Shown here: piece after piece, positions 1-64,000 of the stretch
Layout of the letters: each line of letters begins with the position of its first letter
Position numbering within the stretch: position 1 is the stretch's first letter
Source: Microthyrium microscopicum
Lineage: Eukaryota; Ascomycota; Dothideomycetes; Microthyriales; Microthyriaceae
Length of the DNA: 64,000 nucleotides
Direction of reading: 5' to 3'
NCBI GenBank assembly: GCA_010405405.1
Contig: MU004230.1
Coordinates: forward strand, 468,627 to 532,626
Program-made: the position numbers and the translations under genes
The notes under the pieces: generated by a model
Told to the model about the DNA's origin: nothing
Databases searched by the model: none
The model's input: only the letters and a program-made list of their open reading frames with translations

Positions 1-1
1 T

Positions 2-610
2 GGCGCCTTCGCGGTCAAACTTGCAACGCTTTCCAATATACATCCCATCATTTGCGTCGCGGGACGAGGTATCGAATATGTAGAGTCTTTGATTGATAGG
101 TCGAAAGGAGACACTATCGTGGACTATCGCCAAGGCAACGACGAGGTTGTCAAAAGTTTCCAACAAGCTCTCAATGGAGAGAAGCTATGCTATGCATTCG
201 ATGCTGTCAGCGACAAGGGAAGCTACCAGAATCTGATGAAGGTTATGGACCTATCGAAGGGCAGAATTTCGCTCGTTCTTGCACGAAAGCATTATGAAGG
301 CATACCGGATAGCTTTGCAAAATTCTTCACCCAGGTTGGAAGAGTTCACGCAGAGTCGTATCCTGGCATCAAAGGAGAGAAGAAGCTACAAGGCCTCTTG
401 GGTGATCAAGACTTCGGGGCTGTTATGTACAAGTTCTTCGAGCGAGGATTGAAGGCGGGTTGGTTCAAAGGCCATCCGTATCAGGTTGTTCCAGGAGGTC
501 TAGATGGGGTGGAAACTGGCTTGCAAGATCTCAAAGCCGGAAAAGCTAGCGCCTTCAAGTTTGTCTTCAGAATCGAGGAGACAAAAGGATTGTCTCAATC
601 AAAGTTGTAG
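2..610 (+). CDS. Quinone oxidoreductase-like MDR protein, 3' part
   Basis: The frame is open from base 2 to a TAG at 608-610, so the 5' part of the gene lies outside the window and about 202 C-terminal residues are visible. They look like the Rossmann half and C-terminus of a medium-chain dehydrogenase/reductase of the NADPH:quinone oxidoreductase or trans-acting enoyl reductase type. The segment GAFAVKLA, then IICVAGRG, then a charged stretch ending in DTIVDYR, is the usual cofactor-domain order, and the C-terminus ends FKFVFRIEE as in many fungal members. Such enzymes reduce quinones or enoyl groups with NADPH; the substrate cannot be read from sequence. The first ATG inside the frame is not the gene start because similarity-like sequence continues upstream of it. 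The gene converges on the LIM-RhoGAP gene. Confidence 0.7.
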   Translation, partial: GAFAVKLATLSNIHPIICVAGRGIEYVESLIDRSKGDTIVDYRQGNDEVVKSFQQALNGEKLCYAFDAVSDKGSYQNLMKVMDLSKGRISLVLARKHYEGIPDSFAKFFTQVGRVHAESYPGIKGEKKLQGLLGDQDFGAVMYKFFERGLKAGWFKGHPYQVVPGGLDGVETGLQDLKAGKASAFKFVFRIEETKGLSQSKL

Positions 611-1739
611 GCGGTAGGCGGATAGATCTGGATGTAGACTAATATATTTTGAATAACGACAACACAACCATCGTCACTGGTCATCTCATAGCCCCTGAAT
701 TTCTTGATGTTTTACCTCTAGTTCTTTCCGCTTCTGTTTCTCATGCTTTGCGTTAACTGGTGATCTAATACCCTACTTACTGTTCATTTGATCTTTGAAT
801 TTCGCGCCTGGCACCGATGACCACGAGAGATTATTGGTTGCCTGTACGATAACAATCGAGAACGTGGAGAGGAGCCAATAACACGAAAATAATGGAAAAG
901 TGCACTAATGGTATCTTATTCCCCATAACAAACCAACCTCTCTCTACCTGCTAGGATACAAAAACCCGATCCAACAAGTACAGGCTAAACTCCAGCATAA
1001 AAACCCCAAGATGCTTTGAACCGTTCTCGAGGATGTGAACGATGATCACAAGAAATGAACGCTGGCTAGAGTTCACAGACATGAAGAAAGGAGAATATCC
1101 CTCGTAAAGACAGAAGAAAGCGAGTCAAAAGTAGGATGAAAACCGTTGCAGTGGTCGTGAAAAAGAAAGAGAATGCTTGTTTGCCATGTCTACTCTTGAA
1201 AAGGGGTAATCGAACAAAAATGACAAAAAAATGGATTGCGAGACCAACGGTTTGTGAATGAGAAGAAGTTCTTTGCTTCTCCTCTCGTTTCCAAACAACT
1301 TTGTAGACAGAATTGAAACAGGGCCGACAAAATGAATAGCGCTTCCAAACTCCATTAAGGTAAGAATGAACCAGCCACGATGGACTTTTAAGGCGGTGCT
1401 GGCTTGAGAAAACGCTGATATGCTTTGCTAGCGACGACTGTCTACTCTAAAAGAGCAGAACACTACATTTTCTGCGATGTGAAGGGTCGAGTGAATTTAA
1501 AGGTTTTCGTTGGAGCCATGACAGGTTCAAGGGAACGGAGGCCAATGGTGTTATGGCTCACTGCGTGGCATAGTACATTTCGATGGCTAGATCGACCGAA
1601 AGAAAAATTTGCCTGGCCACGACGCGGCCCTTGGTTCTGAATATCTTCGTCGCTGCCCCACAGTATGTTGACGAGGTATAGCAGATCATGCCAGAACTCA
1701 TTGAAATCAAGATCCTACTGATTTTCTTTGTCATGCATT
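611..1739. other. Intergenic, convergent 3' flanks
   Basis: About 1.1 kb between two converging genes. It contains only short frames without recognisable protein character and no repeat that I can see. It probably holds both 3' untranslated regions. Confidence 0.5.
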
Positions 1740-4700
1740 TCAGCCAGCTCCAGTTACTCCCATTGGACCCGTAGGCCCAGGATGGCCTCGGTAATTATGA
1801 CTTTGTCTTTGAGGACTTCCATTAGGGTCTGGAGTGAATTGTTGAGGCGGAGTACCAACTCCATGCGATGGTCCATAAGTGAAATTGCCACTGGGCGTTG
1901 CTCCGCTACCTACGTGGCGAACAGAGGCTTCATTCTGCCATGCTTGCGGGTCCTGGGCTACAACATTTCCAGAACGCCCTTGCGATGGCCGAGATCCGGT
2001 GTGTTGACGGATACCTGGAGACGGCATTCCGCCTGCTGGGAAGCGACCTATATCTCCAAAGCGTTTGAGTAACTCCTTGGTGGTGAGATCGGTGTTGTTC
2101 TCGAATAGTGAAGGATCATTGAGTACAGATACTATTTCCTCGGGAACCTGCGCACTGTTAATTCCCAATTTTACAAATGACGGAAAACAACTTACCTCGC
2201 ACATGCTGGTGTTGTACTCGATTAGAGTGTGCACGGCTTCCACGGCCAAGAACGTAGACTCCACTTCTGGATTCTTGGTTGAATATAAAATGTTTGGTGC
2301 GATAACAGTAGCGAGATTATGAATATCCATCTTACTGCCAGACTCTTCATCGACAGTATGAAATGATGATGTCCAGTTCAGAAATGTAAAAAGCACTTCC
2401 ATAGTGTCACGATGTACCTTGGGTAACAGACAACAAGTGAGGTGTAATACACGACGCCGTTTCTCGTCGTCTTGCATGCCTAGCAGAATGTTAGTTTAGT
2501 CGCGTATGGATGTATGAAATACGTACGAGCTGCTGTGATTATTAAACGATGCAGTTTGAAGGTCAGAACTGGATCGGGTAGATCTCGAAGGAACTTCTTG
2601 AGTAGTGCAGCAACTTGAACGGCGTTTTCACGGGACAAGTCTACACTATCACACCCATTGGCATCGATTTCTTCTTGGAGTTCTCGAAGCCTTCTGATGT
2701 TGCCGTTTTTGCGGAAGACCCCCTCAACAGACATGTCCATGTTGCGCATAGCAGAGACAGCCATATCAAGCACGGCTGGCACCCGCAGAGTCCCTGGACC
2801 AACACCATCGATTGATTCGGCACCATCTCGATCGACTATCTGTTGCAAGTCACGACCGAATACAGCTCTCTTTTTGGCAGCGTTCTTGTCTTTGGCGAAT
2901 GCTTTGCCGAATCGATCCCAGAAATTCGGCCGCTTTGTTTCGATCAGCTCGATTAGCTCCTGTTGAGTGAAATGACCCGCCAGCATCGGCGTCATGTACA
3001 GAACCGCTATGTGCCGCACAATGAAATATTCGAGCGCGGAAAGTTCTGAAAGATATCTACGCGGACGTCCTTGTGCATCGGTCGACATGTATTTCATGTC
3101 TCCTGATATTTGCCGCCGGTGTTGTCCATTGATCAGTTCAGGTTTTGGCCCAGATGATACAAGGTTGTTTCCTGCATATTTCGCTGCGTTTGGTCTCAGG
3201 TCTCGGGTGACTTCCGCCTGTAATATACGCGGAATGTCGTCCAATGCCATCTGATTAACACCAAACATGAGCTGTGAATCCTGATTAGGATCACGGTCAT
3301 GCACAATTTGCATATGTTGTTGATTTGCGTTGCCATTTTCACCATTGTCGTGAGCACTTATTCCACCTGGTCCGTCAATCACCCGAGAAGAACGAGCACG
3401 CTTCATGGTATTACCTAGCGGCTGATCCATCCGGGTAGATCGCAATCGTCGAATGTCTCCAATAGTCTGTTCGTACGCTGTTGATTGCGGGCGGCCTGTG
3501 GGCTGAGAATTTTCTGGTATGCTCCCTGGGTAGAGTTGATTTCGTGGATCCGCACCAAGGGGGGAGAGAGTGTCGGTTCTGTTATTATCAAAAGCTACTA
3601 ATTCGGGGTGTTCTATGACAAATGGTGAGCAGTGTAAATCGTTAGTGAGAAGCCACTTACCAGCAGATGGAATTGCTCCTGTACTCCGAAGAGTCGCCAA
3701 TAAACGCGCGTGAGCAACTTTGAGCAGGTGGACGTATTGCTTTAACCTTGTTATAGGTCTAAAGCCACCCTCGCAATCTGGTATTTGGGCGGCATCTTTC
3801 CTACAGACCACCTCATTACGAGAAGCGCTCCATTTGGCCTCAGCAAGAGTATCTTTCAGCTCCGTTCCACAAACGCGGCAGATCATGCAACCAAAGTGGA
3901 AAACTCGGTCGGCTCTTCTAGCACATTTGTCTTCCACCGGCTTCTCACAAACCGGACAGCTGTCAGATGATCGATGAACGTAGTGCGCGGAGTCTGCTAT
4001 CGAGTCTTTTGCTTCGTCAACGAGGAGCCGGTCGTCTAGAGTATTAATCTTCTCCAAAAAGGTGTTCAATCCCAATGGGCTTCCTGATTCTCGTTCCAGC
4101 TTGAGCGCTCCTTGAAGACATATTCTTATTAATAGCTTCAAATAGTGTGCAAGACCCGTTACAAGCGATAAAAGCTCTTGGGTTACTCCAAGCCGTTGTT
4201 TTCCGGTAGTTTGCGACTCTGATAAAAGCTGGAAAAAGGCTACCACTTTTTTGCAGAGTAGTTTTGCCTCGCGTCCGTAGGAAAGATCTGGAGAGCGGTT
4301 AGTATGTGTTTTTGTACAATGATCAGTGTCTGATATACTTTTAGAAGTTTCGACTGTGAGTCTCCAGTCCAACTCATCAGTGCATTCAAAAAACAATTCG
4401 ATATGAATAATGAATTTACGTGCCGCCATAATCCCTTCATAATATTGCGCGTTACTAACATGCAAGAGCATGTCGGAAATGCAAGTCGCAGCACGTTCCT
4501 CGAAAGTTGATAGTGATCGCCAGATCCAGTGTACCTTGTCTTCGACTCGTTCCTCTTCCGACCGGACAGCCTTTCTAATGTCATCGGGCGCATTGTCGAG
4601 GGACTCTTGTTGTTCTATAACTCCGGTGTCGGCTTGATCGGGGTTATGTAACCGGACATTCCAATACTTATGAATCATGTAGCACTCGGGATGCCAATGC

Positions 4701-5497
4701 TGATTTTGACCATTGCGGAAAATTTCAACAAACTGCTTCAGGATCGCATTATGACAGCCGTGACACCGTTGTGCAAATCGCGTGGAATAATGGTAGTGAC
4801 AATAAACGCTCGAGTCATGTTCGTAGTAGCTGTCTTGGGCACCAAAAATTGTAGGACAGACAGAACACGTAAAGTGCTCAATGTGATATTTACGGTCGAG
4901 AGCGGTTATGTATGATCCACGCAGGGCATTACCGCATTTATGGCATATAAGGTCGAGTCGCTTGAAATAATCGGTTTCGCAAAGTGGATATTGGTTCGGA
5001 CCTTCGTCTGGTACTGGGAAGAACTTGGAGGCTACTATCTTGCCGCATTCCTATTCTTTGTCAGTCAAGCAATACAGCCATCAATAGAGGATACTCACCC
5101 GACAAGTAAAACACTCGAGATGATATGTCGCATCCAATGCGCGAACAAATTGGCCACTTAGCGAAAGGCCGCATTTTGCGCAAGCTCGTCCGCCGCTGGG
5201 TTTTCTCGTGACACCAGGTTTAAGCTCAGTCGGTCCCGTCACGATCTGTTGAGTCCCTTCTGCAGGTTGTTGGTTGTATGCTTGATACGGACGTGGGCCC
5301 GAGTCGTACGAGTTTGTAAAGGCCGAAGGTGGGTGGTCACTGGGTTGATTACTGCTGTATGATGTCGGAGCAGTAGAGGCCGAAGGTGGATTAGAATATG
5401 GAGGTGCTGAGGAGGCAGGATGGGACATAGGAGTAGGGTGGTTTGATTCGGGCCATTGGCCTGGCATTGGACCGCCGCCCGCGAACGGGGCACTCAT
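1740..5497 (-). CDS. lrg1: LIM-domain Rho GTPase-activating protein (LRG1 type)
   Basis: Predicted 1,171-residue Rho GTPase-activating protein. Main exons are 5497-5099, 5050-2527 and 2479-1740. Three further introns have lengths divisible by three (4338-4288, 3660-3613, about 2194-2147), so reading through them leaves the frame open. The N-terminus (about 115 residues) is rich in Pro, Ser and Tyr. LIM zinc fingers follow: CAKCG...CFTCREC, CHKCG...HFTCSVC, CHGCHNA, and after a spacer CPVCEKP...CMICRVC. The RhoGAP domain starts near residue 830 and contains GVFRKNGN and NLATVIAPNIL. LRG1-family proteins stimulate GTP hydrolysis by Rho1-type GTPases and act at growing tips, septa and the cell-wall integrity pathway. 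With at least three LIM fingers it fits LRG1 better than Rga1, which has two. The disordered Gly/Pro C-terminus is less certain. Confidence 0.9.
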
Positions 5498-6140
5498 GGC
5501 GGAGAAACGGCCCAGACAATGGGCAAAATGCGAGTCGGATTATGGAGAGACGTATGTTGGTAAATAGTACAATAGGGGAGGCGAGTTGGTGTTGGTTAGG
5601 AGTTGTAATGGCGGAAATTCAGAAGGGGAGTAGGGGCGCGAGAGGAGAGGTTGCGGAAATCGATCTTGGCGTCGCGGAGGCGGTGGGGCGGGGGCTAGTG
5701 TTTGGGGTTCAGAAGCAAGAATGTCGACGAGCGCAAGCGATGAGAAGGGTCCAAGAGGAGGAATGGACAAGAGAGAGTATTATTGATGGGGACTATGGCA
5801 TGTGGAAAATTGAGGATTGGGAGAGTGAGCGTTGGTGCTAGACTCTGTTGGAGTCGTTGGTCGTTAGATCAAAAGTGGATTAGAGCGCGCGTGGTAGCAT
5901 TAGGCGTAGCGCGACTGGCAAGGACCGTCTTTGACGAAACAGTAATTGCTCTACCAAAATCATATGGAACTAAACTTGCCAGACATTTTGATTATATCTT
6001 ACTGTAAGCTCCCTACAATTTTGAAGCAAAATGGAGATGCGTCGAAGCAATGGTAAATAACAAAGTTGAGGTGTGGTTTGTATCTATTTTGGTTCACAAC
6101 TAAGAGGTAAATCCTCATCATAGAAGCGCCATACGAGAAG
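5498..6140. other. Upstream region of the LIM-RhoGAP gene
   Basis: About 640 bases between the RhoGAP start and the left end of the MITE. Open frames here are short and lack protein-like composition. It probably holds the promoter and 5' leader of the minus-strand RhoGAP gene; I see no TATA box that I would assign. Confidence 0.4.
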
Positions 6141-6361
6141 TACCGTAGCTTTCGTATCAAATGCAGGTTTGATTAACCGCTTTTGGACATCCAAATTTGG
6201 GATGACCAATATCTTTCACCAATGACAGGTAGAGGATTAATTTCACGTGTGAACAAAAGTTAGCGCTAGGTAGGGTCCCCTAAAATTACTGAATAGTAAG
6301 CCCAAATTTGGATGTCCAAAAGCGGTTAATCAAACCTGCATTTGATGCGAAAGCTACGGTA
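6141..6361. mobile_element. MITE with 60-bp terminal inverted repeats and TA target duplication
   Basis: The stretch 6142-6201 is the reverse complement of 6301-6360 with one mismatch in 60. The arms begin CCGTAGCTTTCG and the element (6143-6359, 217 bp) is flanked by TA on both sides (6141-6142 and 6360-6361). The 99-base centre has no coding capacity. Long near-perfect inverted repeats, small size and a TA duplication are the marks of a non-autonomous Tc1/mariner-type MITE. The single difference between the arms (6155 T against C in a CA context on the other arm) is the change RIP would make and suggests a young copy. The right end lies 57 bases upstream of the next gene's ATG, so the element may form part of that promoter or 5' leader. 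Confidence 0.85.
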
Positions 6362-6416
6362 AATGAGGTGAAAATTGGCACGAGCTCATTCGCTTTCTCG
6401 CCAGAATAGTTACAAC

Positions 6417-7436
6417 ATGCCCCACCAGGTATTGACTGCCGTATCTGAGGATTCACTGGCCTCCAAACAACCCCTCATAGTCCACATAGCAGAGCTGCCA
6501 CACGGGGATCATCTACAATTCCAGGACACTGCCTTTTTTATCCACAAGAGAGGTAGCTTTCCAGCTCCTGAGGAAGTTCGATCGAAGAACATACATCTCA
6601 ACGGCAATCGCGCATGGGGAAGTCGGCCTCCTCCTGTTCCCTTTCCGGAGCTAGGACTCATCGTAAAATTTGGCTCTGAAATAACAATTGCCGAAGGCCA
6701 ATGCCTTTGGTATTTGAACAGTTATTTGAAGGATAGCGTGCCAACACCAGAAGTTTTTGGGTGGCTCCAAGATGGTAACGAAGTTTTCATCTATATGGAG
6801 CTTATAAAGGGCGATACCTTGAAGGAAAGGTGGCCCTTACTGAATGAAGAAGAGAAGGGAACAATATGCACGCAAATCGGCGGCTGCATGGAAGCTTGGA
6901 AGGAGCTTCGTCAAGAGAAAGAGCCTTATTTCATCGGTAAGAGTGAGAGTGCTTTAAGCTTGTGCGTTTCAGCGCTGACGATCCAAGGCCATGTCGGAAA
7001 CCAAGGAGTAGGTGATATCATTTTTAGAGATTGCGGGGACCCACATGTTGGTCCTTTTCTAGATATCACCGCCTTCCACGACTTCTTTGCTCGATACTCT
7101 TGCCGCAGCCGTCCAGAAAGGAACCCGAGACGCGATTTTCCCGAGCTGGTTGGATTAACAGACGAACGGCCCGTCGTGTTCACTCATGCGGATCTTGATA
7201 AGAGCAACATCCTAATATCTCCATCAGAAGAAGGCTCACCGCCGCGAATAATTGCAATTATTGACTGGCATCAATCAGGGTGGTATCCAAGCGGCTGGGA
7301 GTGGATGAAAGCGCAAGGGATGTGCGATCCTATTGAGGGAGGCTTTCGGGACACAGCCTGGTTAGAACAGTTTATGGCACCAGCAGACGAGGACTATGCT
7401 TACGCCTGGGAATACATTACTCATAGTTGTATGTAA
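6417..7436 (+). CDS. Aminoglycoside-phosphotransferase-fold protein (APH family)
   Basis: Intronless frame of 339 residues from the first ATG; the frame extends upstream only with a TTG, so 6417 was chosen. The C-terminal half carries the APH/choline-kinase-like catalytic loop FTHADLDKSNIL (about residue 256, catalytic Asp and Asn present) and then IIDWHQSGWYP (about residue 282), the metal-binding DFG-equivalent of this family. An acidic VFIYMELIKGDTL hinge precedes it. Fungal genomes hold many such proteins; true substrates are mostly unknown, so antibiotic resistance should not be assumed. The frame ends shortly after WEYITHSCM, close to a possible donor (GTATGT at the stop codon), so a small extra C-terminal exon cannot be excluded. 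A MITE ends 57 bases upstream of the ATG. Confidence 0.8.
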   Translation: MPHQVLTAVSEDSLASKQPLIVHIAELPHGDHLQFQDTAFFIHKRGSFPAPEEVRSKNIHLNGNRAWGSRPPPVPFPELGLIVKFGSEITIAEGQCLWYLNSYLKDSVPTPEVFGWLQDGNEVFIYMELIKGDTLKERWPLLNEEEKGTICTQIGGCMEAWKELRQEKEPYFIGKSESALSLCVSALTIQGHVGNQGVGDIIFRDCGDPHVGPFLDITAFHDFFARYSCRSRPERNPRRDFPELVGLTDERPVVFTHADLDKSNILISPSEEGSPPRIIAIIDWHQSGWYPSGWEWMKAQGMCDPIEGGFRDTAWLEQFMAPADEDYAYAWEYITHSCM

Positions 7437-8226
7437 CCAAAAACTTGAGGACTTTTTCATGAAGTCAGATTTCTCGCTAGGCTGCTGTTCATTGAAGACA
7501 CCAGATCCCGGCGGGTATCAAGCAGGAGTTGGCAGAAGCAGGATATCGGTTACTCGAGTCTCGGTCAGGCTGTACGAAATTACGAATATTGATTCAAGCG
7601 CTGGATCTTAGTTGAGACTGGAAGACGTTGACGCTCTCCCTATAATACCATGAGAAGGATTACAGTTTGAAACCTGCCCCTTGAAGTATATTTGGTTGGA
7701 TGTCGTTCATCAGATGTCCATAATTCTACAACATTGCAATAAATGAACTTAAGAGGACGTGACGACTCCTCTGAACGCAACTACAAAGGCAGTGGTACAT
7801 ACAGCAACATCTCATAGTGGTTGCAAGGAGCCGAAGCGCTTAATGTCCATAGCTTATTACGACGGTAAGGGTCTGGTCAAAGATGATGGCCATCATAATA
7901 ATAATCTTGCATTCATGGGGGAGATGATCAACGCGGCCCATGCCGGTATTTCAGTACCGCTGTTCTATTTATGTATGCACTGCGTTTCGAGCTGCTCAGG
8001 CAGTTGGCGCTAGTCTGTTTCCACTTTTCCATACTTGCGCTAAGCCTAACTGGTAGCTAGTCGCGTGTTCACTTCAACCAATCACCAAAACAACCCAGAC
8101 CTCAAACCTTCAACTCACCACCAACGCCATCACCATCACCAACCCATCCCACCAACAACAACAAGAACAACAACCCACCAACCCTCCTCTCCTCCAAAAC
8201 AACACCCTCTCACCCACTCCAACACC
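7437..8226. other. Intergenic
   Basis: About 790 bases between the phosphotransferase-fold gene and RPB4. The last 150 bases are C/A-rich with runs of CAACAACAA, typical of a fungal 5' leader. No other gene is visible. Confidence 0.4.
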
Positions 8227-8781
8227 ATGTCCACCACCCCTCCCCCAACCGACCTCCCCAACCCAAACGCAATCCGCGACTCCAAAAAAGCCGGCTGGCT
8301 CCCCGAGCGCGCCAAACCGCCCGTCCCCCCCGAAGACGAAGCCGGCACCACCCTGCACCTCGGCGCCTTCACCAGCACGCCCGCCCTCAGCATCTCCGCC
8401 GCCAAAATCCTCTTGAACCTAATGGCCGCCAAGCGCAAAAAGGCAGGCCACAAAGAAGTACATACGGAAATCACGCAGAAGATGTTGGTGTATGTGGACA
8501 ATTTTGCGAGGTTTCGCGTGGTGCAGCAGGTGCATTTGCTGGAGACGGCGTTTGAGGTTTATCCGCAGCTGGAGCAGTTTGAGAAGGGGCAGTTGGGTAA
8601 GTGGATTTTCATGGGGTTGTGATGGGGGGATGGTGGCTAATGGGGGTGTATAGCGAATTTGGTGCCGCATGATGTTGAGGAGGCGAAGATGTTGATTCCG
8701 AGTTTGGTGGATAAGATTGGTGATGAGGATTTGGAGGAGTTGTTGAATGAGATTGAGGTTATTCGGACTGGTGATACCTGA
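8227..8781 (+). CDS. rpb4: RNA polymerase II subunit Rpb4
   Basis: Two exons, 8227-8596 and 8654-8781, joined across a 57-base GT-AG intron, give 165 residues. The start was set at the ATG after a C/A-rich leader. The N-terminus is Pro/Asn-rich; the domain covers roughly residues 35-165 and contains ALSISAAKILL, FARFRVVQQVHLLE and, after splicing, QLANLVPHDVEEAKMLIPSL, the HRDC-like core of Rpb4. Rpb4 pairs with Rpb7 as the stalk of RNA polymerase II, acting in initiation, transcript export and decay. Length and ending (ELLNEIEVIRTGD) match fungal orthologues. Codon choice shifts from C-rich at the start to G-rich at the end, seen also in other genes here. Confidence 0.93.
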
Positions 8782-9786
8782 TGAGTCTTCGCATGGATGA
8801 CATACTCACACAAGTCTGGCGAGCAGCGATGGGAGCAGGTACGATAGGGAAACCTGAGTGGCAAGATTGTGCATTTGTTGAACTTCAAGCAAGGCGTATT
8901 GGTAAAAATCGGAAAACAACCTAGACATGGTTGAACAACTATTCACGGCGCAGAGAAAGCTGTTGGTATAATGAATTTAATGTCAACCTTGGCTTTTACA
9001 TGTCATTCATGTCACAACGAGCAGTATGGTATTATGAAAGAAAAAAGTTTTGTTTGATTGGCATAGCGAAGTAGCCAGCTCAGAAAACTTTGCTCCAGTT
9101 ACAGATTTGCAAAACACACCACATTTGAAATTCCCATCTCCAATTCTTCGTTGTAATTCCCATCATGGAGTCCATCCTTGGTCATTTTGTTACTACTAGA
9201 AACAGCCCAGCCCAACATGTAACGTGACGCTAAAGAGAGCCGAGAAAGGAATGTGTTAATAAGATACCAATTTCTTCACCACTCAGCCAACAACAAGGAC
9301 GTGCAAAATCGAGCGGCACCAAAGCTAAGAACGCGACCAGAAGTGGAAAGCATGTCCTCCTACACCAGGCAAGTATCATCGCTAGAACACAACAGCAGAA
9401 TCGACTGGATGAAAAACGTAAACACGGAAGAAAGGAACAAGAAAGATAAAGCAGAGTTTGGTTTTTTTCAGACTCAAGGAAATGCTTGGAAAAGAGTACA
9501 CTATTTAGCCGACCAACACCGCGCTGTGAAAACACTGATGATTACAAAGAAAAAAAGACAACCCAACGATCATACTGTAAAGAAACAGGCTCCGCTATTG
9601 GTGGCAGAGGGGATAGAAACAAAAAAAGGTATAAAGATCGCGTTCTTGATGAAAAACGCCGCGATCTTCAGGAGTAAACCTGGACATGCAAATTGGCACT
9701 GATCAATTCATTCGCCGATAAGCATTCCGTTCCGATATTTTAGACTCCGTTGCTTTTTCGGAGGTGTGTTGAGATATATTCTCAAG
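8782..9786. other. Intergenic, convergent 3' flanks of RPB4 and RIM15
   Basis: About 1 kb between converging genes. An open frame of 149 codons at 9253-9702 has a Lys/Asn-rich composition, no recognisable domain and no sign of splicing, so I do not call it a gene. Confidence 0.4.
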
Positions 9787-12700
9787 CTAATTCTGTTGCT
9801 CATCGACCGCTTCATCTATAGGAGCTCTTCGAACAGGACGGGGAGTTGGTTCGTCTATATCCATGGGGTTTGGAACATACGACGGGCGAGGTGTTACATC
9901 GTTAGATTCACCAGAACTTTCACAAGGCGAGGCCCCTTCCGGAGTGCCATGGGTCTTTGCGAGTTGAGGCGTTGGTGTTAAGGATATATCGTCGGCTGCG
10001 GCCTTTGCCTCTTCAGCTGCTGGCACTTCGGCAATGGCAGGTGGTGGTGATGATGCAGTAAGATGATGATCATGAGAAATGATACTGAGATCTTCAACAG
10101 AAACAACGCTGCCACGACTGTTCGTACGCATCATTTCCGTTCCCAGCTTCGAAGAGCCTCGTGGTCTGCTAGACTTGGGGCTTCTAGGTCGCAATTGAAG
10201 GCCCAGATCATCGTCTTCATCATCGCCAGAGTCTGCAGAACCTCGACGCTTCCCTTCTCCTGATCGTTTCTTCTTCAGCGTGATCCACTCTGAGGAAGGT
10301 CTCTTTGCCGCAGCTGGATTCGAAAGTGTTCCAGGAAATGGCTGAACATTTTCCTCCGGCTTTGCTTCCACATGAGCTTCCTCTGGTGAAGATATTCCAA
10401 GACCTTCGAAATTTTGCGCTAATGAAGTCTCGTCCCATTCTTCAATGGAGGATTTGTTGATGGCAACAGGTAAGTCTCCGGCACGACTATCAGCATCGCC
10501 AAAGAAGCTCGAGCTTATCGAATCTTCGCGGCTAGAATCCCGATAGCTACCAGAAGGAACAAAGCCAAATCCAGAAGAATAAGATGTTGGGCTATCATCA
10601 GAGAGTGGTGCTTTGGGATGCATAAAACCAGAGGGTGGCCAGGCCATGTTAGCCTTTGGTGGTGGTGGAGGGGGTTTCCATTGACAAAGCCGTGCAAGAA
10701 TTTCTGTTAATTTGAAGATGGTAGGAGGCTTTTCAACCAAGCCATCGAAAAAGTGGTTTGGTGGGAGCTCTTTGAGATAACCTGTAACAGCAACAACGGG
10801 CGTTGTAGAGTTTACATTCTTCGTACGTCGAATCATTCTAGCGAGATCAGAGCCCGTAAAGTTCGGTAGCTTGAACTCTGTGAGAATTATGTCAAACTTG
10901 ACCTCACTCGTAGCGTATCTAACAGCTTCGGTGCCATTGGTAGCTGTGACTGCTCGACAACGAATCTTTTCCAAGAGCTTTTCCATGACCAGACGAGAAA
11001 CTGGATGATCTTCGCAAATGAGAATATCCAAAGGACGAAACATTGGCCCTTCCGCAAGCGTGATTTGGGACAGTCTGCGAGAGCTTTGACGTCGACGTTG
11101 GACGCGAAGGAAGGCTTTTTGTCTTGTGTCCTCGTTGTCTGAAGAAGATGGCGACACGTCAAGCACCTGACTACGGCGATTGCGATGTATACTAATTGTC
11201 TTCTCTCTAACAATGTCTTCGCTTTCTTGCGAGCTCACTGTATGGGATCGACCCCGCGGCGATAAAGCAGTCGCTGGAAGAATCAAAGAGTTTCGTTGTC
11301 CCGAAGGGGGACGTTCCTGGTTCATCATTGGAGCACCAGGCGATTTAGCAGTCTTGATAGGCGATGATGCGCTCGACGAAGTCTTGAGACCGACGGGTAA
11401 GCGAGGAGCATCAAAAAAGTTGCCAGGCTGCAAAGAGTTGGAAGTTTGCTGTGACAGACTGGACGAACTACTTGACGTCTTACGTCGTTCATGATGCTGG
11501 CCAGTGCTGAATTGAACCAGCAGCGGTGAAGATGGTTGCGATGGCTGCGAAAGTCTACTTGGCGATGCCGAAGGTTGTGTATACAGTAATGGTGATGCTG
11601 GTCGGTTGTTGCCTTTGCTGCCGGATATAGCTCTCTTCAAAGGCATGGGAAGAATTGGACTTGACTCGAGAGACGGGGAAGGCGAGTTTGCCACAGGAGA
11701 AGACACTGCAGACATATTTTTACTTTGTGCTTGCATCGCTTCAGCTTTGAGTTTTTGAATAACATCCTTGTTGGCTTTCTCCAGAACCGGAAGGTTTTTG
11801 AAGTTGAAATTACCAAAATCATCTGCTGGAACCGGTTCACTAAGTCTACGTGATCTTCCATCGCGAACGTGTGGAGGAATATGAAGTGGAATCAAACCTC
11901 GTTTGATAGAATTGACTTGGGATCTAACCCGAGACAAAGCATCATGAGGTCGGTCGGGATATTCGGCCCCAGGGGTATTTATTGGAGATGATGATTGTTC
12001 GTCAAATTCTGCAGAGAAGTTTTGCAACACTGCTCCGCGGGCATCAAAATATTCAGTGTTTTCTGGATCGTCGGCCATGGGAATAAAAGTGGCCTCGTCC
12101 TCACGTAAAGTCTGCCAATTGATGCCTTCAAACCAAGGGTGACTTTTTATCTCGTCTCCTCCAGTAGCAAACTTCTCAGCCTGATTTGCTCCTATACGGC
12201 TAGTGGGTTCAAGACTCATTAGGCTATTCATCAAGTCTTTTGCCTCGGGTGAAACGTCGTCTAGATCTTCGGGTGGCCAGTCAATCTTGCGTTCCAAAAT
12301 GTTTTGAAAGACTTCCTCCGGGGTATCAGCGTGAAATGGAGGGTATCCGTAGAGGAACTCGAAAAGAATGCATCCTAGAGACCACCAATCACTGAGTTCA
12401 TCTTGGCCTACACCATTAATGGTTTCTGGTGCAAGATAATCCGGAGTTCCAACGAATTTTCGAGTAGAGTCTCGAGGGTCAAAAAGAACCAAGTTGTCCA
12501 GCAAGATTCCAGAAGAAGCGGTGGGCGGCGTGGACAGTGCGCCATTAGCAGTGCTAGCAGACTGGTTAAGATGGTATGAGTCTGGAGAATTTTGACCGGC
12601 ACTTCCAGAATTTTCTTCCTCGATTGGTGATTGAGTTTGCGATAGAATATCCGACTGGCTCAGGTTCATGCTCTTGAACATTTTATGCAAATTGTCGCTT

Positions 12701-15700
12701 GTCTCACTATCGCTCCGTGCTGAAGGTCTTCGAGACGCCTCTTTATGCAAGCTGAAATACGATGGTGGACCTAGGTCGATCATCGGAGTCAAAGCCGGAG
12801 TGAGAGATGGAGAATGTGCGGATTGAAAGTCAAAAGAAGCAGATCGAGACGAGCCGGTAGACACAGCCCGTTGCATGGAAGATTGCTTGAGGAGATCTGG
12901 AACCGGAGGTTCGCTTCCGGTGACGTTGGCAGCACGCTTTTGACGTCCAACAATACCCATTCGAGACAAACCAAAGTCGGTGAGTTTGATATGGCCATTT
13001 TGATCGATCAAAAAGTTGTCGGGCTTGAGGTCTCGGTGAACAATTCCACGGCCGTGAATATGCTCTACTCCAAGAACAACTTCTGCAATATATCTCTTCG
13101 CCCAGTCTTCAGGTAACGCGCCAAGAGACTTGAGCAAGGCCGCACAGTCACCGCCATTCAGGTATTCCATGACAAGAAAGAGATGATGTTGGTTAGAAAA
13201 TGTCCAGTATAGCTTGGCAACAAAGTCGCTTTCGCCTTGCCACATCATGATAGCCCGCTCGGCTTTGACGTTGGTGATTTGGTTCTTAGCAATCATGTCG
13301 GCTTTTTTCAAGGCTTTGATTGCAAAGTACTCGCCAGTCGTCTTCTTTTTGGCCAAGAACACGCTACCAAAAGCGCCTTTGCTGATGGGTTTAATCATGT
13401 CAAAATCTTTGATCGCAACCTGTGCAGGTCTTGGTGGTGGATTGCTGGAAACAGGGGCAGGCCGAGGAGAAGTAGGCCGTCCTTCTAGAATCTGAGACGA
13501 AGCTGCGGAGGATTGACGTCGATGAAGTTGTTGCAAATGGGCCGTGCTGGATGCTGGGGAAGAAAACTCGTTATGAAGCATTACCGGCGAGGTCAACGGA
13601 GACTTTGAGCTTTCTGCTCCGCTCGGTACTCGATTCTTTGTCATTCTCAAGGGAGACGAAGGCGGTGGCATGCTTCTAGCAGGAGAATGTTGTCGACCAG
13701 TCTTAACGCTCGGCAAAATCAAACTTCGTCGTTTGCGTTCACGAGAAGACGCAACCCGAGACAGACTCAAATCGGAAGCGGGAGAATCCGATCTGCCGGG
13801 TCTCATAGCAGCGGATAACACGCTGCTATCACTGTCTGCACCCGTATCAGATTCAAGATGCATAGAAGCACGTTTACTGAATGCTATAGGCGCCGCTATG
13901 CTCAATCGAGACCGCGGTGTCCTTGATCCTCTAGGACTGGAGGATCTCGTAGAATTTGCGGTAGATGGAGGATCGGGTAACGATACATTTGATTGCGCAT
14001 CCAAGTGTCGCAATGCTAAAGACATTGCTGAGCCTGACTCAAGTGAACACGGGAAAATAGTGTCCTCTGACGGGAGAGAATCAGTCGCTGGAATGGGTTG
14101 CTTTTCGGGATCCAAAGCGTCCAGTTCATCCAAGTCATGTAACGATTGAGCCAAATCATCAAGCTGCTCCTCCTCTCGCTCATCCTCGGTAGAGTCACTA
14201 AGTTCACCAGCTGCAATTCTTGCAGCTTTGTCAACCGCTGCCTCAATACATTCTTGAACCAAAACTTCGAATTCAGCACGAAGTCGCTCCGAAAACTCTA
14301 GCACGCCGCGATATCGCATAACAGCGTCAACTTTGATCTTTGCGAGTTTCGCAGTGTCTTCGCAGAGAGCTGCTAGCCCTTGTTCTTGCTCCACTGTATT
14401 CATAGAAGGCGACTGCCATTGCATAACCTGGGAGAGGCGATTTTCGGATCCTGGACTTTGAGTACGAATTTCCCCATCGGTCTGGCCTGGGATATCCTTG
14501 ACAGCTGGCATGGTAATCTCTACGGCAGTATCACAAAGATCCAAGACGAGTTCAACGATCCGAGGAATTGGTCTTCTCACGGCAAAAGACCGAGCTCTAT
14601 GATGACCAAATCCAGTGGAAGGACGTTCGCGTGATCGTGCCGGCGGGGAGGAAGGTGAAGAACGTCCAGATAGGCTGGTGGATGGAGTTTGAGTAGTTCC
14701 AATGACCATTCCCTTGTACTCAGGAAGAGCCGATGCATTGTTCGAATCAATTGACGTTGCGCGCGGCTGTCGAATCTGAGCTTCCAAGGCATCCAGAACC
14801 TTGACAATATTTTTGCGATGATCGGTAAGACTTTCTTGAGCAAATTGAACGTCGCGTTCTGCGGTATGTTCTTGAAGGCATAATTCTGTATGTTTTTCAA
14901 ACCACCAACAGGTGATGTATCTCTCGCAAATACGGCATAGAACAGGAGGCGGGCGCGGATATGAGTTGGCGTCTGTCACCCCTTCTTCGGCCAGGGTGGT
15001 AAGATAGCGGGCCAGAATTTCCGCTCCAACGCCCAAGGACTCGACGAGATAGTCTGGAAGATCGATTGTGACCTCGCGGACCACATATGGTTTAAGCATC
15101 CACATGGTCTAGGCGTGGTTAGCTTAAGAGACGGCAATTGATCATTGGAACACTTACATGAGACTCCTCGCCGGTACTTCGGTCGTAGACCATTATACCT
15201 TGTCCTTCCAAGTCAATTTTCAAATCACCAATTGGAGAATCCATTTCATCCACGGCACTATCAATTAACGCGTCTTTTTTGGCGTGCTTCCGTCGTTTCG
15301 CAGCCAGTGGACCCATCATAAGAGAAAATCGAACATTTTGAGATCTTGCATCATCTTTTCGAACGGCTTCGGAAGCCTTTGAAAACACATCATTCTCAGA
15401 GACCAGCAAGTCGGCAATTGGCTTTCCAACGACAGTCTCTGGAGCTGTTCCAACCACTTCCACCCACGAAGGACTGACAAAACGAATGATGCCATCCAGT
15501 GACAGATCCACCACCACAGTCAGAGTGAATTCCGCCGCCTCTTTCAAATCTTCGCGCTCTTCTCTAATATCCTCGCTCAGTGTTCGCTCCATCGCTGTTC
15601 TTGTCATACCCACACCGGGGCCTTGCTGTCTCAAAGCGGCAACAGCAGGTGGATGAGCGGGTGTAACATGGTTGATGTCGATGCTGGGTTGAGAGTCTGC

Positions 15701-15703
15701 CAT
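9787..15703 (-). CDS. rim15: Rim15-type protein kinase (PAS, zinc finger, AGC kinase, receiver)
   Basis: Exons 15703-15158 and 15108-9787, joined over a 49-base intron, encode about 1,955 residues. In order: a PAS-like domain (about 50-170; DLSLDGIIRFVSPSWVEVVG), a C2HC zinc-finger-like motif (CRICERYITCWWFEKHTELC), Ser-rich linkers, a large AGC kinase domain (about 745-1165) with GAFGSVFLAKK, HRDLKPDN, DFGLSR, then the long insertion usual for Rim15 before GTPDYLAPE, and a C-terminal receiver domain (about 1535-1660). Rim15 controls entry into stationary phase and stress or developmental programmes downstream of PKA and TOR through endosulfines. In the receiver domain the phospho-acceptor position reads LTEFKLP, with Glu instead of Asp, while the acidic pair, Thr and Lys (VEKP) remain. 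About 3 kb upstream lacks another gene. Confidence 0.94.
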
Positions 15704-18700
15704 TTTGGCCCATAAGACGACTTAAAAAACGCGTCTATACTAGGTCCGCCTATGGCAGACACAGCGTGACTATGCAGAGGAGGAGACCAGCATGGTGAGG
15801 GACGAGTAGGATGACGAGGCTAGTCACGCGGTATTTCGGGTCCAGGTGATGGCCGAGTCGCCAGATGTTCGCATGCGGCTATTATGGAGGTGGAAGAGGA
15901 GAGAGCGTTGGTGGTTATGGAGGAAGAGCGAGTGGACGGCGCCGGACCTATGCAAGGACCATGGCGGAGAAGGAAGCAATTGGGAGCAGAAGGAAGGTGG
16001 ATTAAAAGATTACAGAGTACAAGCACAATGGAGTTAGGTAAGCAATTGGAGGAATCAGGGCAATTGAGGAGATTGAATTGCAACAAATATAGAGAGTATG
16101 GGGAAGTATAGCAAAAAGACTAGGAAGGAGAAAAGAAGATGGGAGTCGTGAGGGGTTCTCGACTGTTAGAGTAGAGTGTAGAGGCTTGGGAGTAGTCAGG
16201 ATAGAACGGGTTGAGATGAATGGCCAGCGAGCCAGTAGCGAATGCATCAGCCGCCCACAGACCCTCTTCAAGTCTCTCTCTTTTTTTTTTGCTTAGGCTC
16301 TTTTGGCTCGTTTGGATCTTTTGGCGGCAGCTTTCTCAGCACAAAACCCACCTCATACGCCGGGGCCACTTTCTTGTGTCGTTTCTTTACCAGACTTTAC
16401 CAGGAAGAGCCAAGACCATCACGGCCGAGCGGACAGGGGCACCCACACTTCAAACCTGGCAAGAGCCACTGGACCATGTCAGCCGTAGTTCCTGCCATGA
16501 TTGGTTACAAGTAGGTAGTCGCGCCTGCTTTAGCTCTACTAGCGGCATAAACACCTCACGTGTACACGCTTTCTTTTGGAAGCTGCGAGAGATGGCTCTT
16601 CATGAACTTGCAAGAAATGCGATTGTTCTTGACCACATCTCTACAATACATTTTGATATTCATATTTTTCCAGCAATGTCTGTCTGTTGGTATTTTGGAA
16701 GTCTCCCGTTAATCTAAAACGACTTGAAAATACGATCAATGAATAAACAATCCCCACCTTGGCTCTTACTGGCCCTGCCTAAACGTTTTGAAAAGCTTCC
16801 CCATTTTTTCCTATCAGATGCTCAGCATTCCCGTCATGTCGTGAAAGGCAAAGTTTATAAAAAAACAGCCTTCCAATAATTACTGATCGTCCCATGAAAT
16901 CATACATCAGCAGACCCCCAACCCATTATACATCTCCATCAGCCTCAAAATTCCTGAGCGAGTTTCATCTTCTACCACAATAATTCTGCTGCTCACGCGT
17001 CACATCCCCACGTTGGACCTTCCATGGCACAACCCAACGCATGGCTCGTCTTGATACCAAGCACTTTGCAAACATGTCGTAGCACCCATTTGTGCCATTT
17101 CTCCTCTCTTCCGATAAACACATGTCCTCAGTTGCTACTATTTAACCCATATATTGAATCTTTTAAACAAATCCAATCTGTTGCCCTTGACATTATCTCT
17201 CCTCTACCGTGTTCAACCAAACCCAACAAAATCATCCCTTGCATATCGCTTCCATGCAACATCTAACCCCCCAGCCAAAGAACCATTCCATTCATCAACA
17301 ACACTCCCCTGCCATGATCCACCAAAACTATTCCCATCCTCGCATCTCATCCATGAACCCGGCCATTTACCCTGTCTTGCTCGTCCCCAAAACAACAAAA
17401 TAAAATACAACCCTATCCGTTGTTTAAAACCCCATTGTTTTGGTAGCTTACCCGTAAACAACACCCATCTTTCGTTGCCTGCGCAAAATCAGCGGGAATT
17501 CCGCAACCATGCTACCCATCACCAACTTTCCCCTGCCTGTGAGCCTGCACATCAACATGGTGTGTCCAGACTGGCGGCAATTCTACTCAGATAGTTTCTC
17601 TTCTCCCTATCCTATCCTGCGCGGAAACGAGGATACAAGCGCTGATATACCATACCATACCTCTACTCTCCCCACCCGCTGAGGGACCTTGGGGACCTTA
17701 ATGAGGACGGGCTGACATTTCCATGAAAATCACATACAGTCTTCCAAAAAACAACCCTTACCTCGGCCTTAACCTAATACCAACAAACCTCAAATCGTAC
17801 ACAAACTGTTCAGCTACTCCAACCGCCACATGGACAAGTACCATACCATACCGTAATGCAGACACCCACACCCACATGCGCGGGGCGTACATACATACAC
17901 ACATATATTACCTGTGTGAACAAATGTACAGCATTATATGCACATCGCCCCGATGAATCCAGTAATATTTTCGCCCTATGAACCACCGCTGTTGTGCGAC
18001 TACTGCAAGATTTGTGCAAGGGCGATGTTTTGAACACCACAACACCACCTTCAACATCCACCACCTAATAAGTTATGGGCACAACCTACACGTTGTGTTC
18101 GGCGAATGGTTGAATTTGCTAATGGCGAGAGTGATGCTGTGCTTGCTAGACCTAGTGTATCAAAAAGCTGATGACATGGAACATCGAGATGGGTGACGTT
18201 GGTGTGTTATGAAAAAACTAGCCCTGTGGGAGCGTTATTGGGTGGTGGGTTCGCCTTGTACGTGGACTGGATTGTATTTATATAGGGGGGTGTTGTTGAT
18301 CTTGCGTGGGCTTTTGAGGGCTTTGCGTATATTGATAGATAGATCCGATATTCGTAGTTGTGTGGCGTGTTCGTCATATTGATTTGGGATTCTTGCTTGA
18401 TATGGGCTTGTTATGGTTTTATGGCAAGTGGTGGGTATAGCAGGGGAAGGTGTAGATGGATATTGGGCTTGGCCTGAGATATAGCTTTGCATCCTATATT
18501 GGAGGTGCTGCGCTTGTAGCCTATTTACAATGACTCGCTCATAAGGCTGAGATACTTCCAGAGGACCCTAAGAGGTAATTCGAGATAGCAATGCTACTTT
18601 ATTCAGATATCATATAGAACAAGAAGAGCTTATGTCATTAAAAGCGCTACAAAGCCATATGTCAACATCTCCCACATCAATCATATATCATCAAATCAAT

Positions 18701-18765
18701 CACATCGTCCCCGATGCCCATATATCAGTATCACCTTCATTCTCTCTTCATAAACAACGACTCCT
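15704..18765. other. Long gene-poor region upstream of RIM15
   Basis: About 3 kb lies between the RIM15 start and the 3' end of the RING/ZZ gene, both on the minus strand. It contains a T-run near 16270, pyrimidine-rich stretches, CATAC-type microrepeats near 17650 and 17840 and a CATACATACACACATATAT-like run near 17890. Frames of 60-165 codons lack domain-like composition. A long promoter plus 5' leader of RIM15 is the simplest reading; an unrecognised non-coding transcript is possible. Confidence 0.4.
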
Positions 18766-21436
18766 TTATTCCACCCTCTTAACCACCCGTCCATAGTTTC
18801 CTGGAAACAGCCCACTCGCTCCCGCATAAACACCCCAAAGCCAATCTCCATTAATATCCTCCGCCTCCTTAATCTCCGCACCTTTAGGAAACATCAACTC
18901 ATCCCCGACCCCATCCGCCGGAAAATACCCCCAATAGCTCACCAACCTTAGCCCCACGCCTCCATCTGGCGGCATACGTTCCAATGCTTCCGCATTGCTT
19001 GGCGCGTTCGTGTGGCGATGTACCGTGCCATCATGATCTGTCCAAGACCACATGACTTCGTCTTCACGTAATGCGTTTCCGCCGACTAGATCGCGGACCA
19101 CGATGCGCTTTTGACCGCCTGCTCGGTCTTCGAAACCGAGGACGACCATTCGGTGGCCTTGGAGACAGCGGCGCCAGCGGGCGGGGCCGTGGGATAGTGG
19201 GAGATGGCCGGATTTTACGAGGGAGGAGTAGCAGTTTGTGTGCATGTCGTAGTTGCCTCCGTTGCAGGTTGGGCAGTGGAAGCGGGTGTTGGAGGGTGAG
19301 ATGGGGTATTTGCATATGTCGCACTCGGTGTTGTTGGAGTGCGGGATTAGGAGGGAGGCTGGGCCGGAGGATTGGTCCAGACCGGGGGACTGGGGAGGGG
19401 ATGTTGGTGGTGAGGTTAGAGAAAGGGGGGAGTAGTGGAGGGAGAGGAGTGGATGGGTGCAGTGTCGTCCTTGATTGACGCAGGCGTTGCAAAATCCCCA
19501 TTCGCCTTCGTTGCAGAGGTCGCAGAGCCAGTACCAGTCGTTGGCAAAGGCGCTGCACATGTCGCAGAAGACGCCAGATTGGAGGCGAGATTTTGGATCG
19601 CGGAGTGATAGAGCCCCTGATGTTGTTGAAGGAGGCGCTTCGGTGAGTCGGAGGTACCTGTTCGCTGTCAAGACATGTGGGAAGCCTTCTGCTTGTGGAT
19701 ATCCTGTTGCTGGTTTCTGTCTTTCGTACTTTTCCATGGCTGCCCAGCCAAAGCCGAACCAGTGTAAGCATCCTTCACCTTTGCGATAACATCGTTGACA
19801 GAGGCTATACCCACTGGAGTCGCATTTTGTGCAGACGTAATGTATCTCATACTCGATGTGTGCTCTCTTACAACGATTACATGAGATGGACGGCTCAGTG
19901 AAGATTGGCGAGGAAGCTTGATTAATGGGAGAGTCAACCATAGCTCTTGATGACGGAGAATCGATCTCGGTCCTCCTAATAGTTTGTCGATCCAGAGGGA
20001 ACGTCCCAGCATTAAGACGTGGTGAAATTTGTGTCGGCGCGGTTGCTATTGTCGGTCCCTCTGATTCAGAGCGAATTGGTATAGCTGGTAGCTCGACTGC
20101 ATTTGGCGTTGTAGGACTGGTTGCAATGGGGTCAGTGACTAATCTAGTAACGGGGTCTGTAGTTCTTCGTAATGTTCCCGCAGGTCGACTGTCAGCGGGA
20201 AGCTCTACGGCTTCCACAGTCGCTCGCTCTTCGGTCCGCGGCGGTTGAGTAGATAATGATCTAGCAGCTGGTCTATCGTCGGGTTCTTGATTTGTCGAGT
20301 CGCCAGCGCTTGAGGAACGATGTCGACTCGTAGCTCGATGTCTACTTGGTGCTGCAAGATGCGTTGCGGTGACCTCTGTGCTGGTCATCGCATGAGGCGT
20401 CTCTGATGATGGTTGGACTCGTCGTGGCGAAGGCGGTCCCTGGGTTCGTGATTCAGGTCTTTGTCTACTACTTTGACGACTGCCTTGCCGAGATCTCTGA
20501 GTACTTTGTCGAGAGGAGCGCTCTCGTGCCCCTTGTGCAGACCTCTCCCTCTGTCGTCGTTCTCTTCTTTGTTCTTCTCGTCGTTGCCGATATGCTGCTG
20601 CTATTCTCTCGCTCAGCTCATCTTCTTGCTCCGGCGTGAGATTGTTCATATCAATCCCATTAAGAATGCCATCTTCTACAATGTGTCTCATAATCTCCTC
20701 TTCAACATCGTGTTCCGAAACACTCAGCAGCGATCGCAAACTTGACTGATGTTCTACCGTTCGATCTGGCGTTATTTGAGCAGCCTCCACTCGCGGTGAG
20801 ACCCTCCCTCTGTGTCGTGAATCATTGGTGTGAATATACATCCCAACCTGACGAGGCTCTGCCCGCAAACTCGTTCCATCCGAAGTCCTTCTTTCCCTAC
20901 TTCGTTCAGGTCTTAATCTCCCACCCTCCTCTCTCGCCGGCGCATTTGTAATGCCCGCCTCTTCCAAACTCAGCGCCATAACGGCATTCAAATCCCTCTG
21001 GTCAGCCTCATCACTTCTATGCCTATGTTTCCTCCTTAACTTCGGCAGCACATTATCACCAGGCTTATACATCCTGTCCGCCTCTTTCCGTTCCTCCTCC
21101 GGCCTCACTTTCCCAGGATTCGCCTGCAAAAACATATCCAACAAAGTCGACACTGTCGCATTGTGTTTGGTACCGCGCACCGACGCCCGACATGCTGGAC
21201 AAGTATATGGATGAATGCTGCTTGCGCGGGACGCTTGAGAGAGGAACCATTCCTTAAGACAGGCTCCGCAGAAGGTATGTAGGCAGTCGAGAAGGGTGAG
21301 AGGTTGATAGAGGACGTCGGTACATATCTGCAAAAGCGGTCAGTCTAGTTTGGGCAACTCGCGATGCGGCTGAACTCACGGAGCAAGCTAGCTCTTTCTC
21401 AAGGTCTATTTGACCTGTTGGTTGGCCGTCTGGCAT
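18766..21436 (-). CDS. RING / UIM-like / ZZ-finger / SH3 protein, probable E3 ubiquitin ligase
   Basis: Exon 1 (21436-21380) and exon 2 (21327-18766) join to ELACSICTDVLYQPL, completing a RING finger (about residues 17-72; CSIC...CLHTFCGAC...CPAC) and giving 872 residues. A UIM-like helix (AVMALSLEEAG, near 130) follows, then a long Arg/Ser/Thr-rich disordered region with an Arg/Gln-rich coiled stretch. Next come three ZZ-like zinc clusters (CNRCKRAHIEYEIHYVCTKC; CDMC...CDLC; CDIC...CPTC). A C-terminal SH3-like domain has GDWLWGVY and GLFPGNYGRVV. The order suggests an E3 ubiquitin ligase that binds ubiquitinated and proline-rich partners; the substrate is unknown. The RING sits at the extreme N-terminus and is split by the intron after the first Cys, so unspliced mRNA would lack it. 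Confidence 0.82.
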
Positions 21437-22374
21437 GGCGGAAGGTTGTCATACACGAGCATCAAGCAGAGAAGATTAAGGATGCTATGAGATATGACGG
21501 AGAGAGTCTCAGGCAGTTTGAAAAGTGACGTGGAATTTCGTAGGACAGGTAATAGGTCACGGTTGGATTAGCCGCAGCAACGCATGCAGCTGCAAGAACT
21601 ATTGTTTCTATTTTGTGCAGAGTTGTTGGCCGCCTTTCCAATGCCAGAGGTCAACCATTCGTCAGCTTCAGTTGGTCTATTCGATAAGCAAGGCTTTCTT
21701 GCTTCACTCAGGTAGCGAGGATGAAAAGACTGGAACGTTGTGGAAAGAGGCAAAATGAACCATGGAGCTTTGAAGGAGAAGATGCCCGCGGATTTTTCGT
21801 TGTTGCGGGGTTTATGCTTCAGGGCAACTAGCCTCATGAGAGGTTGGAAGTCTTGTACAAAGTGTGGTATATTTTATCTTGAGGCCGTTTGTGTGAGTAG
21901 TTCCTCCATCAGACGGGTCAATAAAGATATCAATGAAGGAAGAGATCTTAGACTTTCAAAGAGTACGTCCTAAGAAAGGAGGTCGCTTCTCGAAATAGCT
22001 CTCCAAGTTCTGACAAGATGGCATAAGCAGGGAAATGTTTGCAAGTACTATCTAACTGTACGCCTTAGATTTAGAAGGTACCGTTAGCGAAAAAGACCGC
22101 AATGAGATTCTCTCTAGGCATCTGTAAATGACCAAAGAGCTATGAGAGTAAAAATAAGCGTCTTTGGGGATAAGGATTGATGCCATGAAGAGAGAAAGTC
22201 GGATCAATTTGCACTGGCAGAAATTTTGGGTGATGCTGTCTGCCAAGACCTTCACTTTTGGCTGACTCAGCACTTTACTTCCTCATCCACCTAAAGTTTG
22301 AGATCCTTCTTGACTTGAACCCATTCTACTTTTACACCAACCCTCCACTGCTCACACCATATCAACACTCCAAG
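21437..22374. other. Divergent promoter region between the RING/ZZ gene and CWC15
   Basis: About 940 bases separate the two divergently transcribed starts. Short frames only; no repeat or RNA gene recognised. Confidence 0.4.
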
Positions 22375-23115
22375 ATGACGACAGCACATAGACCTACCTT
22401 TGACCCAGTAAGCTAGCCCATATTTCTCTCCGCTGAATCTCTCTAACAAACTCAGGCACGCGGCAAAGAAGCAAAGCGCGGACCGGCCTACCATCAACGT
22501 CTCCTCCCAGCCCACACCTCCCTCAAACTACGTCAACCAGGCCAAGGAGGCAGCGCCGAAGCCGAAAAACGCGACCTCCGCGCCGAACTCCTCAAAGCCG
22601 AAGCAACATACAACGCCAAAAAGGCCGGCATCACCCTACCAGAAGACTCAGCCGAGTCCAGCATACCCGCCAAGCGCCAACTAGAAGACAGCACAGAGGA
22701 GGAGGAAGATGCAGAAGCGAAGCGGCGGCGACTGATATTAGAAGAGGCGCAAGACCTGGATGCTGACTCGGAAGGCTCAAGCGATGAGAGTAGCGATGAA
22801 GATGAGGACGATGAAGAGGATGAGGAGGAACAGCTTATGCGCGAGTTAGAGAAAGTGCGGCGTGAGAGAGCGGAGCAGAAGGCGAAAGAGGAAGCGGAGA
22901 AGACTGAGCAGGAGCAGGAGCAGCGTGAGTTTGATATTGCGAGGGGAAATCCGTTGCTCAATTCAAAGGACTTTAATGTTCAGCGGAGATGGGATGATGA
23001 TGTGGTGTTTAAGAATCAGGCGAGGGGAACGGAGGATAAGAAGTCGAAGGAGTTTGTCAATGATCTTTTGCGATCGGACTTTCATAAACGATTTATGGGT
23101 AGATATGTTCGTTGA
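22375..23115 (+). CDS. cwc15: Pre-mRNA splicing factor Cwc15
   Basis: A tiny first exon (22375-22407, [11 protein letters not shown]) joins exon 2 (22456-23115) across a 48-base intron with a CTAAC branch site, giving 230 residues. The N-terminus ([20 protein letters not shown]) and the C-terminus ([25 protein letters not shown], ending [20 protein letters not shown]) are the two conserved blocks of Cwc15/Cwf15, a component of the Prp19-associated (NTC-related) complex in the active spliceosome. Between them lie an acidic Glu/Asp run and a Lys/Glu coiled coil, as usual in the family. Exon 2 has no in-frame start codon before its middle, which supports the short first exon. Confidence 0.95.
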
Positions 23116-23768
23116 GGAGAATAGTCGGACTACCTTACGGCGAACATAATGCTTGTGTGCTCACCATTAGATTCATATACGAGCTTCTGAATGCAATTTC
23201 AGCGCATGTTTCTTTATTCACATACTCCAAAAAGTGAAAAGTATCTTTGTGGCATTGTACCTGATCGTTGAATCTTGATTGCCTCTCGATACTAACGCCT
23301 TCTCTAATATGATATACTATTCGTGTCAACCAATCCCTACTACTAAGGGCCTTTATCGTGGTTGTCAGCCTTATGGGCCGTTTTTGTGACGCAATAGTGC
23401 AGTTGATGTAGATCAATCACGATTGACATCAGACATCTTACCCCTTTGAGCCGCCAAGCTCGCTCGTTAAACCTCTACATCCACATGGAAAGCTGCTTCC
23501 CCTGTTATCTCGTGAAAGCGACCCGTCTCCCAAGACTCTGGGGCCTGTTCCTCATAATATCATTGGGTTCACTTATCGGCTATCAGGACATTTCCCCACG
23601 TTTTAGTCTTGTCGTGGGATCAATGTCTGGGGATAGGAAAGGCATATATATGGCATTCTAGATCAATGAAAAAGCATTAGTTTAATATTTTACTGAATTG
23701 AAATCCGGTACAATAAATCCACATTACCAACAGCATATCATACCACACATTTTTCAACTATTACAATC
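23116..23768. other. Intergenic
   Basis: About 650 bases with short frames only. The last 120 bases before 23769 are A/C-rich, like a 5' leader. Confidence 0.35.
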
Positions 23769-24078
23769 ATGGATCAAAGTATCTCAAACACCAAGTACTC
23801 AGAAGGAGCCAAGTATGAAGGCGGAGCTGCTGGTGGAGCAGGATTTGGCAACAAGGCGACTGACAGCTTCAGTAAAGAAGGTAATTATCCTGTACCTCTC
23901 CTAACTTCTGTTCCCATATACTAAATCTCGCGCAGATTCACATATCGGAAAGATCATGGAGAAGGTTGGCAATGTCACTCACTCCAAGCACTTGGTGACA
24001 CATGGACAAGAGAGACGGTCTTCGGCAGGACATACTTTTGAAGGGGAAGAAAAGTTGGAGAAACCTACCTCCAACTAA
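23769..24078 (+). CDS. Small hydrophilic protein of unknown function (84 aa)
   Basis: Exons 23769-23880 and 23936-24078 flank a 55-base intron (GTAATT...CGCAG) and give 84 residues. The protein starts MDQSISNTKYSEGAKYEGG, has a Gly/Ala-rich segment, then a predicted helix GKIMEKVGNVTHSKHLVTHG, and ends in charged residues. There is no signal peptide, membrane segment or cysteine. I do not recognise the family. The intron restores one continuous frame with good splice signals and a TAA stop, which is the main argument that the gene is real. Its composition recalls small stress- or conidiation-related fungal proteins, but that is only an impression. Confidence 0.55.
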
Positions 24079-24833
24079 ACACCAATACGTGGAAAGTACC
24101 TGTATTAGTATTGTATTTCGAAAACCTCTTTGTAGGCGAAATTAATGGCTGCAGATGATTGACGACCACAAACATGGGCATGTTGCTCTTTTCGAGGAAA
24201 AATTGCTGTGACGTCAGTCGTAATTTTTGTGATTTCACTTTTTGCGTCGTTGAACAATAACGCGAATTTGGAATGAGGCTCGCAATACCCCGTAATTCTA
24301 CCGAAATCAACATACGCCGCAATCAATATTTCAATATTTCAGATTGTAAGTTAGTGATCTCCGAGGCATCCGAACTTGGGCCTGATACGATTGTACGATT
24401 GACAAGCAACTCAAATACCGCCCTAGCTGAAGCTCCAAAGCAACCCCACTTCATTGGCTGGCAGGAGCTGTTTACCATGCAGTAGACCAATTCCAAATTC
24501 CAAACACCACCTGTTTCTATCACGGAACGATTACTCAGAACTTGTCAACAACCGAATTCATCTCGCCGAGTCCCGCTTCATCATACGAGCTGTCATTTCA
24601 CAATTGAGCCTTGAAATCGAGGAATATAAAGACTAGCTGATCTTCTGCAATCCATACATCACCACTTCCAACCACATCTCTCCACTATCAGCTGTATCAG
24701 CTGCTAGCTCCATCTTCAATCATCACTTCCATAAAGCTCCAAGTCTCCCTGTCCATTTCCCAAGCCTCAAGCTTCTTACAACTCAACAACACCAACCACC
24801 TAAACCATCTTCCACAACCAAAATTCATACACA
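24079..24833. other. Upstream region of the DUF4336-like gene
   Basis: About 750 bases. A TATA-like AATATAAAG lies near 24622, and a C/A/T-rich leader of about 180 bases precedes the ATG at 24834. No further gene is visible. Confidence 0.4.
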
Positions 24834-25729
24834 ATGTCGCCTCTAAGCCCCACCAACCCCGAAGAGGTAATGGTGATTCGCAAAATCAACCAATTCATCA
24901 CAACCCTCTCCCTCCCATTCTACCGCTTCGGCCGCATACGAGTCGGAGGACGTGGCACCCTCGGTAAGACCCTTACTACCAATCCCCTTCATCTCCCACA
25001 TACTAACAAACCCCGTCAGTACGTCTCTCCAGCGGTGGCGTAGCAGTCTTCTCTCCCGTCGCCCTCACCCCCGCCGTCAAACAAGAGCTCGCCTCCATGG
25101 GTGAACTAAAATACATCGCCGCCCTCGACATCGAACACCATATATTCCTCGGTCCCTGGCACGAAGCCTTTCCCAACGCTAAGGTCCTTGGACCAGCTGG
25201 TCTTATCGAAAAACGCACCAAGCAGAATGACGCGGCTGTGCCTTTCTTTAAAGTTTTCGAGCCAAATGGACCTACGAGCGTCGATGCTGACTTTGATGCT
25301 GATTTCGAAGCGGAGTTTGTATATGGGCATATGAATAAAGAATTGGTGTTTCTACATAAGCCGAGCAAGACGCTCATTGAGGCGGATTTGATGTTTAATT
25401 TGCCGGCAACTGAGCAGTTTAGCAAGAGTGGCGAGGCTGCGGATCAGGGGTTCTTGACGAAGCAGTTCATCAAGTTGCAGAATACAAAGGGCGATGCGAC
25501 TGGGCAGAAGAGGACGATCTGGTATGGTACCAGTGCTGGAGATAGGCCGGCGTTCAACAAGAGTGTGGCGAGGGTTGCTGGGTGGGACTTTGATAAGATC
25601 GTGCCTTGTCATGGGGATGTGATTGAGACTGACGCAAAGAGTGTGTTTGAGAGGGTCTTTGGCTGGCATTTGGATGCCTTCAAGAAGGAGACGGCCGCGG
25701 CGGTTCCTGCAGCTACGAAGAGTACTTAG
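24834..25729 (+). CDS. DUF4336-like protein, metallo-hydrolase-like fold
   Basis: Exons 24834-24963 and 25020-25729 join in phase (GTA codon split) to 279 residues. After a short N-terminus the protein reads INQFITTLSLPFYRFGRIRVGGRG, then VRLSSGGVAVFSPVALTPAVKQEL, ALDIEHHIFLGPWHEAFPNAKVLGP, and near the end WDFDKIVPCHGDVIET. This order resembles DUF4336 proteins, which look like degenerate or specialised metallo-beta-lactamase-fold hydrolases. The HxxFLxxWxxxFPxAKVxGP block and the late CHGD are the visible candidate metal or active-site regions. Biochemical function is unknown. The gene converges on MPH1 with 133 bases between stops. Confidence 0.75.
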
Positions 25730-25862
25730 TTTTCTTGAGATTGGAGGATTTGGGAGTACGCTTTTGTTATATGCTTGATACACATTGTGGGATAATTCTT
25801 AATTTTAGCTGGTAATTTTGTAAGTATGTAATATTACGCAATTCATGATATACTGATCATAA

Positions 25863-28800
25863 CTATTCATCATCTTCGTCATCGTCATCCACAACCAGTC
25901 GTCTTCTCTTGAAGACCGGTTGGGTCGGCTGTGTTCCACCATTGCGTTTCCTATGCGTGCTAAGCAGATCCTTGAGATCTGGCAAACTGCTATCCATATC
26001 ATCCATATCACGCACATCTGAGGTAAGCTTCTCTTGACCATCCGAGTCTCCACCGTCTTCATCGTCTGAAAATATATTGTGCAGTTTGCTGAGCCGAGCT
26101 TGAGTACCCATGGGCTGTTTCGTCCGACGGCTGATTCCGAGAGACGATGGCAGCTCGCTATCGCTGCTGTTTTCCATCTCCACCTCAACATCATCGTCAA
26201 CCACAAACTCGTCCATTGAAGAGTCTTCTGAGTCGAGCTGGCCTGGGCGGCTGGTAGGCGGCGGAGTATCTCGAGAACCAAGATCAATGTCCCCGTTGCG
26301 AAATGCGTAGGCTGGATCTGAAGGCGGTGGACTTGATGCATCGGCTTCCATAGCGGATGATACTCGCTGGAGAAGAGAACGGCGGCCTTTCGGTTTTGGA
26401 GCGGTCGTCGTCGTAGGCGTCTTAGCCTTAGTTTTGGCTTTCGCTTTCTGCGCTGGCGCATTGGTCTTGGAGGTTTTGCGAGCAGGGCCTTTGCCTTTGG
26501 ACGTCTGGACAGGTGGCTCAGGAAGACTGAGTTCAACGTCTTCATTAGAGACAACGAAGTCGACTTCCTTAGGATTGAAATCATCCATGTCGAGGTAAGG
26601 TTCATACTGTTCCTCGACAAACTCATCGAACCTAGAAATGCGATCCATCGTGGCCACATATGATTTCGTCGTCCTACTATGGCTGACGAACTCAGTCTTC
26701 GTGAGCTCTCTCTGATGTCCTGGGTATTTGTTCAGCTCTGGTGCAGACACAAATATATTATCTGAAACAGTATTCAAATAGCGATTCTCAAAGTCAATGG
26801 TTTGCATCTCGTTCAGCACGATGGTGTCGAGGTACGGGTTTGGTTCCGGCTCATCCTCGATAGTGGTAGTTGATTTCTTGGAAGATTTTCTGCTCACTGT
26901 AGAGTTATTGCTTTGTTTGCGACCACCAGCAAGTGCTCCTGCAGTGACAAACCCCGTTACCACTCCGTCCGGCATATGGAATTTCTTCTTCGTCTTGGAT
27001 TTACGTCCTCGTGTTACTTTAGGTAGCTCTCCAGAATTATGCTGACTGTTCTCTATAGGAATCTCAACTTCTCTTCGATCGACCTCCGGTTGTATCTCGC
27101 GAGGAAGTATTCGTCGAGACCGATCTTCGTGAAACATGAATTTGTCGCCATTAGCGATTTCCTTCTGCATTTGTTGATAAGAATCCTTGGCTTTCCCCCA
27201 GTCATTAACTTCTTTTCCTTCCATCTGCAACAGTACAACTCGTCCGGCCCGTTTTCGACCAGTTCGACCCATTCGTTGCAGCATTCGGAGGGGAGATGCC
27301 TTGGAATCGTAACAAACGATCAAGTCTACTTCTCCAATATCTAGACCTTCTTCTCCAATGGAAGTAGCAATGAGGACATTGTATATACCCTTCTTGAACT
27401 GATCGATAACTTCCAGTTGCCGCTTCTGGGACATTCCTTTGGAGTTCTTGCTAGTTGCTTGTCCGACAAAAACATGAGGTTTGATGAGTCCGCTGCTGCT
27501 GGCAAGACATTTCGATATCTCTTCTGCCGAGTCTCGAAATGAGGAAAACACCATGATACGTGTGTCTATTGTGGCGCCTGAATTTCCGCGGTTGGCCTGT
27601 TGCGAGTCTAGTAGATGATTGAGAATAACTTGGCGTAGATAATTCAGTTTTGGGTGTCCAATAAATTCTGTATCGCTGGTCCAGGTTTTCAGGAAATCCA
27701 TCATTTTCTTGAATGATTCACTCTTTACCAGCATATCTCTCCATTTAGCTTTCTTCTTATCGTCGCCTTCACTCTTGTTTTGGACATCTTGCCAGCTATG
27801 ATATGCTGCAGCCATCCCATGATATTTAAGTAGGTCCATGCCGTGTGCGACTGCTGCTAGACACGAGAATATGGACATGACCTTTCCCTTGAGTCCAAAG
27901 TGAGCGGTTCGGCCTGCAGGCGAAGACATCCAGGTTTGTAATGCTTTGGTACAGCCATATGGTGTCAAGGCTATCGGATCCCCGGAGTACATTGGATTGA
28001 TTCCTGCTACTTCCTTCAACAACGGCTTGACGGCCTGTGAGTAAAGATCCATCAGCTCTCTCATTTCCTCGGAATACGAGAATACTTCTTTTTGGAGATC
28101 TCGTTCGTGTACGTATTCGCGAATATCAATGGACTGATCTGTTCGAATTTCCACCCGAGATATGTCAAGACCATTGATGACTTCTTGAACTGATTCCACA
28201 TCTCCACCAGGAGTAGCAGTAAGAGCCAGAACGCGAAAACTTTGGTTGAAACGTCGAATAAATTTGACGACTTCCACGTAGGAATAGCTTCCTTTGGCTC
28301 GATGAGCCTCATCAACAACGAGAAGGACAATTTTCTTGGGATCGGCAATGCCTTTCGAGAGATCGGCCTGGAGGGTTTGAGGAGTCATGAAAAAGACTCG
28401 TTTCTTTTCCCATTCTTCCTCTCTGGCAGCAGGAGACACCTCCCCTGTAAGAACCGTTGTCTGAGAGTATGGTATTCCAGCAATATGAAAGCACGCGTCG
28501 ATCTGTTGTGCAACTAATGGCTTTGTAGGTGCAACGAAAACGATCTGCGAGTCTTGCGTCCAACGATACCAGTTCAGCATAATTGTGGCTGCAATGAATG
28601 TCTTTCCAAGACCGGTAGGAAGCGCAACCAGAGTGTTGTGAAACAATCCTCTTTGCACGATATTGAATTGATAGTCTCGGATCTTGCCCAAATTAGTCGG
28701 GTATACCCAAGTTTTCGCAGCTTCCAGATTAAGTTTATGATGAGTTGGTGGTTCTGCTTTGTTCGCCATTGGCCAATTGCGTCTCTGCGCAGTTGGTTCT

Positions 28801-29306
28801 GTTGCATCTGGCAAGCCTTCTCTACTAAATAGAGTGGTCTGTCGCAGGCCGTTGACTGGCGCTCTCAAAGCCGGCCGAGGAGCCATTATAATATGCATGG
28901 CAGTCTCGCGGTGTGGCGCCTGATGCGGAGAAGAAGTTCGAAAAACGTCTGAGGGTATATCGTCTATTTCCCCTTCGAAATCATACGGATCTCGCTCCTC
29001 CGAATCCGCCTTTCCTCCATTGGCTTCCAGTAAGGCCTCGTCATTGTCCGAGCTATTAGTTCGTAATTGATCTTCCGATGGACCAACGCGGGGACAGGAT
29101 GCCGTGGCTTTAAGTAGGTTCGCGGGATTATCATCTCGAGTATGTGACCTCGCGGGCTTGACAGGTCCGTTCAGACGGGGCCGCTTTGTTGGTCTGGGAG
29201 ATCGTTCAAAGTCGTCAGCATTGGTGGTTAGCCGCTCCTCGATCTGAGTGGCGGCCTGGATAAAAATGTCATCGTCGATATCGTCATCGCCAAAATCGTC
29301 AGACAT
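25863..29306 (-). CDS. mph1: ATP-dependent DNA helicase Mph1 (FANCM family)
   Basis: Intronless 1,147-residue frame. It begins with an acidic segment (DDFGDDDIDDDIF). The SF2 helicase core follows: LPTGLGKTFIAATIMLNWYRW (motif I, about residue 235), DEAH box (VVDEAHRAKG, about 329), LTATPGG, and the second RecA domain with ATSIGEEGLDIGEVDLIVCYD and QRMGRTGRKRAGRVV. The C-terminal 400 residues are acidic and disordered with Lys/Ala-rich parts. Mph1 unwinds D-loops and reverses stalled forks in error-free repair, and is the fungal member of the FANCM family. A hAT transposon lies 90 bases upstream of the start codon, so the gene now has a very short native leader. Confidence 0.96.
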   Translation of the reverse strand: MSDDFGDDDIDDDIFIQAATQIEERLTTNADDFERSPRPTKRPRLNGPVKPARSHTRDDNPANLLKATASCPRVGPSEDQLRTNSSDNDEALLEANGGKADSEERDPYDFEGEIDDIPSDVFRTSSPHQAPHRETAMHIIMAPRPALRAPVNGLRQTTLFSREGLPDATEPTAQRRNWPMANKAEPPTHHKLNLEAAKTWVYPTNLGKIRDYQFNIVQRGLFHNTLVALPTGLGKTFIAATIMLNWYRWTQDSQIVFVAPTKPLVAQQIDACFHIAGIPYSQTTVLTGEVSPAAREEEWEKKRVFFMTPQTLQADLSKGIADPKKIVLLVVDEAHRAKGSYSYVEVVKFIRRFNQSFRVLALTATPGGDVESVQEVINGLDISRVEIRTDQSIDIREYVHERDLQKEVFSYSEEMRELMDLYSQAVKPLLKEVAGINPMYSGDPIALTPYGCTKALQTWMSSPAGRTAHFGLKGKVMSIFSCLAAVAHGMDLLKYHGMAAAYHSWQDVQNKSEGDDKKKAKWRDMLVKSESFKKMMDFLKTWTSDTEFIGHPKLNYLRQVILNHLLDSQQANRGNSGATIDTRIMVFSSFRDSAEEISKCLASSSGLIKPHVFVGQATSKNSKGMSQKRQLEVIDQFKKGIYNVLIATSIGEEGLDIGEVDLIVCYDSKASPLRMLQRMGRTGRKRAGRVVLLQMEGKEVNDWGKAKDSYQQMQKEIANGDKFMFHEDRSRRILPREIQPEVDRREVEIPIENSQHNSGELPKVTRGRKSKTKKKFHMPDGVVTGFVTAGALAGGRKQSNNSTVSRKSSKKSTTTIEDEPEPNPYLDTIVLNEMQTIDFENRYLNTVSDNIFVSAPELNKYPGHQRELTKTEFVSHSRTTKSYVATMDRISRFDEFVEEQYEPYLDMDDFNPKEVDFVVSNEDVELSLPEPPVQTSKGKGPARKTSKTNAPAQKAKAKTKAKTPTTTTAPKPKGRRSLLQRVSSAMEADASSPPPSDPAYAFRNGDIDLGSRDTPPPTSRPGQLDSEDSSMDEFVVDDDVEVEMENSSDSELPSSLGISRRTKQPMGTQARLSKLHNIFSDDEDGGDSDGQEKLTSDVRDMDDMDSSLPDLKDLLSTHRKRNGGTQPTQPVFKRRRLVVDDDDEDDE

Positions 29307-29388
29307 GGCAATTTTGTCCCGAAAGTCGAGTTTGAGGATGTTGGCGAGTGGTGATGTTTTTATCCAAGCTACAGTAAGTTTGGAGTTG

Positions 29389-32300
29389 GCGACGTGTAGT
29401 GTTGTAATGAATAGCTGAATAATCCAATTCTGAATACGCCACTATTCTAAATAACGCCTTAGCATATTCTAAATACGTAGTGTAAATATATTTATAAATA
29501 TTATAATAGAAATATATAATTAATTATATTACTTAGCTAAAAAACGATAGAAATTAGTAGCTAGTTCTTTAATTAACTATCTACTATAGAATAAAGAAGC
29601 CTAAATAGCTAAGTAGCTTAAAAACTAAGCGGCTAATTAGCTAATAATTAAATATATAGAGCATTATTATTATTAGAAAAAGTAAAAAGATTAGAGTATG
29701 TAATAGTAGCTAAGTAGTAGTTAGCTATATAGTTATTAGCTATAAAAGTAATTTATTCCTAAACTTACTTACTAAATAGAATAGAACGAACCTAATCGTC
29801 TAATTAGCTAGTAAACTTATAGGCTATAGCCTTATCTTACTAAATATAATAGTAGTATATATTATCTTAGTAGCTAATAAGGACCTTATATTTAATAAAG
29901 CATTAATTATAGACTATTATAGAATAGATATAGTCTAATTCCTATAATATATTAGAAATTATTAGCTAAGGAGTAAATAAGATAAATAAATTAAACTTCT
30001 TAGCTAAAGATAGTAATAAGAAGGCCCTTAATATAAGAAGGACGCTAACTAAAGATATCTTATAGTCTAATAAAGCTAACTTAGATAAAGATATTCTAAT
30101 AAGGAATATTAGTAAACTAGCGTAAAATAGCTTAGATAGTTAGCTAAGCAGCTAATTAGCTAAATTAAAGTATATATTTATTAACTAACTTATATTAGTT
30201 AAGTAATAAGTATAATTTAAGAAAGCGCGCTAAATATTATCTTAGTTAAATTAGAGACGTTTAGTTAGTTATTAATAGTAACTAATAATAATAGTCTAAG
30301 TAGTATTAGTTAAGAAGTTAAGTTAGCTATAGTTAGTAATAATAGATAATAAAGAATTAGTTAAGTAACGTTAAGTAGCCGCGTAGATAAGGGTATAAGA
30401 AAGAACATTAAAAGGGTCTATAATAGTAGTTAATCTTTTATAGAGAGCCATATAGACAATTAAATAAGAGAAGTTAAAGTTATAGAATAAAAGGAGATAA
30501 AGCATTTTAGAATTTCTAAAAAGTTAAGGATTAGTAGGGTTAAATACTTAGACTATATTTCTTAGTAAAACTTAAATAATATTTAGCTAAAACTTATAAT
30601 ACTAAAATAACCTATCTTTTAATTATTCTATAAACGATTAGCTACTTATCTACTCTATAAATTCTACTCTTATTATTTACTTATCTAATAAGCTTAAAGA
30701 TAAAGCGTAACTTAAGCTCCTTAGCTAAATAGCTAATCCTAAAGCGTAAGTAATAATCGCATCGTGCTTACGTTAATTATTTAATTAGCTATTATTATGT
30801 TTACTTTCTCGTATTAGCTAATATTATTATTAATATTTACTACGCTAATATTATAATCTTAGATAATTAACTCTCTATAGATAAAAATTAAGAGACTTAA
30901 GATATTAAATATATTAGCTAATAAGCTAACGTAGTTAAGATGCGCTAGTTTAATAAACTTTCTTAGAAAGAGTTTAATAGCTAGTTTAGTACCTAAGAGT
31001 TACTTAACTTAGCCGCTTAGCTAACTTAAGAAGAAGAAGAAGAGATTAATTCTATAGATAATAAAGATAATAATTATAATAATAACAATAGTAACTAGTT
31101 AGCTAATTAGCTAATAGAGGAGGACCTTATATTTATTTAAGTATACTTAAATAATAACTTATTAGCTAAGGAGCTTATTAAGGACGATAATAAAGAAAAG
31201 ATAAGCAATAAAGATTTTATTATAGGCTTAAATAATAAAAAGGAAAAGGATATAAAAGAGGAAGAGGGTAATAGTAATAATAAGAAGGATCTCTAGTTAT
31301 TGTTAGCTAATAATAATAAGCAGTTTAAAATAATAGATATTAAGTTAGGTAACTTAGTATAGCTAGTATTAGCTAAAGATTATTCTATAATAAATTTAGA
31401 ATAATAACTCTTTTAAAATTCTTTTTATTCTAAACTACTTAGCTTATTTAATTATCTAATCGTAGCTTTTTATAAGATTACTTAACTTATAAAACCTTAT
31501 CTTTAAAATAATTTTACTAATATTCTTATTCTTATATAAAACGTTAATATACTTTAAGCTAAGGTATATATTCTTTCTTAACTTAATATTTATTCTTATT
31601 TTTAATCTATAAATAAAAGTCTTTATCCTACTATTAAACTAGACTTAAAAAGAAAGGATTCTCTATTAGCTAACTACTATTATCTTCTATAATCTTTCTA
31701 ATCTTATAAAAGAACTTTTAGGCTTTCTCTTTATTATTTAAAATATAAAGAAGTATTATCTAAAGATACTCTTTATATTCTTAACTCTAATTACTAAGCT
31801 ATTCTAAATTATTATTATATAGTAGCTTTAGCTAAAGTAATAGCTAAGTTTATAAAAGAAGAGGGCTCTTAAATTATATAAGGGTAGAAGTAATAAGTTA
31901 ATCTTCTTTACGTAGTTTTATAAAAGGTATTATTATAACTTATAAATAATAGATTTTTAGCTAATTAGTAGAATAAAAGCTATAGCCTAGTAAAGATATT
32001 AGTTCTCTTTATTATTTAGTTATATAGAAATATACTTAATAAAGCTATATCCTTCGTATAAGTATAAACTAGCTTAATCTATTTAAGATTTAGTAGATAA
32101 TAAAGTAGGTAATAAATATAAAGACTACTAAAAAGCTTATTATAGTTTTGCTTAAGGGTAAGTAGTATTATATAAGGATAAGGATTTGCTTATAACTTAA
32201 TAGTAGGAACTCTAGAAAATATTATTAGCTAAGAAGTAGAATAAATAAAGGAAAGTTATATTTATTATAAGATCTAAAGGTTAAAGATTAAGAGAATATA

Positions 32301-34686
32301 ATTTTATACTAAGGAAATAAAGCTATAAATATAGCTACTATAGCCTTATATCTTAGCCTTATACTTATTCTCTTTCTTAGCTAATCGTCTAGCTATCTTT
32401 TATTAATACTAATATTTTAATCCTTCTAAAGCTTTAATAATATCTTTTATAAGTCTAGCTCTACTTTAAGTAATTATTTAATAAGATATTAAGAATACTT
32501 ACTTTAGTTTTGTACTTATAGTAGGAATTATAAATAAGCTAATTATAAGCTTTGAAAGTATTAGCTATTATATTTAAATATAATTTTATAGCTACTATTA
32601 TAATATAGTAGTTAGTAACTTACTAAATTCTGCTATAGGTAGCTCTTTAAGATATATATTTAACTTATTATTAGTTAATATTATTAAAAAACTAGATCCT
32701 AAGAATGCTTAGTTTTAATCTATTATAGTTTGCTTTCCTTATTTCCTCTTCTCTATATAACGAAGCGCTTATTTAAAAATTATTATTATTTAAGTACTTA
32801 GACTAATATCTTTCTTCTATTTAGTCTAGATTAGCTAAATCTTCTTAACTTATATATTTATAGATTAGCGTTAAAACCTACTAAGATTTTAAAGATAAGT
32901 CGTTTAATATCCTAAATAGAGAAGAGTTATAAAAATATAAAGAGGATATATCTAAATAATATTTTACTACTTATTCTATATATCTATATAAGTATTAATA
33001 CGCTATAATATATCCTTTTTATAAATAGTAAGTTATTTCTAATAAAGTTAGATTATATAATTAGCTAATAATAAGAAGTAAAAATAAACCTTTTTAGATA
33101 TATGCTTATTCTTCTAAGTATTAATTAATATCTTTAAAGCTTATAAAGAGGGAATTATAATTAAGATATTATAATTATAGCCTTTATTTTAAAGTATAAG
33201 TTCTTAAAAGATCTCTAAGAATTTTAGAATAATTTAAAGAAAGTCTTATTTATTAAGATTAAGCTAGTTATTTAATAAGTCTAGCTATTTCTTAATATAA
33301 AAATTAATACTAGATTTTAATCATAAAGCATAGAAGATTATAAGATACTAGCTATTTTATCTTATTTAATTACTTAAAGGAATTATTCTACTAGTATTCT
33401 TAATAAATATTTTCTATCTCTTAGATAAGGCTTAAATATAAATAATAATATTATAAACCTTCTCTATAATACTTATAGATTAGAATTATTCTACTTATAT
33501 TTAAAGTATTTTAAGGATTAGTTCTTTATAATCTAAAGAAGTATCTTATTTATTATATATAGCTAGTTCCTCTACTATTATTCTAGTAAATAAGAAACCT
33601 TCTATAATTAGATTTAAGATATACCTAAAATATCTTATATGTTAAACTATAAGATTCTAAGCAATAGGGATTAGCTAAGTAGCTAACTAAGTATAAACTA
33701 TTATATAAAGAGTATTATTAGTAATAGTATTATCTTCTATAATATAGCCTAGTTAAGAGGAAATCTAATAAGTGTCTAAGATTAGCTAAAGAGCTATAAA
33801 TTAATTTTAACTACTATAGCTAGCAATATATTAAAGACTTAATAAAGCTTATTCTTAATAGTTTTTTTAGACAAAGTAAGCTATAATACTAAGAAGTAGA
33901 TAATTATTTAGTAATGTCTAAATATCTAAAGTAAGATATATAAAAAATTAACTTTAGTATAAAGCTTTAGTTATTTTAGCTTAAGCTAGTAGCTATTATA
34001 AAATAATATATAATTAGAAGGTTTAGTGATACCTAGGAAGGAACTCTATTATTTTTGGATTTAAAAGAATTAGAAGATATTAAAATTTTAGAGATTTAAT
34101 AATAGAAATTAGTAGAGAATATTAAATAATAAATTAATAAATTACTTCTTAAATAATGTCTTTATTAAGCTTAGGCGGCTAAGATCTAATTATTTCTTAT
34201 TACTATTATTAGATAATCGTTAGTATAATATTTATATTAATCTAATAAGCTAACTTAAGATATAGTTAAAGATTTATAGTAATAAAATAAGAGTAACTAT
34301 AATTTAGAGCTTTATAATATTATAATCTATAATCTCCCCTTAGAGTCTTTACTAGTTTATTAGAATTTATATATTAGAAGTATATAATAAAGTTCCTTAT
34401 TTAATCTTAAGTAGCTTCTTTATCTTAGATTAAAAGATTAGAAAAAGAGATATTACTAAGGTCTATTTTGACTTTAAAGAGGGTCTTATATATAATAAAA
34501 GTAATAATATTTAAGTAAGTAGTATAGGCTAATTAGCTAATAGAGAGTATTAAAACTATATAGATAATTTATTAGCGTATTTACTACTAATATTTATTAG
34601 TATTTAGAATACGCTACTATTTAGCGCTATTCCCTATTCATTTATATTCAGAATACTATTCAATTCATTACAACACTGGCGACGTG
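29389..34686. mobile_element. RIP-degraded hAT-superfamily DNA transposon
   Basis: An AT-rich block with readable ends. The element spans 29397-34678 (5,282 bp). Its termini are inverted: TAGTGTTGTAATGAAT at the left, and the right end reads CAGTGTTGTAATGAAT on the opposite strand, 15 of 16 identical. The one difference is CA to TA. The 8-bp sequence GCGACGTG occurs directly outside both ends (29389-29396, 34679-34686). An 8-bp duplication with CAGTG-type termini is diagnostic of hAT. Subterminal motifs TATTCTAAATACG (29465-29477, a variant at 29443-29456, inverted at 34599-34614) may be old transposase-binding sites. The interior is saturated with TAG and TAA in all frames and has no usable transposase frame; a purine-rich stretch near 31020-31320 hints that the plus strand was coding. 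Nested elements inside cannot be excluded. Confidence 0.87.
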
Positions 34687-34708
34687 ACGCGCTGGAGACA
34701 GGCGCGTC
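34686..34708. promoter_or_regulatory. Inverted GACGCGC/GCGCGTC pair, candidate MBF/E2F-like site
   Basis: GACGCGC (34686-34692) and GCGCGTC (34702-34708) form an inverted repeat with a 9-base spacer, next to the right target duplication of the hAT element. ACGCG cores are bound by MBF/E2F-like factors that time G1/S expression of replication and repair genes. Before the insertion this site would have lain about 90-120 bases upstream of the MPH1 ATG. The role is inferred. Confidence 0.4.
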
Positions 34709-35482
34709 ATTACGTGACTCTTTTCAGTTATGCTCAAATGTTTGTATAATTTCTCTTTGCTACCTAGAGGCTAGTACCTGGTGGTAGAATAACGAATATT
34801 ATATCCTTGTAATGCTATAGCTTCTTCTCCAATTCTACACCCTTGAGAATAAACTACCGACTTGAAAAGCAAAGAGAAATCGACCAAGCATCCATTACGT
34901 TTCTGGAGCCTTTAACCTCCAAGTCTGAGCTGAAACACCAACATCCATTCCCAATCCGTCAAGTGATCTTTGAATCTGGCGGATTTATGGTTGGCGAGAT
35001 GGTGCATGGCTCACTATATGGACAGCGCAGAGACATATGCACTTCCGTTGTCCCAAGATCTTCTTGCGAAGCTGTGAGTTAGAGCACTTAGAGCGTGAGC
35101 GTAAATGGTCGCAAACGGGGTTATCCATGAATATTGGAGCCGCCAAAAGTTCCAATCCGCTTGGCCTGCGGAGGTATTTCGAGCGTCCGTGATTCAATTC
35201 CAAAGGTTGTTTTCGAAGTCGATTTCGCTAGCGTGCCGTGATCTGGGTGGCTTTAAAGATTATCTGGGGAAGCAGATCGTCTATCTTATGGGCGGCGCCA
35301 TAAATCGGACCCCTAATCTTTTCCTTCTCCTCTTACTACTCAACGTGACGACGTTCGCTCCTTCACTTCCGTCTAATATTCGTTTTTTTCACTGTCGTTT
35401 ATGATCTTTTCCAGTAAGAAGAATCCACACCCTGCTCGTCCTCTCACGTTCGCTGTCCAATTACGCCTAATACACCTCGATA
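34687..35482. other. Intergenic, includes probable original MPH1 promoter
   Basis: About 800 bases from the right end of the hAT element to the GPI-protein start. Normal base composition returns sharply at the element border. Short frames only. The part next to the element was contiguous with the MPH1 5' flank before insertion. Confidence 0.5.
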
Positions 35483-36056
35483 ATGAAGTCCTACATCATC
35501 GCGATCGCAACCTTTGCGGCCGCCGTTGTCGCTCAAAGCACCTCCACCAACACCGCAGCGACAGCAACCATCAGCCAAAGCCCTCTACAGACATGTCTAG
35601 CCAAGTGTGCATCTACCGACGTCAACTGTCGAGCCACATGCGTTGGAGTGCCACACCCAGGTGATGCACAAGTGACCGAACCGACCAACTGCGTCGCCAA
35701 CTGCGATCAGGGAGACGGTTCTGCGGCGGCCACAGAGAAATATGCTGCTTGCCAAAATGCCTGCATCAGCAGCTATATCATCACCTCTGGGACTGCTGCT
35801 CCAGGCGGCGCGTATACTACCGCCGGTCAGGCTGCTGTCAGTAAGTCTGCTTTGGCCACCGGTTCTGGTGCTTCTGCTGCTGCCAGCGCAAACTCTTGTA
35901 AGATTCCATGCTCTTTACTCGGGGCAAATTAGCTAACACAAATTAGCTGCTTCTGCAAAGTCCTCAAGCGGCATGGCTGCTTCAACTGGTGCCGGTCGTA
36001 TTGGTGGTACTGTGGGCTCGCTCGGGCTCGTGTTTGCAGCTTTCGCTATGCTATAA
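35483..36056 (+). CDS. Secreted, probably GPI-anchored 8-cysteine protein
   Basis: Exons 35483-35897 and 35947-36056 join over a 49-base intron into 174 residues. The N-terminus MKSYIIAIATFAAAVVAQS is a clear signal peptide. The mature part has eight cysteines in two similar blocks: CLAKCASTDVNCRATC and CVANCDQ...CQNAC, each built on CxxxC pairs. A Ser/Ala/Gly-rich stalk follows, then a hydrophobic C-terminus (GGTVGSLGLVFAAFAML) suited to GPI anchoring. The intron lies just before the stalk end, and without splicing the GPI signal would be lost. Proteins of this shape are common at fungal cell walls; the function is unknown. Confidence 0.78.
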
Positions 36057-36246
36057 GCTTCATATTTCTGAAGGTGTAATCGGATTGCATTTGGCGGTTA
36101 AAAGCTTTCGAAAATCTGGCATCAGCGTCATATAATAAATAATGTAATTTTAGTATCACTTGCTCCAAGGTCGTATATTTGTTCTTTTCATATTATTTTT
36201 GCTGTATAGGCCGCAATCCATTACTGGAAATCATGTTGTGCTGGCT

Positions 36247-37294
36247 CTATTTGCTCATTCCGCTAATCATTTCCCGATGAGCAGCTTGGTCTCGATTTCT
36301 TTCGCTCAAAGGAGCAATGCCTATATATTGTTAGACTGAGCGACGTCTGTTGTAAAAACTTACTTCTTAAATCACCAACTACGTCTTTTGCTTTTCCGAA
36401 GTATACTTCTTCTGCAACGGATATCAGTATCACGGTCTTGTCTCGCCGACGAACACATACGCAAAAGATTCCTCATCTTGCCCTCCATGTCCTCGACCAG
36501 TTTGCCAACGTTTGCAACATGACTTGAATCATCTTCCACTGGCATATCCTGCTCGACCTGTCGAACCATGTTGCCACTCAAATCCATTCCACCCAGATTG
36601 TCACTCGAGCTTCCAAGGTTCAGTATGACGGTCGAGGTGAGTTTGTAATGGGCTCGTCGAGCTCGATCTTGTGCCTCGAACACATGGATGCTATCCCAGG
36701 AGCCAGACGACTTGGCTGATGGAGAAACAGCTGCGATTTTGTCAGCACCAGCGCAACAGCAAGAATCATAGCACTAACATTTCTTCAGCAGGACACACCC
36801 TGCAAAGCCATCATCGATATCCCAGAAGTATACACTCGATATACCTCCCTCGAAGTATCTACACCAGTCAGCATAGCTCCACATGCCCTTATGTAAGATG
36901 AACTGACAGCTCCCGGTATACATCAAATGCCTCATTCGCTTTGATCTCCATCTTGCGCACTTTCTCGCTAGGCATTACACTGTCCGTTTCGCCATCTTCT
37001 AGCGGCGGCTCGAACTCATTGCTCCACGGTGACCGCCAGCTGTCGCCGTCTCGGTTATAGTCGCAGCAGAGGAATTCACGACCTGTTTTGCGATCGCGCT
37101 TGACGGCAAGGGGCACGTCGACGGACTCGAGAAGGTCTTCGGTGAGGGAGGGTACGAGGTCGCAGAGCCGGGTGACGTTGACGGCGGTGTCCTTGGGATT
37201 GAGCCGCCGGAGCAGGTCGCTAGGTGGTTAGTTATGGCGGGCGTAGGAGGAAAGACAAGACCTACAGAGCGGCGTCAAATGGGTCGGTGGACAT
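36247..37294 (-). CDS. cap2: F-actin capping protein subunit beta
   Basis: Six exons: 37294-37266, 37219-36908, 36858-36779, 36730-36461, 36411-36364 and 36320-36247, with introns of 43-49 bases, giving 270 residues. The joined protein reads [20 protein letters not shown] at the start, then [77 protein letters not shown] and [20 protein letters not shown]. These are the conserved blocks of the capping protein beta subunit. With the alpha subunit it caps actin barbed ends and limits filament growth at patches. Length fits fungal orthologues (about 270-290). The 5'-most intron follows only 29 coding bases. The donor after exon 2 is GTCAGT. Confidence 0.95.
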
Positions 37295-37801
37295 GGTGGT
37301 GGACGGGAAAATGAATGAAGGGGAATTGGAATGTGTAGATGTCCCGCTTCCCTCAGAACTGATGGTGGGGACGAAGTCAGGGGTCCAAGCTTTGGCTTCA
37401 ACAACACCAACTACATCGCCAGATATGCTCTGCCTTCACATCTGCTTTCGCGCATACATCAATCAAACAAGAGATCGTTTAGTCATTTGCGCTAGATTTC
37501 ATCTACGAGGTTCTAACGCGATCAGCTGGGAACAATCAGAAACCAAGTCGATTGAGCTTGTCCCTGCTGCTTCTAGAGGTCCATTTATACCCCTTTATAT
37601 TGTCACACTACTTCCAGTAATCATCTCATCCATGTCCAATAAGCGTCAAATAAAACTCTCATCTTGATACTAACGCCACTATATAGCCCCCGGAGCTTGA
37701 GATTTCGAGTGCCTGCTCGCGTTTGGGCCATGCGGGCTTTGATTGCAACACATGGTCAAGCTGTCATCAGCAGTCGCTCTTGATGCAGTCAAATAGACCA
37801 A
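37295..37801. other. Intergenic
   Basis: About 500 bases between the capping-protein start and the 3' end of the membrane-protein gene, both minus. A 147-codon plus frame at 37224-37667 overlaps the capping-protein first exon and has no domain character. Confidence 0.4.
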
Positions 37802-38586
37802 TCAAGTAAGCAACAATGCACCAGCCTGAGGATCATCCGAATTGAAAGGCACCGATGAAGTGATGGCCGCCTTCAAGAAGCAATTTACGCCAGTATAATG
37901 TGTCAAGTTGGCTCCCCACGTCAATCCAGAACATTGTGGTAAGGCTTTGGCGCTATTACGAGCTGCGCAGCTATCAATACAGTCAGTGAAGCTGTACTGT
38001 CTCGAGCTATCGATGTTGCCGGTAGTGGTTTTGAAGTCTGTCTTGCAAAGAAGGAGAAAGTTGTAGGTGGAAGATCCAGAGTTTGTGGAGTAACTGGTGC
38101 CATTTATGCGTGGACAGTCGAGAGCAAGAATGCCACTTGTTGGCCTAGGAGCACCGGAGCTTGACGAGGATGTACTTTCATGCGTCGTGGTGGTCGGGCT
38201 TGATGAAGTCGTGGATGATATCGTGGAAGTTGGGACGACATCTTTCTTCTTCTTTGCCTGTGTACCACCCACAGCGCCACCCACAACGGCTCCAACTACC
38301 AGTATTATTGCCACGGCTAGGAGTAATGCGATCCTGCTACTGAGGGCGAACCGAGCTTTTGGCTGAGCATTGTTCAGGTCGTTATATGGTTGGTAATGGT
38401 TGTCAACCTTGGCATCTGCTTGTTTTTCTTCTGTTTGGTAGAATCGCATGAGAAATCGCGCCCAAAAGATGGTTTTAGGATTTGTTACGAACCTACCAGA
38501 ACTTCTGGTGCCTGTTCCGGACGCGAAACAGGTTGTTGATTACTGACGACTTGCATGCCCTCGTGGCTAGGATATGCGTCAGCCAT
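37802..38586 (-). CDS. Type II single-pass membrane protein with Cys-containing extracellular domain
   Basis: Exon 1 (38586-38493) and exon 2 (38430-37802) give 240 residues if the donor GTTCGT is used; the overlapping GTAGGT would shift the frame. The cytoplasmic N-terminus of about 60 residues is Gln/Pro-rich (MADAYPSHEGMQVVSNQQP). A single membrane segment follows (IALLLAVAIILVVGAVVGGAVGG), then KKKK, a Ser/Thr-rich stalk, and a C-terminal domain with cysteines (LDCPRING, LLLCKTDF, DCIDSCAAR, PQCSGLTW, VNCFLKA). The CxDxCA and CxGxxW spacing resembles PAN/Apple-like modules in fungal surface proteins. The function is unknown. The first exon is the less certain part. Confidence 0.65.
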
Positions 38587-39652
38587 CTGGCCGTATATAT
38601 TCCTGCAGATCGACAGTTTCCCTTTGGCCAAAAAGACGAATATAATATCGAGTGCTTCTTCTCCAAGAAGCCATCGATATTGGAGAGCAGTAGATGTCAA
38701 AAGAAGGTATGGATGAAGGTACCACACAACAAGTGCGGAGTGAACAGGGGCGTCTTGGGACAAGCCATTTCGTTAAGCGCCACAACGTTACACTGAGGAT
38801 AAAAACTTATGGACTGCCTGATTGAGCACGCATTGCATGTTACCTTGCCGAACCATGAACAATGCTGGTTCAGAATCATACCAGCATCACGGTCATGCAA
38901 ACGAGACTTCGAAGATATTTCTGCCAGTGCTCTATCAAAGCCTGAACTCACATTGAATTATTAGCACAAGAACTGCTCGAATCCATTCTATATATTGCGG
39001 TTTAACAGTCTTGAATATTGTCTCATAGGCTGATTAAGTGGCTGTGTTTTAAGGGGTAACATTTGATCAGGCTGTGTGATAGGGCTCACTGGTACTGTGC
39101 GCTGTAGATTTTGATACCTACTATGTAAATATCAGCCATTGGAAACAACGGGTTGTTTCTGGATCGTAGAAGTAGCTACAAAAGCTATGTGTTTTACCAG
39201 AACGCAACGCATGAGATAAAGCACTCGGCCAATCAATTGGCGTTGCAATAGCTGTGTGAAGCCTTATTTGGTTTCGCAGTAAGATGCATCTCAGCTCAGG
39301 TTGGAGTACCTTGTTTCTAAATGTTCTAGAAAGCTTCCTAAGAGTTTAAGCAACAATAGTATGGAATTTGTTTGCTCCCAAGCATTCCCTATCGCCCGAA
39401 AGGACGCAACACAGTAGCCGGGTGGGGATCGGCATATGGATTAAACCAGACCGATAGCTTGCAGCAAAACACAATCACGATATCGGCCGCAGAGAAAGGT
39501 ATCCACTGACTCACATCTAACTTACTCTTACTACTTTTGGTCACTGATAAGCTTCATTTTATAGAGAGTCGACGAAAACAGGAAGCAACCCAATCTGAAC
39601 TTCTTAAATACTCCTACCATTGAATCGTCATACACTGATACTCGGCGCCACA
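38587..39652. other. Divergent intergenic region
   Basis: About 1.07 kb between the membrane-protein gene (minus) and the GGT gene (plus). Only short frames; no repeat seen. Confidence 0.4.
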
Positions 39653-41590
39653 ATGGCTTCCACCACTAAACCTATGTACCACTTTCCATCACGACGAAGC
39701 GTCGTCCACAGTCTCAAAGGCATCGTATCATCCAGCCAGCCTATAGCCAGCCAAGTCGGCGTTCGAATCCTCGAACAAGGCGGTAATGCTGCTGTATCTA
39801 CCCTCCTTTGCGCCTCTTCAATCCACCATACTGACAATCTTTCAGGATGCCGCCGTCGCCGTCGCCGCAGTGCTTAATCTCACTGAACCAAACAGCTGTG
39901 GTATAGGCGGCGACATGTTCTGCATGTTTTACGACGCTTCTAACGGCAAAATCCGCGCGCTCAACGGCTCCGGTCGCAGCGCCGCCAACTCGTCGCTTGA
40001 GAGCATTCGCGCGGACCTGGGTATTCAGGAAGGCCGTATTCCAACGACGAGTGTGCATTCAGTCACGGTACCTGGAGCAGCGGCGGGATGGGTAGACACG
40101 GTAGAAAAGTTTGGGAGTGGAAATTTGAGTTTGGCGGAGGTGTTGGCACCCGCAATTCGATTGGGCGAGGAGGGATATCCGATCTCTGAGATTGCTGCTT
40201 ATTCGGTATGTGTTCCACTTTCGATTGGGGGAGGTCTGGTACTAATATGGTGTTTCAGTGGAACAAGAGTGAGAAGCGGATAAAGGAGGCGTCGATGTTT
40301 GGGCATGAGCTTTTGAAGCCTGATACACATGCGGAGGGCGGATATCGGGCCCCAAAGGTAGGTGAGATCATGACGAATCGGACGTTGGCACATACGTTCA
40401 AGCAAGTTGCGAAGCATGGCAAGGCTGGGTTCTATCAAGGATCTGTGGCTCATGCGATTGTCAAGGAGACGACGAGACAGGGTGGCCATTTGACACTGGA
40501 GGACCTCAGGTCTCATGGCGATGCTGGAAGTGAGGAGACGGAGCCGATATCTATACGTCTAACTGCTCTGGGCGTAAACGCTGATAGGGGAGGTCTCAAT
40601 GTCTACGAACATATGCCCAATGGTCAAGGAATCGTAGCGCTAATGTCGCTGGGCATAATACAAGAGCTTGAGAAAACGGGACAGATCAAGAAATGGTCGA
40701 TATCAGAACACAACAGCGTGGAGTAAGCACAACACCCCCATCCCAGCCCAGCCTAACCCGTACTAACATGTCTCTCCAGCCATCTACACCCAGTGATCGA
40801 ATCCCTCCGGCTGGGCTTCGCCGACGCCCACTGGTACGTAACCGACCCCAACGTCATCTCCGTCCCAACAGCAGAGTTGCTATCACCAGCCTACCTCTCC
40901 ACCCGCGCCGCTCTCTACAAATCCACCACCGCCCTCCCTCAAGACCTCACCCACGGATCCCCCGCCCTCTCCTCCAGCGACACCGTCTACTTCAGCGTCG
41001 CCGACGAAGCTGGCAACGCCTGCAGTTTCATCTTCAGCAACTATCTCGGCTTTGGATCCGCCATCGTCCCACCCGGCTGCGGCTTCACTTTACAAAACCG
41101 CGGCTCAAACTTCAACATTCCAGCACCAGGCTCGTCGCATCCGAATGAATATGCGCCATCCAAGAGGCCATATCATACGATTATTCCGGCATTAGCGACA
41201 CATGCGGATACGGGCGAGTTGGCGCATGTGCTGGGTGTGATGGGTGGGTTTATGCAGCCGCAGGGACATGTGCAGGTTTTGTTGAATATGCATGTATTTG
41301 GGATGGATGAGCAGAGTGCGTTGGATGCGCCGCGTATTTGTATTGGGGAGGGGATGCCTGATGCGGATGGGACGGTGAAGGGGATGATTATCTCGGTGGA
41401 GGAGGGTATACCGGAGGAGACGATAGAGGGTTTGAAGAAGCTGGGACATGAGGTTGTTTTGGTGACGGGACACGATAGGAGTACGTTTGGACGGGGGCAG
41501 GTTATTACGAAGAGAGTGGATGGAGGACGAGTGGTGTGGAGTGCTGGGAGTGATCCGAGAGCAGATGGGGCGGCGATGCCGGTTGTTTAG
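39653..41590 (+). CDS. Gamma-glutamyltranspeptidase family protein
   Basis: Four exons (39653-39793, 39846-40205, 40259-40722, 40780-41590) give 591 residues. The spliced junctions rebuild family motifs: EQGGNA|ADAAVAVAAVLN and NSVDHLHPVIESLRLGFADA. Other blocks are NSCGIGGDMFCMFYD, VPGAAAGWVDTVEKFG and MPNGQGIVALMSLGI. The mature small-subunit start is likely Thr390 in SSSDTVYFSVAD, aligning with the autocatalytic nucleophile. These enzymes hydrolyse or transfer gamma-glutamyl groups (glutathione turnover) and include cephalosporin-acylase-like members. No signal peptide or N-terminal membrane anchor is visible, unlike the classic secreted or vacuolar enzyme, so an intracellular enzyme with another gamma-glutamyl or acyl substrate is possible. 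Base use shifts between exons, with exon 4 starting very C-rich. Confidence 0.9.
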
Positions 41591-41791
41591 AGATCTAAGA
41601 TGTGATTATGAATACCATTGGGTGGGTCGACAGCGTTGTGTAGCGATATGTATGGCCGTATCGATGTCCAGGAGGACTGTATCGTTATCAGAACGACTCG
41701 AGAGAACTGGACTACTAGATGCCATATTCGGGAGTTGTCGACCAACGACTTGAACTTTTGAACAATTATTATGTTTTCGTCTATAGTATAT

Positions 41792-42799
41792 CTAAAACTC
41801 AAAGTCAAGCTTGCTAGAGGGTATCTCAACCAACGCTTTAGGTATTATTTCAACAGATATGTTCTTGACAATCTGATCAACCTCCTCAGGTGAAAAGTCT
41901 AGCTCACCCTGGAGCCATCCTCTTGCTCCATTGCGTTTGCCATCTCCATACTGTAAATTGAGAGACTTGTTGAACTCTTCCATCGTCTTCATGTTCACAC
42001 TTCCTAGCTGAAGGACACCAGGCTGATCATAAGCGTTCTCACCCAACCAAGCTTTGAGATTCTTAATGAGCAGCTCGCGGTCTCGCTCAGTGCCCAGCCT
42101 CGTGAGCATATAGTCCTCTGCTATGACATGCACTGGGCAATCCGTCAGATTGAAGAGCAGCGCAGCCAGTACACCGGTTCTATCTTTGCCAGCTGTCCGA
42201 GTAGTAAGCATACACTGCGAAGTTGCACAATGATATTACTCACCAGTGCAATGGAACAAGAACGGCCGCCGAGGATTATCGCGAATAAACTCAAACACCA
42301 GCTTGAAGATCGCACCCTGCACACGTAACACATCTCCATAAATCTTCATAAACCCATCTAGGCCATCATTCGCCACAAAATCCGCCGGATCAATCTGCTG
42401 CGGTGGTACTTCTGGCGGCACCCACACGGTTGTAACACCAGTCACCTCCGGACTTGGATCACGCAACCTCTCCTTCTCCACACGAAGATCGAAGATCGTA
42501 TGTATTTGGCACACATCGCGCAGAAAAGCCAAGTCATCTGGTTTCATTTTGTGCAGCGTACCTGACCGGTAACAGAGTGCGGGCCGAACCGTAGAGCGTT
42601 CCAAGGAACCAATGTCACGCAGATTCAGGGCGCTAGCAAGCGGAATGAAAGGCGGGCTGGTAATAGCAACTGCCAACTCATGTTCGTCAATGGCGGCAGT
42701 GATTGGTGTGTGGGCTAGATTTAGGAGGTTGCTGTATTCTTTAGGCATGCTGGCCCAGGCGGTGTGTGCTGGCTTGGGGTTGGTTAGGAGATGAGCCAT
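41792..42799 (-). CDS. Protein tyrosine/serine phosphatase (DSP-like, Y_phosphatase3 type)
   Basis: Exons 42799-42244 and 42192-41792 give 318 residues. The 51-base intron falls inside the active-site loop; splicing makes FHCTAGKDRTG, the HCxxGxxR signature with Cys184 as nucleophile and an Arg at the proper distance. Upstream are SALNLRDIGSLE and CYRSGTLHKM, the N-terminal motif of this fungal/bacterial family, and IFDLRVEKER. Members dephosphorylate phosphotyrosine or phosphoinositides; the substrate is not known here. The gene converges on GGT with 201 bases between stops. Confidence 0.88.
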
Positions 42800-43267
42800 T
42801 GTGAGGGGCGCCTCGGACGAGACAATTTTATAGCTTTTGCGTGTGTTGAACGAAAGTAGGAGCCTAAAGCTTGGTATTCCAGAATGTTTTTAAATAGATT
42901 GGGTGGTGCCTGGTGTACGAAGTGATCGCATTGAATACGATGAAAAGGAGGTTGTTGGCCTCGCCAGGGGTAGAGTAGATTGAGTGCTTTGCGTTGAGGT
43001 TGAAGTTGGAAGAGGGGTGAAGAAAGAGACCTTACCGGAAGAAATCTGCAAGTAGTTACATCCTGGATCCATTTTGTCTATAAAAATCTTTGTGCCGGTG
43101 ATGTGGTTGGGTTCCCTGCGTAAAATATGTCTTCTTTTGGTGCCACTGCGTCAGACCGCATCCGAGATGCACAAAACTCCATGCTATTCCCTATTCGGAT
43201 CTCCCAATTCTCCGACTTGTAACTCTCTTGTGGTTCTCAAATTTGACTTTTTGATGTCAGATGAATC
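42800..43267. other. Divergent promoter region
   Basis: 468 bases between the phosphatase and beta-lactamase-fold starts. No gene visible. Confidence 0.4.
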
Positions 43268-44431
43268 ATGTTGAAGACTGCAATATGGCTTACAGTGCTC
43301 TATTATGTGACCTCGGTTTTTGCCAGCCAGATACCATTGCTGGCTGATGGGCCTCGCAGCGTACAGTACATCGATCATGTCGAGTTCAACTCCACGATCA
43401 AAGCTTTCATGATTGAACGTAATATTCCTGGACTCAGTCTGGCCATTTTCGACAAATCAGACATTGTATACGCAGCTGGCCATGGCTATGCGAAGATGGC
43501 AATAGAGCTGGTTAACACATACCATCGCTTCCGGCTGGCCAGCATATCCAAAAGCATCACAGCAATCTCTATCATGCATCTTGCCGACAAGGGAAAGCTC
43601 AATTTGACAAATACCGTCTTCGGGTCAAAGGGAATCCTCAAGTTCAAATACGGCACTAAACCATATACAGAATGGGAAGAAGCCATCACTGTCCAACATC
43701 TCCTCGAACACTCATCAGGTTTCGTCAATAGCGACATGTGCGGAACGGACTGTGATCCCACATACTTCCCACGATTCAGGGCTTTGGATCAATGGCAGCT
43801 GATATCAACGCTGCTGGACGAGTACGATCCGAGCCATGAGCCAGGCACATTTGCTGATTACTCAAACTTTGGATACTTCATTCTTGGACGCATTGTTGAG
43901 CAAGTATCAGGTACATCACCATACGAGACCTATGTCCGCGAAAAGATCCTGCGCCCACTCGGTGTGGTCGATATGCGGATAGCTACAGATCAGCGCAGAA
44001 ACCACGAAGTCGTCTACTATGCCGGAGCAGACGAAGATGACCCATATGAATTTCATGTTTCGCGGCGTGACAGCGTAGGCGCGTGGATTGCGACTCCCGT
44101 TGATCTGCTGCTCATATCAAAAGCAATCGGTGGATTCGCTGGCCAAAAGCAGCTACTAAGTGACAGTGTAAGAGTCGCCATGTTCAATGAGACTGGTGTT
44201 CCAGATTCTCACTTTGCCAAAGGCTGGACCGTTAATGTTACGGATGGGCGAATAAGAGCGGCATGGAAAGATGGAAGCTATCAGGGAACAAGTTCGATGC
44301 TATATCTCGATTTTGAACGCAACATATCGTGGGCCGCGGTCGCTAATAGGATGATCAAGACTGAAGGGGATTTTGACGGGTCGAGAGATTTGACAACCTT
44401 GGTCAACGGGTTAATATCAAAATGGAAATAA
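43268..44431 (+). CDS. Secreted beta-lactamase-fold serine hydrolase
   Basis: Single exon, 387 residues. The N-terminus MLKTAIWLTVLYYVTSVFAS is a signal peptide. The class C beta-lactamase / penicillin-binding fold is shown by RLASISKSITA with the SxxK pair Ser92/Lys95, by the second motif Tyr198-Ser-Asn200 in TFADYSNFGY, by HLLEHSSGF and by ILRPLGVVDM. The third motif (K/H-[ST]-G) is unclear; a candidate is GSYQGT near residue 337. Several NxS/T sites fit secretion. Fungal members are usually esterases, peptidases or hydrolases of cyclic substrates, not antibiotic-resistance enzymes. The frame needs no intron, unlike most neighbours. Confidence 0.85.
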   Translation: MLKTAIWLTVLYYVTSVFASQIPLLADGPRSVQYIDHVEFNSTIKAFMIERNIPGLSLAIFDKSDIVYAAGHGYAKMAIELVNTYHRFRLASISKSITAISIMHLADKGKLNLTNTVFGSKGILKFKYGTKPYTEWEEAITVQHLLEHSSGFVNSDMCGTDCDPTYFPRFRALDQWQLISTLLDEYDPSHEPGTFADYSNFGYFILGRIVEQVSGTSPYETYVREKILRPLGVVDMRIATDQRRNHEVVYYAGADEDDPYEFHVSRRDSVGAWIATPVDLLLISKAIGGFAGQKQLLSDSVRVAMFNETGVPDSHFAKGWTVNVTDGRIRAAWKDGSYQGTSSMLYLDFERNISWAAVANRMIKTEGDFDGSRDLTTLVNGLISKWK

Positions 44432-45449
44432 CCATGATTTAGCACAGAAACGTTAATAAACCACAATTAAAGCACGCTGCAATTGAACCAAAACAAAGCA
44501 CGATATACGTGTATACCAAAGCAATGGTTTGCTTGAAGTGATTTGCGGTTTCCTGCAGCTTACCGAGAAGCTGGTGAGATCTGTCCCAGTCTTCTGGAGA
44601 GTTCTATGTTCCCCCAGGGGAAGAATGGATTACTACTCGTGCTGATGACTGTGCTGAACAAGGCAAAAATAGATGAAATGGTCAAGTAAGACAGCTTTTG
44701 CCGCTGGTGGCACATCTCGCAAGGGATGCCAAATTGTAAACAAAGTCGAAAGTTGGGCACAAACATGAGAAGAGTCGGGATGGAGTTCCTCCAGCTTGCA
44801 AATGCACAAAGTGAAAAACAATCAGGCGCCACTCTCTCACAGTACCAAATTGGGAAGTCTTAGTGGCTGATGGAAGATGGTCGAAAACTCTGGAAGCGAA
44901 GGAAGAGGCCGTGTGTCCCAAACGGGTTACGCTCTTAATCTCTACCACCAAAAAGTTCAGGCTACGCCCCCAACGACTCAACTACTCCCCACTGCAACAA
45001 CATCGGACACAGCCCTGATCACTTTTTACATCCGCCGCTTCTTCCCCTCCAACTATCATCTCAGTTGCTCCTACGACCTCTTCAACTGTAAAATACCTTC
45101 ATCTCTCCATCCTATTGCGACGGGTAAGTGCATTACTCTCACTTGCTGAAAAATCAGCACTCCCCAGTCCCGACGGCTGAACCCGCAGCCGTATTTATCA
45201 GTCGCCGATTCCCCTGCATCCCAGCCTACCAATATCTGCGGCTACCAAGCTCTGCTCTTCAACTGCTAACTGGTACAATCTTTAGACTGCTACGTCCTCA
45301 AGACCCACGTTCCTAGATCCTGCGTTTCCAAGGGCCTACTATATCTTCAAAACCCAAACTTAGAGCACCGCAATCCGCAAATCAGCCCAACAGTTTACTT
45401 TACCAAGTCGTCGCCTGCATTCTATATCTAGACCACCCAAATCGTTACA
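44432..45449. other. Intergenic, upstream of the DnaJ gene
   Basis: About 1 kb. The 3' half is C/T-rich like a promoter and leader. Small frames at 44560-44981 on the minus strand lack protein character. I looked for heat-shock elements (alternating GAA/TTC blocks) and saw no convincing array. Confidence 0.4.
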
Positions 45450-46873
45450 ATGGTTGCCGATACAAAGATGTACGATGTGCTCGGGGTATGGAACCGCTAC
45501 TAGATTGCCACAATCGTTGTTGTTAACACTTACAGGTTCCCCCAACTGCCGATGAGGGCCAGCTGAAGTCTGCCTATCGAAAGGGCGCACTTAAATTCCA
45601 TCCTGGTATGTACGAACTGTTACATTGTCTCGACTATGCTAATCATCAACAGACAAGCACCGTGAGCCTGCCAAGAAGGAAGAAGCAGAACACAAGTTCA
45701 AGGAATTATCACACGCATACGATATCCTATCCGACCCTCAGAAACGCCAAATATACGACCAATATGGCGAGGAAGGCCTTGAACAAGGCGGTGGAGGTGG
45801 AGGCATGGCTGCCGAAGATTTGTTTGCACAGTTCTTTGGCGGCGGTGGAGGAGGAGGACCCTTCGGAAGCATGTTCGGTGGCGGGGGACCAAGTCGTCCA
45901 CAAGGCCCTATGAAGGCCAAAACCATCATTCATGTCCACAAGGTCAGCCTCGAGGATATCTACAAGGGCAAGGTCTCGAAACTCGCTCTCCAAAAGTCTG
46001 TCATCTGCCCCAAGTGCTCCGGCCTCGGCGGCAAAGACGGCGCGGTCAAGAAGTGTAATGGCTGTGATGGACGAGGTGTCAAGACGATGATGCGACAAAT
46101 GGGCCCTATGATTCAACGATTCCAGACTGTCTGCCCCGACTGTAATGGTGACGGGGAGATCATCAAGGATAAGGATCGCTGCAAGCAGTGCAACGGCAAG
46201 AAGACCATCGTTGAACGTAAGGTTCTCCACGTCCATGTTGACCGCGGTGTCCGCTCTGGTACAAAGATCGAATTTAGAGGCGAGGGCGATCAAATACCAG
46301 GCGCTGAACCTGGTGATGTGGTATTCGAGATTGAGCAGAAACCACATACTCGTTTCGAGCGGAGAGACGACGATCTCTACTATCAAGCGGACATTGATCT
46401 TCTCACTGCTCTTGGTGGTGGCAAGCTCAACATTGAGCATCTTGACGACCGATGGATCACCATCGAAATCATCCCCGGCGAGGTTATCGCCCCTAGTAAG
46501 TATCTCCAAGTCTCTACATTGCAGATTTGGGTTTTAACGAATTCCAGACTCCATCAAGGTCGTACGCGGTCAAGGTATGCCATCATACCGTCATCACGAC
46601 TTTGGCAACCTATATATTCAATTCAACGTCAAGTTCCCGGAGCATCTCGGCTCAGAGGAGAACCCCTTCACACCCGAAAAAGTTGCCATGCTCGAAAGCA
46701 TCCTTCCTCCTCGCGTTGAGCCTACAGCTATCCCAGCAGATGCCATGACCGATGACTCTCTCGTACTAGAAGAACTCGACCCAACACGGGAGCAAGCTCG
46801 CATGCGAAGCGCCCTAGACGATGACGACGAAGAGATGGGCGGTGGAGAGCGCGTACAATGCGCAACGCAGTAA
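45450..46873 (+). CDS. ydj1: DnaJ/Hsp40 type I co-chaperone (Ydj1/Mas5)
   Basis: Four exons (45450-45485, 45536-45605, 45653-46495, 46548-46873) give 424 residues. J domain at about 6-75 with the HPD triad formed across a splice junction ([12 protein letters not shown]), a Gly-rich region, then four CxxCxGxG-type zinc repeats ([32 protein letters not shown]), two beta-sandwich substrate domains and a C-terminus ending CATQ. The CaaX-type end predicts farnesylation, as in yeast Ydj1. It stimulates Hsp70 ATPase, mainly in cytosol and at ER and mitochondrial surfaces for import. Three introns in the first 160 bases are typical for fungal orthologues. Confidence 0.95.
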
Positions 46874-47392
46874 ATGCTCAACATTCAAGAGTAGATCAAA
46901 AGGCTTCGATGGTCATGGGAATTGACAGTAATGGAGAAGACTCTTTATCACTATTCATCACGAAAATCAAAACCCTCCAAAAGCGGCGTTGACATGTCAG
47001 ACCAATTGCTGCCTGTCGATCCAGATTTCCAAGATTGATAGAACTACTTTGATGTAGTTCTAATTAGAGATGAGAAAACCGGCGTCAATGGGCTGTGTAC
47101 GGGTATGAATGGCATGTTTTAATCCTTGGGTTTGGTCCTCTTTTTGCCTTGATCAGCATGGCATAGTTACAAGGTCTTTTTCAAGTTAGTTCTTTGTTTT
47201 TTCCCAGAAATGGGAAAGCAAAGTGTGTTTTTTCAATAGACTAATATTGATTTTTTGTTTGGATTTGTGTACGAGTACAGAACAGTTTGTCTCAGTGTGT
47301 CCTTCCTCTCTCATCATTCGAGCATCAACAAGTTACGGGTCTTCCTCTCTCTGTACTAGCTAGCTATGAACAGTGATGGCTTGGCTTCCGAT
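46874..47392. other. Convergent 3' flanks
   Basis: About 520 bases between the DnaJ stop and the 3' end of the metallothionein-like gene; T-rich, with no gene visible. Confidence 0.4.
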
Positions 47393-47550
47393 TTACATGA
47401 CGACGCAAGAGCAGTATTCCTGGAGGGCTTGTTAGCTTGTGAGCAGGGAAATTAAGTAGGATAACGGACCTCGATACCGCAGCACTCGCAGCCCTCAGAG
47501 CAGCCGCATGGCTTGGCTGGCTTGAATGGCTTGAAGGTCTTTGGCTCCAT
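47393..47550 (-). CDS. Metallothionein-like 35-residue cysteine-rich protein
   Basis: Exon 1 (47550-47470) reads MEPKTFKPFKPAKPCGCSEG and continues CECCGIE; exon 2 (47419-47393) adds EYCSCVVM and a TAA. The 50-base intron GTCCGT...CCTCCAG has a GCTAAC branch site 11 bases before the acceptor. The product has seven cysteines in CxC, CxCC and CxC clusters within 20 residues after a Lys/Pro-rich lead, and no aromatic residue among the cysteines except one Tyr. This matches the size and spacing of fungal copper or zinc metallothioneins. Without splicing the frame ends after seven more residues (VRYPT-type tail) and loses two cysteines. The donor GTCCGT is unusual, so the exon 2 join is the weak point. 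Confidence 0.6.
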
Positions 47551-49213
47551 TTTGAAGTGTCGTTTTGGAATCGGCTATATCAAACAGTCAAGTTAGTCGA
47601 ACGTCGCTATAGCCATTTGAGGAGTTCACGATGTGCTTGGTGGAGAGCTTCAAGCTGTCCCACTATAGCACTTGGCAACCCACTTGGCGTACGCATTGTG
47701 GGGCTTTCAGGGTCCAAGAACTCCCATAGGCAACCATTGAAGGGTCCAAAGTTGATGTTTGAGTGGGGTCTAACGAACCTTTTGTTATCGTGTATGAACA
47801 GAAGTTCTAGCGTCACTGTCAGTTTTGGAAGCTCCGTTGGGGCAGATTGAACATACGAGATTGGAGGCAAAGTGTGAGGATCGTGGGATGGTTCAGATAC
47901 ATAGATGGGCTTGGCTGAGGGTTTAAATACATCCGGTGGGCCAGAATCAATCACGTGGAGTCAGTTTCGTTCCTTCTTAATCTGCTTAATGCAGGAAGGT
48001 AACTGCTTGTCAGCTCAGCTTTTACTTCCTAGGCCTGGCTTGCCTGGCCGCGTTTTTGATGATTGATCCACATTCTACTCGTTTTACTGGCTATGTAGAT
48101 TGGAAGCGTGGGTGGTTATTGGTTCGCAGATGCTGCATGGTTGGGCGTTTTGTGTTGCATGAGAATTGAATTGATGACCTGCGGGGTTCTGTTCTTTGCT
48201 TTCCTTCTTCATCCCCTGGCCTGGCCCCCAGAAGCGGGATGCATATGGATTGGTTAGGATTTCGGCAGATTGATTGCGGGCTTGAGCTTCAATGAGGCGC
48301 AGTTCAATATCTTAAGGGCGGTGCGGGATAGATACGAAGAGGCATGCAGTAGGGAAGGGAGATAGAGTAGCCATGTGTTGCTGTCCAGTGTCGGTACCAG
48401 TACTGCTCAGAAACGCTAGTGATCGGTTTGGCGGGATACAAAGCTTACATGCTACAACTACTACCGTAGTAGACCAGTAGGTAGCCAAGCGGTGAAGAAG
48501 AATTGAAAGAGATCGAATACGGTAGGCTCATAAGAGGTATTACCTTTGCGCAACGTCAGGTTGTGCCAACCGATGGACAGAATAGCTGGCGTTCTCCCAG
48601 CAGCTTCGTTGACTGCCATGAAAAGCTTTGATTGAAAGCGGATTTGTTTCAATTGCATTCGATAGAATTTAGAATGTCCACGACTGAACATCCTGTATTA
48701 AATAAAGCACTTAACAGCAGAGCGTTTTGTATGGGAGCTATCAAGGTCGATGGAGGTAGACCTGGTATTTGTCTAGGTATCGGTTGGTAATTTATGCATC
48801 CCTTAACAACATTTGAACGACTTCAAGCTTTCATCCTCAGCGTATTAAGTCAAGGTTATCAAGTGGTTTTCCCTCCAGTGATCACTATTGTCATCCAAGT
48901 ATTTCCATTCGGAAAAGATGCATGAATCAGCTTGCAAGGGTGCCATTCTCACCCAACACCCCCGACATACACTCGCATCAGTAGCTATCCTCAATTAATC
49001 ACGAAACTGCGCTCTGAGGCTTAAACATTTGCATCAAGAAAACCATTCGGTACAACTTATAAGAACGAGTGAAGTCCTGGCGAGGATCAGCAGAGCCTCA
49101 GCCTCCAATGATGTCCGCTGTTGACAACGCCAATCGGCTCCAAAGGTACATATACATGAAAATGTATCTGCCGTCTTTAACCTTTTCTTGCTCGAATTCC
49201 TCCCTCGAAAATC
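47551..49213. other. Divergent intergenic region
   Basis: About 1.66 kb between the metallothionein-like gene (minus) and a membrane-protein gene (plus). A 115-codon minus frame at 47607-47954 lies directly in the metallothionein-like promoter and has no recognisable domain. Nothing else is visible. Confidence 0.35.
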
Positions 49214-50066
49214 ATGGCGACTTATTACCTTAACCACAAAAACATACTCGGCAAGTCAGCCAGTATCCCTTGCGGCGTCACGAACAGCACAACTCCATAT
49301 GTGCCATGCTGCGTAAAGGGCGACACGTGCATGAGTGATGGCATTTGCCAATACACACATAGCCTGGCAGGAGGAACAGGATTTTACGTCTCCGACTGTA
49401 CAGACGCGACCTTTGGAGCCTCAACCTGTAAAAAAGCTTGCTGTATGCTATTTCCCATCAACATGGACGAAGTCACAATCAAATGCTAATCGCGCAATAG
49501 CCTCCAACCCCGTCTCTGATATCGTCTACGACGCCACGACTGGCGTATGGCAATGCTGTTCATATCCTGCTACAACAGGAACTCCCGTCCTTAACTGCAC
49601 GGCACCGACGAACGAACGATTCTATGCGCCTGCGCCGGCGAATCTTGTGTCGGTACAGCAAATACCTTCGAACGGCCAGCCTACATACCTATCTGGTGTC
49701 GGGTCCGCGTCATCCACATCACCTGCATCTTCCTCTTCCTTATCGACGTCCACAGCTGCGACAACAACACCCGCTACCTCATCATCATCCTCTTATGGCC
49801 TTAGCACAGGCACAAAGGCAGGTATAGGCGTTGGAACAGCAATATCGGTATTCGCTATTGTGGGTATCATCGCGTTCATAATCTTCAGGAAGAGTAAAAA
49901 TGGCAAGTCTAGTGAGATGACCACTGTAGGGAATGGAAGCTACCCAGATCATTCGTGCGCAACTCATACACCGAAAGTAGCGGCAAGCACTGAGCCGCCG
50001 ATGATATATCAGAGCCATGAGTTGGATAGTGGAATGGAGCAAAGGCATGAGTTGGGTACAAGCTAA
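49214..50066 (+). CDS. Single-pass membrane protein with Cys-rich ectodomain
   Basis: Exons 49214-49442 and 49501-50066 join over a 58-base intron (GTATGC...CAATAG) into 264 residues. The ectodomain (about 1-150) is cysteine-rich (IPCGVT, YVPCCVKGDTC, SDGICQYTH, SDCTDATF, STCKKACSSN, GVWQCCSYP, LNCTAP). A Ser/Thr/Ala-rich stalk follows, then SYGLSTGTKAGIGVG and a membrane helix (VFAIVGIIAFIIF), then RKSK and a cytoplasmic tail of about 60 residues. This layout (Cys domain, Ser/Thr stalk, GxGVG, helix, short tail) is widespread in fungal surface proteins of unknown function, some thought to be sensors. No clear cleavable signal peptide is present at the chosen ATG, so a further upstream exon may be missing. 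Confidence 0.7.
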
Positions 50067-51464
50067 TAGTATACAGTGGGAGAGTGAACAGTTTGAAAAG
50101 GTGAGAGAACCAATATTCGAGTAGGGAAAAAATCTCTGGTTCTGTCTACCAATCACTAATAATGTGTAAGCAATATATAATATCAAATGCATGAGAGGTG
50201 GCCGTGACCGAATTGGGTTTAACTATTTGTTATCTTGGAGCAGGAGACGACCCTCTAACCATGCAATGATAGATGTTTGAGTATGAAATGTCCGTAGTCA
50301 GTCCAACAGTGCAAAGACTGAGCACGGCCATACAACGATATATAAATCCTAATGCCCCCAAGCATTTCCTGAATACTCCAGAGCACTGTTCCAACACCAG
50401 GGCAACTTTATCAAGTATCGCCAGGCTCTGAAACCAATATCATATTGCTCCCACTGGAGTACTGTCTTGAAGTGGAAGAAGAGTTTGAGAGTAACGAGTT
50501 GATATATACGAAAGCTACTGATACAGGCGGCAGTGATAATCAGAGAACGAGTAAAATGCTGGATAGAAAGCAGTTCAACATAAAATGAGGTCTGGATGAT
50601 TCACATGAAACAGGTCCTACATGTATTGGTAGTGTAAACACCTGCATGACTCCAGACGGGCACTTGGTTTTGCTTTCTGTCAAGATATCTTTGTTTAAGC
50701 AATGATTGGGGAATCCTTAGCTCCAATCTTTTTGTCTACATATTCAAATATGTCTTTTACGGTACGGGTTAACCAAAGAGGCCAGATAACAAATATTACA
50801 GTGTGGCATCGGAATATTTTCAGGGTAGGGGCCTTCAATATAGATGTAGTAGAAACATTTTATATTAGGAGGGACCTAGAACATTGGCGGCAAGTGGGAT
50901 GCTTCAAGTTGAGGCTAGAATGGTGTTGATGCGCAATTACTTGTGAATTGACCGAGTTACTTGAATATCCAAGTAGGTGAATTGGTCTCTTGAGAAAGAT
51001 GAAGCAGTCAAGATTGTAGTTTGTGTCAGGTTTTGAGTCTCACTAGAAATACTCCGTACTCAGTATTCGTGGAGTAGGGAGTGAAAAAGGTGGAGCACGA
51101 GGCTGGAAGTTGCCATCTGGCACTTGAGGAAATAGCGGCTGAGTAAGGGTACACGATGAACATTGATTGGCCAGGGACAGCACGTTCTTTCCCATTCTTT
51201 CTCTCTAACACCCCAAAGAAGGCAAGAGCGAGGCAAGCACAGTTACTAGCGTGGTGAAAGAGCTAATGCACGGTTCAAGCTAAACTTTTGGACAGATTTC
51301 AAGACTGTCACTCCTGGCGCAACACCACCTTTCCTTAAATTCTACCACCACTTCATCTCTCCACCCTCCTTTACCCCATCCTTCTCTTCTGTCAATTCAT
51401 CGACACTTGGTTCCATTATCACATACTAATAGCACTGTCGGATAAGTTGACTCTTTCATCCGCC
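50067..51464. other. Intergenic, upstream of calnexin
   Basis: About 1.4 kb. The last 150 bases are strongly pyrimidine-rich (CTCCTTTACCCCATCCTTC), typical for a highly expressed fungal gene. A TATA-like stretch near 50338 has no gene after it. Confidence 0.4.
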
Positions 51465-53306
51465 ATGCGTTACGCATTTGTTGCCTCTGCGCTGCTCTGC
51501 GCATCTGTCGCTTTTGCCGACGATGCTTCATCAGCTTCCTCTTCCGAATCATCTACTTCTTCTTCGTCCACCGTAGCAAACAAGCCTACATTCACAGTAA
51601 GTTCACTTGACATCAACTAGACCTACGTGCGCATCACATACTAACTGCCTCCTAGCCCACAAAGCTAAAGCCTTCCGGTGGTTTCCTAGAACAGTTTACT
51701 GATAACTGGGACACCCGGTGGAAGCCATCTCACGCGAAGAAGGAAAAAGACAAGGACTCAACAAGTGAGGAAGAATGGGCATATGTCGGAAAATGGGCCG
51801 TTGAGGAGCCTCATGTTCTCGGTGGCATGGTTGGTGACAAGGGTCTCGTCGTAAAGGACAAGGCTGCTCACCACGCCATCTCTGCCAAATTCGAGAAGCC
51901 CATCTCCGCCAAGGGCAAGCCACTCGTCGTTCAATATGAAGTCAAGCTTCAAGGTATGTTTTACATTCTCACTCTCAATAGCTTCTCGTTCTAATTCAAC
52001 TCCAGATGGCCTCGAGTGCGGTGGTGCTTATATGAAGCTCCTTCAAGACAATAAGAAGCTTCACCGTGAGGAATTCTCAAATGCCTCTCCCTATATTATC
52101 ATGTTTGGTCCCGACAAGTGCGGTGCTACCAACAAGGTCCACTTTATCTTCCGTCACAAGAACCCAAAGACCGGCGAGTATGAGGAGAAGCATCTCGACA
52201 ACCCTCCTCTATCCCGTTCTACCAAGCTCTCCGCTCTCTATCAGCTCGTTGTTCACCCCAACAACACCTTCATCATCAACATTGATGGTGAGCAAGTCAG
52301 CACTGGTAGCCTCCTTGAGAACTTTACCCCAGCTGTCAACCCACCAAAGGAGATTGATGACGAGGCAGACAAGAAGCCCGAAACCTGGGTTGATGAATCC
52401 CGCATTGCTGACCCAGAGGCCAAGAAGCCAGAGGATTGGGATGAGGATGCTCCATTCGAGATTCCCGATACTGATGCCAAGAAGCCTGAAGACTGGCTAG
52501 ATGATGAGCCCTCCATGGTCCCAGACCCAGAGGCTGAGAAGCCCGAGGATTGGGATGATGAAGAGGATGGTGACTGGGTCGCCCCTCAGGTCCCCAACCC
52601 CAAGTGCTCTGAATCATCTGGTTGCGGCAAGTGGGAGGTTCCAATGAAGAAGAACGAGGCCTACAAGGGCAAGTGGACCGCACCATTGATTGACAACCCC
52701 AAGTACAAGGGTGAATGGGCCCCACGCAAGATTGCCAACCCCAAGTATTTCGAGGACAAGACCCCTGCCAACTTCGAGCCTCTTGGAGCTATTGGCTTCG
52801 AGCTCTGGACTATGCAGAACGATATCATGTTCGACAACATCTACATTGGAAACTCTGTCGAGGATGCCGAAGCTCTCAAGAAGGAAACCTGGGACCTTAA
52901 GATTGAGGCCGAAAAAGCTGAGGAGAAGCTCAACGAGCCCAAGTTCGAGGACATCAAGGACCCATCTGCTCCTATTGACTTCAAGAAGGACCCCGTCGGT
53001 TTCGTCAAGCAGAAGGCTGAGGCTTTCATCACTGCCGCCAAGGCTGATCCTATCAAGGCCGCTCAAGAGATGCCAGAGGTCGCAGGTGTTCTCGGTGTTA
53101 CTGCCCTTACAATCCTCGCTCTCATCCTTACTGCCCTTAGCCCATCCGCTCCATCCAAGGAACAAATCAAGGCCAAGGCCAACAAGGCAAAGGATGCCGC
53201 AGAGAAGGCCAAGGACAAGGCTGCCGAAGCTATCTCCAGTGGTGTCGATCAAGCCAAGGATGCTACAAAGCGCTCTACTCGATCATCAACTGCCGGTGCT
53301 CAGTAG
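51465..53306 (+). CDS. cne1: Calnexin, ER lectin chaperone
   Basis: Exons 51465-51596, 51656-51953 and 52006-53306 give 576 residues. Signal peptide [18 protein letters not shown], then a Ser-rich linker and the lectin domain ([39 protein letters not shown]). The P-domain has four type 1 repeats built on KPEDW and type 2 repeats ([31 protein letters not shown]). Then [22 protein letters not shown], a membrane helix ([18 protein letters not shown], about 510) and a Lys/Ala-rich cytosolic tail. Calnexin binds monoglucosylated N-glycans in the ER and promotes glycoprotein folding. The tail has no classic KKxx retrieval signal, as in many fungal calnexins. Confidence 0.96.
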
Positions 53307-53921
53307 ACTCATCAATATTTTTCATCAATGGGAAAACAGAATTACCCAAATCGTGACGTTTTCTCCAGGACTTGATCATACACTAAGAATAAAGATTCAA
53401 AAGTCCATGTTCATTTGCTACCAACCGGAGTGAATAGGAAGCCCTGGGCTGCAGCGGTGTATCAAAATATCAGGCGTTTTCTTTCCCCATCATGTACCTT
53501 ATTACCTACTATCGAAGGGAGTTTGGTTGGGCTCTTTTGTGTATTTTTGACTAGGTAGTGAATTGAATTGAAGCAGTATGCACATGCAGAAAATAAGACC
53601 TGTCCCTTGAGTCTAATCAGTGACTACGACATTCTGGTGAGGTATCAATGCTGGAAAATTGAAATGGTTTTGTTTACGGATCAATGGAAAAATCGGCTAT
53701 TCAGTGTTTATATCGTGGCGATGCTCAGAAGTTCAAGTCGGCTACTCACGGGGTGAAGAGGCACGGCTGGCGGATAACCATTCCCCGCCCCTTTGAGCTC
53801 AACTTCTTTTTCTTCAAGACGCAAGCCGCTTGTCATGAACTAGGTGTGTGGTTGTTTTTTAGAGATTCGGTTCTGACATTGTCTTCAATTATACCTTGTG
53901 CTTACAATCTTTCAGTTCACA
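53307..53921. other. Intergenic, upstream of mmsA
   Basis: About 615 bases. It holds the 3' flank of calnexin and the promoter of the dehydrogenase gene. No extra gene is visible. Confidence 0.4.
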
Positions 53922-55684
53922 ATGGCCGCCCGCCGTGCTTTTTCGCGTAATATCCCCGCGCTCTCCCAACGGTTGCCGCTCAGAGCTTCAAGATCCTCCT
54001 TTCTAGCTACAATGGCGCCAAACTCTCAATCGAATACTGCTGTTCGCAGACTACATGCTACAAGCAAGCACTTTAATGCTGCTGCTACTTCAACTGCCTC
54101 TTCGTATCCAACCTCCCACGAACAAATCAAAACTCCTGAAGATACCCCCAACTTCCTTAACAATAAGTTCACCGCATCGCAAGCGTCTACTTGGTTCGAT
54201 TTATACGATCCGGCTACAAACAACCTTGTTACTCGCGTTCCTCAATCAACGGATGCCGAATTGAAGGCTGCCGTTGATGCTGCCGAAAAGGCTTTCCCAG
54301 CATGGAAGGCAACTTCAGTCATGTCTCGTCAACAGATCATGTTCAAATATGTTGCGCTGATCCGAGAGAACTGGGATCGTCTTGCGGCTAGCATCACACT
54401 CGAGCAAGGAAAGACGGTGGCCGATGCCAAGGGTGATGTTCTACGTGGTCTACAGGTCGCAGAGGGTGCTTGTGGTATTCCCGAGCAAATGAAGGGTGAA
54501 GTGCTCGAAGTGGCAAAGGATATGGAGACAAGAACCTACAGAGAGCCATTGGGTGTTGTGGCAGCTATCTGCCCATTCAGTGAGTATATGTCTAAGCCTA
54601 GTGATGATTGTCAGCTAACAGAGAGATAGATTTCCCAGCCATGATTCCCCTCTGGTGTGTACCAGTCGCCACCATGACTGGCAACACCATCGTCGTCAAA
54701 CCATCCGAACGTGACCCTGGCGCAATGATGATCCTCGCTGAGCTCGCCGCAAAAGCTGGTTTCCCCGAAGGTGTAATCAACATCATTCACGGTGCCGCCC
54801 CAACTGTCGACTTTATCATTGACGAACCACGCATCAAGGCCATCTCTTTCGTTGGCTCCAACAAGGCCGGCGAGTATATCTTTACTCGTGGCTCCGCTAA
54901 TGGCAAGCGTGTACAAGCCAACTTGGGCGCAAAGAACCACGCCGCTATCATGCCTGACTGCAACAAAAACCACGCACTCAACGCCATCGCTGGTGCCGCC
55001 TTTGGTGCCGCGGGCCAGCGCTGCATGGCTCTCAGCACCTGCGTCATGGTTGGCGAAACCAAAGACTGGTTACCAGAGCTCGCCGAGCGCGCTAAAGGTC
55101 TCAGCATCAACGGCGGCTTCGAGGCCGGCGCTGACCTAGGACCTGTCATCTCACCAGAAGCCAAGAAGCGTATCGAAGGCCTCATCGCCAGCGCCGAAGA
55201 AGAAGGCGCCACCATCCTCCTCGACGGCCGCGGCTACGTACCCGAGAAATACCCCAACGGTAATTGGGTTGGCCCAACCATCATCGCAAACGTCAAGCCA
55301 CACATGCGCTGCTACACGGAAGAGATCTTCGGTCCCGTGCTAGTCTGCCTAAACGTGGAGACGACTGACGACGCAATCAATCTAATCAACGCAAACGAGT
55401 ATGGAAATGGTACAGCAATCTTTACACGCAGTGGACCAACAGCCGCACGCTTCCAGAGCGAAGTTGAGGCCGGTCAGATGGGTATCAATGTACCAATTCC
55501 AGTGCCGTTGCCCATGTTCTCGTTCACCGGCAACAAGAAGAGCATTGCGGGTGGTGGAGCGAGCACGTTTTATGGAAAGCCTGGAATCAACTTTTACACA
55601 CAGATCAAGACTGTGACGAGTCTGTGGCGCTCGGAGGATGCGATTGAGACTAAGGCTAAGACAATTATGCCTACTCATTCGTAG
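53922..55684 (+). CDS. mmsA: Methylmalonate-semialdehyde dehydrogenase, mitochondrial
   Basis: Exons 53922-54579 and 54630-55684 give 570 residues. The N-terminus ([20 protein letters not shown]) is rich in Arg, Ser and Ala and fits a mitochondrial presequence. The aldehyde dehydrogenase fold follows: [23 protein letters not shown] across the intron, [26 protein letters not shown], the catalytic Cys in [11 protein letters not shown], and [19 protein letters not shown] and [18 protein letters not shown] mark the CoA-dependent methylmalonate-semialdehyde group. It converts methylmalonate or malonate semialdehyde with NAD and CoA to propionyl-CoA or acetyl-CoA in valine, uracil and inositol breakdown. 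The downstream small gene converges on it. Confidence 0.95.
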
Positions 55685-55997
55685 ATCTCATGGGAAAATT
55701 TGGGCTGGCGAAACCGGTGTTCCTGAATAATTGCTAGGATAAATGTAGTAGATAGGCAAAATATCAAAATTACATAACATCATTTTGTCATTCCCGTCAC
55801 TGATTTAGTCATGCATCTTGATACGGCTTTTTGAACCGCTTTGTCATTAGAGTCCGGATGTATACTACCTCGAAAATATACTACAATAACTGTGCAAACT
55901 ACAAATATACTTCCAATCGAACAAGCAATCCAACTTCTCGCGCAAATCATGACCATCAAAATGGTTTTCGGCTCCATTACTTCATTCCCATATGTAC
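55685..55997. other. Convergent 3' flanks
   Basis: About 310 bases between the mmsA stop and the small secreted-protein 3' end; AT-rich, no gene visible. Confidence 0.4.
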
Positions 55998-56430
55998 CTA
56001 AAACTGTCCCTCATTTGGATCAGACCTATGCATTCATTAGCCTCCATCCTCACCTACTACTATAAGCAGGGACAACTCACGTAACAATCCAATCACCATG
56101 CTGACTCTGCCCCCCATTCTGACAGCCCGTAACTTCCAGAGCCAACCAGTCCTGGCACCCAGCATTACTCATATATCCCTGGCCACCCGATACACGCTTA
56201 ATGTTGTAGTTGTAGCGCAAGTTTCCGTTGACATTCACGCACCAACCAAGCTCTTCCTCTTGGTCATATGTGCGGTCTCCTAGAGTTACGGTGCAGGCTT
56301 CGGCGGCATAGTTGAGAGCGTTGGGGCGGAAGAGGCCGTCGGTCCAGGGTTGGCTGCTGGTGAAGCAGCTGGCGGAGATTAGGGGTGTGAGGAGGGTGGT
56401 GGTGAGGATGGCGAGGGTGGGGAAGTGCAT
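55998..56430 (-). CDS. Small secreted protein, possible effector-like
   Basis: Start placed at MHFPTLAILTTTLLTPLISA because it begins a clear signal peptide; the frame is open further upstream but without one. Exon 1 runs 56430-56081; a donor GTGAGT, a GCTAAT branch site and an acceptor TGCATAG give exon 2 (56025-55998) and an ending VTSDPNEGQF (125 residues). Without splicing the protein ends at 56077 after IVT. The mature part is about 105 residues with five cysteines (SCFTSS, EACTVT, GWCVNV, AGCQDW, TGCQNG) and Asn/Gly/Tyr-rich sequence. A TATA-like GTATATAAGA lies near 56591-56582, about 155 bases upstream. The family is not recognised; size and secretion signal fit small secreted fungal proteins. 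Confidence 0.65.
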
Positions 56431-56581
56431 GGTGTTTGGGTGTTTTGGAGGGGATGGGATGGTTCGTGTAGATGGTGCTTTGGGAAGGGTAGGTAGGGAA
56501 TTGTAGGAGATGTAGTTCTTGGAAGATTGGGTTGATAGTGACATGTTTTTAAGTGGTGAAAAGAGCTATGATGTAGTGGTT

Positions 56582-56591
56582 CTTATATACA
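56582..56591 (-). promoter_or_regulatory. TATA-like box of the small secreted-protein gene
   Basis: Read on the minus strand the sequence is GTATATAAGA, about 155 bases before the ATG at 56430. The position is plausible for a fungal core promoter with a medium leader. Confidence 0.35.
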
Positions 56592-57093
56592 CTTCTATAT
56601 CTTGCTGTTCATCGGGCTTATGGTTATCTCTATAGAGAAGCATCGCGAGGCAAATATAGGTACAAACCAACTTATATCCTCCAGGTCATTTGACTGTTAT
56701 TGGCTTGAGCTAAAGTAGATATGCAAAGTACCTGCGGCAACAAATACACTAATGCAGGTAAAGTGGCCCAATAAATCTTCCTATGCAGCTTCGTTTCCTG
56801 AACCCAAGTATCCTGGAAGCTTGAAATAGTGACAGATATGAATGCTTAAAACATTTGTTAGTAGTCCATTCCATACGCAGGTTCAAGCAAAATAACTTTT
56901 TGTGCTCAAAAATGGCAGTGACATGGTGACTTTTGGAACTATATGCGGAGACACATAACAGTGAAGTCGAACTCGACCCGTAGCTTTTAGAGACACAAAT
57001 CATAGCTTGCGAGAACAAAAGAGCTAGCAAGATGACCTAAAGTATCAGACCAAGGTTCTTCCTACGGAAATGTCCATTGTTAGTCGTATATCA
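56592..57093. other. Intergenic
   Basis: About 500 bases up to the left end of the mariner-type element; short frames only. Confidence 0.35.
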
Positions 57094-58901
57094 TAACGTG
57101 CCTCACCTAGATCTTGGCATACCTAGATCTCGGCACCCTAAATAGGATATTCTATAATTAAATACTAAAGCATAACATAACTAATTATTAATAAAATTTA
57201 AATATTTAAACTACAAGATTAAGCTTAATCTTAATGCTAGATTTTTACTTTTTTAGCTCTTCTATAGCTCGTTTTAAAGTATCCTAAATATTAACTAACT
57301 AGTTAGTAGCATAGTCTAATATAATCTTTTTTAGATTATCTATCTTTATATTATAATCTTTTTTCTTTCTTTTAGACTTCTTTAAAGTAGACTAAAGTAT
57401 AGAAACCTAAGTTTTAAGAGTATTTATCTCTTACTAAAGACGTAGGTTTTAAGCTAAGATTTAGCTTATTTCTCTTACTATAGAATATATTACTATTTAT
57501 TTAGTTCTTAGTATAAATAATACCTTTTTAAGAGCTAGAAAAGAAGTAGAAATAGTTAAAATAGGTATAGATTATATAGAAACTAACTATTAGGAATTTT
57601 CTAGTAGCTAAATAATATAATAAAGAACTTAATAGCAATTAATAGGCTAGATTCTAGTTAATATAAAGATAGATATATAATTTATCTTTATAAAGACCTT
57701 TTAATAAGCTTTTATATAAATCTAAATAAAGATTCTTTTCTAAATTAGAGCTAAGGATAAAGCTAAAGAAGATCTATTTAATTCTATTAAAAAATATTAT
57801 TTTAAAGGTCTAAAGATTTTAATATCTAAAAGCTATATTTAATAAAAGAAATATAGTAGTAAATAGATGATTTATATATTATTTTTAATATATTTATAGC
57901 AAAATTTAGGTATAGTATAGCTACTATAGTTATTATAAATTAAAATTTACTATTTCTTTAGATCTAAAGGCGTAGTTTATAGAATAAAGATCTAATTAAG
58001 CTATTCTTTACCTAGTTAATTTAATATCTAACTATTAACTATAGCTATAAATTTATAACTATTTAAAAGTAGATCTTCTTTATAATTTAGTAGAAACTAG
58101 TAATTTAGAACTAATTTGCTTTTATAGATAGCTAAATATAATAAAATAAAGCTAAGAGCTAAGATTATTTCTAAAATTAATATATTCTTATAACTACTAT
58201 TCTCTATAACGAAAAAGTCTCCTATTTTATAGTTCTCTACTATTTAATAAAATACTATAACTACCTCTTTACTAGAGATACTTAAACATATTCTAGTTTT
58301 ATTAAAATTATAAATATTTGCTAGTTTAACCTTAAGGAAAGAAATTGCTCTTTTAAGGCAATTAAAATACTTATTTATAGCCTTATAAGTAGTTCTATTA
58401 ACTTATTATTTATTAATACGTTTTATAATAAAGTAAATAACTTCTAAATTTTGCTTTTTAAACGATTTAACCTAATTTTAGCCTAAAAAGGTATCTAGAA
58501 TTTACTAATAAAAAAGTCTTTAAGTAAAGTCTTTTATTTAAATATAAGTAGGTAGCAAACTAGCTAATTCCTCTACTTAAATCTAGGAAATAATTTCTAA
58601 TTCCTTAGTAATTAATAGTTTTTATAGCAAGCTATATAAAGTTTTCTTTAACTCTTATCTAGTAATTTAATCTTAAAGAGTTAATTTTAGAATGCTATAT
58701 AACTTAGCTATAGTAAGAATAGATTTATATTTACTATTTTTTATAGCTATAATAGTAGCTTAAAGTAAAGCTTTATTAACTATTTAAATTATAAAAGAAA
58801 CGTATTTAAATTAGTAGAGTTATGGTTAATTTAAGTATCTAGAAATTATCTAAAGGGGGTGCCGAGATCTGGGTGTGCCGAGATCTAGGTAGGGCACGTT
58901 A
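57094..58901. mobile_element. RIP-degraded Tc1/mariner-type DNA transposon (Fot1/pogo size)
   Basis: The element 57096-58899 (1,804 bp) is flanked by TA at 57094-57095 and 58900-58901. The ends are inverted: ACGTGCCTCACCTAGATCT at the left and ACGTGCCCTACCTAGATCT read inward from the right. Each terminus holds two direct copies of a 16-base unit ACCTAGATCTCGGCAC (left 57105-57120 and 57121-57136; right 58859-58890), with single transitions between copies. TA duplication plus about 1.8 kb length fits Tc1/mariner, Fot1/pogo-like. The interior is AT-rich, poor in CpA and CpG, and has stops in all frames, so no transposase can be read. It differs in end sequence from the MITE at 6143-6359. Confidence 0.82.
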
Positions 58902-60983
58902 GGACGAGGCTGAGGCTCAACGAGATCCTCTTAGATCTAAGCCCCGACTAGCTTCGATCCCTCATATGCAAGTAACGTAAAACCTTCAACACTACCAAAA
59001 TCTGGCCTTGAAGCTGATGTCTTTATCGGATATATCGTTCATTTGGGTTCTATCGTTCAATTGATAATCCTAGTGTCTTGATATCTAAGAAAAGGCCTGC
59101 TGATGCATGCTAGTATTCGAACTGATCCAACTTCATCACTGACTTCTTTTAAGACCATTTGTCCAAAACTGACATATTGCGAACCCGTACATGCAAGTTG
59201 AGTGTATGACTTGTCATGTTCTGCTCTCAATGAATAATAGGCGAGTTTGCGTTCTTAGCCGAGTTGAATTAGACTCCGTAGCAAATCATGCGACATATTG
59301 ACACCGATTGCCATATCAAGCATGCTGGTAACAACATTCAAGTAATATTTTATGATCAAGGAAAGTGCCGTTGGTCTGTCCCTTTCTTGAAGATGCCCAA
59401 AATTCGGAGAAATTATGGAGTCCAGTGGTTATGTACTTCCTCTCTATCCACATCCATGATATGTCGTCTTTCAGATATTCTGTAGCAAGCCTCCGTTTAA
59501 GGAAAGAATGTAAAATTATCGTAGCTATATAGTGCAATTAGATCAATAATACAAGAATTTAGCAAGTATGAGACAGTTGGACATGTATTTCATCTGCCTA
59601 TGCCCAGAGTTGAACACAGGCACTTTCACCTCAAGCTTTCAAAACACCAAAAACAAAAATACCTCCGGTGTATCTTCTGAAGAGGCCTCGCGACATAACC
59701 AAGCCCCCAAAGCTAGTTAGTTCAAAGCCAATTCTGAAAAATACACCGAAAGCAGCTTAACACCCACCTGCGCCCACATGGTGCCCCCAAGTACCACGGT
59801 ACCACAAGTAGATGCTAAGCAACAGATATTGTCACCAAATGAATTATATACTAAATTTAACACCTCCATTTTGCCTATCCGCTAGTTTCTACCACGTTGC
59901 TTTCGGTTTCCTAACAAGGGGACACCGTCAAAATAAACGTATAAACTCTAAAACATGCAGATCGAAACCATATCGACATAGCAAATACCAAGCGCTCAGC
60001 AGATAGTAAGAAATAGTGAGTCCAGATTTTACCCACAGCTTTCTGAATTCGACTGCGATGTTACCCACAGGTAACAAACTGATAGAATGTCCAAGGTGCC
60101 TGGTTTTCGTGGTAATATGAGCGAGAACCGATTTCTGCTCGATCAATGCCATCAAGCTGATTAGATACACAACCGCCCGCCAACAAGGGCCAAGTAACGC
60201 AAAAGACAACAAGTCCTGCAAAGAAAAACCACATGTTGAGACGCGATAAGAGATGGGCATGGATAAAAAGTTCGCTAGGACATTGCTCAGTCGTGAGCAT
60301 AACAATCTCGCTTTACGACACCCAGTACTTCCTGAGAAGGAATTATAGAGCCAGGATAGAGTCAATTTCTTTAAGAGACAATCAAGAGATTTGAAGCAAA
60401 GATAAGCTTGCATGTCAATTGGGAGACAAAGTCAAGTCCATCCAGAGGGCTCAGATGTTGAAGGATTGGTGGTGAGCACATTTTTATATTGAAACTTGCT
60501 CAGCCGAGCGCTGTTTAGCCTAACGGCGATAAGAGTTAATTTAGCACAACAAGAAAATCGAACAGGAAATTCGGCCAAGGGCGAAGAAACGATCATCTCG
60601 ACGGGTTTTCCAGTTCTACTCCATCATGCCTTCATAGTAAATAGTTTTTAGCTAATTGGAGTCCCGTTCCCATGCGTTGCTAGTCTCTCCGCCCCAGACA
60701 GTTTAAGATGATACTTTCTAGGATCATTATCTCTTAGAGTAGAGTTTGGCGGAGTATTTGTTCCGTCTGTACTGTTGGATGCGGAAGAATTCTACAATCA
60801 GAAGCAATCGAAGGCGAACAGAAATCGAGACTTCGAAGTCCGGGCTCTAGGCGATGCATATAAGAACATGTCTCTTGGCTCAACACCGTAATGAAAGACA
60901 ACAAGCCTTGCCAAGTACTTCTTCATCCTACAAGCGTTCAATACTAAACCCTTCTAAAGAAGAATTTGTTTTGACACGAGAGA
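58902..60983. other. Gene-poor region between transposon and repeat-protein gene
   Basis: About 2.1 kb. Overlapping minus-strand frames at 59928-60413 (161 codons) and 60061-60300 (79 codons) contain hydrophobic stretches such as MWFFFAGLVVFCVTWPLLAG; I cannot tell which, if either, is a real small membrane-protein gene. No other gene, RNA or repeat is visible. Confidence 0.35.
60855..60863 (+). promoter_or_regulatory. TATA-like box of the Kex2-type repeat gene
   Basis: GCATATAAG stands about 120 bases upstream of the ATG at 60984, a typical distance for a regulated fungal secreted-protein gene. Confidence 0.4.
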
Positions 60984-61650
60984 ATGTACTTCACCAAATT
61001 CATTGCTCTTGCAATCCTGAGCTATAGGTCAGTTTCCTTCCCATTTCATGAGAAACCTCTACTGTACAAGCCCTGGTAAACTGACACGGTATGATTTTGA
61101 ACAGCTCAGTAGTCTATTCTCTCCCCACTAGCAATGGCATCGAAAGCTACGGTACTCGGGAGGTAGGATATGCCCATGCTCAGCCTTTGGAAGGTATACC
61201 AGGGTACTGATGATTCTATAGGTACAACTAGAGAAGAGACATACCCCTGCTGAGCGAGCTCAGGAGAAGAAGACTGGCAAATATCACCTTGATAAGGGAG
61301 AGTCATTGAAACAAGAGGAAAAGAAGGCCGGATATTCCACCAAGAAGGCAAAGGCTTACGTCTCTGGAATTGTAAAGAGACATACTCCAGGAGAAAGAGC
61401 TCAAGAAAAGAAGACTGGCAAATACCATCTCGACAAGGGCGAGACTCTAAAGCAAGAAGAGAAGAAGGCAGGATATTCTACCAAGAAACCGAAGACTCAC
61501 ACCTACAAGGCTGAGAAACGACACACTCCAGCAGAAAGAGCCGAGGAGAAGAAGACTGGCTCCTATCATCTTGATAAAGGAGAAACCTTGAAGCAAGAGG
61601 AGAAGAAGGCAGGATATAGCCACAAGACATCAAAGCATCACAGCCGTTAG
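60984..61650 (+). CDS. Secreted repeat protein with Kex2-type KR sites (KEP-like precursor)
   Basis: Three exons (60984-61027, 61105-61162, 61222-61650) give 176 residues. The signal peptide MYFTKFIALAILSYSSVVYS is built from exons 1 and 2. After a short pro-segment come three repeats of 47, 47 and 42 residues (41-87, 88-134, 135-176), each opening HTP[AG]ERA[QE]EKKTG and each directly preceded by a dibasic site: LEKR40, IVKR87, AEKR134. Shared core blocks are YHLDKGE, LKQEEKKAGYS and, in repeats 1 and 2, TKK. There are no cysteines and the mature parts are highly charged. Signal peptide plus KR-spaced near-identical repeats is the layout of Kex2-processed repeat proteins, which include alpha-factor-type pheromones, repellents and precursors of cyclic peptides (dikaritins). 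No UstY-type oxidase is visible in the window. Introns are 77 and 59 bases. Confidence 0.78.
61240..61647 (+). repeat. Three in-frame tandem repeats of 141 bases (last one shorter)
   Basis: Units 61240-61380, 61381-61521 and 61522-61647 encode the repeated peptide of the KR-site protein. Most differences between units are silent (for example TCA/ACT, TTG/CTA, CTT/CTC), so the peptide is better conserved than the DNA. Confidence 0.85.
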
Positions 61651-62147
61651 GCAGCTATTTTGTCAACATAATAGTAATCGAATCTTCAAATTGTTGTCAT
61701 CTGTTTTGTTATCAAGTAGCTATATTTCGAGTCCCCTAGTAGGAAAAGTCCTCTATTAGATGGCACCTAAGTTGAAAAGCCGCATGAAGCCCTGGCCTAA
61801 CAGCTATGTGTCCTCATTTGTGGAACATCAGGCGTGTCAATGAAAAACAATGATCATAAGCCAGTTTGAGGCTTTTGTCCAGAATGCTGGTGGAATCGGG
61901 ATCCTCGATGGTAGTCATGCCAGAGACAGAGTAGGTCGTTGGCCTATAATGCCGATGGTATGTGGAGAAGTGTGTTTGGTGAGTTTGATTCGGTCAAGAT
62001 GCTGCGCCTGGTAGCTCAAGCTGGATATAGGGATGCCTTGCATGAGTGAGCAAGTAGTTTGAGGAGGGAGGATGCTGCTTCTGTTGGTTGTAGAGTATAC
62101 CCAGGTAGCTCAATGCAGTGCCTTGAATGCTGATTTGGTAAGCAGTA
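61651..62147. other. Convergent 3' flanks
   Basis: About 500 bases between the repeat-protein gene (plus) and the bZIP gene (minus); no gene visible. Confidence 0.4.
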
Positions 62148-62910
62148 TCAGTCTTGCTCTATTATTTCGAGGATGTGAGTGTTCTTAATTCGACATGATT
62201 CTCCTGCTCCACAACCAAGCTCGGCTCGGGCTTGGTCATAATCGCCATGGAACTTCATAGAAGCTATTATGGTGGCTGCTTCCTCGCACGGGCGATCAGT
62301 GTAGTCGACAGGATGTAGATTTGTGACGGTTTGAGGAGTGGTCATGACCTCTTGACGAAGCTCAACCTTAGCATTTGTTGATTTTTGCTGACAGCTAGAA
62401 TCTGATGCGGCAATGGTCATGGGTATTTTGGATGGCTTTGTGTCCTGTGATGTTGGCGATAAGATTGTGCTAGGAGACGGAATAGATGCAGTTGAAATGG
62501 TGCCCTTTTGGCATCCGCGAGATTCTGTGAAGCACGTCTTGACCGCAGGAAAAGGCGAGTAAAGATTTGTCTCCCCGGCCTGGAGCATAAAATCGTTGAT
62601 TTCCTGATCCAAGACCCCTTTCCGTCTCAGTAATGTCCGCAGCAATTCATTTTCCCTAGCAACCTTGCGTGCAACATGCTGAAGTTCTACCGATGCCTGA
62701 ACTCCATTTCTTTCATACTCAGCTAGTCTTGCTGCTAGATCTTCTATACGCTCCTTTTTTCGTAGCCTGGAGTTGCGTTGATTGTCCCGTAATCGGATGG
62801 AGGCTGGGATGGACGATTTCTGCTCAAGGGTCAGCGATGAGGGCTCGCAGGCTGATGTTGACAGAGGCGCAAGCGGGACAAGGAGATGAAAGACGCACCT
62901 GTCTCGCCAT
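62148..62910 (-). CDS. bZIP transcription factor
   Basis: A four-codon first exon (62910-62899, MARQ) joins exon 2 (62822-62148) over a 76-base intron with CTGAC near the acceptor, giving 228 residues. The basic region is RLRDNQRNSRLRKKERIEDL (residues 14-33), followed by a leucine-zipper-like helix to about residue 85. This is the fungal RDNQRxSRxRRKE type, with Asn and Lys at positions often Arg. A Ser/Pro-rich middle and a conserved-looking C-terminus (ARAELGCGAGESCRIKNTHI) follow. Cysteines are at 101, 108, 148, 183, 208 and 213, two of them as spaced pairs. The start is 337 bases from the divergent ACR3 start, suggesting it may control that gene. A longer unspliced frame to 63059 exists but lacks the typical MARQ-type start. 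Confidence 0.8.
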
Positions 62911-63247
62911 GGTTCATTCAATGATCTACTTAGCTTTGCAATCTCGTATAACCCGCTAGCCGAACGTTGTTGTGAATGGCTAGAGCCGCAAGAAGCTCGA
63001 ATTGAAATTGTGTAGACACAAGAGAGTTCTGATTGGTCGACTTTTTGCCTCAAAATCATAGAGATCCGATCCGATCTGATATAATTTCTTCCATGTCGCT
63101 TTACGAAACTCTCCTAAATAATTTTGAATACCCTTCCAAACACTTGCACTTTAATACTAGTATCTGGAATTACTGAGGTCTTCTTCTGGACCAACTAGTA
63201 CCACAGGTTCCGAATATAACTTCAGGTTACTTGCGAAGAAGATTCAA
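62911..63247. promoter_or_regulatory. Shared divergent promoter of bZIP and ACR3
   Basis: 337 bases between the two ATGs. A tandem GATCCGATCCGATCTGAT lies at 63063-63080. I looked for the yeast Yap8 site TGATTAATAATCA and did not find it. Control of both genes from here is inferred from geometry only. Confidence 0.45.
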
Positions 63248-64000
63248 ATGTCACTTGATGCAGAAGACTTGGAGAAGAACTCCAAGGCTGTGCAACCTAA
63301 TGAAATAAGTACACTCCAGCCTATTCTATCCGCTATCATAATGTATGCTGACGTCTCCAAGACGAGCTCACCGACCACACTTCAGAGCAAGCTCCGCTCA
63401 AGGCACTATCATTCCTCGATCGCTTTCTAGTAATATGGATTATCCTCGCAATGGCAATCGGAATTTTACTCGGCAACTTCGTTAAGTCAACAGGACCAGA
63501 CTTACAGAAAGGCCAATTTGTCGGTGTGAGCATACCTATTGGTAAGTCTAAGCTAGATCTGAATGTGTACAGTACTCATTTACCCTTTTAGCTGTCGGCC
63601 TTCTTGTAATGATGTACCCCATTCTCTGCAAGGTGAAGTACGAGTCACTGCATCTCCTCCTTCGCAAAAAAGACCTTTGGATCCAAGTCGGAATATCTTT
63701 TGTGTTGAACTGGATCATTGCACCTCTTTTCATGGTCGGACTTGCATGGGCCTTCCTTCCAGACCGACAAGATCTTCGTGAGGGCTTGATATTTGTCGGA
63801 ATCGCTAGATGCATTGCCATGGTGTTGATATGGACAGATCTTGCAAACGGAGATGGAGATTATTGCGCTGTCTTGGTCGCTTTCAACTCCATTCTGCAAA
63901 TCATCCTGTTCGCACCTTTTGCGATATTCTATATCAACATCGTAAGCCACTCGAAAGAACTGGTCACTGTAAGCTACTCAAAGGTAGCAACAAGCGTTGC
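63248..64000 (+). CDS. acr3: Arsenite efflux transporter Acr3, 5' part
   Basis: Exons 63248-63308, 63362-63541 and from 63592 to the window edge; the 3' end is outside. About 217 residues are visible. The cytoplasmic N-terminus is MSLDAEDLEKNSKAVQPNEI, then membrane helices VIWIILAMAIGILLG, VGLLVMMYPILCKV, VGISFVLNWIIAPLFMVGLAW and the family signature FVGIARCIAMVLIWTDLANGD, whose Cys is essential in studied Acr3 proteins. The product exports As(III) (and in yeast Sb(III)) across the plasma membrane, driven by the proton gradient. The first splice acceptor (CTCCAAG at 63361) was chosen because it restores the frame into ELTDHTSEQAPLKALSFLDRF. It is head-to-head with a bZIP gene. Confidence 0.93.

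Follow-up and report, generated by a model that had tools for sequence, protein, structure and literature searches.

The gene BT63DRAFT_461825 of Microthyrium microscopicum, deposited as a 183-aa "hypothetical protein", quite likely encodes a prepro-protein of the KEP type that would be processed to linear peptides. It lies in a window of 64,000 nucleotides, the whole stretch of DNA that we analyzed, and its product has the layout of a Kex2-type repeat precursor that a first-pass annotation had described, with a hydrophobic N terminus, a pro-region and a KR pair ahead of each of three units. That annotation also regarded the gene as the best candidate for an undescribed secreted-peptide system, and on this point our reading departs from it: the architecture is that of a named class, the KEPs (PMC6339444, PMC7329392; both used here in excerpt), in which 25-50 residues is one of the recognized size classes (Le Marquer 2019, PMC6339444). 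Judged from its sequence, BT63DRAFT_461825 is an orphan member of this known kind, and what we did not find described is its peptide, for which no relative was detected.

Gene structure

The window corresponds to C1:468627-532626 of the host genome assembly, which comprises 36.9 Mb in 20 contigs and represents the order Microthyriales (Dothideomycetes). Our spliced model was 100% identical to BT63DRAFT_461825 over the whole query. The reading frame opens with an ATG at 60984, with an in-frame TGA 12 nt upstream, and ends with the stop codon at 61648-61650, so that the previously assigned extent of the gene, 60984-61650, proved right at both ends. Splice motifs were derived from 262,626 bases of this genome, made up of a 172,626-base region that contains the window and three further stretches of 30,000, which provided 92 training introns, some of them false, as their lengths are too even. 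The summed score of donor, acceptor and branch-like AACTGAC in intron 1 equalled or exceeded those of 72% of the training introns. For intron 2, the deposited form and a longer alternative were nearly equal on splice motifs, and either one may be used. Introns no longer than 38 nt number 3 among the 92 used for training, which slightly favours the longer form, though the training set is noisy. With either intron, KR directly precedes the first HTP. Two of the KR contexts given in the first-pass annotation, IVKR and AEKR, are certain, whereas that of the first site, LEKR, arises with the 59-nt intron alone and reads EEKR with the deposited 38-nt intron.

Table 1. Features of the precursor gene in window coordinates.
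Feature	Position	Strand	Basis
Exon 1, signal-peptide-like N terminus: start and hydrophobic core	60984..61027	+	deposited model
Intron 1, 77 nt	61028..61104	+	splice-motif score 13.8
Exon 2, putative signal peptide end and pro-region	61105..61193	+	deposited model
Deposited intron 2, 38 nt, yields LEEKR	61194..61231	+	score 11.9
Intron 2 alternative, 59 nt, gives QLEKR	61163-61221	+	score 11.5
Exon 3, first KR and three repeat units	61232..61650	+	deposited model
KR site 1 (AAG AGA)	61234..61239	+	sequence
Unit 1, conserved 33-residue core HTPAERAQEKKTGKYHLDKGESLKQEEKKAGYS	61240..61338	+	sequence alignment
Variable tail/spacer 1	61339..61374	+	tail divergence
KR site 2 (AAG AGA), IVKR	61375..61380	+	sequence
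Unit 2, conserved core	61381..61479	+	sequence alignment
Variable tail/spacer 2	61480..61515	+	tail divergence
KR site 3 (AAA CGA), AEKR	61516..61521	+	both codons synonymously changed relative to sites 1 and 2
Unit 3, conserved core	61522..61620	+	sequence alignment
C-terminal tail HKTSKHHSR and stop	61621..61650	+	sequence

Three near-identical units, each behind a KR pair

The N terminus, MYFTKFIALAILSYSSVVYS, contains the most hydrophobic stretch of the protein (Kyte-Doolittle 9-residue maximum of 2.32 at residue 6, against 1.12 in the rest of the protein) and by eye resembles a signal peptide, with a plausible end between VYS and LP. A pro-region of about 25 residues follows and closes with KR. 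Beyond it the protein is a tandem array of three units, with lengths of 47, 47 and 42 residues, which all start with HTP (at 61240, 61381 and 61522) immediately after a KR pair, and Tandem Repeats Finder reported an array at 61256-61617 with a period of 141, 2.6 copies and a score of 421. Leaving the signal-type N terminus aside, the near-identical repeats behind KR pairs were thus present where the first pass had placed them. The units share a core with the consensus HTPxERAxEKKTGxYHLDKGExLKQEEKKAGYS, in which 29 of 33 positions are invariant. In units 1 and 2 the core continues into a 14-residue tail that closes with KR; unit 3 ends in HKTSKHHSR instead.

The mature part of the deposited model has three KR pairs, all of them before HTP, and eight KK pairs, which the first-pass annotation does not mention; neither RR nor RK is present. 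Lysine makes up 33 of the 183 residues (18%), each core holds two Tyr, and a composition count found neither Cys nor Trp. If cut, the precursor would release peptides of which 38-42% of residues are charged, with net charges of +5, +5 and +3, in agreement with the earlier description of long, charged, Cys-free peptides of 42-47 residues. A single-sequence AlphaFold model had a mean pLDDT of 56.8 and a pTM of 0.16 and showed a short helix that follows closely on HTP in every unit. On this model, which as a single-sequence prediction is weak evidence, the released peptides would probably be mostly disordered in isolation.

The core peptide appears to be under strong purifying selection

We compared the 33 core codons between units. 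pN/pS was 0.025/0.98 for units 1 and 2, 0.082/0.73 for units 1 and 3, and 0.082/0.78 for units 2 and 3, corresponding to 20/2, 14.5/6.5 and 15.5/6.5 synonymous/non-synonymous changes. The probabilities of so few non-synonymous changes were 2.7e-12, 5.1e-6 and 1.5e-6, respectively, under an approximate null model in which changes fall randomly on sites and multiple hits are disregarded. Silent core sites are saturated or near saturation, and the protein sequence has been retained. These ratios bear out the earlier suggestion that synonymous differences between repeats reflect selection on the peptide, and we conclude from them, as three units of one gene, that the core peptide is under purifying selection. 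A single gene is thereby enough to indicate that the sequence of the peptide is important in its own right.

Of the 29 invariant residues, 13 (units 1 and 2), 16 (1 and 3) and 17 (2 and 3) are encoded by identical codons, against a random expectation of 11.6 drawn from codon use in nine long frames of the window; identity was above chance for units 1 and 3 (P 0.065) and 2 and 3 (P 0.028), and about random for units 1 and 2. Because codon identity is close to random while the residues are invariant, the repeat copies look old and held alike at the protein level, although these are within-gene estimates from three copies, in which age and selection for differing codons are separable only with orthologues. 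RIP was considered as the sole source of the core differences and ruled out, as 28 of the 65 pairwise differences are transversions (37 transitions).

The tails behaved differently from the core. Between tails 1 and 2, pN was 0.34 (14 codons including KR) compared to 0.025 in the core, and the distribution of non-synonymous changes between core and spacer in units 1 and 2 was significantly uneven (Fisher P 1.8e-5). Eight of the 12 residues preceding KR differ between these tails, and KR itself is retained. Retention of KR, a fully synonymous change at one of the sites and the divergence of the spacers together suggest that the dibasic sites are probably also under purifying selection. None of 20000 residue shuffles put KR in the three positions together, a figure to be read with the three sites as non-independent because they derive from duplication.

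Proposed processing and the readings that compete with it

In the processing that we propose, signal peptidase would cut off the N terminus, the host kexin would cleave after the three KR sites and a Kex1-type carboxypeptidase would remove the trailing KR. The secreted products would be linear and unmodified, namely three peptides with lengths of 45, 45 and 42 residues, which makes for a simple prediction for mass spectrometry. The 33-residue core would be the active part and the variable tails would be spacers, the three copies would let each transcript deliver more of a single peptide, and the likely role is that of an extracellular signal or a surface-active peptide. The genome contains one P-domain match, in a frame that carries both Peptidase_S8 and P_proprotein and in which, by eye, a hydrophobic segment and then an acidic C-terminal part lie further downstream; by these features we identify the frame as a kexin. 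In the yeast Kex2 matrix of PMC2515848 (cited from excerpts), the P4 residue of KR site 1 scores 0.05 as E in the deposited model and 0.09 as L in the alternative, so that by this yeast measure the deposited model places a poor residue at P4.

A finer processing, in which the invariant KK pairs of each core would be cut as well, by Kex2 or by a different convertase, appears improbable to us. Its mature products would be as short as alpha-pheromones, namely HTPxERAxE (9 residues) and TGxYHLDKGExLKQEE (16 residues). In its favour, all three units have a KK pair behind HTPxERAxE and another behind LKQEE, KK is counted as a site in both KEP surveys (PMC6339444, PMC7329392), and products of 9-24 residues form the commonest KEP class in Dikarya, yeast-like Basidiomycota excepted (PMC6339444). 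However, K at P1 scores 0 in the yeast Kex2 matrix (PMC2515848), a review gives Arg as the nearly exclusive residue at P1 (PMC8528282), and the KK pairs are conserved no more than the remaining core. Moreover, the units begin with HT after KR, in place of a STE13-type XA or XP start; four DPPIV_N matches are present in the genome.

Still less probable is a secreted repeat protein that remains uncut, in which the repeats would act jointly in the intact chain, for example on the cell wall, and KR would be a mere part of the repeat. The high lysine content and the low confidence of the structure model are compatible with such a protein, the composition of the mature part by itself predicts about 1.6 KR pairs, and the excerpted results of PMC2515848 include proteins with high-scoring Kex2 sites that stayed uncut in vitro. 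Against this, KR lies exactly before three of three cores and was kept as the spacers changed, and no further dibasic pair ending in Arg occurs in the mature part.

A precursor of a cyclic RiPP of the dikaritin type (ustiloxin, phomopsin, asperipin), which would have the precursor layout in common with BT63DRAFT_461825 and for which the two Tyr of each core also speak, is hardly credible, as no UstYa (DUF3328) match was found nearby, the units of 42-47 residues far exceed the 4-residue cores of ustiloxin and phomopsin (PMC7329392), and eight neighbouring frames, five with a Pfam family and three with none, gave no sign of a RiPP cluster. A six-frame search found 23 exon-level UstYa matches genome-wide (counts are lower bounds), of which the sole one on the contig of the gene, at C1:3957907, is more than 3.4 Mb away. 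As regards UstYa, this supports the first-pass statement that no tailoring oxidase is nearby in the window and extends it past the window edge, and the lack of a nearby match fits the linear peptides of the processing proposed above. More than one UstYa match was found on each of contigs C2, C5, C7, C8, C9, C12 and C15, and real dikaritin-type clusters may exist elsewhere in the M. microscopicum genome.

Relatives and comparison with known peptide precursors

We searched 5.8 billion proteins for homologues under a length rule of 0.55-1.75 times the query; relatives with no five-residue word in common would escape this search. Among proteins of 100-320 aa, 1192 candidates at E <= 1 gave a match to the precursor itself alone; at E <= 10, none of 93 candidates of about 31-98 aa and none of 4436 candidates of 231-735 aa matched. 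A paralogue was not found in the genome of M. microscopicum, 592 pattern matches in bacterial and archaeal contigs yielded 0 confirmed cases, and the PDB contained no match to the precursor at E <= 10. The result is a puzzle that may interest specialists: the peptide is apparently old and tightly constrained, yet no relative of it was detected, perhaps because the order is thinly sampled.

Two candidate family assignments were set aside. The whole protein matched Pfam DUF5457 with 22.0 bits (E 0.00018), below the curated cut-off of 25.2 bits; single units gave 13.3 bits, 13.7 bits and no match, and among three invented control peptides of comparable composition one scored 14.4 bits against an unrelated family, as high as the single units. 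DUF5457 matched neither the host genome nor any of 14 control genomes, an outcome that says nothing either way. A likeness to thymosin beta was not borne out, since the Pfam matches include no thymosin-type family and the PDB gave no match. In the open-licence literature, supplementary KEP tables excluded, we found no published description of this gene or of DUF5457.

Compared to the KEPs as described in the excerpts of the two surveys (PMC6339444, PMC7329392), the precursor is alike in its signal-peptide-like start and its three tandem repeats between dibasic sites, and it differs in that its repeat matched no other protein and in its near-invariant core with silent sites at or near saturation. 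Umemura 2020 (PMC7329392) required of a KEP a signal peptide plus three or more tandem repeats, each with 8 residues or more and none longer than 100, that lie between KR, KK, RK or RR; the three units found here, each behind KR, agree with the repeat part of this definition, and with KK counted, pieces of 9 and 16 residues are also present three times (by eye). The pipeline of Le Marquer 2019 (PMC6339444) called for at least four KR/RR fragments, three of them matching, with the C-terminal one first set aside. By this procedure the precursor gives four fragments, with two units left once the C-terminal one is removed, and, judged from these criteria, the pipeline would probably miss BT63DRAFT_461825.

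Umemura's survey counted 7878 KEPs in 1345 of 1461 strains, with 5.25 per ascomycete strain, and 2560 of the 7878, about one third, were stand-alone KEPs without homologues (PMC7329392). Given this abundance and the existence of a 25-50-residue class, an orphan KEP with long units is ordinary in such a genome. PMC9769878 describes KEPs as common and most of them as encoding peptides of unknown function, and reports the expression of six Coprinopsis KEPs in Pichia pastoris.

The repellent precursor Rep1 of Ustilago maydis resembles BT63DRAFT_461825 in that its Kex2-released peptides (37 residues, PMC6339444) are of similar length to the proposed products; compared by description, Rep1 peptides form amyloid-like fibrils (PMC8528282), whereas the peptides here are highly charged. 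Ascomycete MF-alpha precursors are likewise prepro-proteins with repeats after KR that give linear peptides. However, MF-alpha peptides have 9-24 residues and often follow STE13 XA/XP motifs (PMC6339444), whereas those proposed here would have 42-45 and start with HT, and the MF_alpha family was absent from the Pfam matches at E <= 10, a search in which most weak matches are removed by HMMER filtering. A speculative extension of the KEP reading, which we consider doubtful, is that the gene yields an ancient secreted peptide of about 33-45 residues that is restricted to its lineage, acts on a receptor or target of its own, has stayed nearly constant as a protein in its three copies over the time needed to saturate silent sites, and is unrelated to alpha-pheromones, dikaritins and repellents.

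Genomic surroundings

The five neighbouring frames with a Pfam match encode members of the calreticulin, aldehyde dehydrogenase, SBF transporter, URO-D (uroporphyrinogen decarboxylase) and MutS families, and the three others had none at 1e-5. By these family assignments there is no sign of a RiPP cluster among the eight frames tested. One of the frames without a Pfam match at 1e-5, at 62148-63113 on the minus strand, shows by eye a bZIP-like basic region and a leucine pattern. It is adjoined by the SBF-family transporter at 63552-63998 on the plus strand, which seems to continue past the end of the window and which we take to resemble an Acr3-type carrier.

Upstream of the precursor gene, a 48-nt inverted repeat at 57091-58904, with 88% complementary arms set 1718 nt apart, lies around very AT-rich DNA (GC 0.18-0.30 at 56900-58699). 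By these features the element looks like a decayed, perhaps RIP-affected, relic of a terminal-inverted-repeat transposon. An open frame on the minus strand at 56077-56565 has a signal-peptide-like start, MHFPTLAILTTTLLTPLISAS, and several Cys, and is a possible small secreted protein. Finally, tandem repeats of 57 nt and 42 nt occur at 52410-52747, inside the calreticulin-family frame at 51855-53306.
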